Of a DNA stretch of 64,000 nt, positions 1 to 64,000 are shown one piece after another. The first letter of the stretch is position 1; each line of letters starts with the position of its first letter. The stretch is from Halomarina rubra (GTDB lineage Archaea > Halobacteriota > Halobacteria > Halobacteriales > Haloarculaceae). The DNA is taken from contig NZ_JALXFV010000008.1 of NCBI RefSeq assembly GCF_023699475.1, forward strand, positions 534,583-598,582, given 5' to 3'. The notes below the pieces were generated by a model, which saw only the letters and a list, made by a program, of their open reading frames with translations, ran no database searches and was not told the DNA's origin. A program made the position numbers and the translations under genes.

Positions 1-468
1 GAACCGACCCGGGTGGCCCGCGTACTCCCCGACGCGCTCGATGTCCACGTCGACGACGGCGGGGACCGACTCGACGGTCCGACGGAGCGCCGTCGACTCA
101 CCGACCACGGTCAGCGAGGCGGTCGCGTCCGCGTTGAACACGACCGGCGGGACGACGAGGACGCCGGCCCGCGACATCGCTCCTAGCAGGCCCTCGTCGA
201 CCGGTCGGTGAGCCTGCCGGACGAAGACGTAGTGGCGCTCGTCGCCCGCCGCCGTCAACTCGTGCTCCTCGACGAGCGGCGTCGCCTGCAGCGCTTCCTC
301 GTACGCCGCGACGTCACCGTCGACGGAGTAGAGGAAGACGTCGCCCTCCTCGCTCCGGTTCCACTGCCAGAGCAGGTCCCGCGAGGGGGTGTCGTCCTCG
401 CCGAGCGCAGCGTGCACGGGGTGGATAGCGTCCTCCGAGAACCGCAGTCGACAACGAAGATACCGCAT
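1..468 (-). CDS. Bacterio-opsin-activator-type HTH regulator, N-terminal part (cut by window edge)
   Basis: A leftward reading frame starts at the ATG at 468 (MRYLRCRLRF) and stays open to base 1, so only about 156 N-terminal residues are present. The opening, with MRYLxCRLxF followed by IHPVHAAL, resembles the N-terminal sensor-like domain of the haloarchaeal HTH-10 (Bat-like) regulators. In that family the DNA-binding helix-turn-helix sits at the C-terminus, which here would lie outside the window. The gene is divergent from the NuoCD gene, separated by 88 bp that contain an AT-rich TTAAAG element near 492-498. A regulatory role is inferred from the family; no DNA-binding domain is visible here. 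Confidence 0.75.
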   Translation of the reverse strand, partial: MRYLRCRLRFSEDAIHPVHAALGEDDTPSRDLLWQWNRSEEGDVFLYSVDGDVAAYEEALQATPLVEEHELTAAGDERHYVFVRQAHRPVDEGLLGAMSRAGVLVVPPVVFNADATASLTVVGESTALRRTVESVPAVVDVDIERVGEYAGHPGRF

Positions 469-556
469 CACTGGAGGCTGTCGCGGCGAGCACTTAAAGA
501 GCCTAGTCGATGCGGCAGAACGCTCCCGGTACAGAGAGTGAGACGTTCGGGTACGG

Positions 557-2215
557 ATGCGACTCGACCACGCCGACACGCCCCGCACGGCCGACCCGGC
601 CGACGGTGCCTCGACCCCCGCCGACGCCCTCGACGACCTCGCGGTCGCCACCGACGACCACCTGAACGCCGACGCGTTCGTCGTCCGCCCCGACGACCTC
701 TTGGCCGCCCTCCGGACGCTCCGCGACGACCTGGGCTACGACCACCTCTCGTGTGTCACCGCCCAGGATTACGACGACCGCTTCGAGAGCATCTACCACC
801 TCAAACGGTACGCGGACCCGACCGACGAGGTGAGTCTCGTCGTCCCCGTCCCCCGCGACGACCCGGTGTCGGTCTCCGCCGAACCGGTGTTCCGCACCGC
901 CGACTGGCACGAACGCGAGGCGTACGACCTGTTCGGCATCGAGTACGAGGGCCATCCCGACCCCCGTCGCATCCTCCTCCCCGAGACGTGGGTCGGGCAC
1001 CCGATGCGGAAGGACTACGACCAGGAGCAGTCCCAGGTCGTCACTTTCCGCGAACACGCCAACCCCCTGGCCGACGACGAGCGCCGGACCGACACGATGC
1101 TGCTCAACATCGGCCCCCACCACCCCTCGACCCACGGCGTCCTCCACCTGAAGGTCGTCCTCGACGGGGAGTGCGTCGCGGACGTCGACCCCGACATCGG
1201 CTACATCCACCGCTGCGAGGAACAGATGTGCCAGCAGGGCACCTACCGCCACCAGATAATGCCGTACCCCGACCGCTGGGACTGGGGTGGGGCCGGCCTC
1301 TGCAACGAGTGGGCGTACGCCCGCGTCGCCGAGGACCTCGCGGACATCGAGGTGCCCGAGTACGCACAGGTCGTCCGCACGCTGAGCGCGGAGTTGAGTC
1401 GGATGCTCTCGCACTTCCTCGCGGTCGGCGCGTTCGCGCTCGACGTCATCGGCGAGTTCACCGCGACGTTCATGTACGCCATCCAGGAGCGCGAGCGCCT
1501 CCAGAACCTCCTGGAAGACCTCACCGGCCAACGGCTGATGTTCAACTACTTCCGTCTCGGCGGGGTCGCCTGGGACCTCCCCGAACCGCGCGAGGAGTTC
1601 TTCGAACAGGTCCGCTCGTTCACCGACGGACTCCCCGAACGCCTCTCGGAGTACCACGACCTGCTGACGGCCAACGAGGTGATGCAGATTCGCACCCTCG
1701 ACACCGGCCGCCTCGACCCCGACGTCGCGAAGTCCTACGGCTGTACCGGCCCGGTCGCCCGCGGGTCGGGTGTCGACTACGACCTCCGGCGCGACGACCC
1801 CTACGGCTACTACCCCGAACTCGACTGGGACGTCGTCGTCGAGGACGGCTGTGACAACTACTCGCGACTGCTCGTCCGGATGCGCGAGTTGGAGGAGTCG
1901 GCGAAGATAATCGAGCAGTGTGTCGACCTACTCGAGGACTGGCCCGAGGCCGACCGCGAGATTCAGGCGAACGTCCCCCGGACGCTCAAACCCGACAGCG
2001 ATACCGAGACCTACCGTGCGGTCGAGGCCGCCAAGGGTGAACTCGGTATCTACATCCGCGCCGACGGGACGGACAAGCCGGCCCGCTTCAAGATTCGCGG
2101 GCCGTCGTTCTCGAACCTCCAGGCGATTCCGGAGATGGCCGAGGGGGAGTACGTGCCCGACCTCGTCGCCACACTGGGAAGTCTCGACACCATCATGGGC
2201 GAGGTCGACCGCTGA
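557..2215 (+). CDS. nuoCD: NADH-quinone oxidoreductase subunit C/D fusion (NuoCD)
   Basis: The 552-residue protein fuses NuoC (about residues 1-170, with [13 protein letters not shown] and the [12 protein letters not shown] signature) to NuoD (about 180-552, beginning [17 protein letters not shown], with [10 protein letters not shown] and the C-terminal [12 protein letters not shown]). These subunits form part of the peripheral arm of complex I that carries electrons to quinone; the CD fusion is usual in haloarchaea. No other nuo gene is adjacent: an HTH gene lies divergently upstream and a lipoprotein gene convergently downstream. This differs from the usual nuoA-N operon context. It may be a second, stand-alone copy. 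The sequence [18 protein letters not shown] differs slightly from the operon-type sequence I remember. Confidence 0.9.
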
Positions 2216-2249
2216 AGTCGGGGGTCGGTTCCGGCCGTTCGCCGCTCGT

Positions 2250-2816
2250 TCAACGGGTCGGCGTCTCGCTCGCGCGGTCGGTCAGGAACTGTTCGAGCGC
2301 ACCGAGCACCCGGTCGTCGTTCGGCAGTTCGTCCTCGCCGAGGTCACCCCACGAGAACCCCGCCGTCGCGACGATACCGCTCCCGTCGTCGTTCCGTACC
2401 ACGTGTCCGATCTGGAAGTGGGGCGGTGGACTCGGGACGCCGTAGCCTCCCTGCCCGAGCGCCTCGTCCGCGGCGTCGCTCGTCTGGACGCGCAGCAGGA
2501 ACTCGTGGGCGGGGCGACCGAGGACGCCGACGGCCGTCCCGTCGAGAAGCCACTCGACCGCCCGTTCGGGATCGATGTCGGGGTCGACGGGGAGTAGCGC
2601 GATGTCGGCGTCGGCCGCGTCTCCTGCGTGCTCGACCGCCGAGGGGAGGTCGAGTCGCACCCGCGGGTCGAGGTACAGCGTCGTCTGCTCGAGCAGTGGG
2701 TAGCGCTCGGGCGTCGTCGTTCCGTCGTCGCCACTCGGGAGCGAACAGCCGGCCAACAGCGGGAGCGCGAGCGCACTCCCGCGGAGGAGCGCTCTACGCG
2801 TGCGAGGACCAGTCAC
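2250..2816 (-). CDS. Putative Tat-exported lipoprotein of unknown function
   Basis: The 188-residue protein starts with a twin-arginine signal and lipobox (RTRRALLRGSALALPLLAGC), so it is probably lipid-anchored on the outer face of the membrane through Cys24. The mature part is acidic, with ERYPLLEQTTLYLDPRVRLDLP and the later FLTDRASETPTR. I do not recognise a catalytic domain. It is convergent with nuoCD, with 34 bp between the stop codons, and lies 43 bp downstream of the nucleotidyltransferase gene's stop-to-start boundary on the same strand. It could be co-transcribed with that gene, but no shared function is evident. Confidence 0.8.
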   Translation of the reverse strand: MTGPRTRRALLRGSALALPLLAGCSLPSGDDGTTTPERYPLLEQTTLYLDPRVRLDLPSAVEHAGDAADADIALLPVDPDIDPERAVEWLLDGTAVGVLGRPAHEFLLRVQTSDAADEALGQGGYGVPSPPPHFQIGHVVRNDDGSGIVATAGFSWGDLGEDELPNDDRVLGALEQFLTDRASETPTR

Positions 2817-2859
2817 GAGTCGAACGTGTCCGGACGGACGTATGAGTCTTCGGGACCGT

Positions 2860-4044
2860 TCAGCGGTCGCGGTCGACCGACTCGCCGGGCGTCGTGAACG
2901 CGCCCGCCGAGAGGACGAGGCCGGGCGAGAGCGAGGAGTTGATACCCGTCTTCGCGCCGTCGCCCGCGACGACGCCGTACTTCCGACGACCCGTCGAAAC
3001 GCGCTCGCCCTTGACGGTCTGTTTCACTGCCTCGCCGTCGTGGCGGAGGTTCGCCACCTGCGTCCCCGCGCCGAGGTTAACGTTCGGCCCCAGCAGGCTG
3101 TCCCCGACGTACGAGAGGTGGGGGACGTTCGTGTCGTGCATCAGGACGCTGTTCTTCAGTTCGACGCCGTGACCGACGTGGCAGTTCTCGCCGACGAGCG
3201 TCGCTCCGCGGATGTAGGCGTTCGGTCCGACGTCCGCGCCGGAGCGAATCAGCGCCGGCCCCTCGACGGTGACGCCGGGTTCGACGACCGCGCCCTCCTC
3301 GACGACGACGGGACCGCGCAGGTCGGCGTCGCCGCGGACCTCGCCGTCGATGCGCCCCTCCAACTCGCTCAGTTTCCACTCGTTGGCTTCGAGCAGTTCC
3401 CACGGCCGGCCGACGCCGAGCCAGCGACTCACCTCGACGGCGCTCACGTCGTGTTCGTCGACGACTCGTGCGAGGACGTCCGTGATCTCGTGTTCGCCGC
3501 GCTCGGACATCGGGACGTCCAACCACTCGCGTGCCTCGGCGGGGAAGTGGTACGCCCCGGCGTTGACGAGGTCGCTGTCGGGGTGTTCTGGCTTCTCGAC
3601 GATGTCGACGACGTTCCCCGTCCCGTCGAGCGTGAGCACGCCGTAGTTCGACGGTTCGTCGGCGCGGTAGGCGGCGACGCCCGGCCCACCCTCGAACAGG
3701 TCGGCGATGGCCGCGCGGTCGTAGAGGTCGTCGCCGTTGAGGACGACGAACTCACCGTCGAGGTGCTCTCGCGCCTGGAGGACGGCGTGAGCGGTGCCCA
3801 ACTGCTCCTCCTGGCTCGCGTACGACACCGGGACGCCGGCGAGCTCCTCGCCGAAGTACTCTCGGACCGCTTCGCCCTCGTAGCCGACGACGAACACCAG
3901 TTCGTCGGCTCCCGCCTCGACCGCGTCCGTAGCGGTGTGGGCGACCAGCGGCCGGTCGGCCACCGGGAGCATCGGCTTCGGTGTCGAGTGCGTCAACGGT
4001 CGCATCCGGGTGCCCTCGCCGGCGGCGAGGATGACGGCTTGCAT
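2860..4044 (-). CDS. Bifunctional sugar-1-phosphate nucleotidylyltransferase, GlmU/RmlA-like
   Basis: This 394-residue enzyme has an N-terminal nucleotidyltransferase domain (about 1-230) with the signature AGEGTRMRPLTHSTPKPMLP and the metal/uridine-binding LNGDDLYD. A C-terminal left-handed beta-helix follows (about 240-394), with hexapeptide-type repeats such as GAVVEPGVTVEG and HLSYVGDSLLGPNVNLGAGT. It most likely makes an NDP-sugar from a sugar-1-phosphate, and may acetylate the sugar, as archaeal GlmU-like enzymes do for UDP-GlcNAc. Such NDP-sugars feed surface glycan and N-glycosylation pathways. The exact sugar cannot be told from sequence. The start at 4044 gives the canonical MQAVILAAGEG opening. 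Confidence 0.9.
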   Translation of the reverse strand: MQAVILAAGEGTRMRPLTHSTPKPMLPVADRPLVAHTATDAVEAGADELVFVVGYEGEAVREYFGEELAGVPVSYASQEEQLGTAHAVLQAREHLDGEFVVLNGDDLYDRAAIADLFEGGPGVAAYRADEPSNYGVLTLDGTGNVVDIVEKPEHPDSDLVNAGAYHFPAEAREWLDVPMSERGEHEITDVLARVVDEHDVSAVEVSRWLGVGRPWELLEANEWKLSELEGRIDGEVRGDADLRGPVVVEEGAVVEPGVTVEGPALIRSGADVGPNAYIRGATLVGENCHVGHGVELKNSVLMHDTNVPHLSYVGDSLLGPNVNLGAGTQVANLRHDGEAVKQTVKGERVSTGRRKYGVVAGDGAKTGINSSLSPGLVLSAGAFTTPGESVDRDR

Positions 4045-4455
4045 ACTGGCTCAGTCCACGGCGACTCGGATATGTGTACCGCCACCCTCCACGAGGCTGC
4101 AGCCGTTCGATTTCTGACACGACGTGCTCGCGAGCGTCGGGCGTCGCTCGATAGAACTGCTGGGAGACGTCGAGCCGCACCCGGACTCAGAATCGTGTTG
4201 GAGGAAGGGGCGGGTATCGAACCACGCGAAGCCCTAGAGACGCGTGCCGGCCCTCGTGGCAGCCGGCGTTCGATTCTACCACGAGCACCCTTCCTCGTCG
4301 CTCCGCTACATCGGGTGTGTTGAAATATCCACTGCCCGTCCGCAACTCCTGCAACGGCCCGCGGCGCTCGGGAGTCGAGGTCGAAGAGCGCCGAGGCTGC
4401 CGTCGGCGAGCGTTGTGGTCGGAGTCCGCTAAAATCGCGTCGAAGGGGCCGGTAC
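4045..4455. other. 411-bp intergenic region between the GlmU-like gene and the sdh operon end
   Basis: No convincing protein gene is present. The short reading frames here are arginine- and proline-rich antisense-type frames without family resemblance. The main content is the nested inverted repeat at 4201-4296, described separately. The flanking sequence at 4300-4455 contains a short AT-rich patch (GTTGAAATATCC near 4319) that could be a promoter element, but I could not tie it to a gene. Confidence 0.5.
4201..4296. repeat. 96-bp nested inverted repeat, candidate structured RNA or small palindromic element
   Basis: The outer arms 4201-4209 (GAGGAAGGG) and 4288-4296 (CCCTTCCTC) are perfect complements. 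Inside them 4213-4222 pairs with 4268-4280 with one 3-nt bulge (GGTA-TCGAAC against GTTCGA-TTC-TACC). This long stem closes two adjacent hairpins: 4223-4228/4241-4246 (CACGCG/CGCGTG) and 4247-4251/4262-4266 (CCGGC/GCCGG). The result is a Y-shaped three-way junction. An alternative pairing is 4253-4259 with 4279-4285 (CTCGTGG/CCACGAG). T-loop-like TTCGATA/TTCGATT motifs occur on both strands, so it may descend from tRNA ends. The transcribed strand is unknown. Confidence 0.5.
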
Positions 4456-6297
4456 TCAGTAGCTCCGGACCTTCGGTTCGTACTCCTTGTCCTCGCCTTC
4501 GAGGATGACGTCGGTGTAGTACAGCTCCGGGCGACCGTCGTTCCAGGCGACCATCGTGTGCTTGAGCCACTCCTCGTCGCGGCGTTCCTGGAACTCCGCG
4601 CGCCAGTGGGCACCACGGAACTCCTCGCGGGCGAGCGCGCCGAGCGTCAGCGCCTCCGCGATGTCGATGAGGTTGCGCGTCTCGATGGTGTGGATGAGGT
4701 CGGTGTTGAACGTGTGGGAGGGGTCGCTGACGGCGACGTCCTGGTAGCGCTCGCGGCACTCGCGGATGTCACGAAGTGCCTGTTTCAGCCCCTCCTCCTC
4801 GCGGAAGACGTTGACGTTCGCCGTCATCGTCTCCTGGAGGTCTGCGCGAATCTCGGCGTGGTTCGTCCCGTCGCGCTCCATCAGGTGCTCGACGCGCGCC
4901 CGCTCCTGTTCGACGGCACGGTTCACGACCTCGCCGGCGGGGGCGTCGACGAGCGCTCCACCGTCGGCGGCGACGTCGTCGCCGGGCGACCCGACCTCGC
5001 CGGGCGTGACCGGCGTGTCGACGACGCCGTCCTCGGTCTTCGCCGAGGGACCGGTCTTGATCTGGGACTCACCCTTCTCACGGTGGGCGGCGTGGCGACC
5101 GGCACGAGCGCCGAAGACGATGAGTTCGGGCAGCGCGTTCCCGCCGAGGCGGTTCGCGCCGTGGACGCTCACGCAGGCGCACTCGCCGGCGGCGTACAGC
5201 CCGGAGATGCAGGTCTCGCCGTTCTCGTCGGTCTCGACGCCACCCATCGCGTAGTGCTGGCCGGGCTTGACCGGCATCGGCTCCTCGAGCGGGTTGACGC
5301 CTTCGAAGTCCTCCGAGAGGTGGATGATGTTCTCCAGTCGGTCGGTGATGCGCTCCTCGCCGAGGTGGCGCATGTCGAGCAGGACGTAGTCGTCTTCGAA
5401 CCCGCGGCCCGCGTTGATCTCGGTCAACTCGGCGCGGGCGACGACGTCACGGCTAGCGAGTTCGCCGACGTTGTTCGCGTAGCCGTGTTCGAACATGAAC
5501 CGCTCGCCGTCCTTGTTGTAGAGGATACCACCCTCTCCGCGGACCCCCTCGGTGATAAGGACGCCCGTCGAGGGCAGCGTCGTCGGGTGGAACTGGATGA
5601 ACTCCATGTCCTCCAGCGGGACGCCCGCGCGGTAGGCCATCGCCGGCCCGTCGCCGGTGTTGGCGACGGCGTTGGTGGTGTGGTCGAACACCTGCCCCGG
5701 TCCGCCCGTCGCGAGGATGACGCCGTTGTTCGCGACGAAGCCGTTGATGTCGCCGGTCTTGATGTCGTAGGCGACAGCCCCGCGACAGCGCCGTTCCTCG
5801 GGGTCCTCGTGGTCCGTCACAGCGAGGCGCATCACGTAGTGCTCGTCGTAGACGCGGATACCGCGCTTGACGACCTGCTCGTACATCGTGTGGAGCAGGT
5901 GGTGGCCCGTCTCCGCACCCGCGTACGTCGTCCGGGGGAACGAGAGGCCACCGAACGGTCGCTGAGAGACCCGCCCGTCGTCGTCGCGGGAGAAGGCCAT
6001 GCCCCAGTGTTCGAGCTGCATCGTCTCCTGGGGGGAGTCCTGGCAGAGCGTCTCGATGGCCGGGGCGTCGCCGAGGTAGTCCGACCCCTTCATCGTGTCG
6101 TACGCGTGGTCCTCCCACGAGTCGCCGTCGCGGAGGGCCGCGTTGATGCCACCCTCGGCCGCGCCCGTGTGGCTGCGGACCGGGTGGAGCTTCGAGACGA
6201 GCGCGACGTCCGCGCCCTCCTCCTGTGCTGCAATCGCCGCTCGGAGGCCGGCACCGCCCGCGCCGACCACGATGACGTCGTGTTCGTGAATCGCCAT
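4456..6297 (-). CDS. sdhA: Succinate dehydrogenase flavoprotein subunit
   Basis: The 613-residue protein carries the Rossmann FAD motif at the N-terminus (VVGAGGAGLRAAIAAQEEG), the flavin-linking histidine region SHTGAAEGGINAAL, the substrate-site segment HPTTLPSTGVLITEG and the HGANRLGGNALPE block. It oxidises succinate to fumarate and passes electrons to SdhB. It is the last gene of a leftward sdhC-sdhD-sdhB-sdhA operon, with 79 bp between the sdhB stop and its start. The length and motifs are those of a complete subunit. The enzyme links the TCA cycle to the quinone pool. Confidence 0.97.
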   Translation of the reverse strand: MAIHEHDVIVVGAGGAGLRAAIAAQEEGADVALVSKLHPVRSHTGAAEGGINAALRDGDSWEDHAYDTMKGSDYLGDAPAIETLCQDSPQETMQLEHWGMAFSRDDDGRVSQRPFGGLSFPRTTYAGAETGHHLLHTMYEQVVKRGIRVYDEHYVMRLAVTDHEDPEERRCRGAVAYDIKTGDINGFVANNGVILATGGPGQVFDHTTNAVANTGDGPAMAYRAGVPLEDMEFIQFHPTTLPSTGVLITEGVRGEGGILYNKDGERFMFEHGYANNVGELASRDVVARAELTEINAGRGFEDDYVLLDMRHLGEERITDRLENIIHLSEDFEGVNPLEEPMPVKPGQHYAMGGVETDENGETCISGLYAAGECACVSVHGANRLGGNALPELIVFGARAGRHAAHREKGESQIKTGPSAKTEDGVVDTPVTPGEVGSPGDDVAADGGALVDAPAGEVVNRAVEQERARVEHLMERDGTNHAEIRADLQETMTANVNVFREEEGLKQALRDIRECRERYQDVAVSDPSHTFNTDLIHTIETRNLIDIAEALTLGALAREEFRGAHWRAEFQERRDEEWLKHTMVAWNDGRPELYYTDVILEGEDKEYEPKVRSY

Positions 6298-6376
6298 GTT
6301 GTGTAGTGTGTTGAGATTGGTGTCGCCGCGAGGGCGACCGGTCGTTCGCTCGTCGTTCGCTAGTGAATCGCTAGGG

Positions 6377-7258
6377 TTACCAGAACTTGAGGTTGTTCTT
6401 CACCGCCTCGCGCTTCAACTCCTGGATGTGGTCGGTCAGCGGGATGTCCTTCGGGCAGACCTCCGTGCACGAGAACTGGGTCTGACAGCGCCAGACGCCG
6501 TTCTCCTGTTCGAGAATCTCGAGACGCTCCTGTTTCATCGCCTCGCCCTCGCGGTCGTCCATCGCGAACCGGTAGGCCTTGTTGATGGCCGCCGGGCCGA
6601 GGTACTCGTTGTCGCCCGCAGCGATGTTACACGAGGACATGCACGCGCCACACCAGATACAGCGCGTGGACATCTTGATCTTCTCGCGGTTCTCGCGGGT
6701 CTGACGCTGCTCTTCGAGACCGTCCGGGACGTCGTCGTCGTTGAAGTACGGCTGGACGGCGTCCATCTGGTCGTAGAAGTGCTGCATGTCCACGACGAGG
6801 TCCTTGACGACCTCCTGGTGGGGCAGCGGCTCGATGCGGACGGGGTTCTGCAGGTCCGCTAGCTGGGTCTTGCAACCGAGTCGCTGCGACCCGTTGACGA
6901 ACAGCGCGTCGGAGCCACAGATGGCCTGGCGACACGAGTGACGGAACGTCAGCGAGGAGTCGTAGTGGTCGCGCGCCCACATCAGCGCGTCGAGCACCGT
7001 CATCCCCTTCCGGAACGGGACGACGAACTCGTCGAAGCGGGGGTCTTTCTTCCCCTCGACCTCGGGGTCGTAGCGGAACACCTTCAGCGTCCGCGTGTCC
7101 TCGTCGTCGAGCGACGACTCGACCCGCTCGCGCTGGCGCTCCTCGTCGGCGGCGCGCTCGCGCTTCTGGTCCATGCGACGCTGTTGCTGGGCGGGGACGG
7201 ACTCGCCCTGTTGCTGTTCTTCCTGCTCGCTCTCTTGTTCTTGGATCTGTGTGCTCAT
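6377..7258 (-). CDS. sdhB: Succinate dehydrogenase iron-sulfur subunit
   Basis: The start at 7258 gives 293 residues (MSTQIQEQES), only 2 bp after the sdhD stop. Residues 1-50 are a Gln/Glu-rich low-complexity extension. The [2Fe-2S] site is C109, C114, D117, C129: the third ligand is aspartate, as in E. coli SdhB, rather than cysteine. Further clusters use C200, C203, C206, C210 (CIWCGACMSSC) and C258, C264, C268 (CQTQFSCTEVCPKDI). The protein carries electrons from SdhA to quinone. A longer in-frame extension upstream overlaps sdhD and sdhC and is not credible as coding sequence. Confidence 0.96.
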   Translation of the reverse strand: MSTQIQEQESEQEEQQQGESVPAQQQRRMDQKRERAADEERQRERVESSLDDEDTRTLKVFRYDPEVEGKKDPRFDEFVVPFRKGMTVLDALMWARDHYDSSLTFRHSCRQAICGSDALFVNGSQRLGCKTQLADLQNPVRIEPLPHQEVVKDLVVDMQHFYDQMDAVQPYFNDDDVPDGLEEQRQTRENREKIKMSTRCIWCGACMSSCNIAAGDNEYLGPAAINKAYRFAMDDREGEAMKQERLEILEQENGVWRCQTQFSCTEVCPKDIPLTDHIQELKREAVKNNLKFW

Positions 7259-7260
7259 GT

Positions 7261-7632
7261 TCAGAGGATGGGACTGCCGGTCATCGCGAACGCGACGCGG
7301 ATTCCCTGGAGGACGAGTGCGACGCTCGCCGCGACGAGACTCCACTTGACGACGGTTCGCTGCGTGCCAGCGAGCCCCTGGTTGACCAGTGCGTTGTAGA
7401 CGCCGTTGACGCCGTGGAACGTGGCGGTGACGAGGAACGCGATCATCGTCACGAAGTAGCCGAGCTGTTGCATCCGCATCTGGGTTCCCATGAACGTCAC
7501 GTCGGCCGCGTGGTTCACGAAGTGCAACAGCATGAAGTGGAACGCCAGCACGCCGATGAGGAACACCGCGGTCAGGCGCTGGAGGAGCCACCCCGTGCCG
7601 TGACGGCTGAACGAGGAGTAGTGTTCTGCCAT
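7261..7632 (-). CDS. sdhD: Succinate dehydrogenase membrane anchor subunit
   Basis: The 123-residue protein starts [20 protein letters not shown] and has three hydrophobic segments, including AVFLIGVLAFHFMLLHFVNH with histidines placed as in haem b/quinone anchors. The start codon overlaps the sdhC stop by one base (TGATG at 7630-7634), which fixes the start and implies translational coupling. It anchors SdhAB to the membrane together with SdhC and forms part of the quinone site. Confidence 0.92.
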   Translation of the reverse strand: MAEHYSSFSRHGTGWLLQRLTAVFLIGVLAFHFMLLHFVNHAADVTFMGTQMRMQQLGYFVTMIAFLVTATFHGVNGVYNALVNQGLAGTQRTVVKWSLVAASVALVLQGIRVAFAMTGSPIL

Positions 7633-8036
7633 CAGAGCTGCCCCACGAGGAACGTCGGGATCGACGCGACGACGATGGCACCCGTCAGCACCAACGACGC
7701 GTAGAAGCTCTTGTCCTGTGCGGTCAGCCCGACGCCGAGGTCCACGAACAGCAAGCGGATGCCGTTGAGGATGTGGAAGACGGCGACGGCCAGCAGGCCG
7801 ACTTCGAGGAACCGGACGACGAGCAGGTCCTCGAGCCCCTGCAGCGTGTTCGTGTAGATACTTGGGTCGCCGCCAGCGGCCGGAATCGCGGTGCTGAGAA
7901 CGGCGATGTGTGTGAACAGGTAGCCGATGAGGACCCACCCGGTGAACTTGTGGAACACCCACGCCCACATGCCGGCGGAGAAGTCCCGCCACCGGCCGAA
8001 GTCCTCGACGAGCCCCCTGTCGTACGACTGGCTCAT
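7632..8036 (-). CDS. sdhC: Succinate dehydrogenase cytochrome b556-type subunit
   Basis: The 134-residue first gene of the operon begins [20 protein letters not shown] and contains three membrane segments (near [37 protein letters not shown] and [15 protein letters not shown]). Histidines in the second and third segments fit haem b ligation. The upstream region contains the AT-rich stretch GTTAGTAACTACTATAC (leftward strand, about 8060-8078), a plausible TATA region roughly 25-35 bp before the start. The overlap with sdhD marks tight operon structure. Confidence 0.92.
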
Positions 8037-8159
8037 ATGAATGGAGCCTCGCGGGCGGCGAGTATAGTAGTTACTAACTCACGGTGTGGGGTGGCCGTTT
8101 TCCGCCGTTTCGTGTCGTCAGAAGGGCACGTGTGCGAGCGATTCTCGTCCGTCGGTAGC

Positions 8160-9185
8160 CTACGAGCGGTCCTGGCCGACCCGTCCCTGCTCGTGTTCGA
8201 GCGCGAGTAGAGTCCGGTCGCCGAGTTTCACGAGGTGACACAGCGGGTTGCCGGGGTAGACCAGCGGGTTCTCCAGCACGCCCACCAGCAGACCGGTGAA
8301 CGGCGCTTCGACCGCGACGCTGTCGGCCCGGAACGGGTCGGCGATGGTACAGATGGCGTCTCCCTCGTAGACGAGCGACCCTCTGTCGTAGTGCATGTCG
8401 ACGAGGCCGCCGACGTCCGCTCGGAGCCAGGTCTTCTCGCCCGAGTCGTCGATGACGGTCCGCCACCCCGGCCAGCGGACGCTCTCCTCCTCGCGCATGC
8501 CGAACTCCGCGAGGACGCTCCTGACGCCGTCGAGCGCCCGGTCGATGAGGCCGCGCTGGAAGCGGTGGGCCTCGCCCATCTCGATGGTGATGGCGGGCGT
8601 GTCGGCCTTCGTCGCCTCGCGACGGAGGGTGCCGTCCGGTCCCTCGCTAGAGAGGATGACGTTCGAGGCGAACGCGTTGGCGAGACGTTCGACGTTGGCC
8701 TCCTCCATGTCCGCCCGGACGTGGAGCATGTTCGTCCGCCCCCGCGTCGAGGTGTGGAAGTCCAACCCGAGGTCACACGGTTCGATGAAGTTCCGAAAGA
8801 TGCGGTAGGCCATCCGTTTCGCGCCCGTCGAGTGTTCCCGGCCGGGAAACGAGCGGTTCAGGTCGCGGTCGTAGATAGGGAGGTAGCGCTGCTGGGCGAT
8901 GAACGCCGGGACGTTGAGGACGGGGAGACAGACGAGCGTCCCGCGGAGTTCGGAGTGGTCCCAGGAGTGGGCCACCTCTCTGACCACCTCGACGCCGTTG
9001 AGTTCGTCGCCGTGGGCGGCCGCGCTGAGGAACATCGTCGGCCCGGGACGTTCGCCGTTGATGATGGTGACGGGGATACGGACCGGGTCGCCGAGGTACG
9101 TCTCGCTGACGCTGTAGCGGAGGTCCTGGACCTCCCCGGGGGCCACCGTTCCACCGTTGTAGGTGAACGGCTGTGGCTCTGTCAT
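8160..9185 (-). CDS. Succinylglutamate desuccinylase/aspartoacylase (AstE/AspA) family zinc deacylase
   Basis: The 341-residue protein has the family zinc site: H58 and E61 in AAAHGDELNG and H144 in LGLDFHTSTRG, followed by a typical C-terminal beta-rich domain ending in PGNPLCHLVKLG. Family members hydrolyse amide bonds next to carboxylates (N-acyl amino acids or gamma-glutamyl-type conjugates). It is divergently transcribed from the RimK-type ligase gene across a 109-bp promoter region, and the pairing suggests that the two act on the same modified peptide or metabolite. The substrate is not known. A second gene of the broader family lies at 32859-33686. Confidence 0.85.
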   Translation of the reverse strand: MTEPQPFTYNGGTVAPGEVQDLRYSVSETYLGDPVRIPVTIINGERPGPTMFLSAAAHGDELNGVEVVREVAHSWDHSELRGTLVCLPVLNVPAFIAQQRYLPIYDRDLNRSFPGREHSTGAKRMAYRIFRNFIEPCDLGLDFHTSTRGRTNMLHVRADMEEANVERLANAFASNVILSSEGPDGTLRREATKADTPAITIEMGEAHRFQRGLIDRALDGVRSVLAEFGMREEESVRWPGWRTVIDDSGEKTWLRADVGGLVDMHYDRGSLVYEGDAICTIADPFRADSVAVEAPFTGLLVGVLENPLVYPGNPLCHLVKLGDRTLLALEHEQGRVGQDRS

Positions 9186-9207
9186 ACCACGTCACTGCTC
9201 CGGCGGC

Positions 9208-9272
9208 GTATAAACTCCCCCGTCACGCCGCTGAAACGTCCTCTCGCGCGTTCTCGACCGGCACGCATTTTA
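9208..9272. promoter_or_regulatory. Divergent promoter pair for the deacylase and the RimK-fusion genes
   Basis: On the minus strand GTTTATAC (9208-9215) lies 23-30 bp before the start at 9185. On the plus strand TTTTAC (about 9267-9272) lies 23-28 bp before the ATG at 9295. Both spacings fit haloarchaeal TATA boxes for leaderless transcripts. The back-to-back arrangement supports coordinated expression. Confidence 0.55.
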
Positions 9273-9294
9273 CGCCCGCGATGATTCACCCGGT

Positions 9295-10659
9295 ATGACC
9301 GACAACGACGAGCGAGTTTCCGTCGGTGTTCTCTCGCTACACAACAGTAAGGAGACCAAGGCCATCCTCAACGCCGTCGAGGACCTCGGACACGACCCCG
9401 AGTGGCTCCGTCAGGAGAACACCGCGGTGAACATCGAGAACGGTGAGGTCGTCATCGAACCCGAAGTCGACATCATCGCGAATCGTCTGCTGCTCTCGAA
9501 CACCGAGGAACCCGCCGAGGGTCTCGGCCTCGCCACGACGTTCAACCGCCTGCGCCCGATGCTCAACCAGCCGGGGGCGGTGCTCACTGCGATTCACAAG
9601 TTCGCCACCGCCGTCACGCTCGCCGACTGGAACATCCAGGTGCCAGACGCCCTGCTCGCACTGTCGAACGACCGCCTCAACGCCGGCCGCGAGCGCTTCG
9701 GCGACGAGGGCGTCTACAAGACCGCCATCGGCACCCACGGCGGTGGGACGTGGAAGGTCGACCTCACCGAACCCGTCAACCCGAAGGTCGGCAACCGCCA
9801 GGCGTTCCTCCAGGACTTCATCGAGCGCGACGCCGAGGTCCACCGCGACCTGCGCGTCTACACCGTCGGCGAGCGGGTCATCGGCGCGATGCACCGCTTC
9901 GCACCCGAGGGTGACTGGCGGACCAACGTCGCCCTCGGCGGCGACGTCCAGGACATGACCGACGAACTGCCCGAGGAGGCCAAGGAGACGGCGCTGTACG
10001 CCGCCGAGGTCATCGGTCTCGACTACGCCGGCGTCGACCTCATCGAAGGCGAGGACGGCTGGTACGTCCTCGAAGTGAACCCGACGGCCGGTTTCAAGGG
10101 CCTCTACAGCGCGACGGGCCGTTCCCCCGCGCCCTACATCGCCCAGATGGCCATCGAGCGCGCGGGCGGTGAGGTCGACGAGGAGCGCGTCCACGACCTC
10201 GCGGCGACGCTCGACGACTCCACACCGTCGTGCAAGCCGCGGACGCCGGCGATGATGCGCGAGGACACCCCCCTCATCGGCTACATCGAGGAGGTCGTCG
10301 TCTCGGGGACCAGCGGGTCGGTCACCGCGCTCGCGAAGTCCGACACGGGTGCGACCCGGACGAGCATCGACACCTCGCTGGCCGCCGAAATCGGCGCCGG
10401 TCCCATCAAGAGCATGACCCGCGTAAAGTCCGGGAGCGTCAAAGGTGGGAAGGCTCGCCCCGTCGTCGACCTCGTCATCGGTATCGGCGGGCGACAGCAC
10501 ACCGTCACCGCCAGCGTCGAGGACCGCTCGCACATGGACTACCCGCTCCTCCTCGGTCGGGACATCCTCCAGCACTACCAGGTCGACGTCCGCAAGCGCG
10601 CCGACAGCGACGCCGGCCCGTCGAAAGACGACGACGAGATGCTCGAAGAAGAGGAGTAG
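9295..10659 (+). CDS. rimK: RimK-type ATP-grasp ligase fused to a C-terminal RimB-like (retropepsin-fold) protease domain
   Basis: The 454-residue protein has an ATP-grasp amino-acid ligase domain (about 1-300) with the nucleotide-binding GTHGGGTWKVD and the metal-binding LEVNPTAGF (E260, N262). A second domain (about 322-430) carries the retropepsin-like active-site motif SDTGATRTSID (D350), VDLVIGIGG and PLLLGRDIL, as in the RimB/'ATP-dependent zinc protease' family. The tail is very acidic. Stand-alone RimK adds glutamate to proteins or small molecules, and RimB relatives cleave such tails. The fusion therefore joins a maker and a probable trimmer in one chain. The divergent AstE/AspA-like gene strengthens the idea of a peptide-tag or poly-acidic conjugate pathway. 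The target is unknown. Confidence 0.9.
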   Translation: MTDNDERVSVGVLSLHNSKETKAILNAVEDLGHDPEWLRQENTAVNIENGEVVIEPEVDIIANRLLLSNTEEPAEGLGLATTFNRLRPMLNQPGAVLTAIHKFATAVTLADWNIQVPDALLALSNDRLNAGRERFGDEGVYKTAIGTHGGGTWKVDLTEPVNPKVGNRQAFLQDFIERDAEVHRDLRVYTVGERVIGAMHRFAPEGDWRTNVALGGDVQDMTDELPEEAKETALYAAEVIGLDYAGVDLIEGEDGWYVLEVNPTAGFKGLYSATGRSPAPYIAQMAIERAGGEVDEERVHDLAATLDDSTPSCKPRTPAMMREDTPLIGYIEEVVVSGTSGSVTALAKSDTGATRTSIDTSLAAEIGAGPIKSMTRVKSGSVKGGKARPVVDLVIGIGGRQHTVTASVEDRSHMDYPLLLGRDILQHYQVDVRKRADSDAGPSKDDDEMLEEEE

Positions 10660-10782
10660 CGAGGGCGTCCAGCCGGGAGCCCTCGAAAGTACGAGCGAGG
10701 AGTGAAACGACTCGCGAGAAGCGCGGTTCGGAGCGAGCGCCGCCGAGCAGTTCCGGACGCTGATGCGATTTCTACGGGCAGT

Positions 10783-11427
10783 TCACGACAGTGGGGCGCG
10801 GTCGTCGTCCTCGTACCAGCGCCAGAGCAGCACCGTCGCGTACGAGCGGTACGGTGCCCACGCGGCCCCGATATCGCGCATCTCGGCGCGCGACTCCGCG
10901 CCGTAGAGGTCCTCGATGGCCCGCCGGACGGCGAGGTCACCGAGCGGGAGGACGTCCTCGCGGCCGAGCGCGAACAGGAGGTACATCCGAGCGGTCCACT
11001 CGCCGACGCCCCGAATCTCGGTCAACAGGTCGACGACGGCGTCGTCGTCGTGGTCCGACAGTCCGTCACGGGAGTAGTCACGGTCGTCGAACGCGTCGGC
11101 GATGTGGTGGAGGTACTCGACCTTCCCCGCCGACAGGCCGGCGTCTCGGAGCGCCTCGTCGTCGGCCCCACGAATCGAGTCGGGCGTCACCTCGTCGTCG
11201 AGGACGGCCCAGAGCCGTTCGCGGACGGCGTTCGCGGACTCGGTCGACACCGACTGGTTGACGACGCTGACGACGATGCGCTCGAACTCGTCGTCGTACA
11301 CCGCCGCTTCGAGGTCCACTGGGCCGTACTCGTCCCACAACTGCGCCATCACGGGGTCGTCGGTGAGCACCGCGCGGGGGGTGGTCTCGGTCCCGGTCGT
11401 CGCTCCCGACTCGGACTGGTCGCTCAT
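10783..11427 (-). CDS. DNA-3-methyladenine glycosylase, AlkA-like (HhH-GPD family)
   Basis: The 214-residue protein has the helix-hairpin-helix/GPD core: LTEIRGVGEWTARMYLLFALGREDVLPLGDLAVRRA, with the catalytic aspartate in PLGDLAV. It would excise alkylated purines in base-excision repair. I place the start at the ATG at 11427, whose first base is the last base of the cysE stop (TGATG), implying translational coupling. A GTG one codon upstream is an alternative. The first 20 residues are low-complexity. The glycosylase fold is clear; the exact lesion range is not. Confidence 0.88.
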   Translation of the reverse strand: MSDQSESGATTGTETTPRAVLTDDPVMAQLWDEYGPVDLEAAVYDDEFERIVVSVVNQSVSTESANAVRERLWAVLDDEVTPDSIRGADDEALRDAGLSAGKVEYLHHIADAFDDRDYSRDGLSDHDDDAVVDLLTEIRGVGEWTARMYLLFALGREDVLPLGDLAVRRAIEDLYGAESRAEMRDIGAAWAPYRSYATVLLWRWYEDDDRAPLS

Positions 11428-11996
11428 CACTCCTCGTTGGCGGTCGACCCACGTGGATGCTGGGATACCGGCGGTTCCTCGTCGCGCTCACCGAGCGGTC
11501 TCGCGGGGTTGCCAGCGACGGTCGTCGCGGGTGGCACGTCGCGGACGACGACCGACCCGGCCCCGACGGTCGCCCCCTCGCCGACGGTTATCGCGCCGAT
11601 GAGCGTCGCGTTCGCCCCCACCGTCACGCCGTCTTCGAGCGTCGGATGCCGTTTTACGGGTTCCGGTGAGTTCCCGCCCAGTGTGACGCCGTGGTACAGC
11701 TTGACGTCGTCGCCGACCTCGGCGGTCTCCCCGACGACGACGCCCATCCCGTGGTCGATGAACACCCGCCGTCCCAGCGTCGCGCCGGGATGTATCTCGA
11801 CACCGGTCGCGACGCGGGCGAGGTGCGAGACGACGCGGGCGGCGAGCGGGTGGCCGCCGTCGAGCAGTCGACTGGCGGCGCGGTGTGCCCAGACGGCGTG
11901 GAGACCCGGGTAGGTGAGCGCGACTTCGAGGGCGCTCTTCGCGGCGGGGTCGGTCGAGAGTGCGGTGCGGACGTCTTCGCGGAGTCGGTCGAACAT
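11427..11996 (-). CDS. cysE: Serine O-acetyltransferase
   Basis: The 189-residue protein has the short CysE layout: a helical N-terminus, then a left-handed beta-helix with [29 protein letters not shown] and HGVTLGGN, where the histidines form the active site. It makes O-acetylserine for cysteine synthesis. The last 20 residues are polar and variable. The gene sits directly upstream of the AlkA-like gene and overlaps it by one base. The 253 bp upstream (11997-12249) contain no gene or clear structure. Confidence 0.93.
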
Positions 11997-12249
11997 AGCT
12001 GGTGGAAACTGGTCGTGTGGTCGGCGGTCGAGACGGGGCGAGCGAGGAGCGAGGGCGTCAACAGCGACAGCACCGGCTCACGGGTCGGCGGTGAGCGAAC
12101 GGGCGACTGGGGTCGGTGCCGGCGCACATACGACTAGAGACAGTTGGCGACGACAAAAGCGTGGCGAGGCGGGGACCGGTGGCAAGACCGGTCGGTGGAC
12201 CCGCGGTCCGGGTCACGAGTCGCGGTTGGACCGCGGTGTGGGCGGCCGG

Positions 12250-13566
12250 TCAGTAGAGGTACGCGTGGAGGTCCGACGCGTTGATGACGTCGACCTTCCC
12301 GGCCTGTTCGAGGTCGTGGACGTGGTCGACGAGGCGCTGGAACTCCTCGGGGTCCTCCTGGTGGAAGAACGGGACGGCCAGCGAGCGGAACTCGGCGGCC
12401 TGGTCGACGAGTTCGATGGCCCCGTCGACGTCCCCGTCGCTGCCGAGGCTGTTGACGGCCATCGGGTTGGTGAGGTTGTAGTTCCCCAGCCCACCGCCGC
12501 CGAACACGAGGTCGAAGTTGTCGGCCATGACGTCCATCGAGGCACCGTCGTACGCGCCGAACGTGTAGATGGCGTAGTCCTTCCCCTCGGGCGCGCCGAG
12601 GTCGTCGAAGAACTCGTTCATCTCGGCGATGTCGGCTCGAAGCGTCTTCTCGGATATCTCGGCGATGTTGTCGTGGTAGCGCGTGTGGTGACAGAGGTCC
12701 CAGCCCGCGTCGCGCATCTCCAGCAGGTGCGAGGGGGTGAGCCGGTCGGCGTTGCCCACGGCCTGCTTGACGACGGCCTCGATACCGGGGTAGCCGTAGT
12801 CGTCGAGGATGGGGTAGAAGTCCGAGTAGTGCTGGCGGTGGGTGTCGTCGAAGCGGAAGATGACCTTCCCCTTCTCGGGTTTGTCGTGGACCCGGAGGTC
12901 GCCGAGGTGGAACTTGAAGTCGTGGTCACCGCCGTACGCCGCGAAGCGGAGTTCGGTGACGTTCGAGAGGTCGGGCGAGCCCTCGATGGCCGTCGTCGAG
13001 GGGTCGTAGCGCTGCCAGCCCGCCTTCTTGTTCGCGGTGTAGGACATCTCCATCCGCACGCGGTTGTGGCGGTCGGGTGCCTTCGCGAACACCGTGAACG
13101 TCGGCTGGGCGTCCTTCGGCTCGTCGAACCAGGCCGAGAACGAGAGCGACTTGTCGGAGAGGTCGAGCGGGTCCGCGTAGCCGAACCGGCGGGTGAGCGA
13201 CACCGAGCCCGTGTTCTCGTAGTACAGCGACTGGTCGCCGTGGAACCGTGCTTCCTCGTCCGCGCGGACGGTGCCCTCGCCGGACCACTCGGAGAGGTCG
13301 CTCATGTCGTCGACGACCTCGCCGCTGTCAATGTACGATCCGAGGTACTCGGGGGACACCTGCGGGGCCGCGGGCGTGGGCGTCTGCGTCTCGGTCTGCG
13401 TGGTGGTTGAACCGGGGGTACCGACGGGGGTGGTCGTGGAGGAGTTCGTCGGCGTGGAGGTCGGCGTGCTCGCGCTGTCGTTGGTGCTCGTACACCCTGC
13501 CGCGAACGCGAGTGCGCCGGTCGCCAGGAAGGCTCTGCGGGTCGTGCCCGAACGGTCTTTCGCCAT
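12250..13566 (-). CDS. Tat-exported lipoprotein with polysaccharide-deacetylase-like domain
   Basis: The 438-residue protein has a twin-arginine signal and lipobox (TTRRAFLATGALAFAAGC), then a Thr/Ser/Pro-rich linker (residues about 26-68). A beta-sandwich-like region follows (about 75-225; carbohydrate-binding character inferred from position only), then a NodB-like deacetylase domain (about 230-438). Visible metal-site elements are FRFDDTH and the histidine cluster DLCHHTRYHDN. It may remove acetyl or related groups from surface or exogenous polysaccharide, outside the cell. The classical FDDG motif is changed to FDDT, so activity is uncertain. Confidence 0.82.
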   Translation of the reverse strand: MAKDRSGTTRRAFLATGALAFAAGCTSTNDSASTPTSTPTNSSTTTPVGTPGSTTTQTETQTPTPAAPQVSPEYLGSYIDSGEVVDDMSDLSEWSGEGTVRADEEARFHGDQSLYYENTGSVSLTRRFGYADPLDLSDKSLSFSAWFDEPKDAQPTFTVFAKAPDRHNRVRMEMSYTANKKAGWQRYDPSTTAIEGSPDLSNVTELRFAAYGGDHDFKFHLGDLRVHDKPEKGKVIFRFDDTHRQHYSDFYPILDDYGYPGIEAVVKQAVGNADRLTPSHLLEMRDAGWDLCHHTRYHDNIAEISEKTLRADIAEMNEFFDDLGAPEGKDYAIYTFGAYDGASMDVMADNFDLVFGGGGLGNYNLTNPMAVNSLGSDGDVDGAIELVDQAAEFRSLAVPFFHQEDPEEFQRLVDHVHDLEQAGKVDVINASDLHAYLY

Positions 13567-13996
13567 GACTTCTCCAAATGCATGACAATCCTTGGTAAAT
13601 GACTCTCTATACTCCGCACCGACATCGTCCCACGACCGGTAGGGACTCTATACCGGCCGTCTCACGGGCTGTACCGGATTCGGGGGGTACGGGGCCGGAG
13701 ACCCCACCAGGTGCCCCGTAACGACTGCCTATCACGTACTGAAACGTGGCAGACGAGCAGTCGGGACCGTTCGTGGGTGGGTGTCGACAGGGGTGAGGCC
13801 GCCGCTCCAGGCGCGCCGACGAGTCCGGGGTAACGCGCGCGGTAACCACCACCGGCAGACACGGAGCCGTCGCTCGTCGTCGTGGACAGACAGTGACGCG
13901 GAGACGCGACCAGCGACGAGAAGACGCGACGACGTGGTCCGGGCGCGCCGGTGTGACGCGCCGGTGCCCCGTCGATCCGGGTGCCGGTCGTGAGGG
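13567..13996. other. 430-bp intergenic region without a recognisable gene
   Basis: This region lies between the deacetylase start and the acyl-CoA dehydrogenase stop. Short frames are arginine-rich and not gene-like. Next to the deacetylase start there is an AT-richer stretch (13569-13615) that should hold its promoter, with GTATAGAG on the minus strand near 13608. A small inverted repeat, CCGGTA/TACCGG with a 9-bp spacer, lies near 13636-13657. Confidence 0.5.
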
Positions 13997-15151
13997 TTAG
14001 AAACCCTTGCCGAGCAGTTCGCGGGCGATGATGTTCTTCTGAATCTCCGTCGTGCCCTCGTAGATCTGGGTGATCTTCGCGTCGCGGTAGAGTCGCTCGG
14101 CGTCGAAGTCGTTGACGAAGCCCGACCCGCCGTGGATCTGGACGCACTCGTTGGCGGCGTCGACGGCGACGCGGGAGGCGTACTCCTTGGCCATCGAGGC
14201 GAGCGTCGTAAGCTGGTCGTCGGAGTTGTCGACCGACCACGCGCTCTTGTAGGTGAGCTGACGGGCGGCCTCGGTGCGGGTGTGGATGTCCGCGAGCTTG
14301 TGCTGGATGGCCTGGAAGTCGCCGATGGGCTTGCCGAACTGCTCGCGCTCCTTGGCGTAGTCCAGCGCGCGGTCACACGCGCCTTTCGCGATGCCGACGC
14401 CCTGGGCGGCGACCATCGTCCGGGTGACGTCGAAGAACTGCATGAGCTGGAGGAAGCCCATCCCACGGGTACCGACGAGGTTCTCCTCGGGGACGCGCAG
14501 GTCGTCGAAGATGAGTTCGGCCGTGTCGCTGGCGCGGATGCCGAGTTTGCCCGTGATCTTCTCGCTCTTGAAGCCGTCGCGGTCGGACTCGACGACGATC
14601 TGGGAGAAGCCGTTGTAGCGCCCCTCGGCGTCGGGGTCGGTCTTGCACATGACGACGAAGAAGTCGCCGACCGAGCCGTTCGTGATCCACATCTTGTTGC
14701 CGTTGAGGACCCACTCGTCGCCGTCCTTCTCGGCGGTCGTGGAGACCGAGGAGACGTCGGAGCCGGTGTCGGGTTCGGAGATGGCCGCACCCATGATGGC
14801 CTCGCCCATCGCGACGGGTTCGAGGTACCGCTCTTTCTGCTCCTCGGTCCCGAACTCCATGATGGCGTCCGACCCGAACGTCGTCGCCGTGATGGAGAGG
14901 GCGATGCCGGGGTCGACGGCGAACATCTCCTCGACGATGAGGGCGGTCTCGAGGGCGTTGTAGCCCGCGCCGCCGTACTCCATCGGGATGTTCGCGCCGG
15001 TCAGGCCCATCTCGGCGGCCGTCTCCAGCACTTCGTGGGGGAACTTCTCCTCCACGTCGTACTCCTGGGCGACGGGCGCGATCTCGTTCTCCGCGAAGCG
15101 GCGGACCTCCTCTTTGATCTGTTTCTGCTCGTCGCTGAGTTGATAGTCCAT
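13997..15151 (-). CDS. Acyl-CoA dehydrogenase
   Basis: The 384-residue protein is a full-length member: N-terminal helical domain (YQLSDEQKQIKEEVRRFAENE), central FAD/substrate region (PDTGSDVSS, WITNGSVGDFF), and the C-terminal catalytic motif IYEGTTEIQKNIIARELLG, whose glutamate is the usual active base. It catalyses the first step of beta-oxidation, transferring electrons to ETF. It is divergent from the 3-hydroxyacyl-CoA dehydrogenase/hydratase gene. A minus-strand TATA-like element CGATTATAC lies at 15177-15185, 26-34 bp before the start. Confidence 0.95.
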   Translation of the reverse strand: MDYQLSDEQKQIKEEVRRFAENEIAPVAQEYDVEEKFPHEVLETAAEMGLTGANIPMEYGGAGYNALETALIVEEMFAVDPGIALSITATTFGSDAIMEFGTEEQKERYLEPVAMGEAIMGAAISEPDTGSDVSSVSTTAEKDGDEWVLNGNKMWITNGSVGDFFVVMCKTDPDAEGRYNGFSQIVVESDRDGFKSEKITGKLGIRASDTAELIFDDLRVPEENLVGTRGMGFLQLMQFFDVTRTMVAAQGVGIAKGACDRALDYAKEREQFGKPIGDFQAIQHKLADIHTRTEAARQLTYKSAWSVDNSDDQLTTLASMAKEYASRVAVDAANECVQIHGGSGFVNDFDAERLYRDAKITQIYEGTTEIQKNIIARELLGKGF

Positions 15152-15176
15152 GACAGTTCACCTCACGTACCTCGAC

Positions 15177-15185
15177 GTATAATCG
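15177..15185 (-). promoter_or_regulatory. TATA box of the acyl-CoA dehydrogenase gene
   Basis: The leftward sequence CGATTATAC lies 26-34 bp upstream of the ATG at 15151, the spacing typical of archaeal TATA boxes. The 120-bp spacer is shared with the divergent 3-hydroxyacyl-CoA dehydrogenase/hydratase gene, so a common fatty-acid regulator could act here. Confidence 0.5.
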
Positions 15186-15271
15186 TTTCCCGACGGTTTT
15201 CAACGGGCTAGAAGTTTCTCCGGGGCGGATGGGAAACGTTGAACAGTCCCCCGGAAGAGTCACGACTGTCT

Positions 15272-17239
15272 ATGGACTCCGACGACATCGAAACCATCGC
15301 CGTCCTCGGCGCTGGCAACATGGGCCACGGTATCGCCGAGGTGGCGGCCATGGCCGGCTACGACGTCAACCTGCGCGACATCAACGAGGAGTTCGTCCAG
15401 AACGGCTACGACCAGATCGAGTGGTCGCTGGGCAAACTCGCCGAGAACGACCAGTTGACCGAGGAGGAGGCCGACGCCGCCCTCGACCGAATCACGCCGG
15501 TCGTCGAGATGAGCGAGGCCGTCTCCGACGTGGACGTCGTCGTCGAGGTCGTCCCCGAGAAGATGGACATCAAGAAGGACGTGTTCGACGAGGTCGAGGC
15601 CCACGCGCCCGACCGCGCCATCATCGCCTCGAACACCTCCTCGCTGTCCATCACGGACCTCTCCGAGGCCACCGAGCGCCCCGAGCAGTTCTGCGGGATG
15701 CACTTCTTCAACCCGCCCGTCCGCATGCAGCTCGTCGAGGTCATCTCGGGGGCACACAGTGCCGACGAGACGCTCGACGCCATCGAGGGTCTCGCCGAGT
15801 CGTTCGGCAAGACCCCCGTCCGTGTGCGCAAGGACACGCCCGGGTTCATCGTGAACCGCATCCTCGTCCCACTGATGAACGAGGCGTGCTGGGTCGTCTC
15901 CGAGGAGGACGCGACGATGGCCGAGGTCGACTCGACCGTCAAGTACGACATCGGACTCCCGATGGGCGCGTTCGAACTGGGCGACCAGGTCGGCAACGAC
16001 GTCACCTACCACGTCCTCGAGTACATGCACGAGGTGCTCGGTGACGCCTACGCTCCCGCCCCGCTGCTCGAAGAGACCGTCGAGGAGGAGCGCTTCGGGA
16101 AGAAGACCGGCCAGGGCTTCTACGACTACGAGAACGGCGACGGCGCACAGGTCCCGACCGACGAGACCCGCGAAGACGTCAAACACCGTCTGCTCGCTAT
16201 CATGGCCAACGAGGTCGGCAACCTCGTCGGACAGGACGTCGCCCCGCCCCGCGACATCGACCAGGCCGTGATGCTCGGCGCTGGCTACCCCGACGGCCCC
16301 GCGAAGATGGCCGACGACGCTGGCCTCGACACGCTGGTCGAGACGCTGGAGGACCTCCACGAGGAGAAGGGCGCGGAGCGCTACGCGGTCTCCGACGGCC
16401 TCCGCGAGGCCGCCGAGGAGGGTGGCTTCTACGGTGGCGACGACGAGGAGTCCGTCGAGTTCTCCACCGTCTCGCTCGAGTACCCCGGCGACATGGTCGG
16501 CCAGATCGTCCTCGACCGCGAGGCCCGGATGAACACCATCAGCACCGACATGCTCGACGAGATCGGCGAGGCCGTCGACGTGCTGGAAGAGGACGACGAC
16601 GTGCGCGCCATCCTCATCACGGGGAAGGGTGACCGCGCGTTCTCCGCCGGTGCGGACGTGAGCGCGTTCGCCTCCTCCGCGCAGCCGCTGACGGGTATCG
16701 AACTCTCTCGGAAGGGCCAGCAGACGTTCGGCAAGCTCGAGGAGTCGCCGATGCCCGTCGTCGCCGGTATCGACGGCTTCGCGCTCGGTGGCGGGCTCGA
16801 ACTCGCTGCCTGCGCGGACCTTCGAATCGCCTCGGACCGCTCGGAGCTCGGGCTGCCGGAGCACAACCTCGGCCTGATTCCGGGCTGGGGTGGCACCCAG
16901 CGGCTCCAGCGTATCGTCGGCTTCGGCCGCGCGAAGGAGATCGTGTTCACCGCCGAGCGCTACGACGCCGAGACGATGTACGACTACGGCTTCGTCAACG
17001 AGGTCGTCCCGTTCGGCGAGTTCGAGGAGAAGGCGCACGAACTGGCCGCGAACCTCGCCGGCGGTCCGCCGGTCTCCCAGAAGCTCACGAAGCGCGCGAT
17101 GCTGCGCGGGTGGGAGGACTCGGACGCCGGTCTCGAACTGGAAGCGCAGTCGTTCGGCCACCTGCTCGGTACCGACGACCTCATGACGGGCATCACCGCG
17201 TTCATGGGCGACCACGACCCCGAGTTCGAAGGGAAGTGA
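15272..17239 (+). CDS. 3-hydroxyacyl-CoA dehydrogenase / enoyl-CoA hydratase fusion
   Basis: The 655-residue protein has an N-terminal NAD-dependent dehydrogenase (about 1-380): VLGAGNMGHGIAEV for NAD, SNTSSLSIT, and CGMHFFNPPVRMQLVEVI. A C-terminal crotonase domain follows (about 395-655), with the oxyanion-hole segments SAGADVSAF and GGGLELAACADLRIAS, and PEHNLGLIPGWGGTQRLQRI. It performs the hydration and second oxidation of beta-oxidation. The domain order is dehydrogenase first, the reverse of bacterial FadB. The ATG at 15272 is chosen over an in-frame TTG 33 bp upstream because it directly precedes the NAD-binding strand. Confidence 0.95.
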   Translation: MDSDDIETIAVLGAGNMGHGIAEVAAMAGYDVNLRDINEEFVQNGYDQIEWSLGKLAENDQLTEEEADAALDRITPVVEMSEAVSDVDVVVEVVPEKMDIKKDVFDEVEAHAPDRAIIASNTSSLSITDLSEATERPEQFCGMHFFNPPVRMQLVEVISGAHSADETLDAIEGLAESFGKTPVRVRKDTPGFIVNRILVPLMNEACWVVSEEDATMAEVDSTVKYDIGLPMGAFELGDQVGNDVTYHVLEYMHEVLGDAYAPAPLLEETVEEERFGKKTGQGFYDYENGDGAQVPTDETREDVKHRLLAIMANEVGNLVGQDVAPPRDIDQAVMLGAGYPDGPAKMADDAGLDTLVETLEDLHEEKGAERYAVSDGLREAAEEGGFYGGDDEESVEFSTVSLEYPGDMVGQIVLDREARMNTISTDMLDEIGEAVDVLEEDDDVRAILITGKGDRAFSAGADVSAFASSAQPLTGIELSRKGQQTFGKLEESPMPVVAGIDGFALGGGLELAACADLRIASDRSELGLPEHNLGLIPGWGGTQRLQRIVGFGRAKEIVFTAERYDAETMYDYGFVNEVVPFGEFEEKAHELAANLAGGPPVSQKLTKRAMLRGWEDSDAGLELEAQSFGHLLGTDDLMTGITAFMGDHDPEFEGK

Positions 17240-17320
17240 ACCGAACGGGGCTGTGACTGACTGACAGCCGCGTCCCGAACAACAGCCTTTATCAAGAGGT
17301 GGGACGCAGTTCAGAGTGTA

Positions 17321-17395
17321 GCTCGGTTGGTGTAGTCCGGCCAATCATTTCGGCCTTTCGAGCCGATGACACGGGTTCAAATCCCGTACCGAGCA
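17321..17395 (+). tRNA. tRNA-Glu(UUC)
   Basis: The acceptor stem GCTCGGT (17321-17327) pairs with ACCGAGC (17388-17394), with discriminator A at 17395. The anticodon stem is TCGGC/GCCGA with loop CTTTCGA, giving anticodon TTC. The T-arm is CGGG-TTCAAAT-CCCG. No intron and no encoded CCA are seen. A TTTATC element at about 17288-17293, roughly 30 bp upstream, fits its TATA box. Confidence 0.97.
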
Positions 17396-17692
17396 TGTTT
17401 CTGAGGACCGTAGTGAGGGCGAAGAGCGCACAGTGTCGAGATGTGAATCAGAGAGCGAACGCCAGTGAGCGACCGTTTGGCTCCGTTCGGACCCGGAGCC
17501 GCGCTGCGTTTCGACTTCGAGATGGACCATGAGCGACGCGGACTTCGGGTGCACCAGCGAGTCACTGCCTCCTCTGACCGCGGACGACCCCTCGAAACCG
17601 GGGCGTTCGCGGGCGCTGTTGTTGAAATTAAATGTTTGTCTGACGAACATTCATTATTACGTGGTAACTCTTCCCGACAGAGGCCCCAGAAG
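17396..17692. other. 297-bp region between tRNA-Glu and the HalOD1 gene
   Basis: The region has no credible gene. A 55-codon frame beginning at the ATG at 17529 shows some haloarchaeal-like composition at its start but runs into the AT-rich promoter. It is probably a decayed remnant or chance. The last 60 bp are AT-rich and contain the palindrome at 17631-17651 and the ATTATTAC stretch just after it. Confidence 0.45.
17631..17651. promoter_or_regulatory. 21-bp near-perfect palindromic operator upstream of the HalOD1 gene
   Basis: The two half-sites AATGTTTGTC and GACGAACATT flank a central T; 18 of 21 positions agree with the reverse complement. It lies 42-62 bp before the HalOD1 start, next to the AT-rich sequence CATTATTACG that probably holds the TATA box. 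This position suits a dimeric repressor or activator. The size and symmetry are typical of an archaeal transcription-factor site. The cognate regulator is unknown. Confidence 0.6.
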
Positions 17693-18004
17693 ATGAGCAC
17701 CATCCCATCCCCGAACGACGCCGCCGAGTTGGCCAGTTCCGCGACGTACGACCACCGAGCGATCCACGAGACGGACGCCGACCGGTCGCTCAGCGTCACC
17801 GTCGTCACCGCCGTCGGCGAAGCGCTCGACGCCGACCCGACCGCCGTCGCACCGTTGTACCACAGCATCGACCCGGACGCGCTCGACACGCTGTTCGCCC
17901 CGGCCGACGACGCTTCGATGGCACGACTCATGTTCGAACACGAGGGCTGTTCGGTCGACGTCCGCGGCGACGGCGAGGTACTCGTCTCCGTGCTCTCCGA
18001 CTGA
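17693..18004 (+). CDS. HalOD1 output domain protein
   Basis: The 103-residue protein consists of one haloarchaeal output domain 1 (about residues 35-103), recognised by SVTVVTAVGEALDADPTAV, LYHSIDPDALDTLFAP and FEHEGCSVDVRGDGEVLVSV. HalOD1 occurs alone or at the end of two-component proteins and is thought to have a signalling role; its activity is unknown. I start at the ATG at 17693 because an upstream in-frame extension runs through the promoter and palindrome. The gene stands alone and is probably controlled through the operator at 17631-17651. Confidence 0.85.
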   Translation: MSTIPSPNDAAELASSATYDHRAIHETDADRSLSVTVVTAVGEALDADPTAVAPLYHSIDPDALDTLFAPADDASMARLMFEHEGCSVDVRGDGEVLVSVLSD

Positions 18005-18098
18005 ACCCGATTCTAGCTCTGTGGTGGCTGAGAAGCGTGATATCAGCAGTCTCGCAACCGTTAATATCAACCACGTCCTGAGGATATCTCGATCGACG

Positions 18099-18551
18099 AT
18101 GAGTATTCGACGAACTCCCTTCGACGAGATGGACCGAATGTTCGACCAGATGCGCCGCTCGATGCGCGCGCCGTGGTTCGCCCAGGAGGGCGAGTGGGAT
18201 CTGCCCGCGGTGGACGACGCCACCCACCGGATGGACAACAACCTGACCGTCGACCGTGACGACGAGGGCTTCGTCGTGCTGGCCGACCTCCCCGGCTTCG
18301 AGAAGGAGGAACTCGACCTCCGGTTCGACGAGGGGATGCTCTCCATCCGCGGCCGTCACGAGGTCAGCGACGAGTCCGACACCGGCACGTCGATGCGCTC
18401 GCGCTCGGTGTTCGAGCAGGTTCGCATCCCCGGCGACGTCGTCGAAGACGACATCTCCGCGACGTACCGCAACGGCGTCCTCGAGGTCCGCGTCCCGGTC
18501 GAGACGGACACGCCCGAGGAAGACGACTCCCACCGCATCGACATCGACTGA
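18099..18551 (+). CDS. Small heat-shock protein, Hsp20/alpha-crystallin family
   Basis: The 150-residue protein begins MSIRRTPFDEMDRMFDQMRR, followed by the alpha-crystallin domain (about 45-140) with VLADLPGFEKEELDLRF, the arginine-rich SMRSRSVFEQVRIPGDV and the conserved ISATYRNGVLEVRVP. It is an ATP-independent holdase chaperone. The upstream stretch CCGTTAATATCAACC (about 18058-18072) supplies a TATA-like element about 30 bp before the ATG. No CIRCE-like repeat was noticed. Confidence 0.93.
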   Translation: MSIRRTPFDEMDRMFDQMRRSMRAPWFAQEGEWDLPAVDDATHRMDNNLTVDRDDEGFVVLADLPGFEKEELDLRFDEGMLSIRGRHEVSDESDTGTSMRSRSVFEQVRIPGDVVEDDISATYRNGVLEVRVPVETDTPEEDDSHRIDID

Positions 18552-18789
18552 GACACCCCCTCCGGTGTCGTCGCTTCGGCCCGCTTCGCCCTCCCTGCAC
18601 TCTTCACCGTTCTATCGACAGTTCTGGCGTCCGTCCCACCGCCCGTCCACGCCGTCGAGCAGTGGGTCTCGTCGCCGCCCGACGGCCGCTGGCGTCGTCC
18701 GTCGGCCGCACGTCGACGTGTCTGACGACCGTCGTCGGTGCTAGCGTACAACAACATTGATATGCGACACTTACAATCTACGCTCAACG

Positions 18790-20799
18790 ATGGCTCCAAA
18801 GCGACCTTCTGGGGGCGAACCGGCGTGGCTCGACCACGAACGCGAGTACACCGACGACGTCGTCGGCGACGACACGCTCGGGAAGATGTTCGAGGCGAGC
18901 GCCGACCGCAACCAGGCCCGCCTCGCACAACGGTACAAGGGAGGCGTCTACGACCGCTCGCTGGTCGCGGAGGGCGTCGTCGACGCCGCCCCGCGCGGCG
19001 ACTACGCCGCGCTCAGCTACAGCGAGATGCGCGACGTCGTCCACAACCTCGCGGCGGGGTTCCGTGACCTGGGCCTGACCGCGGGCGACCGCGTCGGCAT
19101 CTTCGGGGACACCCGCATGGAGTGGGCGCAGGCGGACTTCGGCATCCTGCAGGCTGGCGGCGTCGTCACGACCGTCTACGCCGAGTCCTCGCCGAACCAG
19201 GTCCAGTACCTCCTCGACGACCCCGGCGCGACCGGCGTCGTCGTCGAGAACGCCGACCTGCTCGACCGGGTGCTCGAAGTCGAGGACGACCTCGACCTCG
19301 AGTTCGTCGTCGTGATGGACGAGACGTCGCTGTACGACGCTCGCGACGACGTCCTCACGCTCGGCGAACTCCACGAACGCGGGGCCGAGGTGTTCGACGC
19401 CGACGACCACGCCGCCTGGCTCGACGACCGCTCGCCCGAGGACCTCGCGAGCCTCATCTACACCTCCGGGACGACCGGAAAGCCGAAAGGCGTCGAACTC
19501 ACCCACCGCAACCTCCGCGCGAACGTCAACCAGTGTCGCAAGCGGATGGGACCGCGGCCGGACAAGCCCGCGGACATGCCCGCGCTGACCGCCGGTAGCG
19601 AGACCCTGTCGTTCCTGCCGCTGGCACACGTCTTCGAGCGTACGGCCGGGCATTTCCTCGCGTTCGCCTCCGGGGCGACGGTCGGCTACGCCGAGTCGCC
19701 CGACACCGTCGCCGACGACATCCAGACGCTCTCGCCGACGACGGTCACCTCCGTCCCCCGCATCTACGAACGCATCTACGACTCGATGCGCGAGCAGGCC
19801 GGCGACGGGACGAAGCGACGGATCTTCGAGTGGTCGGTCGACGTCGCCCGAGAGTACGCTCGGACGGACTCCCCCGGCCCCGTCCTCCGGGCGAAACGGA
19901 AGACCGCCGACAGACTCGTCTTCTCGAACGTCCGCGAGAAGATGGGCGGCAACATCGAGTTCTTCGTCTCCGGCGGCGGCAGCCTCTCGAAGGACCTCGC
20001 CGAACTGTTCAACGGGATGGGCCTCGACATCATGGAGGGGTACGGCCTGACCGAGACCGCCCCCGTCGTCAGCGTCAACCCGCTGGAGGACCCGCGTCCG
20101 GGGACGCTCGGCATCCCGCTGGTCGACGTCGAGACGCGCGTCGACGACAGCGAACTCAGCGACGACCAGAAGCGTCGCGCTCGCGGCGACATCGGTGAAC
20201 TGCAGGTGAAGGGGCCGAACGTCACCCGCGGCTACTGGGAGCGCCCGGACGCCACCGAGCGGGCGTTCACCGACGACGGGTTCCTCAAGACCGGTGACAT
20301 CGTCGAGGTGACCGACGACGGCTACCTCGTCTTCCACGAACGGCTCAAGCAGATTCTCGTCCTCTCGACGGGCAAGAACGTCGCTCCCGGCCCCATCGAG
20401 GACGCCTTCGCCACCAGCGACCGGGTCGACCAGGTGATGGTCATCGGCGACAGCCGGAAGTTCGTCAGTGCGCTCGTCGTCCCCAGTTTCGAGGCCATCG
20501 AGAAGTGGGCCGACCGCTACGACGTCGACCTGCCCGACGACGAGGCTGCCATCTGCGAACACCAGCGCGTCCGGGCGTTCGTCCAGACCGTCGTCGACGA
20601 GGTCAACGAGGACCTGGAGAAAGAAGAGCAGATCAAGAAGTTCCGTCTCGTCCCCGAGGAGTGGACCGCGGAGAACGACATGATGACGCCGTCGCTGAAG
20701 AAGAAACGGCGCAACATCCTCGAACGCTACCAGGGCGAGGTCGACCAGATCTACGCCGACGCCGAGAAGGAGAAGGCACAGGCCCAGAGCGACGACTGA
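18790..20799 (+). CDS. Long-chain acyl-CoA synthetase (AMP-forming)
   Basis: The 669-residue protein shows the AMP-binding core: LIYTSGTTGKPKGVELTHRN (P-loop-like), GYGLTETAPVVSVNP (substrate/AMP site), KTGDIVEV and the C-terminal lysine region KKFRLVPEEWT. It activates fatty acids to acyl-CoA through an acyl-adenylate. Together with the acyl-CoA dehydrogenase and the fusion enzyme 2-4 kb upstream it forms a fatty-acid degradation neighbourhood, though it has its own promoter region. The ATG at 18790 (MAPKRPSGGEPAWLDHE) is preferred over an in-frame TTG 33 bp upstream. The 238-bp leader region (18552-18789) contains no gene. Confidence 0.94.
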   Translation: MAPKRPSGGEPAWLDHEREYTDDVVGDDTLGKMFEASADRNQARLAQRYKGGVYDRSLVAEGVVDAAPRGDYAALSYSEMRDVVHNLAAGFRDLGLTAGDRVGIFGDTRMEWAQADFGILQAGGVVTTVYAESSPNQVQYLLDDPGATGVVVENADLLDRVLEVEDDLDLEFVVVMDETSLYDARDDVLTLGELHERGAEVFDADDHAAWLDDRSPEDLASLIYTSGTTGKPKGVELTHRNLRANVNQCRKRMGPRPDKPADMPALTAGSETLSFLPLAHVFERTAGHFLAFASGATVGYAESPDTVADDIQTLSPTTVTSVPRIYERIYDSMREQAGDGTKRRIFEWSVDVAREYARTDSPGPVLRAKRKTADRLVFSNVREKMGGNIEFFVSGGGSLSKDLAELFNGMGLDIMEGYGLTETAPVVSVNPLEDPRPGTLGIPLVDVETRVDDSELSDDQKRRARGDIGELQVKGPNVTRGYWERPDATERAFTDDGFLKTGDIVEVTDDGYLVFHERLKQILVLSTGKNVAPGPIEDAFATSDRVDQVMVIGDSRKFVSALVVPSFEAIEKWADRYDVDLPDDEAAICEHQRVRAFVQTVVDEVNEDLEKEEQIKKFRLVPEEWTAENDMMTPSLKKKRRNILERYQGEVDQIYADAEKEKAQAQSDD

Positions 20800-20941
20800 G
20801 CGCCGTCGCCCCAACCCTCGCTTCCACTCTCTGCCTCTCCTCTCGTCCCCACCCCCTCCCGCGCGTTCTCGGCGGTGCTGTCGTGACCCACCCACACCGT
20901 CGCTCTTCTCTCCGCTCCTCTCGTCTCCGCACTCGACCTCG

Positions 20942-21238
20942 TCAGAGCAGGACGTACCGCGAGAGCAGTTGTACGAGCACCCACACCACGACGCCGGCCG
21001 TGAACACGACGAACGCCACGACGAACCCCCGCGAGGCGGTCCCTCCCGCCCCGACTCTCAGGTAGCCGTAGTACGCCAGCGACCCGAGACTCGCCAGCAG
21101 CGCGAGCAGTCCGTAGCCGACGAGCGCCGCGTCGAGGACCACGAGAAACTCGACGAACAGGACGACGCCGAGGACGAGATAACACCACTCCAGCACGCGG
21201 CCGCGGTCCATCGCGAGCGATAGGTCGTCCGTGGTCAA
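20942..21238 (-). CDS. Small integral membrane protein, unknown
   Basis: The 98-residue protein has about three hydrophobic segments (CYLVLGVVLFVEFLVVL, GLLALLASLGSLAYYGY and VVAFVVFTAGVVVWVLVQLL). It has no recognised motif. Its start at 21238 is 12 bp downstream of the photolyase stop on the same strand, so it may be co-transcribed with that gene. An internal start at MDRGRVLEW is possible. Confidence 0.7.
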   Translation of the reverse strand: MTTDDLSLAMDRGRVLEWCYLVLGVVLFVEFLVVLDAALVGYGLLALLASLGSLAYYGYLRVGAGGTASRGFVVAFVVFTAGVVVWVLVQLLSRYVLL

Positions 21239-21250
21239 ACCCGTACCGGC

Positions 21251-22696
21251 CTACAGCCGTTCGTCTCGTAACTCGGAGTGGCGCTGTCCGACGTCGACGA
21301 CCGGTCGCGGGTAGTCGAGTCCGAGTTCGACGCCGCACTCGGTCAGTCGCTCGTCGCTCAGCGTCCAGGGTTCGTGGACGTCGCCGCCGGGAATCCCGTC
21401 GAGTTCCGGCAGCCAGCGACGGACGTACTCGCCGTCGGCGTCGTAGTCGTCGGCCTGCTTGAGCACGTTGAAGTACATGTTCCGGGAGTCGTTGCCGACG
21501 CCGGCCTGGTACGCCCAGTTGCCCCAGTTCGAGCAGACGTCGTAGTCGACCAGTCGCGCCTCGAAGTACGCCGCCCCGCGTCGCCAGTCGACTTCCAGCC
21601 AGTCGACGAGGAAGGAGGCGACGTTCTGTCGACCGCGGTTGCTCAGGTACCCCGTCTCGTTCAACTCGCGCATGTTGGCGTCGACGAACGGCACGCCCGT
21701 CTCGCCCGCCGCCCAGCGCTCGAAGCGGTCGTCACCGCCGGGCCACTCGCGCTCGACGGCGCGGATGCCCGTCGCCGAGAAGAACCCCGCGCCGTGTTTG
21801 ACGAACTGGAACTGGAAGAAGTCGCGCCACATCAGTTCGAACAGCAGCCAGTACGTCGACTCGTTCGAGACACGCCGGTCCTCGTAGCGCCGGACCTCGT
21901 CGTGGAGAAATCGCGGGGAGAGCGCCCCGACCGCCAGCCACGGCGAGAACTTCGAGGAGTAGTCCGCGCCGAGCAGACCGTTGCGCGTCTCCTTGTACTC
22001 CCGGAGGTGGTCGCCCTCCCAGACGTAGTCGTGGACACGCTCTCTGCCCGCGCTCTCCCCGCCCTCGAACGGAAGGACCGAGCGGTCGTCGGGGTCGGCG
22101 TCACCCTCGTCCCAGGGGCCGAACTCGTCGACGGTCGGGAGGTCGCCCGAATCGAGGGTCGCGGCGGCGTCGGCCAGCGAGAGCGTCTCGGGCGTGGGGG
22201 CCTGATTGCGGACCTGCCGGGACTCGGTGACCTTCCGCCAGGTGGTGAACGTGTCCGCGACCTCCTCGACGTCGCTGGCGAGGTCCTCGACGTGATACAG
22301 TGTGTGAGTCCAGAATCGCTCGGTCTCGACGCCCGCACCCCGGAGCGCCTCACGGGTCGCGTTCTCGACTCCGAACTCTTCGGTGGCTGGCATCGTCTGG
22401 AGGTGGACGGTGTCCGCACCGACCGTCTCGACGAGTTCCGGGACCACCTCCTCCGGAGCGCCGCGCCTGACCAGCAGGTCCGCGCCCTTCGACCGCAGGG
22501 TCTGGCGGTAGTCCGAGAGGCTCTCGTGGAGGAACCGGGCACGGTACGGGCCGACGCGCTGGGGACCGTACCGGCCCTCGCCGACGGTCCGCGGGTCGTG
22601 GACGTACACCGGAACGACGTCGTCGTTCGCGGCGCTCGCGAGCGTGGGGTTGTCGTGGACCCGGAGGTCGCGTCGGACCCAGACGAGCGTGGTCAT
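21251..22696 (-). CDS. DASH-type cryptochrome/photolyase
   Basis: The 481-residue protein has the photolyase N-terminal antenna domain (MTTLVWVRRDLRVHDNPTL) and the FAD-binding domain. Cry-DASH features are KFSPWLAVGALSPRFLHDEV, ESTYWLLFELMWRDFFQF and the NRGRQNVASFLVDWL to NMYFNVLKQADDYDADGEYV stretch. DASH proteins repair cyclobutane dimers in single-stranded or looped DNA using blue light; a sensory role is also possible. The start at the ATG at 22696 fits the conserved opening; the longer frame upstream is arginine-rich and non-coding. Confidence 0.93.
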   Translation of the reverse strand: MTTLVWVRRDLRVHDNPTLASAANDDVVPVYVHDPRTVGEGRYGPQRVGPYRARFLHESLSDYRQTLRSKGADLLVRRGAPEEVVPELVETVGADTVHLQTMPATEEFGVENATREALRGAGVETERFWTHTLYHVEDLASDVEEVADTFTTWRKVTESRQVRNQAPTPETLSLADAAATLDSGDLPTVDEFGPWDEGDADPDDRSVLPFEGGESAGRERVHDYVWEGDHLREYKETRNGLLGADYSSKFSPWLAVGALSPRFLHDEVRRYEDRRVSNESTYWLLFELMWRDFFQFQFVKHGAGFFSATGIRAVEREWPGGDDRFERWAAGETGVPFVDANMRELNETGYLSNRGRQNVASFLVDWLEVDWRRGAAYFEARLVDYDVCSNWGNWAYQAGVGNDSRNMYFNVLKQADDYDADGEYVRRWLPELDGIPGGDVHEPWTLSDERLTECGVELGLDYPRPVVDVGQRHSELRDERL

Positions 22697-22782
22697 GCAC
22701 GGTGTAGGGTCGGTGGCGAAAAGACGGCTCAGGTCGCGGAGAGCGGTGCCGGTGGCGTGTCGAACTGGTCGGTCGCTCGCCC

Positions 22783-23334
22783 TCAGAACAGGTCGTCGGT
22801 CTCGTCGTGGGGGTCCTCCATGAACGGGAGGCGGCCGTGCTGGGTGGTGGTCTGGACGACGGCCGAGAGACCGAGCAGGACGAAGAAGGCGACGGCCCAC
22901 ACGGTCGGCGAGAACGTGCGGACGACCGGCGCGGACAGGTCCGCGGCGACGGTCGCACACGCGCCGAGCGCCGCGAGCGAGACGTAGTACGCCCCCCAGT
23001 TGAGGTCGCGGTTGGGGACGCCCATGTACGCCTCGATGTCCCGGATGCGCTCTTCGAGGCGCACGAGTTTGTTCTCGGCGTCGTACGCGACGATGCCCAA
23101 CTGGTCGAGTTTCGGCAGGTGCGTCTGGTGGAGCGAGACGTACGCGCTCTGGCGTTTCTGGCGCGGCGGCGGTGTCTCCCCCGTCTCGCGTGCCGCCACC
23201 TGCTCGGCGAGTTCGCCGACGCTCAGCGACCCCTCCGCGCCCCGAAGACTGTCCAGCGCGAACCGGCGCCGGTCGTTCCGCAGGACGTCGTATATCTCCC
23301 CCTCCTCCAGTGGTTCGTGTGTCTGTATTGCCAT
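22783..23334 (-). CDS. DUF7344-type winged-helix protein with two membrane segments
   Basis: The 183-residue protein begins with a winged-helix-like domain (about 10-100: EIYDVLRNDRRRFALDSLRG and SAYVSLHQTHLPKLDQLGIV), the DUF7344-type haloarchaeal regulator fold. Two hydrophobic segments follow (about 118-160), with an acidic tail. It is probably a membrane-tethered transcription regulator. A 13-bp perfect palindrome sits 11 bp upstream of the start, which suggests autoregulation. A second, soluble DUF7344-like gene lies at 60097-60450. Confidence 0.82.
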   Translation of the reverse strand: MAIQTHEPLEEGEIYDVLRNDRRRFALDSLRGAEGSLSVGELAEQVAARETGETPPPRQKRQSAYVSLHQTHLPKLDQLGIVAYDAENKLVRLEERIRDIEAYMGVPNRDLNWGAYYVSLAALGACATVAADLSAPVVRTFSPTVWAVAFFVLLGLSAVVQTTTQHGRLPFMEDPHDETDDLF

Positions 23335-23344
23335 TCTCCCACGA

Positions 23345-23357
23345 GACCTGACAGGTC
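23345..23357. promoter_or_regulatory. 13-bp perfect palindrome in the leader of the DUF7344 membrane regulator
   Basis: The sequence GACCTG-A-CAGGTC lies 11-23 bp upstream of the start codon at 23334. An AT-rich AATAGTTTT element lies further upstream on the minus strand. A bound dimer here would cover the transcription start or initiation region, so repression is the simplest reading. Confidence 0.45.
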
Positions 23358-23492
23358 GTCGGCGAAAACTATTGCTGGGCGTTCAAAAGCCTATGGGATA
23401 TCGTCGGCGTGCCCCGCGATGAGATATTGACTCTTGGTAGAAAGTATTTCACGATAGTGTGAAGAAAACAGGAGCTCCCGGCCGAGAGCGGC

Positions 23493-25487
23493 TTACGCGA
23501 GCCACTCGTCTGGTTTCGTGTCGTAGTCGACGTCCGTCGCCGCGAGGTGTTCGACCGCCTCCCACGGCAACTCCTCGCTGGAGATGCTGTCGCCGTCGTA
23601 GCGCACGAGCACGCCGACCTCCTCGGGAACCGGTTCGCGGTCCCGACGGCGCGCGACCTCGACGTCGTGGTCGTCGAGCTGTTTCACGATGGTCTTGAGG
23701 TTCACCGGCCGGCCCCACAGTTCGAAGACGCGTTCGAGCACCTGTCGGGCCTGTCGCTGGTCGAGCATCACGCCGTTGTACTGGTGGGACAACAGCAGTT
23801 CGTTACGGTTGTTGTAGTTCGCGTCCTCGACCACGACGGTCGGTTTCCCGAAGTTCGTGAACTGCAACATCAGCTTCTTCTTCACGTCCTCGACGGCCGT
23901 GCTCGTCGCGCGGTAGTCCCGCGTCGTGTGGGTGAACTCGTAGGTGAAGTAGTGGTTCTGCTCGACGAACTCCTGGCTGAGGAACTCGTCCAAGAACGTC
24001 ACGTCGTTGTGGCTCTCGCGAATCTCGCGCATCCGATTCCAGCCCGCACAGCGGTCGACGTTCGCCAGCGCCTCCTCAACGCTGGCGTAGCGGGCGTCGT
24101 CGAACATGTACCGCGCGATGCGTTCGAGGTCCGACTGGGTGAGTCGCTTGAGGAACCCGCGGTGCTGGGGTTTGACTAGCGAGTAGTGACGTTCACACAG
24201 GCCCTCGTAGCTGAGCACCTTCCAGGGGTAGCGGTCGACGTCCACGTCACCCGCACGCGCCGATTCGAGCGCTTCGGCGTCGACTCGGGGGTCGTCGGGG
24301 TCCAACTCGTCGAGCGTCGCCGCGCCGAGCCGGTCGAGCATCGCGTCGGGTTCGAGCGCCGCACGCACCTCGTCCAGGTCGACGCGATCGTGGAAGTTCC
24401 GCCACGTCACGCCCTCGACGCGCAGCAGGGTCTCGGCGACCTCCCGACGGTTGGTGGCGTTCTCGATGTACTCCCACAGCTCCTTGCCGAGTTTGTAGGG
24501 GTTGAACCCCGGCGAGTTGAGGACCTGCGCCTGGTGGTCGGCGTAGTGGATGAACTCGTCGGCCTCGGCGAACCCCTCCTCACCCATCATCATCGACTCC
24601 CAGTAGGCGGCCCACCCCTCGTTCATCACCTTCGTCATCTTCTGGGGGGCGAAGTAGTACGCCTCCCGTCGCAGCAGTTCGAGCGTCTCGCGCTGCCAGT
24701 CCTCGTACTCGACGGCTCGGCCCGACTCCTCGTCGTAGGCCATCCCGTGTCGCCGGAGGAACGACAGCACGTCCGGGTCCGGTTCGGCCGGGAACGACCC
24801 GCTCTCCTCCTCGGGGCGCTGGGACTCCAGCCACTCCTCGTCGAACACCTGCCGACGCACCTCCTCGCTCAGCCCGAGACTGTCGAGTCGGTCGGCGATG
24901 TCCTCCAGTTCGCGGTGGGGCTGGTCGCCGTCGATGGTCGAGAACGGGCGGTGTTGGTCGATGCAGTCCTCCAGGCACAGCACGTGGTCGATCCACTCCT
25001 CGACGGCCTCGCGGTCGACCTCCGGGTCGTCCATGTACGACTCGATGGTGTCGGCGTGGTTCGCGAGCATCGCGGCGGCGTTCGGGTCGTCGGCGAACAG
25101 GCCGAACCACTGGTTGTTCTTGAAGAAGTCGGCGTGGGCCTCGACGTGGGTGATGACCGCCTTCTGGTCGGCGAGCGCGTTCGACTCCTGGAGGAACGCG
25201 TGTGAGGGGTTGTCGTTGTTGACGATTTCGAACGCCTTCCCGCCGAGGAACTGGTTCTGTTTCTGCTGGCGGTCGTAGCTCATCCCCCAGCGCCAGTGAG
25301 GGTACCGTTCCTGAAAGCCCCCGTAGGCGATGAGTTCGTTCATCTCGTCGTAGTCGATGATCCAGTACGTCACCGGGAACGGGTCGAGACCCAGCTTTCG
25401 CGCGAGGGCGTTGGCCTCGCGAACCGGCTCTTCGAGTCCCTCGGCGATGCGCTGTTTCCGTCGTCGTTCGGTGTCCGTATCACTCAT
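23493..25487 (-). CDS. spoVR: SpoVR family protein
   Basis: The 664-residue protein is a full-length SpoVR/YcgB member with [41 protein letters not shown] and [21 protein letters not shown]. The biochemical function is not known; bacterial relatives affect spore cortex formation and stress survival. It is the last gene of the prkA-prkA-yeaH-spoVR operon and overlaps the yeaH stop by 8 bp. The downstream leftward sequence CTGTTTTCTTC after GC-rich symmetry may act as terminator. Confidence 0.95.
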
Positions 25488-26799
25488 CGTTGGCCTCCGT
25501 GCTGAGGATGGTGTAGATGGCGTCGACCACGTCCTCCGGTCCGGTGACGTAGGCGACGGCCGTGTCGTTGGTGCCGTCGAAGTGGCGTTCGACCTCCTCG
25601 GCGTGGGTCGCGTTGATGGCGTTCCCGCTCGGTTGGGTCTCCACGTACGCGTGGAGGTTCGCGGGAATCTGCTCCATCAGCGGGATGACCCGCTCTTCGG
25701 TGTCGTTCGAGGAGTTCTCGGAGTCTCCCGCCGCGAACACGTAGCGGTTCCACTCGCTCCAGGGGTACTCCTCGAGCAGTTCGGCGGCGAGTTCGTACGC
25801 ACTGGAGATGCGCGTCCCACCGCCCGAGCGGATGCCGAAGAACTCGTCGCGTTCGACCTGCCAGGCGTCGGCGTCGTGGGCGATGTAGACGAACTCCGCG
25901 TTGTCGTACTTACCCGTCAGATACCAGTCGAGCGGCGTGAACACCCGCTCGACGAGTTCTCGCTTCTTCTCGCGCATGCTACCCGAGACGTCGCGGATGT
26001 TGACCACGACGACGTTCTTCTCCTTCTCCTCGACGATTTCGGGGTATCGGTAGCGCTCGTCCTCCCGGCGGAACGGCACCTGCTTGAGTCCCTTCCGACG
26101 GATGCGCTGGACGGTCGACTCGCGCTCGACCTTCTCGGTCATCTCCTCGACGCTCGACCAGCGCTCACGCTCCTCGTCGGGCAGGTTCGAGTCGGCGTCC
26201 ACTATCCAGGCGTGCGAGACCGGGATGTTCTGCTCTCTGGCCCACGCGTACACCTCGTCGGGTCCCCAGCCCTCGACGCGCAGCGCCTCCTCGATGTAGT
26301 TCTCGTCGAACTCCATCGCGAGCTTTCGCTTCAGCCCCTGCTTGAACAGGCGCTCGAAGTCGAGCGTGCTCGCTGGCCCCGTCCGGGTGATGTCCGTGTA
26401 GTCGCCCTCGGTCTCCTCGACGACCTTCTTCCCTTTCGGTTCGAGGTCCAGACCGAGTTCCTCGTCGAGTTCCTGGGCGAACTCCTCGGGGTCCATCTCG
26501 TAGTACTCGTGTTCCCCGCCTTCCTCGCCGGGGTCGCCGTCCTCGTCGCCGTCGCCGGGTTGTGGCTGGGGCTGGCCGACGGGGTCGCCGGGTTGGGGAG
26601 TGCCGCCGTCGCCCTGACCGACCCCGCCCTTGTCGAGTTGGTCGTACTCGAAGGCCGGCAGGTCGACGATCTTGATGGGTATCTTCACCTCGTCGGGGAG
26701 GCTCTGACCCAGGTCGCCGTACTGGATGAACTCCGAGAGGTCCTGGCGGCGCTGTTCGCCGACCTCGCGGTAGCGTTCGAGGTCGTCTCTCAGTCCCAT
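25480..26799 (-). CDS. yeaH: YeaH/YhbH family protein with von Willebrand A-like domain
   Basis: From the ATG at 26799 ([21 protein letters not shown]) the protein has 439 residues. It has a Gly/Asp/Glu/Pro-rich linker (about 75-115) and a C-terminal VWA-like region with the MIDAS motif [13 protein letters not shown]. It is the usual partner of PrkA kinase and SpoVR. In E. coli the three are co-regulated in starvation. The start overlaps the end of the upstream prkA by 10 bp. A longer in-frame extension lies inside prkA and was rejected. Confidence 0.93.
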
Positions 26800-29066
26800 C
26801 GGTAGCTCACCTGGCTCATCACGTGTCTGCTTGTCAGCTCGGCCGACGCCTCGCTGTAGTCGAACAGCGCTTGCATGTTCTCGATAGTCCGTCGTTTGAC
26901 GCTCGCAGTCTCCGTCCCGCTCGGTGGGTCGTCCCACTGGCGGGGGTCGAAGTCCTCGAACGTGCGGCGCACGTCGTCCCAGTCGTGGCTCCCGAGGATG
27001 GTCGAAATGATGGGGATGTCCTTCAACTCGACGTCGCTGACGCGGAACTCCTCGTCACGGTTTCGCCACGCGTGGCGGTTGAGCGCCGTGATGACCTTCT
27101 CGGTCCGGAAGTCCGTGACCGCCGGACCGGCCTCGACGCCGTCGTAGTACGTCTCGTCGAACCGGCCGAGGTGCTCTATCTCGAACACCTTCATCTTCAG
27201 CGGGTCGGGTTCGACGGACTCGCCGCGTTCGTTCTCTATCTGTTCGTTCTCGACCCACGCGTAGACGTGCTCGACGTACTCCTCGACGGTCGACTCGTCG
27301 ACCCGTTTCTCGCGCATGATGCCCGCGAGCACGTCCTCCTCCTGCCGGGCGAAGATGCGGTTTTTCACCTGCACGACCCGGTTCTCGAACTCCGTGCGTT
27401 CGGAGTCGGAGAAGACGGGCGCGTCGATGAACCCGCGGGCCATCGAGTTCAACACGTCGCGGGGCATGATGACGTGCTCGACGGGCAGGTCGGGGTGGTG
27501 GCGGTCTCCCTCCTCGTTGAGCAACTCGGCGACGACGTCTCGCGTGTAGGTGACGGGGATGCCGTGGTCGCCGTCCCGAGCGTCCGGCCCGAAGTCGAAG
27601 TCCTCCTTCTCGCGGCGCTCGTCGCCGTCCTGGATGAACCCAGCGTCGAACAACAGCGCCTTGTCGACGAGGTCCAACCCGGTCGGCAGGTCCTCGGTGT
27701 CGAGGCGGCTCACTACGTCGTACAGCGCCGCGGCCTCGACGGCGTGGGGTGCGAGCTCTTTCGTGTGAACCCGCCGTTCGCTGTCGCGGACGTCGATGTG
27801 GACGGGTTCGCGGATGTTCGCCTCCAGTTCGTCGTAGCTCTCGGCGGTCCACACCGTCGTCTCGTTCGTGAGTTCTCGCCGGAGCAGTTCGGCCTCCAGC
27901 GAGAGGTTCGTCAGGTAGTGGAACTCGTGTTTGTCCAGTCGGCGCTTCAGCGCCTTCAGCGGGTCCTGTCCGGACCGCTCGGCGTGTTGGTTGAGCTGCG
28001 CTTCGAGGTCCGGGTTCGAGATGATTATCATCTGGGTGTCGATGTCCATCCCGATTCCCTTGTCCAGTTTCACGTGGGCCTCGTCGGGCACGTTCAGGAG
28101 CTTCTGGAGCAGGTCGGCGTGCTGGGCGGCGTCCTCTACGAGTGTCAACAGCCCGTTGCCCTGCGAGAGCACGCCGTCGTAGCTGAACGCCTGGGGGTTC
28201 TTCCGCCCTCTGGAGTTGAGCACCTGCAGCATGCCGTGCATCCACGACCCGACGAGGCGCTCCTTGGGCGAGCCGTCGTCCTCGGAGTGGAGGACGCCGA
28301 TACCCTGTCCGACGTCCATCACGACGTTCTTCACCCGGAGGTGCTGGGGGTCCGTAACCGCCGAGAACAGGTCCTCGCGACCCTTCCGGCGGTACTGCTC
28401 TTCGAGGTAGTCGTACGCCTCCCGGCAGAACGGGTCGAGGTCGGTCTCGACGGTGACCGGGATGTGGTCGTCGACGCTGTCGTTCAGTTCCCGGAGGAGT
28501 TCCTGGCGCACCTCGCGGGGGAACACGCTGAGCGGGTGGGACTGGACGGGGCTCTCGTACCACGCGTCCTCGTCGGTCCGCGGGGTGTCCTCGTAGGTCA
28601 ACCCACCGCCGGTGTCCGCCCCCGAGACGTTCCACTCGACGGTGTAGCGCCGCCCGTCGTCGGTCTTCGAGTACTCTCGAAGCCCGTTGATGAGACAGCG
28701 TTTCAGTTCGGACTTCCCGGTCGCCGTCGGGCCTTCGAGCCAGACGATCTTCTCCTCTTTCCCGCGGCGGGCCGCAATCGAGCGCAGGTCGTCGACGAAC
28801 TCGTTGAGCACCTCGGTGTTGCCGAGGATGGCGTGCTCGCCGTCGTTGTGCGGGTCGTCGAAGAACCGGTAGCGTTCGTTCTCCTCGCCCTCCTCGACCA
28901 CGGTGCGCGTGCCCGACGCCTCGATGGCTTCGAGCAGGTACTTCGAGGCGTGGGCGGCGAGTTGCGGGCGCTCGAACACGCGGTCGACGTACTCCGAGAG
29001 GCTCATCGGCTCCTCGTAGGTGTCGGTCAGCGCGCGGTCGGCGTCGGCGATGTAGTCGTGGGTCAT
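26790..29066 (-). CDS. PrkA-type serine protein kinase/AAA+ protein (second paralogue)
   Basis: The 758-residue protein carries a PrkA AAA+ domain with the Walker A motif [14 protein letters not shown] (about residue 110). Beyond it are PrkA-typical segments [41 protein letters not shown] and a C-terminal kinase-like part. It is longer and more divergent than the neighbouring paralogue at 29105-31177. Bacterial PrkA/YeaG phosphorylates proteins in stationary phase; recent work treats relatives as AAA+ proteases, so 'kinase' should be read as a family name. It lies 38 bp after the first prkA stop and overlaps yeaH. Confidence 0.92.
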
Positions 29067-29104
29067 GGTCGGTCGGTCTCGGTCATGGTGGTCTGCTCAC
29101 GGTG

Positions 29105-31177
29105 TCAGTCCTCCATCTCCGTCTTTGCCACCTCCGCACCGGCGAACTCGAGCACCTCGCGGGCACCCTCGGGAGAGTAGCCCTGCTCGACGAGCGCCTG
29201 AATCCAGGCGTTGCGCTCGTCGTCTTCCATCTCGCCCGACGACACCAGCGCCGAGAAGTTGATGTTGTGTTTCTTGTCCTCCCAGAGCTTTCGCTCCAGT
29301 GCGCGGCGCAGGCGGTCGTTGTCCTGTGGGTTGAACGACGTGCCCTCGCGGGCACGGCGACTGACCCAGTTCGAGACCTCTTGGCGGAAGTCGTTCTTGC
29401 GGTCTTCCGGGATGTTGAGCCGTTCTTCGACCGAGCGGAGGAACTGCTCGTCGGGTTCGGCCTCGCGGCCCGTGATCTCGTCTTCGATGGTGTCGTCGTC
29501 GATGTACGCCATGACGTGGTCCATGTACTTCTCGCCCTGGCGCTGGATCTCGTCGACGTCGTACGCAAGCGCGTGCCGGACGTCCTCGATGGCGCGCTCC
29601 TTGTACTCCTCGCGGACCATCTCCAGGTAGCGGTAGTAGCGGTCGAACCGGTCCTCGGGGATGGAGCCGTGGTTCTCCAGGTTGCCTTCGAGGTGGTTGA
29701 ACGTCGTCAGCGGCGAGAGGAACCCGCGACCGCGGTGCATCGAGTCCATGATGGCCTCGGCGATCTCGTCGCCGATGAACCGGGGGCTGACGCCCTCCAT
29801 CCCTTCGCCGATCTCGGCGAGTTCGCTGGCCTCGTCGCGCAGTTTCTTCACGTCGACGTCGTCGGCGTCGTCGATCTCGCCGTTGTACGCCTTCGCCTTC
29901 TGGACGATGTCGACGGTGCCACCCGACGGCTCCTCGATACGCGTGAGGACGCCGAACAGCCCCGCCATCTCCAGGGTGTGGGGCTCGACGTTGATCTCCG
30001 GGACGTCGGCGTTGTTGAGCATCTTCTGGTAGATGCGCGACTCCTCCTCGTACTGGAGGACGTAGGGGAAGTCGATGCGCTTGGTCCGGTCGTTGAACGC
30101 CTCCATCTTCTCGTCGCCCTTCTTGTCTTTGTACTCGGGCATGTTGGTGCGTCCGACGATGACCTGGTCGATGTCGATTCGAGGGTTGTTCTTCGGCTTG
30201 ATGGTCTGTTCCTGCGTCGCGTGCAGGAAGTCGTAGAGGAACTCCCGCTGGAGTTTCAGCAGTTCCTCGCCGGAGAAGATACCGCGGTTGGCGTTACAGA
30301 ACGCGCCCGAGTAGTCGAACGCCCGCGGGTCGCTCTCGCCGTAGATAGCGATCTTCGAGTAGTTGACGTCGCCGGTCAACTCGGTCTCGTCCTGGTTCTT
30401 CTTGTCCTTCGGTTCGAACGTCTCGACGCACTGCCGTTTGTTCTCGTCCGCGACGAGTCGGACGATCTCGATGTGGTTCTCCAGCACCTGCTGGAGGTCG
30501 TCGTCGTAGTGGTCGAGCAGGCGGTCCATGTAGAACTCGCTGGCCGGGTCGAGCGCCTGTTCGTTGCGGATGGTGTAGGGCGCGTTGAGGTGGTCGTTCA
30601 GGTCGTCGATGACCCGGTCGCGCTGGGCCAGGGGCAACAGGATGAGCGGGTCCTGGTTCATCGGACTGCGCACCACGTCGTCGGCCGGGTCCTGGTCTCT
30701 GATGACGTCACAGAGGTTCGTCCAGCGGAAGGTGTACATCCGGCCGTCGTCGCGGGCGGTGTAGTCCTCGAAGTACGTCCTGACCTGTCGGTCGAAGTCG
30801 GACTTCCCCGACCCCACGGGACCGAGCAGCAGTTTGATGCGCTTCTCGGGACCCAACCCACGTGCGCCCGACTTCACCTTGTTGACGAACTCGTGGATGG
30901 ACTCGTGGATGTTGCGACCGTAGAAGGTGTTCTCGCCGTCGTTGAGGGGGTCCTCACTGGCGAGTCTGTACTCGACGACGCCGAGGTCCTCGTCGTACTC
31001 GGTGCCGTAGTAATCGAACATATCCGCGACGCGCTGGTGTGCGTTCCGCGCGATGTGCGGGTCTTCGTAGACCTCTTCGAGGTACCAGTCGAACGAGTGT
31101 GTCTGACGGAGGTCCGACGGTATCGAATCACGGTACTCCTCGCTGAGGTCTGCGAGCGTTTCCATGTCGCCTTTCAT
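29105..31177 (-). CDS. prkA: PrkA-type serine protein kinase/AAA+ protein (first paralogue)
   Basis: The 690-residue protein starts MKGDMETLADLSEEYRDSIP and includes the Walker A motif GPVGSGKSDFDRQVRTYFED (about residue 115), the PrkA segment IFSGEELLKLQREFLYDFLH and QVIVGRTNMPEY. It is the first gene of the four-gene stress operon prkA-prkA-yeaH-spoVR. An in-frame extension to 31417 crosses the promoter region and is proline-rich, so the start at 31177 is chosen. A second ATG four codons downstream is possible. The leader appears long (about 190 bp) if the TATA-like element near 31396 is used. Confidence 0.95.
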   Translation of the reverse strand: MKGDMETLADLSEEYRDSIPSDLRQTHSFDWYLEEVYEDPHIARNAHQRVADMFDYYGTEYDEDLGVVEYRLASEDPLNDGENTFYGRNIHESIHEFVNKVKSGARGLGPEKRIKLLLGPVGSGKSDFDRQVRTYFEDYTARDDGRMYTFRWTNLCDVIRDQDPADDVVRSPMNQDPLILLPLAQRDRVIDDLNDHLNAPYTIRNEQALDPASEFYMDRLLDHYDDDLQQVLENHIEIVRLVADENKRQCVETFEPKDKKNQDETELTGDVNYSKIAIYGESDPRAFDYSGAFCNANRGIFSGEELLKLQREFLYDFLHATQEQTIKPKNNPRIDIDQVIVGRTNMPEYKDKKGDEKMEAFNDRTKRIDFPYVLQYEEESRIYQKMLNNADVPEINVEPHTLEMAGLFGVLTRIEEPSGGTVDIVQKAKAYNGEIDDADDVDVKKLRDEASELAEIGEGMEGVSPRFIGDEIAEAIMDSMHRGRGFLSPLTTFNHLEGNLENHGSIPEDRFDRYYRYLEMVREEYKERAIEDVRHALAYDVDEIQRQGEKYMDHVMAYIDDDTIEDEITGREAEPDEQFLRSVEERLNIPEDRKNDFRQEVSNWVSRRAREGTSFNPQDNDRLRRALERKLWEDKKHNINFSALVSSGEMEDDERNAWIQALVEQGYSPEGAREVLEFAGAEVAKTEMED

Positions 31178-31384
31178 GGTATCACGGAGACTGATGTCTC
31201 GTTTCCCCGGTGGGGACCGGGCAGCCACGCTGTCCGGTAGCGTCGACGACCCACCACCACGACCGACATCGGCCGCGAGACCACCTCCCGCCCTGCATCT
31301 CCCACGAACCGGTGGCGGCCGTGGGGGCGAGCAGAGAAAGAGGCGAACGGGTGGGACCACCGATACTGTGAATAGTGTGTTATC

Positions 31385-31401
31385 GCTTGTCATTGATAAG
31401 C
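31385..31401. promoter_or_regulatory. 17-bp near-perfect palindrome in the prkA promoter region
   Basis: GCTTGTCATTGATAAGC agrees with its reverse complement at 14 of 17 positions (pattern GCTT-R-TCA-W-TGA-Y-AAGC). It overlaps the leftward AT-rich sequence TGCTTATCA that could be the prkA TATA region, so binding here would compete with TBP. A 14-bp perfect palindrome lies 21 bp to the right. Confidence 0.5.
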
Positions 31402-31422
31402 ATTGCCACAGTGCCACGAAAT

Positions 31423-31436
31423 CCGATACGTATCGG
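31423..31436. promoter_or_regulatory. 14-bp perfect palindrome upstream of the prkA promoter
   Basis: CCGATACGTATCGG is self-complementary. It lies upstream (with respect to prkA) of the presumed TATA region, about 20-30 bp away, the position typical of an archaeal activator site. It also lies about 75 bp upstream of the rightward TATA-like element of the DUF5820 gene. Confidence 0.5.
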
Positions 31437-31574
31437 CTGAGTTATCACCCGGAGAATCGCTACGCGTGACCACTTCCGGCCAACAGTGTCCGGAACCGAC
31501 GGGTCGGTCGTTTAAGTCAACCTCCCGAAAACCGGACCACACGACTCTTGCCCGCGCCGGCGGTACCCTCCGGT

Positions 31575-32012
31575 ATGACCCGGGAGTCGAGTCCGAACGG
31601 GGGCGACGGGGAGGGCGACGCGCTCGACCCCGGAGCGCTCGCGGACGGCTGGCGCGTCTGGAGCGACGCCGACAACCGACTGGTGCTCGCGTACCGCCCC
31701 GACGTGTTCGACGGGAGCGAGTACCCGCCACCGTGTATGCCGACCATCTACGTCACCCACGGCCGGCGGAGCAGACGCCCCGGCACTCCCCGGAACCCCG
31801 CGCCGGGCGACCCGTGGGTCGTCACGCTGTTCCTCGAACCCGACGTGAAACGCGACCCCGAGTTCTTCGACGGGCGAAGCGAAGCGATCGCGGGCGCGTA
31901 CGACCTCGCCGCACGCTTCGCCCGGGGCGACGTCGACCACCGAGGGCTGTACCAGGTCCCCCGCGACGCCTACCTCGACGCGCTCGACGAGTTGACCGGA
32001 AGCGAGACGTGA
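31575..32012 (+). CDS. DUF5820-type conserved haloarchaeal protein
   Basis: The 145-residue acidic protein contains WRVWSDADNRLVLAYRPDVFDG, PCMPTIYVTHGRRSRRP and DPWVVTLFLEPDV. I recognise it as a small conserved haloarchaeal family (DUF5820, from memory) with no known function. The ATG at 31575 is preferred to an in-frame upstream start because a TATA-like GTTTAAGTC lies about 60 bp before it. The last codons and stop (GSET, stop at 32010-32012) run into the 24-bp tandem repeat array. Confidence 0.7.
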   Translation: MTRESSPNGGDGEGDALDPGALADGWRVWSDADNRLVLAYRPDVFDGSEYPPPCMPTIYVTHGRRSRRPGTPRNPAPGDPWVVTLFLEPDVKRDPEFFDGRSEAIAGAYDLAARFARGDVDHRGLYQVPRDAYLDALDELTGSET

Positions 32013-32122
32013 CGTCGTCTCGGAAGCGAGACATGACGTCGTCTCGGAAGCGAGACATGACGTCGTCTCGGAAGCGAGACATGACGTCGTCTCGGAAGCG
32101 AGACGTGACGCTATCTCGAAGC
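31997..32122. repeat. 24-bp tandem hairpin repeat, about 4.5 copies
   Basis: Four complete 24-bp units lie head-to-tail at 32011-32034, 32035-32058, 32059-32082 and 32083-32106. A 14-bp partial unit precedes them (31997-32010) and a degenerate unit follows (32107-32122). Each unit contains the hairpin GTCTCG-GAAG-CGAGAC (6-bp stem, 4-nt loop). The first three complete units end ACAT and the fourth ends ACGT. The array begins inside the last codons of the DUF5820 gene and ends 62 bp before the UPF0179 gene. Confidence 0.9.
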
Positions 32123-32183
32123 CGGGGCTCCCCACCGCTCTCGCTGCGGGACGCTTAACACCGACGACGGTCGACCATCTAGC

Positions 32184-32630
32184 ATGGCTAAAGTCACGCT
32201 CATCGGGCCGCGTCTCGCCGAGACGGGCACCGAGTTCGTCTTCGAGGGTGAGTCCTCGCTGTGTGAGGGCTGTCCGTACCGCGGGCAGTGTCTCAACCTG
32301 ACCGAGGGAGTCCGCTATCGCGTGACGGGCATCCGCGACTCGGGCCTGCTCGACTGTGCGGTCCACGACCAGGGCGTCACCGCCGTCGAGGTCGAACCCG
32401 CGACGGTCCGCGCGAACGTCGCCTCGACGGGCGCGTACGCCGGGTCGAGGTCGAAACTGGAGGGGCCGTGTCCGTACACCGAGTGCCCGAGCCACGAGTT
32501 CTGTGAACCGCTGGGCGTCGAGTTCGACGACTCGCGGAAGATAAGCGAGGTCGTCGGCGACCCACCGCACGACTACTGTGCGCTCGACCGCGACCTGACG
32601 CTCGTCGAGTTCGAACCGAGCGACACCTGA
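32184..32630 (+). CDS. UPF0179 family cysteine-rich protein
   Basis: The 148-residue protein matches the archaeal UPF0179 family: it opens MAKVTLIGPRLAETGTEFVF, then CEGCPYRGQC, GPCPYTECPSHEFC and a final cysteine in DYCAL. The cysteine pattern suggests a metal or Fe-S site. The function is unknown. A CTTAAC TATA-like element lies about 30 bp upstream. Confidence 0.9.
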   Translation: MAKVTLIGPRLAETGTEFVFEGESSLCEGCPYRGQCLNLTEGVRYRVTGIRDSGLLDCAVHDQGVTAVEVEPATVRANVASTGAYAGSRSKLEGPCPYTECPSHEFCEPLGVEFDDSRKISEVVGDPPHDYCALDRDLTLVEFEPSDT

Positions 32631-32643
32631 GGCCCTCCCGGCC

Positions 32644-32862
32644 GTGACCCTCTCCGACCCGGCCAACTTCGACGGCCCACTCGTCGACGTTCCGCTCCGA
32701 CGATACCCGCGTCAACTCGCCGCTCTTCTCCGTGCGGTCGTTCCCGACTGCGAGTAGCACCTCGTCGCGGTGCCACACTCCTCGTGGATTCGCGTGGCCG
32801 ACGCTCGCGAGGTGTCGGCGGCGGTCGAAGCGACACGCGGCGCGGTCGGACCGGTCGACTAA
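32644..32862 (+). pseudogene. Small gene interrupted by an in-frame TAG
   Basis: A GTG at 32644, 14 bp after the UPF0179 stop, opens a 72-codon frame ending with TAA at 32860-32862. It is broken only by TAG at 32755-32757 (codon 38). Both halves look coding: VTLSDPANFDGPLVDVPLRR and YPRQLAALLRAVVPDCE before it, HLVAVPHSSWIRVADAREV after it, with strong third-position GC. Removing the TAG gives a smooth join. It may be a recent pseudogene, a sequence error or a readthrough gene. It converges on and overlaps the M14-type gene by 4 bp. I do not recognise the family. Confidence 0.55.
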
Positions 32863-33686
32863 CCCGTGTACGACCGGGTCGCGCTGTCGGACTGGACCGG
32901 GTCGCCGCCCAACTGGCCGGTGAGTTCGCCGGCGTAGCCGAACTCCTCCTCGTAGCCGTACGGCGACATCAACACGGGGTAGAACGGTTCGTCGGCGACG
33001 AGTTTCTCGCCGTCGATGGCGGCGAACGGTTCGCCCGCCGAGACGCGCTGGAAGTTGGCGGCGAAGACGGCGTACTCCTCGGCGGTGCGTTTCGGGACGA
33101 GTTTCCGGAGTCTGAACACTGGAACCTCCTGGGCGTCCGCGCGTTCGCTCGGGAGCGCGCCGACGGCCGCGAGGAACTCGTAGACGAGCGTGACGGCGTT
33201 CTCGGCGGCCTTCGAAGTGCCCTGGAGGCCACACTCGACCTCCACGACGTCGGCGTACTCGACGAGTCGACCCTCGGTGAACCCCGTCGCCTCGACGACG
33301 GCGTCGACCGAGAGGTACGGACAGACCGCGTCGGCGAGCGACCCCGCCTCGTCGACGACGGCGAACGGTTCGTCGTACGACTGCGTCGAGTGGATAGAGA
33401 ACGTCGTCAGGCCGCGCAGTTCGTTCAGCAGGTCGTGGGCCAGTCGCTCCTCGTGCGTGTCGGCCTCGGGACTTCCGGGGAACACTCGGTTGAGGTCCGT
33501 CTGTGTGTAGCGGACGCCGCGAGCGAGTGCGCGTTCGTTGGCGACGATCAGTTTGACCGGTCGCTCGACCGCGGGGTCGTCGGCGAGGAGTCGTTCGACC
33601 GCGTGAACGCCCGAGGGCTCGTCGCCGTGGACCGCCGCGAGAATCGCGACTTCGGGCTCTCCGTCGCCCAACTGCTCGATTCGCAT
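32859..33686 (-). CDS. M14/AstE-type zinc deacylase or carboxypeptidase-like protein
   Basis: The 275-residue protein has the zinc motif H20-x2-E23 in ILAAVHGDEPSGVHAVE and a later H99 in TFSIHSTQS, plus the family segment TDLNRVFPGSPEAD. This places it with the succinylglutamate desuccinylase/aspartoacylase branch of M14. It differs from the 8160-9185 protein in having a shorter chain and a different C-terminus (GYEEEFGYAGELTGQL). The substrate is unknown. It stands alone between convergent and divergent neighbours. Confidence 0.82.
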   Translation of the reverse strand: MRIEQLGDGEPEVAILAAVHGDEPSGVHAVERLLADDPAVERPVKLIVANERALARGVRYTQTDLNRVFPGSPEADTHEERLAHDLLNELRGLTTFSIHSTQSYDEPFAVVDEAGSLADAVCPYLSVDAVVEATGFTEGRLVEYADVVEVECGLQGTSKAAENAVTLVYEFLAAVGALPSERADAQEVPVFRLRKLVPKRTAEEYAVFAANFQRVSAGEPFAAIDGEKLVADEPFYPVLMSPYGYEEEFGYAGELTGQLGGDPVQSDSATRSYTG

Positions 33687-33751
33687 TCGTCCGGACTACA
33701 GGATGGGGAGTAATCAGTTGCGCGGTCTCTCTCGTCAGCCGACCGATGCGT

Positions 33752-34240
33752 TCAGTGGTCCAAGGAGTCGGCGTAACGGACGTCCACCTCGCGGGCGGTC
33801 GGGGTCGCCCCGTCGAGACGAATCTGCCAGCCGTGGAGCACCTCGGGGTCGTTCAGCGCGTTGGTGAGCACCGTCCGCACGTCCAGCAGGTCGACGCCGT
33901 AGAAGTCGTTTGGGACGCCGTGGAAGTACTGGAGTGCGGTGTCGAACAGCGAGCGCATCCCGTCGTCGTCGCGGAAGTCGTAGTGCTTGTACGCGCCGGC
34001 GGCGACCTGGACCATCCCGTGGAGGAACTTCGACTCCGTCGTCCCGCGCCCGTAGTTGTACCACTCGTCCTCGAAGCAGTCGTGTGACTCGTGGTACTCG
34101 CCGGCGTTGTAGAGGCGGACGCCGTGGACCGTCGCCCGTCGACAGGTCGCGTGCTCCCACACGTCTCGGTCGGGGTGCCACCCGGTCGGCGTTCCGGCGT
34201 CGGGAGGTCCGACCGTCGGGTCGCGCGTGTGGTCGTCCAT
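33752..34240 (-). CDS. DUF309 domain protein
   Basis: The 162-residue protein contains the DUF309 signature [18 protein letters not shown] (H-x3-E-x2-E-W pattern) followed by [19 protein letters not shown] and a helical C-terminal half. The family has a probable metal-binding helical bundle; its biochemical role is not established. The gene is divergent from the cupin gene, with 135 bp between starts. Confidence 0.88.
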
Positions 34241-34375
34241 CGACCGCGGGTTCGAGCGGTGGGCGGTTCAATCTGCCGTCCGACGAGTCCCGGTCCGAGG
34301 CAGTGTGTCCCGCCGGACTGTCGACACGGGCGCAACTGCTCCTTATCTCGTCACCCGACCTACTCGGACGGTGCG

Positions 34376-34891
34376 ATGGCACAGACGACCGCTCCCCCAA
34401 CTCCCTGGCACCTCGACGCCCGCGAGGGCGACGCCTACTGGTCGCTCGGGTCGCTCACCGTCATGAAGGCGACCGCAGAGAACACCGACGGGGCGTTCTC
34501 GGTGATCGAAGAACTCGTCCCCGCCGGGGCCTCGCCGCCACGGCACGTCCACCGGGAGGACGACGAACTGTTCTACGTCCTCGACGGCGTCGTCACCTTC
34601 GAGGTCGACGACGAGCAGTTCACCGCACGAGCCGGGTCGACGGTGTTCGCCCCGCACGGCCGCCCCCACAGCTACCGCGTCGAAGAGGAGACGCGCTGGC
34701 TCATGGTCGTCCAGCGCCCCGGCCTCGAACGCCTCTGGGCGGAGGTAGGTCGTCCCGCCGACGCCTGGACCACACCCGACGACGACCTGCTCGACGAACA
34801 GATGGGCGCGATGATGCAGCGACTCGACGAGTTCGGTATCGACATCGTCGGCGAACCGATGACCGCCGGCGGCGACGCCCCCATCGGCTGA
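34376..34891 (+). CDS. Cupin domain protein
   Basis: The 171-residue protein has the two cupin motifs: PPRHVHREDDELFYVLDGVV (metal ligands His, His, Glu) and FAPHGRPHSYRV. This indicates a single metal-dependent beta-barrel. A C-terminal helical part follows (LWAEVGRPADAWTTPDD). The activity (dioxygenase, isomerase or binding) cannot be assigned. The ATG at 34376 is preceded by CTTATCTCG about 30 bp upstream, a likely TATA box; the longer in-frame extension reads through the divergent promoter and was rejected. Confidence 0.9.
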   Translation: MAQTTAPPTPWHLDAREGDAYWSLGSLTVMKATAENTDGAFSVIEELVPAGASPPRHVHREDDELFYVLDGVVTFEVDDEQFTARAGSTVFAPHGRPHSYRVEEETRWLMVVQRPGLERLWAEVGRPADAWTTPDDDLLDEQMGAMMQRLDEFGIDIVGEPMTAGGDAPIG

Positions 34892-34937
34892 CCGGCGGGG
34901 ACCACCCCTCGCGCTCGACGCTCCGACCCGTTCGCCC

Positions 34938-35378
34938 TCAGAGGTCCCGGGCGATGTCGTTGAGCGACCCGACCTTCTCCGAACGGCCCTGTAACTCGTC
35001 GGGGTCGAGATGCTCGGAGAGACGAGTCTTCCGGACGTGCTCGCGGAGCGTGTCGAGCGAGCGGTCCTCGACGGTCAGCGGCCGGAGGTAGCCGGCGAGC
35101 GCCCGGAGGTCGTCGTCGGTCGCGTTTCGCCCACCGTCCGCGCCCTTTATCTCCCAGGTCGTCTCACGAGCGTCGTTTCCCTCCGGGAGGTGCGCGCCGC
35201 CGACGATGACGAGCGCCTTCGCGACGGTCCAGGGGACGACGTCGGCCTTCCCGTAGCCGCGGTCCCGAAGCAGGTTCTCCGCGCCGTCGGTCAGTCGGAA
35301 CCGGCGACGGCGGTAGCCGACACCGAGGTCCAGTTTTAGTTCGTCGCCATCTTCGACGAGGTGCGGTGGCGTGGCCAT
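34938..35378 (-). CDS. Conserved haloarchaeal protein of unknown function
   Basis: The start at 35378 (MATPPHLVEDGDELKLDLGV) gives 146 residues. The sequence is charged and probably a soluble alpha/beta protein: YRRRRFRLTDGAENLLRDRG, VPWTVAKALVIVGGAHLPEG, then a helical C-terminus. An alternative start nine codons upstream (MPVRSQRGG) is possible. I do not recognise the family. It is convergent with the cupin gene and divergent from tRNA-Leu. Confidence 0.7.
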   Translation of the reverse strand: MATPPHLVEDGDELKLDLGVGYRRRRFRLTDGAENLLRDRGYGKADVVPWTVAKALVIVGGAHLPEGNDARETTWEIKGADGGRNATDDDLRALAGYLRPLTVEDRSLDTLREHVRKTRLSEHLDPDELQGRSEKVGSLNDIARDL

Positions 35379-35498
35379 ACCGCCGCGTTGGGAGCGGACG
35401 GGCATGTGCCCGGCGGTGTCGCGTCGAAGACGCGTGACCCGACCTGCTCGCCGAAACCAGCGCGTTTAACACCCACTCCGCCGTCGGTTGGGGTGCGT

Positions 35499-35582
35499 GC
35501 GAGGGTAGCCAAGTCTGGAAACGGCGGCGGATTCAAGCTCCGCTCCTGTAGAGGTCCGTGGGTTCAAATCCTACCCCTCGCA
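35499..35582 (+). tRNA. tRNA-Leu(CAA)
   Basis: The acceptor GCGAGGG (35499-35505) pairs with CCCTCGC (35575-35581), with discriminator A at 35582. The anticodon stem is GCGGA/TCCGC with loop TTCAAGC, giving CAA. It has a long class II variable arm (CTCCTGTAGAGGTCCGT region) and T-arm TGGG-TTCAAAT-CCTA. No intron is seen. GTTTAAC at about 35464-35470 is the likely TATA box. A degraded copy of the same tRNA lies about 80 bp downstream. Confidence 0.97.
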
Positions 35583-35610
35583 TGGCCGCGCCCACCGGCG
35601 CGTCGCATGC

Positions 35611-35633
35611 GGAAGACCGCAGGGCGGTCTTCC
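35611..35633 (+). terminator. Perfect 10-bp hairpin after tRNA-Leu
   Basis: GGAAGACCGC-AGG-GCGGTCTTCC forms a 10-bp stem with a 3-nt loop starting 28 bp after the tRNA. No run of T follows, so a processing or termination role is uncertain. It may instead be one end of the rearranged tRNA-duplication segment. Confidence 0.4.
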
Positions 35634-35660
35634 CTCGCAACTCCTACAGACGTCGACTCC

Positions 35661-35862
35661 CGAGTAGCCACGTCTGGAAACGGCGGCGGATTCGAGCCTC
35701 GTTCCTGTAGCGGTCCCGCGAGACGTGCGGGAGCTTAGCTCCCGTAGGAATCCGGCGGCTCCGCCGCCGGTGACGAACGCGAGCGGGACCGGGGGAGTCA
35801 CAGCGGGCGAGCGAAGCGAGTCCGACCGTCTCCCCGTGGTCCGTGGGTTCGAATCCTCCCCC
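35661..35862 (+). pseudogene. Degraded tRNA-Leu copy split by an insertion
   Basis: The 5' part (35663-35716) is nearly identical to the functional tRNA-Leu(CAA): AGTAGCCACGTCTGG, AAACGGCGGCGGATTC and TTCCTGTAGCGGTCC. The anticodon loop is altered (TTCGAGC) and the 3' anticodon stem is broken. The 3' part resumes at 35838-35862 with GGTCCGTGGGTTCGAATCC, matching the variable-arm end and T-arm. Acceptor arms no longer pair. About 121 bp are inserted between the halves. The copy is non-functional and probably arose by tandem duplication of the tRNA or by integration into it. Confidence 0.75.
35717..35837. mobile_element. Putative MITE-like insertion in the tRNA-Leu relic
   Basis: A 121-bp segment interrupts the tRNA copy and is flanked by a direct GGTCC (35712-35716 and 35838-35842), which looks like a 5-bp target-site duplication because the intact tRNA has the sequence once. 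The ends share GAGACG in inverted orientation (CGCGAGACG at the left, CCGTCTCCCCG at the right). Internally there are two strong hairpins: CGGGAGC-TTA-GCTCCCG (35728-35744) and CCGGCGG-CTCCG-CCGCCGG (35752-35770). There is no coding capacity for a transposase. Confidence 0.5.
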
Positions 35863-35916
35863 CGGAAGCGTCACCGCACCACAACGCTCGTAGCGGTGCG
35901 ACCGTTCTTCCCGACC

Positions 35917-36783
35917 ATGTCCGACGACGCGCCGCCGACGGAGGCGGCCGGCACGCCCGAACTCCGGCGACTCACGACGTACCCCGTCAAGTCCCTCGAC
36001 CCGCAGGACCACGACTCGCTCGCCGTCGCACACGGCACACTGGCGGGCGACCGCGAGTACGCGATGGTCGCGAAACCCGCCGACGAACCGCACGACCCGA
36101 CCACCGCGTCGGTCGGCGGACGTGGTGCCTACGTCAACGGGAAGCGAACCGCCGCCGTCCACCGTCTCCGGTCGTCGGTCGACCGGACGGCCGGAACCGT
36201 GACGCTCCGCGAGCAGGACGGAGAGGAGTCCCGGACGTTCTCGCTCGACGACCCAGGCGCGCTGAACGCGTATCTCACCGACTACTTCGACGAACCGGTG
36301 AGCATCCGCCACGAACCGCGCGGTGGGTACCCCGACGACCGGGAGTACGACGGGCCGACGGTCGTCTCGACGGCGACGCTCCGCGAGGTGGCGTCGTGGT
36401 TCGACGTCTCCACCGACAGTGCGCGCCGCCGGTTCCGCGCGAACCTGGAACTCGGCGGCGTCCCCGCGTTCTGGGAGGACCGCCTCTACGCCGACCACGG
36501 CGAAGCCGTCGCGGTCCGTATCGGTGACGTCGAACTGCTGGGCCTCAACCCCTGCCGACGCTGCGTCGTCCCCTCGCGCGACCCCGACACGGGGCGGGAG
36601 ACGCCGGGGTTTCGCGAGACGTTCCTGCGCGAGCGCCAGCGGACTCGTCCCGAGTGGCTCGACAGCGACCGTTTCGAGGGCGACTTCCGACTGATGGTCA
36701 ACACCCGTATCCCCGAATCGGAGTGGGGGAAGACGCTCACGGTGGGCGACACGGTCCGCGTCCTCGGGACCCGTCAGCTCTGA
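35917..36783 (+). CDS. MOSC domain protein
   Basis: The 288-residue protein has an N-terminal MOSC beta-barrel-like part (LRRLTTYPVKSLDPQDHDSL) and a C-terminal MOSC domain with RRRFRANLELGGVPAFWEDRL and the conserved cysteine in GLNPCRRCVVPSRDPDTG. Such proteins handle molybdenum-cofactor-linked sulfur or reduce N-hydroxylated compounds (YiiM/mARC type). The ATG at 35917 is chosen because the in-frame extension upstream is tRNA-derived. The 3' end overlaps the convergent DUF3006-like gene by 10 bp. Confidence 0.9.
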   Translation: MSDDAPPTEAAGTPELRRLTTYPVKSLDPQDHDSLAVAHGTLAGDREYAMVAKPADEPHDPTTASVGGRGAYVNGKRTAAVHRLRSSVDRTAGTVTLREQDGEESRTFSLDDPGALNAYLTDYFDEPVSIRHEPRGGYPDDREYDGPTVVSTATLREVASWFDVSTDSARRRFRANLELGGVPAFWEDRLYADHGEAVAVRIGDVELLGLNPCRRCVVPSRDPDTGRETPGFRETFLRERQRTRPEWLDSDRFEGDFRLMVNTRIPESEWGKTLTVGDTVRVLGTRQL

Positions 36784-37103
36784 TTCCCCGGCGGCACGAG
36801 CGGGCGCGCGAGTCGGTCCAGCCGACCGCGTGCGCGACCCGCTCGCCGTCGGGTCTCGGAAGCGTCGTACTCGGCGCTGACCAGCGTCCCGTGGGCGAGC
36901 GCGACGTGCACCACCGCGTCGACGTGACGGGCCTCGGGTGGCAGCGCCTCGTGACCGACGGTCACCATCCGACCGTCGTCGGTCACGAGCACCGCACGGT
37001 CGGCCTCGAACCGGTCGACGACGGCGGTCGTCCGTGGCTGACCGACCGGCGAGACGAGCGCACAACAGACGAGGACACAGAGCGCGGGACGGAGTCCGAA
37101 CAC
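36774..37103 (-). CDS. DUF3006-like protein with N-terminal hydrophobic signal
   Basis: The 109-residue protein begins with a hydrophobic segment (LRPALCVLVCCALVSPVG), then a DUF3006-like body: TTAVVDRFEADRAVLVTDDGR and EALPPEARHVDAVVHVAL. It resembles the next gene (37144-37563), which lacks the signal. The DUF3006 family is small and beta-rich and often lies beside metallo-beta-lactamase genes. The pair and the lactamase gene form a leftward operon. Function is unknown; export or membrane anchoring is inferred from the first 20 residues. Confidence 0.75.
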   Translation of the reverse strand: MFGLRPALCVLVCCALVSPVGQPRTTAVVDRFEADRAVLVTDDGRMVTVGHEALPPEARHVDAVVHVALAHGTLVSAEYDASETRRRAGRARGRLDRLARPLVPPGNQS

Positions 37104-37143
37104 GACCCGCCCTGGTCGCGCCTTCGTTCAAGAACGTTCGCGC

Positions 37144-37563
37144 TCACCGCGCGTCTCGGTCGTCGTGTTCGTCGGAGGGGGCGTCGACGCTCCGGTCGCT
37201 CGGGTGGGTGTCCTCCTCGCCGTCGGGGTCCGGGGTCGTCTCCTCGCTCGCGTCACCGAGGCGGCGCGAGAGACGGTCGAACCGCGACTGGGTGCGCTCG
37301 GCGCGTCGGTCGGTCTCCTCGGCGTCGTACCGGACCGCGACGGGGGCCCCGTCCCGGAGCGTGACGCGGAGGACGGCGTCCGGCCGGCGCGCGTCCTCGG
37401 GGAGCGCCTCGCGCGCGACGGTCACGTCGCCGACCGTCTCCCCGTCGGCCTCCAGCAACACGACCCCGAGGTCGTCCTCGAACCGGTCGAGCACGCCGAG
37501 GTACTCGCCGTCGGCCACCGCGTCGCCCTCCCGTCCGCCCGCCGCGTCGTGGTCGTCACTCAT
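37144..37563 (-). CDS. DUF3006 family protein
   Basis: The 139-residue acidic protein carries GVLDRFEDDLGVVLLEADGE, EALPEDARRPDAVLRVTLRDG and AVRYDAEETDRRAERTQSRFD, then a disordered acidic C-terminus. Its start overlaps the stop of the lamin-tail metallo-beta-lactamase gene by 8 bp, so translation is coupled. It is a paralogue of the protein at 36774-37103. A role tied to the lactamase-type hydrolase is inferred from this constant neighbourhood. Confidence 0.82.
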   Translation of the reverse strand: MSDDHDAAGGREGDAVADGEYLGVLDRFEDDLGVVLLEADGETVGDVTVAREALPEDARRPDAVLRVTLRDGAPVAVRYDAEETDRRAERTQSRFDRLSRRLGDASEETTPDPDGEEDTHPSDRSVDAPSDEHDDRDAR

Positions 37564-39019
37564 ACCGTTCGGCGAGGACCTCCACCCCGTTGGCCGTTTC
37601 GACGACGACGGTGTCGCCGTCGTTGTTCCACAGCGGTCCGTCCGACCCCCAGTAGCGGTCGGTCGCGGTGTCGCTCCCGCTGCCGGTGTGGAGCGTCACG
37701 CGCTCGCCGGGAGCCAGCGTCACCTCGCCGAACGTGTACTCGTGGCCCGCCTCGTCGCGGACGGTCCACCCCGAGAGGTCGAGCGGGTCGTCGCCAGCGT
37801 TCTCGAAGACGACGTACTCGTCGTTCAGGTTCTCGCCGTCCGGCCCGGCGGCGTCGGCGTGGACCTCGACGAGTCGGAGGTCGCCGCCCGTCGTCGCGAC
37901 GGTGCCGCCGTCGGTCGCGACGGGAGTGGCGGCGTCGCCGATGGGGGTGTCTCCGGTGGCCGCGCCGGCAGCGGTCCCGTCGTTCGCGACGCTCCCGACG
38001 GCGACCCGTGGTTCGACGGCGGCGGTCGCTCCCGGTGAGAGCGCCTCGCCCTCGCGGAGACTCGTGGCCTCGGTCGGTGCGGCCTGCTGGGTGGCGACGA
38101 CGACGCGCTGGCCGTCGGTTCGAACGACGACGTCGCCGTGCGTGCCCGTCCAGAACGTCGGAATCGACCGTTCGCCGAGTCGGGTCAACACCTCCTCGTG
38201 GGGGTGGCCGTACTCCGAGTCGTAGGCGCTGGAGACGACCGCGACCGCGGGCGAGACGGCGTCGAGGAACGCCGCGGTCGAGGAGGAGGAACTGCCGTGG
38301 TGGCCGACCTTCAGGACGGTCGCGTCGAGGTCGGCGGCGTGGTCGAGCAGCCACGTCTCCGCGCCGGCCTCGGCGTCGCCGGTCAGCAGCACCGATGTCT
38401 CGCCGTAGTCGACGTCGAGGACGACGCTGTTCTCGTTGCGGTCCCGGCCGTCGAGGTACTCCTCGGGAGGGGCGAGGACGGTCGCTTCGACGCTCTCGAA
38501 CGGAATCTCGTCGCCCGCCCGGACCTCGAACAACGACACGTCGTAGCGTTCGACCGCGTCGAGGTACTCCTCGTAGGTCCGCGTACTGGCGGCGATGCCG
38601 GGGTCGTACACCGCGCCGACGCCCTCGCCCTCGGTCTCCAGGTACTCGACGACCGCCTCGTGACCCCCGATGTGGTCGGCGTCGGCGTGGGTCGTCACGA
38701 GGTGGTCGATGCGGTCGACGTCGTGACGGCGCAGGTAGTCGACGACGTGTTCGCCGTCGTCCTCGTAGTCGCCGGTGTCGACGAGCATCGTCTCGCCCGA
38801 GGGGGCGACGAGCAACGTCGCGTCGCCCTGGCCGACGTTCAGGAAGTGGACCGAGAGCGTCTCGCTCGCCGGTGCGTCGAGGGTGTCGGTAGCGGTCGTC
38901 ACGTTCGCGTCGCCACCGTCCGCACCCGTCCCGTCACCGGCAGGTGGAAGTCCCGTCCCCGAACACCCGGCGAGGACGACGAGCAGGCAGCACAGCACGA
39001 CGCGAACGACCGGCTTCAC
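37556..39019 (-). CDS. ComEC-like metallo-beta-lactamase lipoprotein with C-terminal lamin-tail domain
   Basis: The start is a GTG at 39019 (VKPVVRVVLCC), giving 487 residues with a lipoprotein signal (LCCLLVVLAGC). The metallo-beta-lactamase domain (about 65-310) shows NVGQGDATLLVAP, the metal motif THADADHIGGH, LLTGDAEAG and KVGHHGSSSSS, as in the hydrolase domain of the DNA-uptake protein ComEC. A disordered linker follows, then a lamin-tail domain (about 385-487: DEYVVFENAGDDPLDLSGW). It is probably an extracellular nuclease or phosphodiesterase. An upstream TTG start is less likely. The ComEC channel itself is absent. Confidence 0.88.
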   Translation of the reverse strand: MKPVVRVVLCCLLVVLAGCSGTGLPPAGDGTGADGGDANVTTATDTLDAPASETLSVHFLNVGQGDATLLVAPSGETMLVDTGDYEDDGEHVVDYLRRHDVDRIDHLVTTHADADHIGGHEAVVEYLETEGEGVGAVYDPGIAASTRTYEEYLDAVERYDVSLFEVRAGDEIPFESVEATVLAPPEEYLDGRDRNENSVVLDVDYGETSVLLTGDAEAGAETWLLDHAADLDATVLKVGHHGSSSSSTAAFLDAVSPAVAVVSSAYDSEYGHPHEEVLTRLGERSIPTFWTGTHGDVVVRTDGQRVVVATQQAAPTEATSLREGEALSPGATAAVEPRVAVGSVANDGTAAGAATGDTPIGDAATPVATDGGTVATTGGDLRLVEVHADAAGPDGENLNDEYVVFENAGDDPLDLSGWTVRDEAGHEYTFGEVTLAPGERVTLHTGSGSDTATDRYWGSDGPLWNNDGDTVVVETANGVEVLAERYE

Positions 39020-39091
39020 GCCCCTCACTCCGCGACGTGCGGGCAAGAGGCTGTGGGCCGTCTCCGCCGGCCGACGGCCGGTCGTTCGCGG

Positions 39092-39346
39092 TCACGCCGC
39101 GTCGACGGCCTCGACCTCACCCAGCACCGCCCAGCCGTCTGGCGTCTCGCGGGCGACGAGCAGCGGGTCGTCCTCGCCGTCGGTCACCATCCGGTAGGTC
39201 GTGCCCTCGGTGGTGCCCTCCGCCTGGAACGACTCCTGGAAGAACTCCGCCGACCGCATCGAGAGGACGAGCGACTCGCCGTCGACGAGCGTGAGTCGGA
39301 TGTCCTTCGGGGCGATGTTGTGGATTCGCTTCGCGAGCGTGTTCAT
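39092..39346 (-). CDS. Small conserved haloarchaeal protein, unknown
   Basis: The 84-residue acidic protein reads MNTLAKRIHNIAPKDIRLTL and VDGESLVLSMRSAEFFQESF, then EGTTYRMVTDGEDDPLLVARE. It has a compact beta-rich pattern and no cysteine or metal motif. It is divergent from the inositol-phosphatase gene (66 bp between starts) with AT-rich CCCTTAATCGG between them. A very long frame over the same bases to 41614 is an antisense artefact. Confidence 0.75.
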   Translation of the reverse strand: MNTLAKRIHNIAPKDIRLTLVDGESLVLSMRSAEFFQESFQAEGTTEGTTYRMVTDGEDDPLLVARETPDGWAVLGEVEAVDAA

Positions 39347-39412
39347 ACCACCTGCCTCCACGCCGTCGCCCTTAATCGGTGCCACTTTGCGTGCGCCTCC
39401 CCGCTCGTCCGT

Positions 39413-40246
39413 ATGCACGCTGACACCTCCATCCGACTCGCCGTCGCCGAGCGCGCCGCCCGCGCGGGGGCGGCCGTCGCCGCCGACGGCTTCCGTGACG
39501 GCCTCGACGTCGAGACGAAAGACGGGAAGACCGACGTCGTCACCGAGGCCGACCGCCAGACCCAGCGCCGCGTCGTCGAGGTCGTCCGCGAGACGTTCCC
39601 CGACGACGCCATCGTCGGGGAGGAGAGCGTGGCGCACGGCGTCGCGGGAGCAGACGACGAGCCGAAAGCGGTGCCCGAGGACGGCCCGGCGTGGGTCGTC
39701 GACCCCATCGACGGGACGAACAACTTCGTCCGCGAGTTGCGCACCTGGGCGACGAGCGTCGCCGCCGTCGTCGACGGGGAAGCCGTCGCCGCCGTCAACG
39801 TCCTCCCCGCGCTCGGCGACACCTACGTGGCGGGGCCGAATGGGGTCACGCGAAACGGCCACCCCGTCACCGTCAACGACGAGACCGACCCCGAGCAGTG
39901 TGCCGTCGTCCCGACCATCTGGTGGGACTTCGACGCCCGCGACGAGTACGCCGCCGCCTGCGAGGCCATCGTCTCCCGGTTCGGCGACATGCGACGGTTC
40001 GGCTGTGCACAGGCCGCTCTCTCGCAGGTCGCCGACGGGAGCGTCGACGGTGTCCTCACCAACGTCGACCCCAACCCGTGGGACAGCGTCGCGGGTGCGT
40101 TCGTGGTCGAGCAGGCCGGCGGGACCGTCACCGGACTCGACGGCGAACCGTGGCGACACGACTCGCCGGGACTGGTCGCCTCCTCGGGCGCGTGTCACGA
40201 CGCCGTCCTCGCGGCCGCCCGCGACGTCGACGACCGAACCTGGTGA
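39413..40246 (+). CDS. Inositol-1-monophosphatase / fructose-1,6-bisphosphatase family phosphatase
   Basis: The 277-residue protein shows the three metal-site motifs of the family: GEES (in AIVGEESVAHG), WVVDPIDGTNNFVRELRTW and NPWDSVAGAFVVEQAGG. It hydrolyses a sugar- or inositol-phosphate with Mg2+; archaeal members may act on inositol-1-phosphate, fructose-1,6-bisphosphate or PAP. The start at 39413 follows a TTAATC box by about 45 bp. A 35-residue acidic insert near EPKAVPEDGPA follows the first motif. Confidence 0.93.
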   Translation: MHADTSIRLAVAERAARAGAAVAADGFRDGLDVETKDGKTDVVTEADRQTQRRVVEVVRETFPDDAIVGEESVAHGVAGADDEPKAVPEDGPAWVVDPIDGTNNFVRELRTWATSVAAVVDGEAVAAVNVLPALGDTYVAGPNGVTRNGHPVTVNDETDPEQCAVVPTIWWDFDARDEYAAACEAIVSRFGDMRRFGCAQAALSQVADGSVDGVLTNVDPNPWDSVAGAFVVEQAGGTVTGLDGEPWRHDSPGLVASSGACHDAVLAAARDVDDRTW

Positions 40247-41533
<1,287 letters not shown>

Positions 41534-41653
41534 GACACCCCACCGTTTTAGAAAGGGTCCTCCCTCGTGCCTGTGGCACTCGGTCGAACCTCCACCAAAA
41601 CCCTCTCCCAGCAAGCGACGCTTCTGGGAGCCTGCGAGACGCGCTCGCTCGTT

Positions 41654-42571
41654 TCACTCACTCGCGCGGACGCTCGAACTGGACTCGGAGGCACTCGTCG
41701 TAACCGGGGCTGGCGTCTCGTACAACCCGTCGCCTTCGTTCAGCACCGTCCCGTCGTACGTCCTCGTCGCCGCGAACTGCCGACCGTCGAGTGCCACGAC
41801 GACCCGCGTCGGTGGGTCGTCGGTCCCGACGGCAGCGCGGAACTCCCGTAGTGCGAGAGCGGACTCACAGATAGTGTCGTTTTCCGGGTGCGTGACGCCG
41901 GAAGTGACGGTGACGACGAGGGTACCGTCGTTGTGGCGGGTGGTACTGGCGTTCATCGTGAGACACCTGTCGTCGCTGCTGGCTTCGACCTGTCCGGTGA
42001 CGAGGACACGCCCGTCGTCGCGCTCGACGGCGACCAGTTCGGCCCACTCACTGCCGTTGTAGTCGAACTCGTCGCCGCCGAACGCGAGCAGGTCGGCGTC
42101 GCTCGTGAGACTGCTCGTGTGGCGAAAGCCGCTGTCGTGCGTGACGACGACGCGGTCCGGTCTGGCGTCGGTCACGACCGTCGCCCGGTAGTCGTAGTAG
42201 CCGAGCGACCCGTTACAGCCGCCCTTGTCGGCGGGCACCTCGGAGTCGGACGTGACCTGAACTGCGAGCGTGCCGTCCGCTCGGCGGGTCGCGTCGGCGT
42301 CCATGGTCAGGCACGGTCTGTCACCGATACCGGGAATCAGGCCCGTGACGACGACCGAGTCGTTCCGGTACTCGACGGCAGCAGCCTCCTCGTAGGCAGT
42401 GATGTCGGGCCCCTCGAAGTACTCGCCGTCGTACTCCAGGTCCACCTCTCGGTCGGTCGGAGTACGGTTCTGTTCGTCGTCACCGAGCGGCGTCGTCCCC
42501 AGGCAGCCTGTGACGACGAGCACGCTACAGAGCGCCAGCACGAGCAGTCCGGACGGGCGGGTGGAGGGCAT
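41654..42571 (-). CDS. Lipoprotein with an internal domain duplication
   Basis: The 305-residue protein has a Sec-type lipoprotein signal (LLVLALCSVLVVTGC). Two similar beta-rich repeats follow: residues about 70-150 (VVVTGLIPGIGDRPCLTMDA through RVVVTHDSG) and about 180-275 (VLVTGQVEASSDDRCLTMNA through RVVVALDGR). Each has CLTM and a second cysteine, probably a disulfide. It is an exported protein of unknown function. It is convergent with the DUF63 gene, and its start lies upstream of the YcaO gene's end on the same strand. Confidence 0.8.
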   Translation of the reverse strand: MPSTRPSGLLVLALCSVLVVTGCLGTTPLGDDEQNRTPTDREVDLEYDGEYFEGPDITAYEEAAAVEYRNDSVVVTGLIPGIGDRPCLTMDADATRRADGTLAVQVTSDSEVPADKGGCNGSLGYYDYRATVVTDARPDRVVVTHDSGFRHTSSLTSDADLLAFGGDEFDYNGSEWAELVAVERDDGRVLVTGQVEASSDDRCLTMNASTTRHNDGTLVVTVTSGVTHPENDTICESALALREFRAAVGTDDPPTRVVVALDGRQFAATRTYDGTVLNEGDGLYETPAPVTTSASESSSSVRASE

Positions 42572-42643
42572 CGTTCGATTCGACGGACCAGTTCACCAAA
42601 TTCCTTCGGGTGGGTCGCTAGCTCGCAGGACGTCGACCCGTGA

Positions 42644-44389
42644 CTACGGGAACGGGTGGTGTTCCCGCCCGAGTCGCGGTTCGAAGCCGAGTGACTCGGG
42701 GACGGACTCCGCACGCTCGCCGAAGTACGGGTCGTCGATGAACAGCGGTTGGGCGGCGGGGACGAGCACCCGGACCGCCTCGAAGCCGAGGACGTCGAGG
42801 TCGCGGGTCGTCAGGCGGGCGGCGTAGGCGTCGAGGCCGACCTTGTCGAGCGCCGTCAGGAGTGTCTCCAGTTCGGTGTCGGCGTCGGGGACGTCGCTGG
42901 CGACGCTCGTGATGGGGATGGTCGTCTCGGGGTCGGTGAACGCTCGGGCGGCGTCGGGGAGGGAGGCGAAGTGGCCGATGCGACCGCCGGCGTCCGTCGC
43001 TCGCGACCTCCCCATCCGGTCGAGTTCCGACCAGTTCTGGAGCGCCTCGGCGCACGCGCTCTCGGCGGCGGCGACGGGGTCGAGGGCCGCGGCGGTGCCG
43101 AGCGCGAACTGGGGCCACTCCCCACCGCCGGACGAGGCCCGGCGTACTCCCGAATCCGCGGATTCGGGACCCTCGCGGTGGACCGCGCACGCCACGACAG
43201 GTACGTCGACGTTCTGAGTCAGGAGCGTCGTCGTCACCGACAGACCCTCCGAGTGGGCGCGCTTGCGCATCGTCTCGAAGCTGGTGTCGGTCGCCGTCTC
43301 CTCTACCGCCAGCCCGAGCGGGTCGAACGTCGAGTACCACGACAGCATCGCCGCGTCGCGTTCTATGACCTCGGTGAGGCCCGCCACGAGCGCTTCGACG
43401 CCGGAGTTACCGAGTCCGAGACCCGTCGTGATGGTCGGGCCGCCACCCGACAGCGGGAACTGGACCCGCGGGGCCGGGAGGTGGACCGACGCGCCGGTGT
43501 GGAGGTCCTCACCGGGGACCCACGACAGCGGTCCGTCGGGGGCCGCGTCGTCGGGCAACACGAACGCCGACAGCGGGACCGCGTCGGGGACGTCTCCCGC
43601 GCGCCCGCGGACGAACTCGCTCTCGCGGAAGACGCCGGCGGCGTAGCGCTCGAACCCCTCGCCGACGGCCTTCATGTACGCCGCGTTCCAGTCGGGCGAG
43701 ACCCCGGCGGCCTGGCGTGCCGCCTGGACGTCACTGAACCCCTCGGTCGCACAGCAGTTCGAGAGGTAGTACGGTAGCGGGAACGACTCGACCTCGCCGA
43801 CCTCGTGGACGATGCCGACGCGGTCGTCGACGGCCATCTCCGCGCGACCGAGCGAGGCTTCGAGCGGGCGGTCGACGTGGTCTCGCCGGAGCTCCCGGTC
43901 GGGCGCGCCCGAACACGCACAGTGAGGTAGCGGGAGGACCCGCCGGTCGGCGTACGGAACCTCGACGAGGCCGCCGAACACGTTCGACGTGCCGTTCAGC
44001 ACTCGGACGGCCTCGCGACCCGCGAGCGCGCCGGCGAACCGGGCCGTCGACGCGTCGACGCTGTCGGTCGTCGCGTCGGCCTCGTCGTCGAGGTTGGCGG
44101 CGACTCGACCCCGGAGACAGTCGTAGCAGGCGGTCTCCGGTGAGAACCCGGCGACGCTCGCGTCCACCTCGGCGACCGCGTGACCGCCGACCCCGCCGAG
44201 TTCGACGGCGAGCCACGGCGTTCCCGAGCGGTTGGCGGCCGCGAACGCGTCGTCGCCGACCGACCCGACGACGACGCCAAGCGTCGCCTCTGCGACAGAC
44301 TCGCGTCGCTCCACCCGTTCCTCGACGTCCTCCAGTGCGGCGGCGACGGCCTCGGCGGCCGGCCCCTCCCCTACGAGCGCGACAGTCAT
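42644..44389 (-). CDS. YcaO cyclodehydratase/thioamidation protein with TOMM-type N-terminal half
   Basis: The 581-residue protein has an N-terminal Rossmann-like region (MTVALVGEGPAAEAVAAALE) followed by CYDCLRGR, PHCACSGAP and NCCATEGF cysteine pairs that fit the zinc site of TOMM partner proteins. The C-terminal YcaO domain (about 215-581) shows its ATP site: MKAVGEGFERYAAG, GLTEVIERDAAMLSWY and AESACAEALQNWSEL. It ends in HHPFP, recalling the proline-rich YcaO terminus. YcaO enzymes phosphorylate peptide amides to make azolines or thioamides. No precursor peptide, TfuA or dehydrogenase gene is adjacent, so the substrate may be a ribosomal protein or another distant gene product. Confidence 0.88.
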   Translation of the reverse strand: MTVALVGEGPAAEAVAAALEDVEERVERRESVAEATLGVVVGSVGDDAFAAANRSGTPWLAVELGGVGGHAVAEVDASVAGFSPETACYDCLRGRVAANLDDEADATTDSVDASTARFAGALAGREAVRVLNGTSNVFGGLVEVPYADRRVLPLPHCACSGAPDRELRRDHVDRPLEASLGRAEMAVDDRVGIVHEVGEVESFPLPYYLSNCCATEGFSDVQAARQAAGVSPDWNAAYMKAVGEGFERYAAGVFRESEFVRGRAGDVPDAVPLSAFVLPDDAAPDGPLSWVPGEDLHTGASVHLPAPRVQFPLSGGGPTITTGLGLGNSGVEALVAGLTEVIERDAAMLSWYSTFDPLGLAVEETATDTSFETMRKRAHSEGLSVTTTLLTQNVDVPVVACAVHREGPESADSGVRRASSGGGEWPQFALGTAAALDPVAAAESACAEALQNWSELDRMGRSRATDAGGRIGHFASLPDAARAFTDPETTIPITSVASDVPDADTELETLLTALDKVGLDAYAARLTTRDLDVLGFEAVRVLVPAAQPLFIDDPYFGERAESVPESLGFEPRLGREHHPFP

Positions 44390-44560
44390 GGCTGGGCGAA
44401 CGGACGACCGGCACAAAAACGATAGTGGTTACGCGCGGGTGCGGTGCGGTCCGAGCGGACGACGCCGTGCCGCGAGCGAGACGAAGCCGAGCGAGCGGCC
44501 TTTTTCGTGCAGGGCTTTGGAGGAGTGGTGCGCTTCGCGCACCCGACGAAGAAAACGGTG

Positions 44561-45373
44561 CTACGACGCCATCAGCGACTGCGCCACGTTGGCGAGTTCG
44601 CCGCTGTCGGCACCGCGCAGGCGGTCGTCGCCGAGGACGAGACGGAGGCGCGGACGGCCGACGTCGATGGGCACCTTCTCGGTGTCGATGAGGCCCAGCT
44701 CCTCGAGACGGGTCTTCGTCCGGGAGAACGTCGCCTTCGAGGCGATACCGACGTCCTCGCCCCACTTCGAGATGTCGTAGAGCAGTTCCTCGTTCTTCGC
44801 GGCGACGAGCAGCGAGATGGTGACCTCGTCGAGGCCGTCGCCGTCGCCACGTGCGGTCTCCATCGACCCGAGGACGGCGTCGAAGTCGTCGGCGACGTTC
44901 GCGCCGATGTCGTCCGACAGCGACTCGCGGACCCGCGAGATGGCGGGCGTGCGGAGGTTGAACTGCTCGGCGGCCTCCCAGGCGGCGGCGAACTGCTCGG
45001 TCGCGCTGTCGACGAACTCGCTATCTTCGGTGGCGAGGCCCGCGACGTGGTCGCCCGCGTCGACGATGGCCATGGTGCGGTCGGCGGTGACGAGCAGCGT
45101 GTTCGACGGTTCGTCGAGCACGCGCAGTTCGAGTCGGCCGGCGGTCATCAGGTCCGCGGCGGTGCTCGCGACGATGAAGTCGTCGAGCACGTCCTTGAAC
45201 ATCCGCTCGTCGCCGAACAGTCGGACGGACGCGTCGCCGGCCTCGTCGAGTTCCTCGACGAGCGCCTCGAACGTCTCCGCGTCGGGGTTGACGAGGTAGG
45301 CAGTGCCGTCCACGTCGGCCAGGGCGGTGGCAAGCAACGACTCCACGCTCGACTCCAGTACGTTCGAACTCAT
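44561..45373 (-). CDS. tbsP: Transcriptional regulator TbsP (DUF5821)
   Basis: The 270-residue protein matches the haloarchaeal TbsP family: MSSNVLESSVESLLATALAD, then a sensor-like region and a C-terminal winged helix (about 200-250: YDISKWGEDVGIASKATFSRTKTRLEELGLI). In Haloferax, TbsP controls glycolytic versus gluconeogenic gene expression together with GlpR. The leftward promoter has TTAAATAG about 38 bp before the start (near 45399-45406). The divergent-side spacer to the CHAT gene (45374-45573, 200 bp) contains no other gene. Confidence 0.88.
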   Translation of the reverse strand: MSSNVLESSVESLLATALADVDGTAYLVNPDAETFEALVEELDEAGDASVRLFGDERMFKDVLDDFIVASTAADLMTAGRLELRVLDEPSNTLLVTADRTMAIVDAGDHVAGLATEDSEFVDSATEQFAAAWEAAEQFNLRTPAISRVRESLSDDIGANVADDFDAVLGSMETARGDGDGLDEVTISLLVAAKNEELLYDISKWGEDVGIASKATFSRTKTRLEELGLIDTEKVPIDVGRPRLRLVLGDDRLRGADSGELANVAQSLMAS

Positions 45374-45573
45374 TGGTAAATCTATAGGGGAAACTGCTAT
45401 TTAATTTCACCGTTCGTCCAAATCGCAAAACGTGTCTGTCGTTTATTCAGAGGATTCGACCGGCGGATTACGATTTTCGACAATCTGACGCGATTCGTAC
45501 ATGATTTCGAGACCGTTCGGGACGAATCGTGGCCGATGTCACCGTTCGACAGGGCGGCCTCTCGCGGTCGCCC

Positions 45574-47133
45574 TTACGCTCGGTCGAGATCCGGGAGTTC
45601 GGTGGCGAGGTCGCCCGACCACCGGAGGTCCTCGTCGTACACCACCGGTCGCTCGCGGGCGGCGAGCAGGTCGCGCGTCTCGTCGGGTGACAGCACCGTC
45701 TCCGCGCTCGACCCGCGCACCCGGCGGCAGTTCTCGAACGGGGCGACGAACGCGTCGCCGGCCCGCCCCTCCGCCGGCACCGTGTAGCGGACCTCGAACC
45801 CGCCGTCGTAAGGGGCGACGTGGAGCAACGACGGGTCGGCGTCGGGGGTGAGCGCGTACGTCCCGTCGCCGACGACGGCGTAGTCGGTGCTCATCAACAC
45901 CTGTCGGCGGGCGAGTTGGATGGCGCGTTCGATGCCGAACCCGTGGACGAGCAGGCGGGCGAACGCGGTGCCGACGGCAGCGGCCTGCCGGTCGAGCACC
46001 GTTCGGATGGTGACCGCGCCGGCGACGCTGCCACCCGCGACGAGTTTCTGGCCCTGGTGGTACGAGCCACAGGCGTTGAGGAAGAACGTCCGTGCTCCCG
46101 ACCCCGAGATGCTCTCGCAGTCGAGGCCGCCGTCGGCACACCGCAGTCCCGACACCTCACAGTGACCGATGTAGTGGACGAAGTCGTGGTCGCGTTCGAA
46201 CACCGACGCGAGTTCGTCGGTCGTCAGCGACCGGTAGACGTCGACGGTCGCGGGGAACGACGTCGCGTTCTCGCGGTAGGTTCGGGCGACGGCCTCGTGT
46301 TCCTCGGCCATCGCGTCGTCGTTGAGGACGACGGCGACGTCCAACCGTTCGCTCGGTGTCGCCGCCGCCCGGTGTTCGTACGCCGCCCGCGAGGGGGTGA
46401 ACGCCGACACCGGGACGCCCTCGGCGAGCCACGCGTGGAGGTCCCCCGCGTGGAGTTCCGGGTCGAGGACGTCGACCGACGCCACGTCACCCTCGGGGCG
46501 GCCCGCACGGTAGAAGTCGTCTAGCGAGTGTTTCAACAACCCCTGGGCGTCGATGTCCGAGGACTCCGGGAGGTAGACGAGGCTCATCGCGTCGAGCAGG
46601 TAGGGGAGACAGCGGGCCTCCTCCTCCCCCTGGTCGGCGTACGTCGCGAGGTGCCAGTCGGGTCGTTCGGTGGCGAGCCACTCCCGGTCGCAGTCGAGCA
46701 GACGGGCGACACGCTCGCCCGGCGACGCGTCCGTCAGCGCGTACGGACAGCCACCGACGGCCGACACGAGGTCCGCCCGACAGTCCACCCCCTCGGCGTC
46801 GGCCTCGCGGACGAGCACGTCGAGGAAGAAGACGTCCCTGAGCAGGTCCGCCACCTCGTGTTGGAACGTCGGCAGCGGCGAGAACGTGTGCTCCTCACCG
46901 GGGAGCGACAGTCGCGGGACTGCACCCTCGCCGAGTTCGACGCGAGCGCCGAGGTAGTACGCCAACGGTGCGGCGACGAACAGCGTCGCCCGGTCGGGAG
47001 GCAGTTCGAAGGTGACCTCGGTCTCGGGTCTGGTGGCGACGAGCGAGTCGGGAATCGCCCACTCGCCGTACGCGACCAGCGGCGGTCTCGGGCGACGGTC
47101 GGGGTGAGAACGTTCCGGACCGGTCTCTGTCAT
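45574..47133 (-). CDS. CHAT-domain (caspase-like) protein
   Basis: From the ATG at 47133 the protein has 519 residues. The C-terminal CHAT domain (about 265-420) has a His/Cys dyad: H324 in DFVHYIGHC and C355 in FFLNACGSYHQG, followed by AGAVTIRTVLDRQAAAVGTAF and the ALTPDADPSL region. The N-terminal 260 residues are family-specific (VAYGEWAIPDSLVATRPETEV) with no known fold. CHAT proteases act in regulated proteolysis, sometimes in defence or cell-death circuits. No TPR or Cas partner is adjacent; the neighbours are tbsP and glyA. An extension upstream to 47247 was rejected as non-coding. Confidence 0.85.
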   Translation of the reverse strand: MTETGPERSHPDRRPRPPLVAYGEWAIPDSLVATRPETEVTFELPPDRATLFVAAPLAYYLGARVELGEGAVPRLSLPGEEHTFSPLPTFQHEVADLLRDVFFLDVLVREADAEGVDCRADLVSAVGGCPYALTDASPGERVARLLDCDREWLATERPDWHLATYADQGEEEARCLPYLLDAMSLVYLPESSDIDAQGLLKHSLDDFYRAGRPEGDVASVDVLDPELHAGDLHAWLAEGVPVSAFTPSRAAYEHRAAATPSERLDVAVVLNDDAMAEEHEAVARTYRENATSFPATVDVYRSLTTDELASVFERDHDFVHYIGHCEVSGLRCADGGLDCESISGSGARTFFLNACGSYHQGQKLVAGGSVAGAVTIRTVLDRQAAAVGTAFARLLVHGFGIERAIQLARRQVLMSTDYAVVGDGTYALTPDADPSLLHVAPYDGGFEVRYTVPAEGRAGDAFVAPFENCRRVRGSSAETVLSPDETRDLLAARERPVVYDEDLRWSGDLATELPDLDRA

Positions 47134-47376
47134 CCGGGCACCGGAATATGTCAACGCAGTTGCGAGACCGTGAACGCCGGCCGGGACGGTGACAGTGGGC
47201 GGTGTGGCCCGACGTGTCGGCGAAACGTCACCGGCGCGTTCTCCCATTCAGCATGGCATTCGACGGGAGTCGTAAAGACTTATCGCCACTGGATGAAGTT
47301 CTGGAACGTCTCCGGTCGTGCGGCGGCGACTGCGTGGAGAGGTAGATTATTGGCGTGGGCCACCGCACCACCGGGC

Positions 47377-48624
47377 ATGGACTTCGAACACGTCCGAGCG
47401 ACCGACTCGGCCGTTGCCGACGCGCTGCTCGACGAGCGCGAACGTCAGCGCAACTCCCTGGCGATGATCGCCAGCGAGAACCACGTCAGCCGGGCCGTCC
47501 TCGAAGCGCAGGGGTCGGCACTGACCAACAAGTACGCCGAGGGCTACCCCGGCGAGCGCTACTACGCCGGCTGTGAGTACGCCGACGAGGTCGAGACGCT
47601 CGCCATCGAGCGCGCGAAAGAGCTGTGGGGAGCGGAGCACGTCAACGTCCAGCCACACTCCGGCACACAGGCGAACATGGGCGTCTACCTCGCGATGCTC
47701 GACCCCGGCGACAAGATCCTCTCGCTCGACCTGACCCACGGCGGCCACCTCTCTCACGGCCACCCCGCGAACTTCACGGGTAAGACCTACGAGGTCGAAC
47801 AGTACGAGGTCGACCCCGAGACCGGCTACATCGACTACGACGACCTCCACGAGACCGCCGAGACGTTCGACCCGGACATCGTCGTCTCGGGGTACTCCGC
47901 GTACCCCCGCGCCGTCGACTGGGAGCGCGTCCAGGAGGCCGCCGACGCCGCCGACGCCTACCACCTCGCCGACATCGCGCACATCACCGGGTTGGTCGCC
48001 GCGGGCGTCCACCCCTCGCCCGTCGGAATCGCCGACTTCGTCACCGGGAGTACGCACAAGACCATCCGCGCCGGCCGCGGCGGCATCATCATGACGAGCG
48101 AGGAGCACGCCGACGCCATCGACGCCTCGGTGTTCCCCGGGGCGCAGGGCGGTCCACTCATGCACAACGTCGCGGGCAAGGCCGTCGGGTTCAAGGAGGC
48201 GCTCGAACCGGAGTTCCAGGAGTACGCCCAGCAGGTCGTCGACAACGCGAAGGCGCTCAGCGCACGGTTCCAGGACCACGGCTTCGAGGTCGTCTCCGGC
48301 GGCACCGACACCCACCTCGTGCTCGTCGACCTGCGCGAGTCCCACCCCGACACGACCGGCGGGGAGGCCGAGGACGCACTGGAGGAGGTCGGCATCGTCC
48401 TGAACAAGAACACGGTCCCCGGCGAGACTCGCTCGCCGTTCAACCCGTCGGGCATCCGCGCGGGCACCCCAGCCCTGACGACCCGTGGCTTCGACGAGGA
48501 GGCCTGCGAGCAGGTCGCGGACGTCATCTACCGCGTCGTCGACGACCACGACGACGAGTCCGTGAAAGCGGAGGCCAGCGACGAGGTAGACGCGCTCTGT
48601 GCTGAGTTCCCGCTGTACGAGTAG
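47377..48624 (+). CDS. glyA: Serine hydroxymethyltransferase
   Basis: The 415-residue protein is typical GlyA: MIASENHVSRAVLEAQGS, NVQPHSGTQANMGVYLAML, and the PLP lysine in TGSTHKTIRAGRGGI. It converts serine and a folate (H4F or methanopterin-type) to glycine and the methylene derivative. The start at 47377 (MDFEHVRATDSAVADAL) is the family-expected one; the in-frame sequence to an ATG at 47293 is not conserved-looking. A GATTATTGG element 23-31 bp upstream is the likely TATA box. folD follows 1.2 kb downstream, giving a one-carbon neighbourhood. Confidence 0.96.
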   Translation: MDFEHVRATDSAVADALLDERERQRNSLAMIASENHVSRAVLEAQGSALTNKYAEGYPGERYYAGCEYADEVETLAIERAKELWGAEHVNVQPHSGTQANMGVYLAMLDPGDKILSLDLTHGGHLSHGHPANFTGKTYEVEQYEVDPETGYIDYDDLHETAETFDPDIVVSGYSAYPRAVDWERVQEAADAADAYHLADIAHITGLVAAGVHPSPVGIADFVTGSTHKTIRAGRGGIIMTSEEHADAIDASVFPGAQGGPLMHNVAGKAVGFKEALEPEFQEYAQQVVDNAKALSARFQDHGFEVVSGGTDTHLVLVDLRESHPDTTGGEAEDALEEVGIVLNKNTVPGETRSPFNPSGIRAGTPALTTRGFDEEACEQVADVIYRVVDDHDDESVKAEASDEVDALCAEFPLYE

Positions 48625-48658
48625 TCGGGGACGACCACCGAGTCCCCCGTCTCGCCCC

Positions 48659-49003
48659 TCAGCGTCGCCGTCGGAACTGCATGTCCTGCTGGACGCCGAC
48701 CCATATCTCGACGACCACGACGAGCACCGTCCCTCCGACGAGGAGGACGGGCCAGAGCCACGGGTCGACGAGCGCCAGCACGTCGACCACGCCGAACTCG
48801 TCGCGGCCGACCACCGTCGTCAAATCCTCCTGCTCGAAGACGAGGAGGTACACGCCGACCAGCATCACCAGCCCCGTCAACACCTTCAGCCCGGTCCGAA
48901 TCGGGCGACCGAGCACCCGACGCGTGTGGTAGCGCAGCGACCGCACGAACGGCAGTCCGCCCATCGCCCCCGGTCCCGGTCCCCTCGGAATCCCTCGTCC
49001 CAT
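48659..49003 (-). CDS. Small membrane protein, unknown
   Basis: The start at 49003 (MGRGIPRGPGPGAMGG) gives 114 residues with two hydrophobic segments (LKVLTGLVMLVGVYLLVF and WPVLLVGGTVLVVVVEIW) and a basic end (QDMQFRRRR). It is convergent with glyA. A longer in-frame extension overlaps the lipoprotein gene on the other strand and is rejected. I do not recognise the family. Confidence 0.75.
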   Translation of the reverse strand: MGRGIPRGPGPGAMGGLPFVRSLRYHTRRVLGRPIRTGLKVLTGLVMLVGVYLLVFEQEDLTTVVGRDEFGVVDVLALVDPWLWPVLLVGGTVLVVVVEIWVGVQQDMQFRRRR

Positions 49004-49079
49004 GGTACCGTCTCGCGTTCGGAGGCGATAGTCGTATCTGCCCACTGGAGTTTCCTCGGTGGCGGGCGTAGCCCTCGCC

Positions 49080-49781
49080 ATGACCACGACGCGACGACGA
49101 CTGCTCGCCGGTCTCGGCGGTGCCGCGACGTTCCTCGCCGGCTGTGCCGAGTCGCCGGGGGGTCCGGAGACGACCGACGGGGCGGACACGACCGACGGGA
49201 CGGCCACCACCGACGGAACCGACACCACCGACGGGACGGCCACCACCGACGGAACCGACACCACCGACGGGACGACCCCGACGACCGGTGCGGAGGGGAC
49301 GCTCCGAGCGACGAGCGACCCCGTCGACGGGCCGACCGTCACGGCCGAGTCCTCGGGTACGACGGCGGGGAACGGGACGACCGGCTCCTCGACGACCGCA
49401 GCGAGCGGTGACCTCGACCTCCGGGAGGCGAACGTCACCGCCGTCGCGGTCGAACCGGCCGACGGAGGGAGCTACGAGTTCTCGGTCACCCTCTACCACG
49501 ACGACGACGGCGAGGACGGCTACGCGAACTGGTGGCAGGTCGAGACGCTCGACGGCGAACAGTTGGGCCGTCGCGAGCTGCTCCACGCCCACGGCACCCA
49601 GGAGTTCACGCGTTCGGCGACCGTCGAGGTGCCCGCGGGTGGCTGTGTCGTCGTCCGGGGCCACGACCAGACCCACGGCTACGGCGGGCAGGCGATGGTC
49701 GTGACCGTCGAGACGGGGGCGACGCGGGCGGTGCGACAGGGGCCGGAGCGACAGTCCCTTCGGGGCGATCCGTGCCCCTGA
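49080..49781 (+). CDS. Tat-exported lipoprotein with Thr/Asp/Gly repeat linker
   Basis: The 233-residue protein has a twin-arginine lipoprotein signal (TTTRRRLLAGLGGAATFLAGC). A repetitive linker follows (TTDGT-type units, about residues 30-65) encoded by a 36-bp repeat, then a folded C-terminal domain (about 115-233: NVTAVAVEPADGGSYEFSVTL and HAHGTQEFTRSATVEVPAG). This domain has histidine-containing loops but no recognised family. It is probably tethered outside the cell with the linker as spacer. Confidence 0.8.
   Translation: MTTTRRRLLAGLGGAATFLAGCAESPGGPETTDGADTTDGTATTDGTDTTDGTATTDGTDTTDGTTPTTGAEGTLRATSDPVDGPTVTAESSGTTAGNGTTGSSTTAASGDLDLREANVTAVAVEPADGGSYEFSVTLYHDDDGEDGYANWWQVETLDGEQLGRRELLHAHGTQEFTRSATVEVPAGGCVVVRGHDQTHGYGGQAMVVTVETGATRAVRQGPERQSLRGDPCP
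49191..49274. repeat. 36-bp in-frame tandem repeat in the lipoprotein linker
   Basis: Two identical 36-bp units lie at 49191-49226 and 49227-49262, followed by 12 bp of a third. They encode TDGTATTDGTDT-type residues. Length 36 keeps the frame. Such units can expand or contract by slippage. Confidence 0.85.
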
Positions 49782-49873
49782 CACCACCACGTTCGTGCAC
49801 ACAACCGACGTTCAAGAAGTGAAAGTGCGCACGGACCCGAGCGTTGAAGGTCCCGGCCGACGGCCTCTCTGGT

Positions 49874-50767
49874 ATGACCGAGATCATCGACGGGAACGCC
49901 GTCGCCGCCGACGTTCGTGACGGTCTCGCCGACGCCATCGAGACGCTCACGGACGCGGGTCACAAACCCGGTCTCGCGACCGTCCTGATGAGCGAGGACC
50001 CGGCCAGTGAGACCTATGTCTCGATGAAACAGCGCGACTGCGCCGAGGTGGGCATCGAGAGCCACCACGTCGAGATCGACCCCGACGCGCCGGCCGAAGA
50101 GCTGTACGACACCGTCGACGACCTGAACGCCGACGACGCGGTGAACGGTATCCTCGTCCAGATGCCCGTGCCGGACCACGTCGACACGCGCCGTGTGCTG
50201 CGCTCGGTCGACCCCCGAAAGGACGTCGACGGGTTCCACCCCGAGAACGTCGGCCGGATGGTCGCGGGCCACCCGCGGTTCAAACCCTGCACCCCACACG
50301 GCATCCAGAAGCTCCTGGAGGCGTACGACGTGGAGACCGAGGGCGCGGAGGCCGTCGTCGTCGGCCGCTCGAACATCGTCGGCAAGCCGATGACGAACCT
50401 GCTCATCCAGAAGGCACCGCTCGGGAACGCGACGACTACCGTCTGTCACTCCCGAACGAAGGACCTCGCCGCCCACACCCGCGCCGCCGACATCGTCATC
50501 GCGGCGGCCGGCGCGCCCGAACTTGTCACCGGCGACATGCTCGGCGACGGGGCGACGGTCGTCGACGTCGGCGTCAACCGCGTCGATGCGGACACCGAGA
50601 AGGGGTACGAACTCGTCGGCGACGTCGAGTACGAGAGCGCCGAGGAGGTCGCCGGAGCCATCACGCCCGTCCCCGGCGGCGTCGGGCCGATGACCCGTGC
50701 GATGTTGCTGTGGAACACGGTGAAGGCGGCCAGCGAGCAGAGCGGCGTCGACGTCGACCTGCCGTGA
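49874..50767 (+). CDS. folD: Methylenetetrahydrofolate dehydrogenase / methenyltetrahydrofolate cyclohydrolase
   Basis: The 297-residue protein shows FolD signatures: SETYVSMKQRDCAEVGIES (with the catalytic lysine), GILVQMPVPDH, VVGRSNIVGKPMTNLL and PVPGGVGPMTRAML. It interconverts methylene-, methenyl- and formyl-H4folate with NADP. The stop overlaps the NUDIX gene start (GTGA), so the two are translationally coupled. It lies close to glyA, matching the shared one-carbon pathway. Confidence 0.96.
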   Translation: MTEIIDGNAVAADVRDGLADAIETLTDAGHKPGLATVLMSEDPASETYVSMKQRDCAEVGIESHHVEIDPDAPAEELYDTVDDLNADDAVNGILVQMPVPDHVDTRRVLRSVDPRKDVDGFHPENVGRMVAGHPRFKPCTPHGIQKLLEAYDVETEGAEAVVVGRSNIVGKPMTNLLIQKAPLGNATTTVCHSRTKDLAAHTRAADIVIAAAGAPELVTGDMLGDGATVVDVGVNRVDADTEKGYELVGDVEYESAEEVAGAITPVPGGVGPMTRAMLLWNTVKAASEQSGVDVDLP

Positions 50768-51330
50768 GCGGCGACGAGGCGGGTCGAAAACGGGACGCGG
50801 AGGCGGAGGTGCGCGACGACCGGACTCTCTCGCCGGACGTACTCACCGCACGATACGAGGGCGTCAAGCGGCGCTCGAACCGTATCGAACTCCCGTCCAC
50901 CCAGTGGGAGGGCCTCGTCACCGACGAGGGTCGGTGGGGCGTCGGTGCGCTCGTGCGTCGCGACGGCGCGGCGCTGCTCGTCCGGGAGGACTCGAAGGAC
51001 AGCGAGTGGGTGCTCCCCGGCGGGAAACTCGAAGTCGGCGAGTCCCACGCCGAGGGAGCGCTCCGCGAGGTCCGCGAGGAGACGGGTATCGATGTCGAGA
51101 TAGACGGCCTGCTCGCCGTCTCCGAGCAGACGTTCGTCGACGCCGCGGACGGTCGCGAGTTCGACTACTTCTTCGCGACGTTCGGCGCGTCGCCCGTCGC
51201 GGCGGGTCACCCCGTCCCCGACGACGACCCCGGCCTGCCGGAGGAGACCATCGCCGAGGTCCGGTGGCACGACACGGCCCCAGAAGACGTACTCGATCGC
51301 GACCAGTTGGTCGACCTGATGGGCTGGTAG
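50764..51330 (+). CDS. NUDIX hydrolase
   Basis: The 188-residue protein starts at a GTG (50764) that overlaps the folD stop. The NUDIX box is complete: GGKLEVGESHAEGALREVREETGI, matching GX5EX7REUXEEXGU. It hydrolyses a nucleoside diphosphate linked to another moiety. Coupling with folD suggests an oxidised-nucleotide or folate-pathway housekeeping role, but the substrate is not shown by sequence. Acidic residues flank the domain. Confidence 0.92.
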   Translation: MSGDEAGRKRDAEAEVRDDRTLSPDVLTARYEGVKRRSNRIELPSTQWEGLVTDEGRWGVGALVRRDGAALLVREDSKDSEWVLPGGKLEVGESHAEGALREVREETGIDVEIDGLLAVSEQTFVDAADGREFDYFFATFGASPVAAGHPVPDDDPGLPEETIAEVRWHDTAPEDVLDRDQLVDLMGW

Positions 51331-51353
51331 CGACCTCCTCCCGCGCGGCGTGG

Positions 51354-52028
51354 CTACTGGTTCGACGTGGTCGGGAGCTTCGGGATGAGCCACGAGAGGA
51401 AGGCGTCAGACGAGCGCGTCTGCAGCCAGACGGTGCCCTCGCCGGTGAACTCCGCGACCAGTCCCTCGCCGCTGGCGAGCGTGGACTTCAGCCCGCCGAC
51501 CCGGCGGACGGTGAAGTCGACGCTCTCCTCGAAGGCGACGATGTGGCCCGTGTCGACGACGAACGGGTCGCCCGAGCGGACCTCGACGGGGCGGATGGCC
51601 CCGTAGCTCGACATGAACAGCGGGCCGACGCCGGTACAGCGCAGCAAGAACAGCCCCTCACTCCCGAAGAACGTCCGTGCACCGCCGAACTCGGTGTCGA
51701 CGTCGATGTCGGGTGTCGCGGCTATGTACGACCCCGACTGGACGTAGACGGTGCCGTCGACGGCGTGATGTTCGACGTCGCCCGCCAGCGGCGGTGCGAA
51801 CGACACCTCGCCGGCGCGCTCGGCGGTGAACGTGTTCTGGAAGAAGCTCTCCCCGCCCATCACGCTCCGCCGGATGGAACTCAGGAACCCGCCCGTCGCG
51901 TTCGTCTCCATCTCGATGCCGGCGGTGTGGCTCACCATCGCGCCCGACTCGGCGCGGATGCGTTCGCCGGCGTCGAGCGAGACGGTCAACAGCGAGTCCG
52001 AGGGCCGGTGGTCGATGTGGTACTCCAT
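51354..52028 (-). CDS. AIM24/TIGR00266 family protein
   Basis: The 224-residue protein is almost entirely beta-strand: EYHIDHRPSDSLLTVSLDAGE, SGAMVSHTAGIEMET, GGFLSSIRRSVMGGESFFQNTF and EGLFLLRCTGVGPLF. These are the features of the AIM24 (tryptophan RNA-binding attenuator-like fold) family. Its function is unclear; it is widespread in bacteria and archaea. It is convergent with the NUDIX gene and lies 80 bp from the DUF7117 stop on the same strand. Confidence 0.92.
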   Translation of the reverse strand: MEYHIDHRPSDSLLTVSLDAGERIRAESGAMVSHTAGIEMETNATGGFLSSIRRSVMGGESFFQNTFTAERAGEVSFAPPLAGDVEHHAVDGTVYVQSGSYIAATPDIDVDTEFGGARTFFGSEGLFLLRCTGVGPLFMSSYGAIRPVEVRSGDPFVVDTGHIVAFEESVDFTVRRVGGLKSTLASGEGLVAEFTGEGTVWLQTRSSDAFLSWLIPKLPTTSNQ

Positions 52029-52108
52029 AGCCGGAGATGCAAACGTGACTGCATAACGGCTGCTGGCGTTCGGCGTGACAGTCCGCCGCTGGAGCGTGTT
52101 CCCGACGG

Positions 52109-52816
52109 TCAGTCGATCTCGTCGAGGCGTCCCGTCGCCGTCGCGAGCCTGGTCTCGTCGCCGTCGCGGAGGTACTCGCCGACGTCCTGGGCCGCGCGCG
52201 CCAGTCGCTCGCTGTCGGCGGGCGACACCGCGCCGTCGAGCGCTTCGACGCGTCGAACGTGTTCGTCGAGCGTCTGGAGGACGCGACTCGCCGCCGGGTC
52301 GGGGTGGTCGTCGAGCCAGGTTCGGAGGTCGCTGCGGTAGTCGGCGACGGCCGATGCGTAGGCGAGTGCTCGCGGTTCGCGCAGCGAGTCGGGGACCTCG
52401 GCGGGGCCGGGTCGGTCGTCGAGGTCCGCGCCGCGCAACAGCGAGAGCAGGTACAGTTCCTCGGCGTCACCGACGCGCATCGTTCGGTCGAGCGTGGCGG
52501 CGACGGCGGCGAGTTCGGCGGCGGCGAGGAACGTCTCGGAGAGCGGTTGGAGGTCGCCGCCGTCGATGAACCCCGACCGACGGACGAACTCGCGACACTG
52601 CTCGGCGGCCTCGGTCGCCGCGACCAGCACGCCCTCGTCGACGCGGTTGCGGGCGGCCGTCAGGTCGAGCGTCATCGGGTCGGCGGTGTGTTCGGTCCGC
52701 TCGTCGACGCCCGTCGACCTGAGACTCCCGCAGTCCGGACAGGCGACCTCGCCGGTGTCGTAGTACGACCAGCGGTGCCCACAGTCCGTACACTCGCGCC
52801 GGCCACGGATCTTCAT
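52109..52816 (-). CDS. DUF7117-type protein with N-terminal zinc ribbon
   Basis: The start at 52816 (MKIRGRRECTDCGHRWSYYD) gives 235 residues. The first 35 residues form a zinc ribbon (CTDCGHRW and CPDCGS, two CxxC knuckles), and a helical C-terminal domain follows. I know the combination from haloarchaeal proteins (DUF7117, from memory); a nucleic-acid- or protein-binding role is only suggested by the ribbon. An upstream in-frame start exists but would precede the ribbon by 9 residues. Confidence 0.78.
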   Translation of the reverse strand: MKIRGRRECTDCGHRWSYYDTGEVACPDCGSLRSTGVDERTEHTADPMTLDLTAARNRVDEGVLVAATEAAEQCREFVRRSGFIDGGDLQPLSETFLAAAELAAVAATLDRTMRVGDAEELYLLSLLRGADLDDRPGPAEVPDSLREPRALAYASAVADYRSDLRTWLDDHPDPAASRVLQTLDEHVRRVEALDGAVSPADSERLARAAQDVGEYLRDGDETRLATATGRLDEID

Positions 52817-52975
52817 GCGCGTTCCTGGGGACCGCGTCGGCAAAAACGGTCGGTGATGCGCCCGACACGGACGGGGTGGTCTGCCAGTGAGGCAGTCGAC
52901 CAGTGGGGCGGTGCGACAGGTCGACCTGTCCGACCGGGTGGGTTTATCGTCGTGGGGTCACTGGTCTGTGCTGTA

Positions 52976-53603
52976 ATGGCTCACGTAGGCCTCACCGAGG
53001 CAGCCGAGGATAGAGGAAGTCGCCGCGAGGCGGCTGGTCGAGAAATTCTCCGACTCGGATAGTCCGCTGCCACCGTACACGCTCAGTAGCAGTCCAGTCT
53101 CCGATTCCACAGACACCACCCACGCCAGCGACGCCACTCCCGCGAGCGCGGCGGCCGACGCCCGCGGCGGGGATGACGACCGCGAGGGCCCTCCCGACAC
53201 GGTCGACGTCCGCGTCGACGGTCTCGACGTGACGCTCGCGCTCGGCGACGACCGGCACGTCCTCTCACACGAGGCCGCCCGTCGGTTGCGCGGCGCGCTC
53301 GACGACGCGCTCTACCGGGTCCACGAGTTCACCCACACCACCGGCGAGCATCGCCCCGACGGGAGCTACGTCGTCGCGCGACGGCGCGCGTCCTCGGCCG
53401 GCCACCGCAAGGTGTTCGCAGACGCCGACGCCGTCCGGCGGTGTTACGACGAACTCCCCGAGGCGTTCACCGCCGAGGACGTGACGTGTGCGTCGGGCGG
53501 CCGACGCCACATGCTCGTCTGGCACTTCGCCGAGCACCCGGGGTACGACTGCGAGATAGTGTCGAGACAGCCCCTGACCGCGCGGAAAGGCGAGGAGGGG
53601 TGA
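52976..53603 (+). pseudogene. Conserved protein gene with an apparent +1 frameshift near its start
   Basis: The ATG at 52976 opens MAHVGLTEAAED, then the frame would stop at 53060. The adjacent frame is open from 52989 to the TGA at 53603 and encodes EEVAARRLVEKFSDSDSPLP and further. Skipping one base at 53012 joins both into MAHVGLTEAAED-EEVAARRLVEKF. The C-terminal part (LGDDRHVLSHEAARRLRGAL, RASSAGHRKVFADADAV) looks like a real conserved protein. No ATG or GTG exists in that frame before 53229. Either the first part is broken (frameshift or sequence error) or translation begins at GTG 53229, giving 124 residues. Confidence 0.55.
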
Positions 53604-53716
53604 CCGGGTAGCGACGCGCTCGACTGCCCGCCGTATCGCCGCCCGCCGTATCACCCTTCGGCGAACGAACTGCCGCCACCGCCGGCGCTTTTGTCGGTGG
53701 CGGCCGTCGCGAGACC

Positions 53717-54676
53717 ATGCAGCCACGGCCCAGCACGTTCTCCATCGTCGCTCGTGACCCCGAGACCGACGCCGTCGGCGTCGCCGTCCAGTCGAAGTTC
53801 GTCGGCGTGGGCGCGGTCGTCCCGTTCGTCGCCGCCGACGCGGGGGCCATCGCCACCCAGAGCTACGCCAACGTCGCGTACGGTCCCGACGGTCTGGACC
53901 TCCTGCGCGAAGGGCGGAGCGCCAGCGAGGTCGTCGAGGAGCTGACCGACAGCGACGAGGAGGCGGCGTCCCGGCAGGTCGGCGTCGTCGGCACCGACGG
54001 CTCCGTCGCGGCGTTCACCGGTGCCGAGTGTTTCGACCACGCGGACGACCGCCACGGCGAGCACTACACCGTCCAGGGGAACATCCTGGAGAACGCCGAG
54101 ACGCTCGACGCGATGGCCGAGACGTTCGAGGAGAGCGAGGGCGGCTTGCCAGAGCGCCTCATCGCCGCGCTCCACGCCGGCAACGACGCGGGCGGGGACA
54201 AACGCGGTGAACAGTCCGCGGCGCTGTACGTCGCCAAACCCGAGGGTGGCTACGACGGTGGCAACGACCGCTGGGTCGACGTGCGCGTCGACGACCACGA
54301 ACACCCCATCGACGAACTCGAACGGGTGTTCAAGATATACGACGTGACGCTGCTCGCCCGCGAGGAACCCGAGGAGACGCGCGAGCTGTCCGGCGAACGA
54401 GCGACGCAGGTCCAGGCCGCCCTCGCCGCGTTGGGCTTCCTCGACGCCGAGACGGAGACGACCGACGGGACGTTCGACGACACCGCCCGCGACGCCCTGG
54501 AGGACTTCCGCGGGATGAACAACTTCGAGAACCACTCGCTGGTCGTGCTCGAGGACGCACTCTCCCGAGGGTGGGACGAGGCAGACGGGGAGGCGGTCCC
54601 GACCGACGCCCGTACCGCCGAGGACCGTCTCGTCGACGCCATCTGGCACGGTCTCTCTCGGCTGGACCGGGTCTGA
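53717..54676 (+). CDS. DUF1028 family protein with peptidoglycan-binding-like C-terminus
   Basis: The 319-residue protein begins MQPRPSTFSIVARDPETDAVGVAVQS, the Ntn-hydrolase-like DUF1028 fold (about 1-215), with QSYANVAYGPDGLDLLREG and QGNILENAETLDAMAETF. The C-terminal part (about 225-319: VQAALAALGFLDAETETTDG, DDTARDALEDFRGMNNFE) resembles a PG_binding_1 helical repeat, as in many DUF1028 proteins. The reaction is not known. The start follows a short AT-free spacer without a strong TATA box. Confidence 0.9.
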   Translation: MQPRPSTFSIVARDPETDAVGVAVQSKFVGVGAVVPFVAADAGAIATQSYANVAYGPDGLDLLREGRSASEVVEELTDSDEEAASRQVGVVGTDGSVAAFTGAECFDHADDRHGEHYTVQGNILENAETLDAMAETFEESEGGLPERLIAALHAGNDAGGDKRGEQSAALYVAKPEGGYDGGNDRWVDVRVDDHEHPIDELERVFKIYDVTLLAREEPEETRELSGERATQVQAALAALGFLDAETETTDGTFDDTARDALEDFRGMNNFENHSLVVLEDALSRGWDEADGEAVPTDARTAEDRLVDAIWHGLSRLDRV

Positions 54677-54762
54677 GCGCGCGACCGTGGTTCCCCCGAC
54701 TCCCACGACTGCGCGCCACGCCGGGCCACGGACCTTTGGTGACGCGGACCCAACCCGAGGAC

Positions 54763-54909
54763 ATGCGCGACGAGGAGGAGATCAGAGAGCAGTACGAGTT
54801 CCTGAAAGAGGAGTTAGAGAGCGAGGACATGCGCCACGAGGGGGTCAGACAGATGTTCACCTACTACAAACGGGCCATCGGCTGGGTGCTGGAGGAAGAG
54901 CACATCTGA
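54763..54909 (+). CDS. 48-residue conserved-looking small protein
   Basis: The ATG at 54763 opens MRDEEEIREQYEFLKEELES, then EDMRHEGVRQMFTYYKRAIG and WVLEEEHI. It is a charged helical protein with strong third-position GC. It lies 87 bp after the DUF1028 stop. The size and helical pattern resemble small haloarchaeal proteins of unknown function. The alternative longer in-frame start is not supported by composition. Confidence 0.65.
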   Translation: MRDEEEIREQYEFLKEELESEDMRHEGVRQMFTYYKRAIGWVLEEEHI

Positions 54910-54924
54910 CCCGATGCCGGTAGG

Positions 54925-54930
54925 TTTATA
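54925..54930 (+). promoter_or_regulatory. TATA box (TTTATA) of the candidate sRNA
   Basis: TTTATA at 54925-54930 sits in the context GCCGGTAGGTTTATACTTC. About 25 bp downstream is the base of a stable hairpin, the usual distance to an archaeal start site. No protein start follows within 200 bp. A near-identical element (16 of 19 bases) is at 55662-55680, before the PadR gene. Confidence 0.65.
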
Positions 54931-54952
54931 CTTCTGTAGCGGTTTGTAACAG

Positions 54953-55047
54953 TCGACGCTTCGCTTGGAGGGCCGAAGCGTCAGCGGGGACCAATTTCAG
55001 GGCGGCGGGCTCGGCCCACTTTTCGGGCTTGGCCCGCTTTCCTTTCC
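54953..55047 (+). ncRNA. Candidate small RNA with terminator hairpin
   Basis: The RNA would begin near 54953 and form GACGCTTCG/CGAAGCGTC (54955-54963 with 54974-54982, 10-nt loop). A single-stranded AGCGGGGACCAATTTCAGG region follows. A second hairpin comes next: GCGGGC (55005-55010) with GCCCGC (55032-55037) and inner GGCCC (55013-55017) with GGGCT (55025-55029), then the T/C-rich TTTCCTTTCC tract, as in intrinsic-like archaeal terminators. Length is about 95 nt. I do not recognise it as tRNA, SRP RNA, RNase P RNA or C/D box RNA. Confidence 0.55.
55005..55047 (+). terminator. Hairpin plus pyrimidine tract ending the candidate sRNA
   Basis: An 11-bp interrupted stem (55005-55017 with 55025-55037, one symmetric 2-nt internal loop, 7-nt apical loop) is followed by TTTCCTTTCC (55038-55047). 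Archaeal polymerase stops at T-rich tracts, so the tract is the relevant part and the hairpin may stabilise the 3' end. Confidence 0.5.
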
Positions 55048-55236
55048 TACTTACCACACAGCCAGCCAGAGCCGTGCGTCCGGCCGTCGTCACGGAACGC
55101 CGGTCGCTCCGCTTCGAACCACGAATCACGTTCGAGCGCAGCGTGCGCGTCGGCACTGCGGTCGCTGTTTGTACTGGCGGTCGCTTCTCGTGCACCGCTC
55201 GGTGTGTCGATGGTCGTTCGAGGCGAGTCGCCGAGC

Positions 55237-55515
55237 CTACTCGACGCTGAACTCGCCGCCGGCTTCGCCGCCGTCCTGGCCGTCGTCCCACTCCAGTTCG
55301 AACTCGACGCTCAGTTCGTCCGGTCCCGACCCGGTCTCGCGTTCGGCTTTCACCTCGAACGTGGGTCGAGCGGGGACCTCCAGGGAGAGGGTCTCCTCAC
55401 CGGCGGTGAGGACGATGGGTTCGCCCGCGTCCAGCTTGTCGGCGACCGCTCGCAGGTGGTCGGCGATGGCCGAGCGGTCGAGGGTCGACTCCGATTTGAA
55501 CAGGGTCTCTTCCAT
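55237..55515 (-). CDS. amphi-Trp domain protein
   Basis: The 92-residue protein matches the short amphi-Trp family: MEETLFKSESTLDRSAIADH, LRAVADKLDAGEPIVLTAG, then the FELEW segment. The family is small, acidic and beta-rich, of unknown function. It is often found in haloarchaea as single-domain proteins. A CTTATC TATA-like element lies about 30 bp upstream on the minus strand. It is divergent from the PadR gene. Confidence 0.85.
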   Translation of the reverse strand: MEETLFKSESTLDRSAIADHLRAVADKLDAGEPIVLTAGEETLSLEVPARPTFEVKAERETGSGPDELSVEFELEWDDGQDGGEAGGEFSVE

Positions 55516-55661
55516 GGCGATACACTGGTCGGAACGGAGATAAGTCGGTCGCTCGGTTCGACGTCCGGACGGAGCTGACTGTCGACTGGCACGACAGACG
55601 GCGGAGGGACGAAAACGGCCGCGGACGGGGCAAATACGCTTCGGTTCGGTGCTGCCCGGAT

Positions 55662-55680
55662 GCCGACATGTTTATACTTC
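55662..55680 (+). promoter_or_regulatory. PadR promoter with the GTTTATACTTC element
   Basis: The sequence GCCGACATGTTTATACTTC has its TATA box (TTTATA) at 55671-55676, about 31-36 bp before the ATG at 55707, so the transcript is nearly leaderless. It shares 16 of 19 bases with the sRNA promoter at 54916-54934, including the flanking GCCG. Confidence 0.65.
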
Positions 55681-55706
55681 CTTCCGTGATACTATTCTAG
55701 TGACAC

Positions 55707-56000
55707 ATGTACGACCTGACCGGATTTCAACGGGACCTCCTGTACGTCATCTCCGGTAGCGAGAAGCCACACGGCCTCGCCATCAAGGAGGAACTCGAAG
55801 ACTACTACGAGAAGGAGATCCACCACGGACGGCTCTACCCCAACCTCGACACGCTCGTCGAGAAGGCCCTCATCGAGAAGGGCGAGCAGGACCGCCGGAC
55901 GAACTTCTACACGATGACGGCCCGCGGACGGCGCGAACTCGAAGCCCGCCGCGAGTGGGAAGCCCAGTACGTTCAGGGCGAAGTCGATATCGAGGCTTAA
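55707..56000 (+). CDS. PadR-family transcription regulator
   Basis: The 97-residue protein is a single winged-helix domain: MYDLTGFQRDLLYVISGSEK, PHGLAIKEELEDYYEKEIHHG, LYPNLDTLVEKALIEKGEQD and FYTMTARGRRELEARR. It would bind DNA as a dimer. The gene is convergent with the AI-2E-type gene, and their stop codons overlap by 4 bp. Its promoter resembles that of the upstream sRNA. Confidence 0.92.
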   Translation: MYDLTGFQRDLLYVISGSEKPHGLAIKEELEDYYEKEIHHGRLYPNLDTLVEKALIEKGEQDRRTNFYTMTARGRRELEARREWEAQYVQGEVDIEA

Positions 56001-57184
56001 TCGGTTCCGTCGGGCGACGCCCCGCCAGGGTTCTCGACCGGTGGTTCGTCGACGACGACCTCTTCTGCGGACGGTGGTCCCGCCGACTCGATAGTCATCG
56101 CTCCGGGGTCGACGGCGAACGGCTGGATGGTCTCGCCGTCGAGCAGTTCGGGGAGGACCACGGTCCCGAAGTTGTAGACGAGCACCAGCGCGATGGGACC
56201 GAGGAAGATGCCGTACCACCCCCAGAGCAACGGCCCGAAGATGTACGCGAACATCACCATCCCGATGTGGAGGTTCCGACCGCTGACGTACGGTCGGAGC
56301 AGGAAGTCCGGGATGGAGTCGACGACGACGAACGAGACGGCGAAGAACACCGCGACGAACCAGAGGTTGTCGAGTCCGGGGAGGCCGCGGACGACGAGCA
56401 ACCCGGTGATGGGGAAGTAGACGAGTTTCATCCCGACGACGGGGACGAGACTCGCCACCCCCGTCAGCAGGCCCAGGAGGGTCGGGTACGGGATGGGCGT
56501 CCCCGGGGCGATCTCGTTGAGCAGCGTGTAGGAGACGGCCCCGATGACGCCGGTCATGATAGCGTTGAGAATGTTCCCGAAGAAGATGGAGGCGAAGTCG
56601 GTGTCCACGGCGCGTGCGTACGCCTCGAAGACGCCGCGGTCGTCGCCGAAGCGGGTTCGCACCCACCGCGAGAGTCTCGGGCCGTCGCGCAGCAGGTAGA
56701 ACGCGATGGCGAGCATGATGAACAGGTGGAACAGGGCGTTGCCGATGAAGAAGACGTAGTCGAGAGCCTGGTTCACCCCCTCCTGGAGGACGCTCTGGAG
56801 GTTCGGGTCGTTGAGCAACTCCTGGGGGTTCTCGGCGACGGTCGATATGTCGACGTACTCCTCGATGTACGGTTGCAGGGGGCCGAGGTCCGCGCCCCTG
56901 TTCTCGACGAGGGTGTTCACCTCCTGGAGCGAGACGGCGAGGACGTACGCGAACAGGAGCAACGCCGGGAGCGCGAGGACGAAGATGGAGACGCCCGCCG
57001 CGAGACTCGGCGGGTAGATGTGGCGTTTCAGCCGGTCGTACACCGGCCGGGTCGCGTAGTAGATGAACAGACCGAACACGAACGTCCCGACGAACGAGTA
57101 GAGCGTCAACAGGAGGACACCGACGAGGAGGACTCCGAGCGCGGCCCACGCGAGGCGTCCGCGGTCGAGGGAGGGCCATTCCAT
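55997..57184 (-). CDS. AI-2E family transporter (TqsA/PerM-like membrane protein)
   Basis: The start at 57184 gives 395 residues with about eight hydrophobic segments: LAWAALGVLLVGVLLLTLYS, FIGNALFHLFIMLAIAFYLL, LLGLLTGVASLVPVVGMKL and FGPLLWGWYGIFLGPIALVL. The PVVG and family spacing identify the AI-2E transporter group; many members are exporters or sodium antiporters and do not move autoinducer-2. An acidic tail ends in PPVENPGGASPDGTD. The gene is divergent from MgtC, with 82 bp between starts. Confidence 0.9.
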   Translation of the reverse strand: MEWPSLDRGRLAWAALGVLLVGVLLLTLYSFVGTFVFGLFIYYATRPVYDRLKRHIYPPSLAAGVSIFVLALPALLLFAYVLAVSLQEVNTLVENRGADLGPLQPYIEEYVDISTVAENPQELLNDPNLQSVLQEGVNQALDYVFFIGNALFHLFIMLAIAFYLLRDGPRLSRWVRTRFGDDRGVFEAYARAVDTDFASIFFGNILNAIMTGVIGAVSYTLLNEIAPGTPIPYPTLLGLLTGVASLVPVVGMKLVYFPITGLLVVRGLPGLDNLWFVAVFFAVSFVVVDSIPDFLLRPYVSGRNLHIGMVMFAYIFGPLLWGWYGIFLGPIALVLVYNFGTVVLPELLDGETIQPFAVDPGAMTIESAGPPSAEEVVVDEPPVENPGGASPDGTD

Positions 57185-57266
57185 ACCCGTCGGTGGCGAT
57201 GGACTGTCAAAAATCCCGTTGCAAGGGGCGGGTTTAAGATGTACTGAGTGGTATATAGTGCTACGT

Positions 57267-58526
57267 ATGTCACAACAGTTGCCCGTGTTCGCAGACGGGC
57301 TGCTCCTCCGACTGGTGCTCGCGGGGGCCCTCGGCCTGTTCATGGGCCTCGAACGCGAGTGGTCACACCGGTCTGCGGGCGTGCGCACCTTCTCGCTCAT
57401 CACGCTGCTCGGGGCGATGTTCACGGTCCTCGAACGCGACGGTCTGCTGACCGTCGGGGCCGCACTGGTCGTCCTGATGGGGCTGGCGCTGGTCGCCCGC
57501 GGCCTGCTCGACGAGGACGAGGGCCTGTCGCTGACGACGGCCACCTCCATGCTGGTCGCCTACGGCGTCGGCGTGCTCGTCGGCGCGGGCTACATCACCG
57601 CGGGGGTCACCGTCGCCATCCTCTCGTCGCTCCTGCTCGTGTTGAAGCGGGAGCTCCACTCGTTCGCGTGGGGGCTGAAACGCGACGAGCTACGGTCGGC
57701 GACGGAGTTCGGCGTCCTCGCGTTCGTCGTCTACCCGTTGCTCCCGGCGGAGCCGATGAAGTTCGCCATCGCGGACCTCCCCATCACGGTCGAGCCACGC
57801 ACGGTGTGGCTCCTCGTCGTGAGCGTCGCCGCCATCGGCATCGTCAACTACGCCATCGTCAAGAACTACGGCTCTCGGGGCATCGCCGTCACCGGATTCT
57901 TCGGTGGGTTGGTCTCCTCGACGGCCGTCGTCGGGACGATGCTCGACCACGTCCGCCAGCGCCCGAACGCGGTCAACTACGCCGTGGCGGCCGTCCTGCT
58001 GGCCGACGCCGCGATGGCCGTCCGCAACCTCGTCATCGTGCTGGCGTTCACGCTCGGCAACGGGCCGCTGTGGGGACTGGTCGTCCCGCTAGGGGTCGTC
58101 ATCCTCGGGAGCGTCGCCATCGCGGCGTTCACAGCCGACTGGAGCGAGTCCGTCGAGATGGACCTCGACAGCCCGTTCTCGCTGCGCAACGCCCTCGGGT
58201 TCGGCGCGCTGTTCGCCGTCGTCCTCGTCGGCAGCGCACTCGCTCAAGCGCTGTTCGGCCAGCAGGGGTTCTACCTCGCGGCGGCGCTCTCGGGACTCGT
58301 CTCCAGTGCGGGCGCGACCACCTCCGCGGTCGTCCTCTACACCGGCGGGGCGCTGTCGGCACAGACCGCCATCATCGGCGTGATGATCGCCACCGTCTCC
58401 AGCATCGTCGTGAAGGCCGCGCTGACGCTCGCCGGCCCGACCCGGTCGTTCGGCTACCGCGTTTCCATCTGGAGCGGCGGCCTGACGCTCGCCGCCGCCG
58501 CCGTCAGCCTGGCCGTCATCGTGTAA
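57267..58526 (+). CDS. MgtC/SapB family membrane protein with C-terminal DUF4010
   Basis: The 419-residue protein has the MgtC domain first (LVLAGALGLFMGLEREWSHR, SLITLLGAMF), then a long C-terminal DUF4010 region with repeated membrane segments (GIAVTGFFGGLVSSTAVVGT, AALSGLVSSAGATTSAVVL). The family is linked to magnesium limitation and ATP-synthase control in bacteria; the archaeal role is unknown. An upstream AT-rich GGTTTAAGATG (57229-57239) is the probable promoter. Confidence 0.92.
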   Translation: MSQQLPVFADGLLLRLVLAGALGLFMGLEREWSHRSAGVRTFSLITLLGAMFTVLERDGLLTVGAALVVLMGLALVARGLLDEDEGLSLTTATSMLVAYGVGVLVGAGYITAGVTVAILSSLLLVLKRELHSFAWGLKRDELRSATEFGVLAFVVYPLLPAEPMKFAIADLPITVEPRTVWLLVVSVAAIGIVNYAIVKNYGSRGIAVTGFFGGLVSSTAVVGTMLDHVRQRPNAVNYAVAAVLLADAAMAVRNLVIVLAFTLGNGPLWGLVVPLGVVILGSVAIAAFTADWSESVEMDLDSPFSLRNALGFGALFAVVLVGSALAQALFGQQGFYLAAALSGLVSSAGATTSAVVLYTGGALSAQTAIIGVMIATVSSIVVKAALTLAGPTRSFGYRVSIWSGGLTLAAAAVSLAVIV

Positions 58527-58619
58527 GCCACGCGCGCCGACATTCACATATCAACCCACGGTCGCAAGTTTCGTCCCCATCCCGAAGCCTTATTTAGTGA
58601 ATTGGTACCAAGGCCGGCC

Positions 58620-59957
58620 ATGAACCGCGAGACTGCGGAGCCGAACGTGCGCTCCATGCCGGGCGAGAAGGCTCGACGATGGGCCGCGGCACACCGCGAG
58701 CACGCCGCGAAGAGCACCTACGTCTACGACTTCGTCTGGGATCTGACGGGCGAGGCGACGGGACCGTTCTGTACCGACGTCGACGGCAACGTCCTCATGG
58801 ACTTCACCAGCCACGTCGGGGCCGCGCCGCTCGGGTACAACAACCCGAAGATCCTCGACCCGCTCTCCGAGTTCGACCTGGTCGACCCGCTGAAGATCGC
58901 GGGCCAGGACTTCTACGTCTCCGGCGAGGGCGTCGGCGACGACGGCATCCCCGGCCCCGCGGGCCTGATGCGACGGCTCACCGAGGCGACGAGCCACTAC
59001 GACATGGACACCGTCTTCCTCTCGAACTCGGGCGCTGAGGCCGTCGAGAACGGTATCAAGATCTGTTACGACGCGACCGAGGGCCAGTACGGCATCACCA
59101 CCCACGGCGCGTTCCACGGGCGGACGCTCGGTGCGCTCTCGCTCAACCGCTCGAAGTCGGTCTACCGGACGGACTACCCCGAGGTCGCCGGCATCCACGA
59201 CGTGCCGTTCTGCGACGACGGTGGCTGTGACGCCTCGACGTGTTCGTGTGGCTTCTTCACCGACGACGGGTCACAGCTTCGGCGGATGCTCGACCCGGAC
59301 ACGGGGTTCGTCGACCCCGAGGAGGTCGCGTACCTCGTCCTCGAACCCGTCCAGGGCGAGGGTGGTTACCGTATCCCCAGCGACGCGTTCATGGAGGAGG
59401 TCGCCGCCGTCACCGACGAACTGGACGTCCCCATCGTCGCCGACGAGATCCAGTCGGGGATAGGCCGCACCGGGAAGATGTGGGGCGCGGACCACTACCC
59501 CATCGAACCGGACGTCATCACGAGCGCGAAGGCGCTGCGGGTCGGCGCGACCATCTCCCGCTCGGACGTGTTCCCCGACGAGGGCTCGCGCATCTCCTCG
59601 ACCTGGGGCGCGGGCGACGTCCTCGCCAGCGCGCAGGGCGCGCTCACCATCGACGCCATCCACGAACACGACCTGCTGGAGAACGCCACCGAACGCGGGC
59701 GACAGATGGTCGAGCGTCTCGAAGACGCGAACCTCGACTGCATCACCGACGTGCGCGGTCTCGGCCTGATGCTCGCACTCGACTTCGAGACGAAGTCCCT
59801 ACGCGACGACGTCATCGACGCCGCGCTCGCACGCGGCTTCCTCACGCTGGGTTGTGGCTACCGCACGCTCCGCCTGCTCCCCCCGCTCGACGTCACGGAA
59901 CGCGAGATCGACCTCGCGGCGGACCTGCTGTTGGAGTCCGTCTCCGACGTGAACTGA
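58620..59957 (+). CDS. Class III PLP-dependent aminotransferase with cysteine-rich insert
   Basis: The 445-residue protein shows SNSGAEAVENGIKICYDATE, GAFHGRTLGALSLN, PIVADEIQSGIGRTGKMW and the PLP lysine K304 in ITSAKALRVGA. It therefore transfers amino groups between an omega-amine or amino acid and a keto acid; the substrate cannot be told. Residues 198-210 (CDDGGCDASTCSC) carry four cysteines in C-x4-C-x4-C-x-C spacing, unusual in this family and possibly metal-binding. A CTTATTTAG element about 25 bp upstream is the TATA box. Confidence 0.9.
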   Translation: MNRETAEPNVRSMPGEKARRWAAAHREHAAKSTYVYDFVWDLTGEATGPFCTDVDGNVLMDFTSHVGAAPLGYNNPKILDPLSEFDLVDPLKIAGQDFYVSGEGVGDDGIPGPAGLMRRLTEATSHYDMDTVFLSNSGAEAVENGIKICYDATEGQYGITTHGAFHGRTLGALSLNRSKSVYRTDYPEVAGIHDVPFCDDGGCDASTCSCGFFTDDGSQLRRMLDPDTGFVDPEEVAYLVLEPVQGEGGYRIPSDAFMEEVAAVTDELDVPIVADEIQSGIGRTGKMWGADHYPIEPDVITSAKALRVGATISRSDVFPDEGSRISSTWGAGDVLASAQGALTIDAIHEHDLLENATERGRQMVERLEDANLDCITDVRGLGLMLALDFETKSLRDDVIDAALARGFLTLGCGYRTLRLLPPLDVTEREIDLAADLLLESVSDVN

Positions 59958-60096
59958 GGCAGTCTCGACCGACTCGACAGTCCCCGCGGGTCGCGAGCGC
60001 TGTGGAGGGCCGCTGCTCGGGGACTTACGAGTCGGTCGTCTCGCCGGGGCGGCCACGACACGGTGGGAACGGCCCGTCGTGCTCGGAGGGTGTCGC

Positions 60097-60450
60097 TCAG
60101 ACGCTCGCGACGAACGCGCGCTTCTCGTCGACGCGGTCGTCGTGACCGAGCAGGTCGTCGAGGTGCGCACCGAGTGCGGGGAGGAGGCGTCCCGATTCGA
60201 CGGTTTTCGTCTCGGCGTCGAAGTCGACGGCGTCCGCGTCGGCGAGTTTCGGCAGTGCGCAGTGGTAGAGGCGGATGGCGACACGCTCGACGTCGTCGGT
60301 GGAGGCGGTCGGGTCGAGTCGGGTGAGTTCCGCGGCGAGTTCGCGGACGTCCCACTCTCGCTCGACTTCCAGCATGAGTGCGACGACCTGCCGGCGGGTC
60401 TCGGTCTCCAGGAGGTCGTGTGCCGTGGTCGCAGTCATCTCGGATTTCAT
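60097..60450 (-). CDS. DUF7344-type helix-turn-helix protein
   Basis: The 117-residue protein consists of one winged-helix-like domain: HDLLETETRRQVVALMLEVE, REWDVRELAAELTRLDP and RVAIRLYHCALPKLADADAV. It resembles the N-terminal part of the protein at 22783-23334 but has no membrane segments. A regulatory role is inferred. Possible starts are the ATG at 60450 and the ATG at 60438 (MTATTAHDLLE); I choose the longer. Confidence 0.75.
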   Translation of the reverse strand: MKSEMTATTAHDLLETETRRQVVALMLEVEREWDVRELAAELTRLDPTASTDDVERVAIRLYHCALPKLADADAVDFDAETKTVESGRLLPALGAHLDDLLGHDDRVDEKRAFVASV

Positions 60451-60603
60451 GGTGTTCTCGACCACAGAGACAAGACAGACGACTATAGGAGAACTTCCTA
60501 ATCAGTTAGGCTCGCGACGACGGAACCACGACGTACCTCTCGAATCTACGCGACTGAAACCCCGTACTCACGATTTCGGGCCCTCGCGCTCCGAGAAGAG
60601 CGT

Positions 60604-60924
60604 CTAGAACTGGTAGCGACGGCCGTCGTTCTCGGGGGGTTGGGGTGTCCCCGTCATCTGCTCGTAGGTCATCCCCGAGAGGTACTCGTCGTAGGTGACG
60701 TCGTACTCCCGGCGGAGGTGGGCGTCGAGGCGACCCGTCTCGACGGTCGACTGGAACAGGAGGTGGACGGCGCGCTTGAGCAGGTCGTCGGCGTCCTCGG
60801 GGCCGAGTCCGGCCTGGAGGAGCGCGAGTTCGGTCCTCGTCTCGCGGTCGAGCGAGACGGCGTAGTCGTCGCCGAGGTCGGCGTACGCGGCGTCGACGGC
60901 GTCCGAGAGGTCGTCGAGACTCAT
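60604..60924 (-). CDS. Conserved small acidic protein, unknown
   Basis: The 106-residue protein is predicted helical: MSLDDLSDAVDAAYADLGDD, LALLQAGLGPEDADDLLKRA, VHLLFQSTVETGRLDAHLRR and YDVTYDEYLSGMTYEQMTG. It contains no cysteine or known motif. It lies 39 bp from the stop of the zinc-ribbon membrane protein gene on the same strand. Function unknown. Confidence 0.75.
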   Translation of the reverse strand: MSLDDLSDAVDAAYADLGDDYAVSLDRETRTELALLQAGLGPEDADDLLKRAVHLLFQSTVETGRLDAHLRREYDVTYDEYLSGMTYEQMTGTPQPPENDGRRYQF

Positions 60925-60963
60925 GTCCGGGCAGTCGAACGCCGCGGGCCAAACGCGTTTCGC

Positions 60964-61236
60964 TCAGAGCCGACCGCCACAGAACCGACAGTCCTCGCGC
61001 GTGGCCACCTCGCGAGCGCGACAGTGTGGACAGGTTCGGACGTCGGGGCCGGGGACCGGGGCCGAGGTCGGGTCGGGAGTCGACGCGAACGCGGAGTGGA
61101 CCCCGGCGAAACAGACGACTGCCACGCCGAGGAGCAGCCAGAACGCCTCGATATCCAGGAGGGCGACCAACCCGTCGACGAGGAACGGCGCGAGCGCGAG
61201 GAGGACGCCGACGAGTGCGATCTCTTCGGAGCGCAT
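60964..61236 (-). CDS. Membrane protein with C-terminal zinc ribbon
   Basis: The 90-residue protein has two hydrophobic segments (IALVGVLLALAPFLVDGLVALL and FWLLLGVAVVCFAGVHSAFA) and a C-terminal ribbon with CPHCRAREVATREDCRFCGG (two CxxC knuckles). The orientation of the ribbon is not predictable. It is divergent from mutY, with 102 bp between starts, and may be co-transcribed with the gene at 60604-60924. Confidence 0.82.
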   Translation of the reverse strand: MRSEEIALVGVLLALAPFLVDGLVALLDIEAFWLLLGVAVVCFAGVHSAFASTPDPTSAPVPGPDVRTCPHCRAREVATREDCRFCGGRL

Positions 61237-61338
61237 GGGCGGTGTTCGAGTCAGCCGTCATGAACGTTCGGATGCGTCGGCACGGCCCGCCGCCACGCGA
61301 ATCACCACCGCTAAACCGCCAGCGAGCGACCCCCGAGT

Positions 61339-62241
61339 ATGACAGAGACGGCGCTCGCCGAGGACGAGCGCGAGGGCGTCAGGCGAGCGCTCGTGGAGTG
61401 GTACGAGGCCGACCACCGCTCGTTCCCGTGGCGCGAGACGACGGACCCGTACCGCATCCTCGTCAGCGAGGTGATGAGCCAGCAGACCCAACTCGGGCGC
61501 GTCGAGGAGGCCTACCGGGAGTTCCTGGCCGAGTGGCCCACCGTCGAGGACCTCGCGGCCGCCGACCGTGCCGACGTCGTGGGGTTCTGGACCGGCCACT
61601 CGCTGGGGTACAACAACCGCGCGAAGTACCTCCACACCGCCGCGAACCAGGTCGTCGACGACTTCGACGGCGAGTTCCCCCAGACGCCCGACGCGCTCCA
61701 AGAGCTCCACGGTGTCGGCCCGTACACCGCCAACGCAGTCGCGTCGTTCGCGTTCGACGCGGGCGACGCCGTGGTCGACACGAACGTCAAGCGCGTGCTG
61801 TACCGCGCGTTCTCGGTGCCCGACGACGACGGCACGTTCGAGGAGAGCGCGAACGACCTCATGCCCGACGGCGAGTCACGGGTCTGGAACAACGCCATCA
61901 TGGAACTCGGGGGAGTCGCCTGCGGGCAGACGCCGCGCTGTGACGAGGCGAGTTGCCCGTGGCGCGAGTGGTGTGACGCCTACACCTCGGGTGACTTCAC
62001 CGCGCCCGACGTCCCCACGCAACCGACGTTCGAGGGGTCGCGCCGCATGTTCCGGGGGCGCGTCGTGAAGCTGCTCCGGGAACACGACGAACTCGACGTC
62101 GACACGCTCGGCCACCGCGTCCGCGTGGACTACGCGCCCGACGGCCGGTACGGACGGGAGTGGTTGCGGGAGCTCCTCGACGACCTCGAATCGGACGGCC
62201 TAGTGGAGGTGACGGCGGGTCGCGCCCGCCTCCAGCGATGA
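61339..62241 (+). CDS. mutY: A/G-specific adenine glycosylase
   Basis: The 300-residue protein has the HhH-GPD core (WRETTDPYRILVSEVMSQQT, LHGVGPYTANAVASFAFDA) with the catalytic aspartate in VVDTNVKRVL. A four-cysteine loop (CGQTPRCDEASCPWREWC) in C-x5-C-x4-C-x5-C spacing binds a [4Fe-4S] cluster. It removes adenine opposite 8-oxoguanine. A C-terminal helical/winged region (about 235-300) replaces the usual NUDIX-like domain. Its stop overlaps the next gene's ATG (ATGA). Confidence 0.93.
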   Translation: MTETALAEDEREGVRRALVEWYEADHRSFPWRETTDPYRILVSEVMSQQTQLGRVEEAYREFLAEWPTVEDLAAADRADVVGFWTGHSLGYNNRAKYLHTAANQVVDDFDGEFPQTPDALQELHGVGPYTANAVASFAFDAGDAVVDTNVKRVLYRAFSVPDDDGTFEESANDLMPDGESRVWNNAIMELGGVACGQTPRCDEASCPWREWCDAYTSGDFTAPDVPTQPTFEGSRRMFRGRVVKLLREHDELDVDTLGHRVRVDYAPDGRYGREWLRELLDDLESDGLVEVTAGRARLQR

Positions 62242-62417
62242 AGGTCGGGTTCAGGTCGGAGAACCTCGGCCGGGCGCTGGTGGGGTTCACCGCGGCGATG
62301 CTGGGCGTCGCCGTGGTCGGTGCGCTCGTCGGGATGACCGTCCAGGAGATACTCGTCTTCGGCGTCGCCCTCGGCGTCGGGTTCGCGCTCGGCGTGCTGT
62401 TCTTCGACCAGGGCTAA
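62238..62417 (+). CDS. 59-residue membrane protein, coupled to mutY
   Basis: The protein reads MKVGFRSENLGRALVGFTAA and is followed by two hydrophobic stretches (MLGVAVVGALVGMTVQEILV and GVALGVGFALGVLFF). Its ATG overlaps the mutY stop codon, so it is probably translated from the mutY mRNA. It has no recognised family. Confidence 0.75.
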   Translation: MKVGFRSENLGRALVGFTAAMLGVAVVGALVGMTVQEILVFGVALGVGFALGVLFFDQG

Positions 62418-62626
62418 CGGACGTGGTAGCCCAGGTCGCGAATCGCGACGACGGCGCGCTCGACGGCCTCGGTGTCGCCGACGAGGTCGAGCCAACCGCT
62501 CATCCGGTCGAACTCGAACTCGGTGAGGCCGTCGACCTGGAACACGCGCCGCCGAATCGTGTTCTCGTCGAGGACCTCGCTCGCGCCCTCGACACGGAGG
62601 AGTCGCCGCGTCTGTTCTTCGGGCAT
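62414..62626 (-). CDS. 70-residue protein, possible beta-alpha-beta (HMA/ACT-like) fold
   Basis: The protein starts MPEEQTRRLLRVEGASEVLD and continues ENTIRRRVFQVDGLTEFEFD, then GDTEAVERAVVAIRDLGYHV. Alternating strand-helix-strand-strand-helix-strand is suggested, like a ferredoxin-type small domain. There is no CxxC, so heavy-metal binding is not supported. Its start at 62626 is chosen over the arginine-rich upstream extension. It is convergent with the small membrane gene, overlapping 4 bp. Confidence 0.65.
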   Translation of the reverse strand: MPEEQTRRLLRVEGASEVLDENTIRRRVFQVDGLTEFEFDRMSGWLDLVGDTEAVERAVVAIRDLGYHVR

Positions 62627-62699
62627 ATCGTGAGCGGTACGACTGGTAGGTAAAGACGTTTCCGGGCGACGTGCGGCGAGCGTTCGGTACCGAACCCCG

Positions 62700-63731
62700 T
62701 TACGCTCGCTCGCCGACGGTGAACACGGCGAGAGTCGTCTGCGTGCCCTCGGCGACGTACGACACGAGCACCTCGGCACCCTGGGGTGGGTTCAGTGCGA
62801 TGCTCGACCCCGCGGCGACGGTCCCCTCGAACTGGGTGGCGGCCGGGTCGCCGTCGACGCTGACGAGGAGGTGGTCCGCGTCGACCGTGTCCCCGCCCGC
62901 GTGGCGCAGTTCGTACCCGGTCTCCGTCTTCACGAACCCGAACCGGACCTGCGGGACGGTCTCGTCGACGCCGCCGGTGGCGGGCACGAGCGAGACGCCT
63001 GCGACTTCGGAGGGGCGGTCGTCGAGTATCTCCGCGACGGTGTAGTTCGTGACGGCGACCGTCAGTGGGTCGGTGGGGTCGGCCCCCACGTCGGTCGGCC
63101 GGAACACGTCGCGGTAGACGCCGGGGGCGTGCTCCTCGAACGCCGCAGAGCGGGTCGTGCGGTCGCCGCCCTTCCGGATGCGCCGTTCGCTCGACCCGGT
63201 CAGGTGCCAGTCGAAGGCGTCGCGGAACGCGCGATTGGCGTAGACCCGGTACTCGAACCCCTCGGACTCCCGGTACACCGGTGCGACGAACCCGGCGGGA
63301 GGACCGTCGAGGGGCAGTGTTCGCGAGACGACCAAGGGGCCCCCGTCGCCCGGGACGCTCGTCCCGCCCCACGTCCCGCGCAGTTCGAACGTCGTCTCGA
63401 CCGGTGCGGTGTACGCGACTCTCGACGCCGCGTCGACGGCGGCGCGCGCGTCGACGGTCACCGCCCCGTCGGTCACCGATGCGAGTTCGACCGCGACGCT
63501 GTCTGCTTCGATACGCACGTCGGGGGGCGAGGCGGACGGCGTCTCCGTTCCCGGTTCGGCCCCGGCGTCGGTCGTCGCCACGGCGGTGTGACCCGGCGTA
63601 CGTGTCGACGCGTCGGTTCCGTCCGGTGTCGTCGCGCCGTCTCCCGTCGGCCCTTGGAGACACCCCGCAAGGGTCGCGGTCCGACCGAGCACGCCGACGG
63701 CGAGCAACCGTCGTCGCGAGATGTCTTTCAC
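62700..63731 (-). CDS. Tat-exported lipoprotein, unknown
   Basis: The start is a GTG at 63731 (MKDISRRRLLAVGVLGRTAT, lipobox LAGC). The 343-residue protein has a Thr/Pro-rich linker, then a beta-rich body: VRIEADSVAVELASVTDGAV, FELRGTWGGTSVPGDGGPLV and YEVRY-like segments ending VAEGTQTTLAVFTVGERA. Family not recognised. It shares a TATA element with the divergent YIP1-type gene. Confidence 0.8.
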   Translation of the reverse strand: MKDISRRRLLAVGVLGRTATLAGCLQGPTGDGATTPDGTDASTRTPGHTAVATTDAGAEPGTETPSASPPDVRIEADSVAVELASVTDGAVTVDARAAVDAASRVAYTAPVETTFELRGTWGGTSVPGDGGPLVVSRTLPLDGPPAGFVAPVYRESEGFEYRVYANRAFRDAFDWHLTGSSERRIRKGGDRTTRSAAFEEHAPGVYRDVFRPTDVGADPTDPLTVAVTNYTVAEILDDRPSEVAGVSLVPATGGVDETVPQVRFGFVKTETGYELRHAGGDTVDADHLLVSVDGDPAATQFEGTVAAGSSIALNPPQGAEVLVSYVAEGTQTTLAVFTVGERA

Positions 63732-63754
63732 GTTAGTGTGTTACTACAGAAAAC

Positions 63755-63762
63755 TTATATAT
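63755..63762. promoter_or_regulatory. Symmetric TATA element between divergent lipoprotein and YIP1-type genes
   Basis: TTATATAT (63755-63762) reads as a TATA box on both strands. It is 24-31 bp from the lipoprotein GTG at 63731, and about 25 bp from a start site that would suit the rightward gene. One element may serve both, or this is a coincidence of AT sequence. Confidence 0.4.
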
Positions 63763-63826
63763 CTTGGGTCTACCCGGCGACGGTCGCTTCGGAACCCTCA
63801 TGCGGCGCGCGAGTCTCCGTTCGTGC

Positions 63827-64000
63827 GTGACGCAGTGGGTCGAGACCGCGGAGGGTGGCCGCGACCGCGGACCGGTCGGCATCGCCCGGGCGTGGGTCGA
63901 GGTGCTCGTCAGGCCACGGCGCTTCTTCCACAACGGCATCGCCCCCGGCGACCAGGCACCCGGGTTGGTGTTCGCCGTCGTCGTGGCGATGTGCCACCTC
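63827..64000 (+). CDS. YIP1-type membrane protein, N-terminal part (cut by window edge)
   Basis: The frame runs off the right end. The start is either ATG 63800 or GTG 63827; I choose the GTG because VTQWVETAEGGRDRGPV matches the usual opening. WVEVLVRPRRFFHNG and the start of the first membrane segment (GLVFAVVVAMCHL) suggest the haloarchaeal YIP1/YIPF-like membrane family. Only about 58 residues are present. Confidence 0.65.
   Translation, partial: MTQWVETAEGGRDRGPVGIARAWVEVLVRPRRFFHNGIAPGDQAPGLVFAVVVAMCHL

Follow-up and report, generated by a model that had tools for sequence, protein, structure and literature searches.

A small RNA conserved across the Halobacteriales whose invariant hairpin loop may pair with the starts of exported-protein mRNAs

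We analysed a 64,000-nt stretch of the Halomarina rubra genome (referred to here as the window) and found at positions 54950–55047 of the forward strand a small RNA (sRNA) gene that is near certain to be real. The RNA begins with a hairpin whose loop is the candidate seed and, in the window's own genome, the complementarity between this seed and mRNAs is beyond chance. A preliminary description of the locus, made from the letters of the window, had proposed an sRNA that is transcribed from its own promoter, has a terminator-type end and fits no reading frame, and the case for such an independent non-coding RNA is supported by conservation, promoter spacing, covariation in hairpin 2, frame-breaking indels and dispersed paralogues. 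All the elements listed there (a TTTATA box, a hairpin at the base of which transcription would start, a second strong hairpin and a pyrimidine tract) are present in that order. In Rfam 15 no family was matched at the curated gathering score, and a search with positions 54700–55260 returned sub-threshold, chance-level matches alone.

Promoter, transcript ends and coding potential

The TATA box TTTATA (54925–54930) starts at −30 relative to hairpin 1 and is preceded by a BRE-like element, CGGTA (54918–54922), in which the C, G and A at −37, −36 and −33 are kept in 104 distinct copies. Counted from its first T, the TATA box lies exactly 30 nt before hairpin 1 in 96 of these 104 homologous copies and 29 or 31 nt before it in seven others; across the same set the sequence between box and hairpin is poorly conserved while the spacing is fixed. 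The RNA thus has its own promoter at a constant distance, as expected of an independent sRNA gene. Because the spacing is fixed in these copies, we placed the transcription start at the base of hairpin 1, and the predicted start region is AGTCG (54951–54955), where purines/T are conserved at −4 to −1. At the other end lies a pyrimidine-rich segment, TTTCCTTTCC (55036–55047), which is the likely termination region, and a scan for terminator-like sequences gave a match at 55024–55036. The transcript would probably extend from about 54951–54955 to about 55047, a length of 93–97 nt. Its terminator-type 3′ end, the pairing of which has been selected, is the second property expected of an independent sRNA gene.

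The loop of hairpin 1 is 10 or 11 nt long and the linker that follows differs by single bases between close relatives, which breaks all reading frames. The earlier observation that no reading frame fits therefore extends to the homologues, since there is no conserved frame across the copies. A GTG stands at the predicted start of some copies and might point to a leaderless small protein gene instead of an RNA, but the probability of this is practically negligible: the window copy and others have no GTG start (GTCGACG, ATTGACG), and close relatives are out of frame with each other owing to the one-base differences in loop and linker. A C/D box guide RNA was also considered and rejected, as neither the C box RUGAUGA nor the D box CUGA occurs in the RNA sequence.

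Structure and sequence constraint

The covariance model (R2), which replaced a first version (R1) whose RNAalifold structure missed hairpin 2, matches positions 54950–55046 with 95 bits and defines an sRNA body at 54955–55047. Hairpin 1 is formed by the 5′ arm GACGCTTCG (54955–54963) and the 3′ arm CGAAGCGTC (54974–54982); seven of its nine pairs are invariant, and it is 100% paired in 86 distinct sequences. The arms enclose the loop CTTGGAGGGC (54964–54973), in which UGGAGGGC is invariant in 104 of 104 copies. A single-stranded linker, AGCGGGGACCAATTTC (54983–54998), follows, with AGCGGGGAC invariant in all copies. About 37 consecutive nt, both strands of hairpin 1 included, are nearly invariant in 88 aligned copies. 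The single-stranded middle of the preliminary description holds from 54983 onward, but its last three letters, AGG, belong to the lower stem of hairpin 2.

Hairpin 2 (54999–55043) is of the terminator type and consists of 19 pairs in three helices, with a lower stem AGGG/TCCT. Here the sequence is free and the pairing is kept: for each of the 19 pairs there are sequences with changes at both partners. The structure as a whole reaches a covariation score of 0.339, compared to 0.118 for shuffles and at most 0.074 when the pairing partners are slid. The fold of hairpin 2 has a mean z of −5.3, and the 98-nt stretch folds at −49.1 kcal/mol, against a shuffle mean of −38.3 (z −3.1; lower than 200 of 200 dinucleotide shuffles). 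A pseudoknot between UUGG of the loop and CCAA of the linker was rejected: it fits 94% of cells, shows no covariation and is broken in several copies without compensation.

Distribution, copies and genomic setting

A core of ~52 nt (54955–55006) is matched in 286 of 295 genomes, an even sample of the order, and in 84 of 88 genera, with an identity that is typically 94–98%; among the good genomes of this sample the count is 255 of 257. In a set of 60 relatives, 55 match, typically over the same core. The nine sampled genomes without the core belong to three families; searched with the covariance model, these nine gave one match, at chance level. When 148 genomes of the phylum were searched in the same way, the matches were 23 RNA-carrying members of the order and none of the ~125 genomes from outside it. 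No match to the sRNA was obtained in exact scans of viral contigs or in a search of phage records; unannotated copies are found on two haloarchaeal plasmids. The conserved core and the covarying hairpin 2 together place the locus far beyond chance. The covariation-model search in other haloarchaea suggested in the preliminary description has recovered the RNA order-wide, and an absence of conservation, named there as grounds for abandoning the idea, is refuted.

Three copies of the sRNA are present in the window's genome and two in Haloferax, where all 15 genomes sampled have the second copy. In the window's genus the paralogues have no neighbouring gene in common, and these unrelated neighbourhoods suggest that the sRNA acts in trans. 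Its location is probably independent of its candidate targets, which are spread over both contigs. Two paralogues, L058 (G000:C1:31779–31880, minus strand) and L059 (G000:C10:709542–709641, minus strand), have TCTGGAGGGC as their loop, and their promoter boxes (CTTATCA / CTTTATC) are less canonical. They represent a second subfamily that also occurs in Halorubrum-type genomes.

Directly 5′ of the window copy is a conserved gene for a 48-aa acidic protein (54763–54909, plus strand), which belongs to no Pfam family and is syntenic in many genera. On the 3′ side of the main copy there is often an amphi-Trp gene on the opposite strand, with DUF7117 and AI-2E-family genes nearby. The conserved 3′ neighbour is a PadR-family regulator gene with its own promoter-like box (55707–56000, plus strand; Pfam PF03551). 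In 69 of 104 distinct copies it follows the sRNA on the same strand, an arrangement that would suit a leader, attenuator or riboswitch acting in cis on the PadR gene. We consider this very improbable, as a separate TATA-like box precedes the PadR gene in almost all genomes, an opposite-strand gene often intervenes, the sRNA ends in a terminator-type hairpin, the paralogues have no PadR gene, and complementarity to the PadR 5′ region is no better than that of shuffles. Elsewhere in the window, the Rfam element leuA-Halobacteria (RF03001, 74 bits) is found at 52999–53051 (plus strand), between DUF7117 and DUF7528 genes and not before leuA. It overlaps a possible leaderless ORF of 28 aa (ATG at 52976, with TTTATC ~30 nt 5′ of it).

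The loop complement at gene starts

We then looked for complements of the RNA at gene starts. For this we called genes over 1.6 Mb of the genome that contains the window, which gave 1582 usable genes with starts from a simple script. When the 7-mers that could pair with the RNA were ranked by their enrichment at gene starts, complements of the loop came first. The loop complement GCCCTCC peaked at 0 to +25 nt, with 24 sites as compared to 2–8 in most other 25-nt bins, and no peak at gene starts was seen for the opposite-strand word GGAGGGC. Because a first version of the test was confounded by codon-pair bias, we introduced internal-window, protein-family and class-specific controls. With synonymous shuffles of codons 1–12, taken relative to internal windows, GCCCTCC ranked first of 4650 7-mers (z 5.6, where the standard deviation of z over all words was 1.0), and GCCCTCCA ranked first of 7376 8-mers for N-terminal excess over synonymous shuffles. 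When each protein family was counted once, the ranks were second of 5593 for GCCCTCC and first of 5661 for GCCCTCCA. The sites occur in all three frames, the excess is seen in each contig separately (7 vs 2.2 and 12 vs 3.3), and from codon 13 onward there was no GCCCTCC excess in this genome.

The excess is confined to genes with N-termini of exported or membrane-like type, where we counted 19 sites against 5.6 ± 2.0 expected from class-only codon pools (0 of 1000 shuffles); all other genes had 7 against 5.8 expected. Lipobox genes, a class found after the fact and not predicted beforehand, had 12 sites against 3.3 expected (0 of 1000 shuffles). Extrapolation from the excess would give some 30–40 targets in the genome. 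In a genome of another family (G057; 800 kb, 689 genes), GCCCTCC was found 4 times with 3.3 expected, and once in exported genes with 1.0 expected. An effect of the same size would amount to only ~3 sites in exported genes there, and with so few expected sites this genome neither confirms nor refutes the idea. A DNA lipobox pattern applied over 59 genomes was too strict for an enrichment test.

Two candidate sites lie in the window, both as sequence matches on the minus strand: GCCCTCC at 57170–57176, codons 3–5 of the AI-2E-family transporter gene (start 57184), and GCCCTCC(A) at 42563–42569, codons 1–3 of a lipoprotein gene (start 42571). The AI-2E gene is a conserved neighbour of the sRNA, and its site is not exact in Haloferax. 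Tandem DUF7537-like lipoprotein genes (L058–L063; C10:411173–415194 of the window's genome), which are expanded in the window's genus, have GCCCTCC at codons 2–4, and more distant paralogues have it at codons 3–6 in another frame.

The preliminary description had proposed the middle segment, AGCGGGGACCAATTTCAGG, as a possible binding site. This finds no support, as gene starts show no enrichment of its complements and no conserved long complement was found. The target prediction that it had called for likewise returned no excess at gene starts and no recurring target for this segment. As a candidate seed, the loop of hairpin 1 is preferable to the linker. Exact complements of 11–12 nt to linker or loop identified no recurring gene in 30 relatives. 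Pairing with rRNA was rejected, as the best duplexes that loop and linker form with 16S and 23S rRNA did not surpass those of shuffled segments, and same-sense identity between the sRNA and rRNA does not exceed 9 nt. PadR mRNA as a target gave no signal (mean z 0.2–0.4), and the amphi-Trp gene was discarded with a 10-nt linker complement in the window copy only.

Proposed mechanism and alternatives

From the sequence evidence we lean slightly towards a trans-acting sRNA of ~95 nt whose loop pairs with exported-protein mRNAs near the 5′ end of their coding sequence. This RNA would be transcribed from its own TATA/BRE promoter and end at the hairpin with the pyrimidine tract, and the fixed loop of the 5′ hairpin, CUUGGAGGGC, would pair in trans with GCCCUCC(A) sites that a set of mRNAs carry in roughly the first 36 nt of the coding region. 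Most of these mRNAs would encode Sec-type lipoproteins or further proteins of the membrane or for export, and the pairing would block or tune their translation. We infer that the RNA is made, that the pairing occurs, that its outcome is repression and that the same targets are used in other genera. The archaeal Lsm protein is a possible partner. More tentatively, the RNA may be an order-wide archaeal envelope sRNA whose loop pairs with codons 1–12 of leaderless mRNAs and thereby controls lipoproteins and exported proteins by the tens, a counterpart of the bacterial envelope-stress sRNAs with an independent origin. In this view a single ultraconserved family would go back nearly to the root of the Halobacteriales and would have been retained since then.

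Pairing through the loop only leaves unexplained why stem and linker vary no more than the loop does. Hairpin 1 and the linker could be the site for a conserved protein or ribonucleoprotein, with pairing to mRNAs minor or absent. Such a structural or protein-binding RNA would account for the nearly invariant ~37 consecutive nt with both stem strands in the 88 aligned copies, and it agrees with the lack of long rRNA complements above shuffles and of a conserved long complementary target. It does not predict an excess of the loop complement at the starts of exported-protein genes, and we regard it as rather unlikely. A slightly smaller chance attaches to the RNA being real and the GCCCTCC excess having another cause, either a codon-context or signal-peptide bias of this genome or the site of some other factor. 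Codon-pair effects on 7-mers are large in general and the excess is missing in G057, but gene starts were contrasted with internal windows and the codon pools were class-specific, the sites fall in each of the three frames, and the word ranked highest complements the invariant loop exactly.

Relation to known small RNAs

The bacterial envelope-stress sRNAs MicA, RybB and MicL are trans-acting and use a short conserved seed to bind sites at mRNA 5′ ends; their targets are many envelope proteins, lipoproteins among them. The features proposed here are alike in each respect: action in trans, a short conserved seed, 5′ mRNA sites and envelope or lipoprotein targets. Unlike MicA, RybB and MicL, to which it has no sequence relation, the haloarchaeal sRNA has an archaeal promoter, a candidate seed in a hairpin loop and no Hfq, and its candidate sites fall within the coding part of seemingly leaderless mRNAs. 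In the most likely mechanism the sRNA would work like the bacterial envelope sRNAs, to which it is unrelated. If the pairing between loop and lipoprotein mRNAs is true, archaea would have a means of regulating their cell surface after transcription that is on a par with the bacterial one and is exerted inside the coding start of often leaderless mRNAs.

Haloarchaeal sRNAs have been described as fast-evolving, with 22 of 27 tested confined to one species, and few of the 27 sRNAs deleted in H. volcanii are conserved (PMC3956466). The family described here is the opposite, near letter-for-letter across the order, and is missing from Rfam. One H. volcanii sRNA probably belongs to it. This RNA, hts10 (HVO_2213s), is a forward-strand non-coding RNA of 161 nt found by RNA sequencing and conservation-based prediction and reported in 18 other haloarchaeal genomes (PMC3956466). 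The second Haloferax copy of our family is flanked, in order, by a 78-aa AsnC-domain gene and a DUF5813 gene (other strand) on one side and by a HAMP-domain chemotaxis-type transducer gene (other strand) on the other. Since HVO_2212 is 78 aa long (PMC12850539), this copy fits HVO_2213s by synteny, and it is from synteny and not from sequence that hts10 is assigned to the family. No structure, target or family has been described for hts10. Deletion of hts10 alone caused mild growth changes (2014; PMC3956466). As a second copy is present in 15 of 15 Haloferax genomes, it may have masked the loss, which would explain why this deletion alone might show little.

Another H. volcanii RNA, H225.2R, is ~96 nt long and was reported in 19 other haloarchaeal genomes (PMC3956466). 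It maps to CHR 1598008–1598103, next to the 16S rRNA gene HVO_1728, and the starts of this gene are found 185 nt and more upstream (PMC4983044). As H225.2R adjoins HVO_1728 and the starts of this gene lie upstream, it looks like an rRNA leader, and this coincidence of position with the 16S rRNA leader rules it out as the H. volcanii member of the family (PMC4983044). Deletion of H225.2R gives a pleiotropic growth defect, a phenotype that its apparent identity as the 16S leader may explain.
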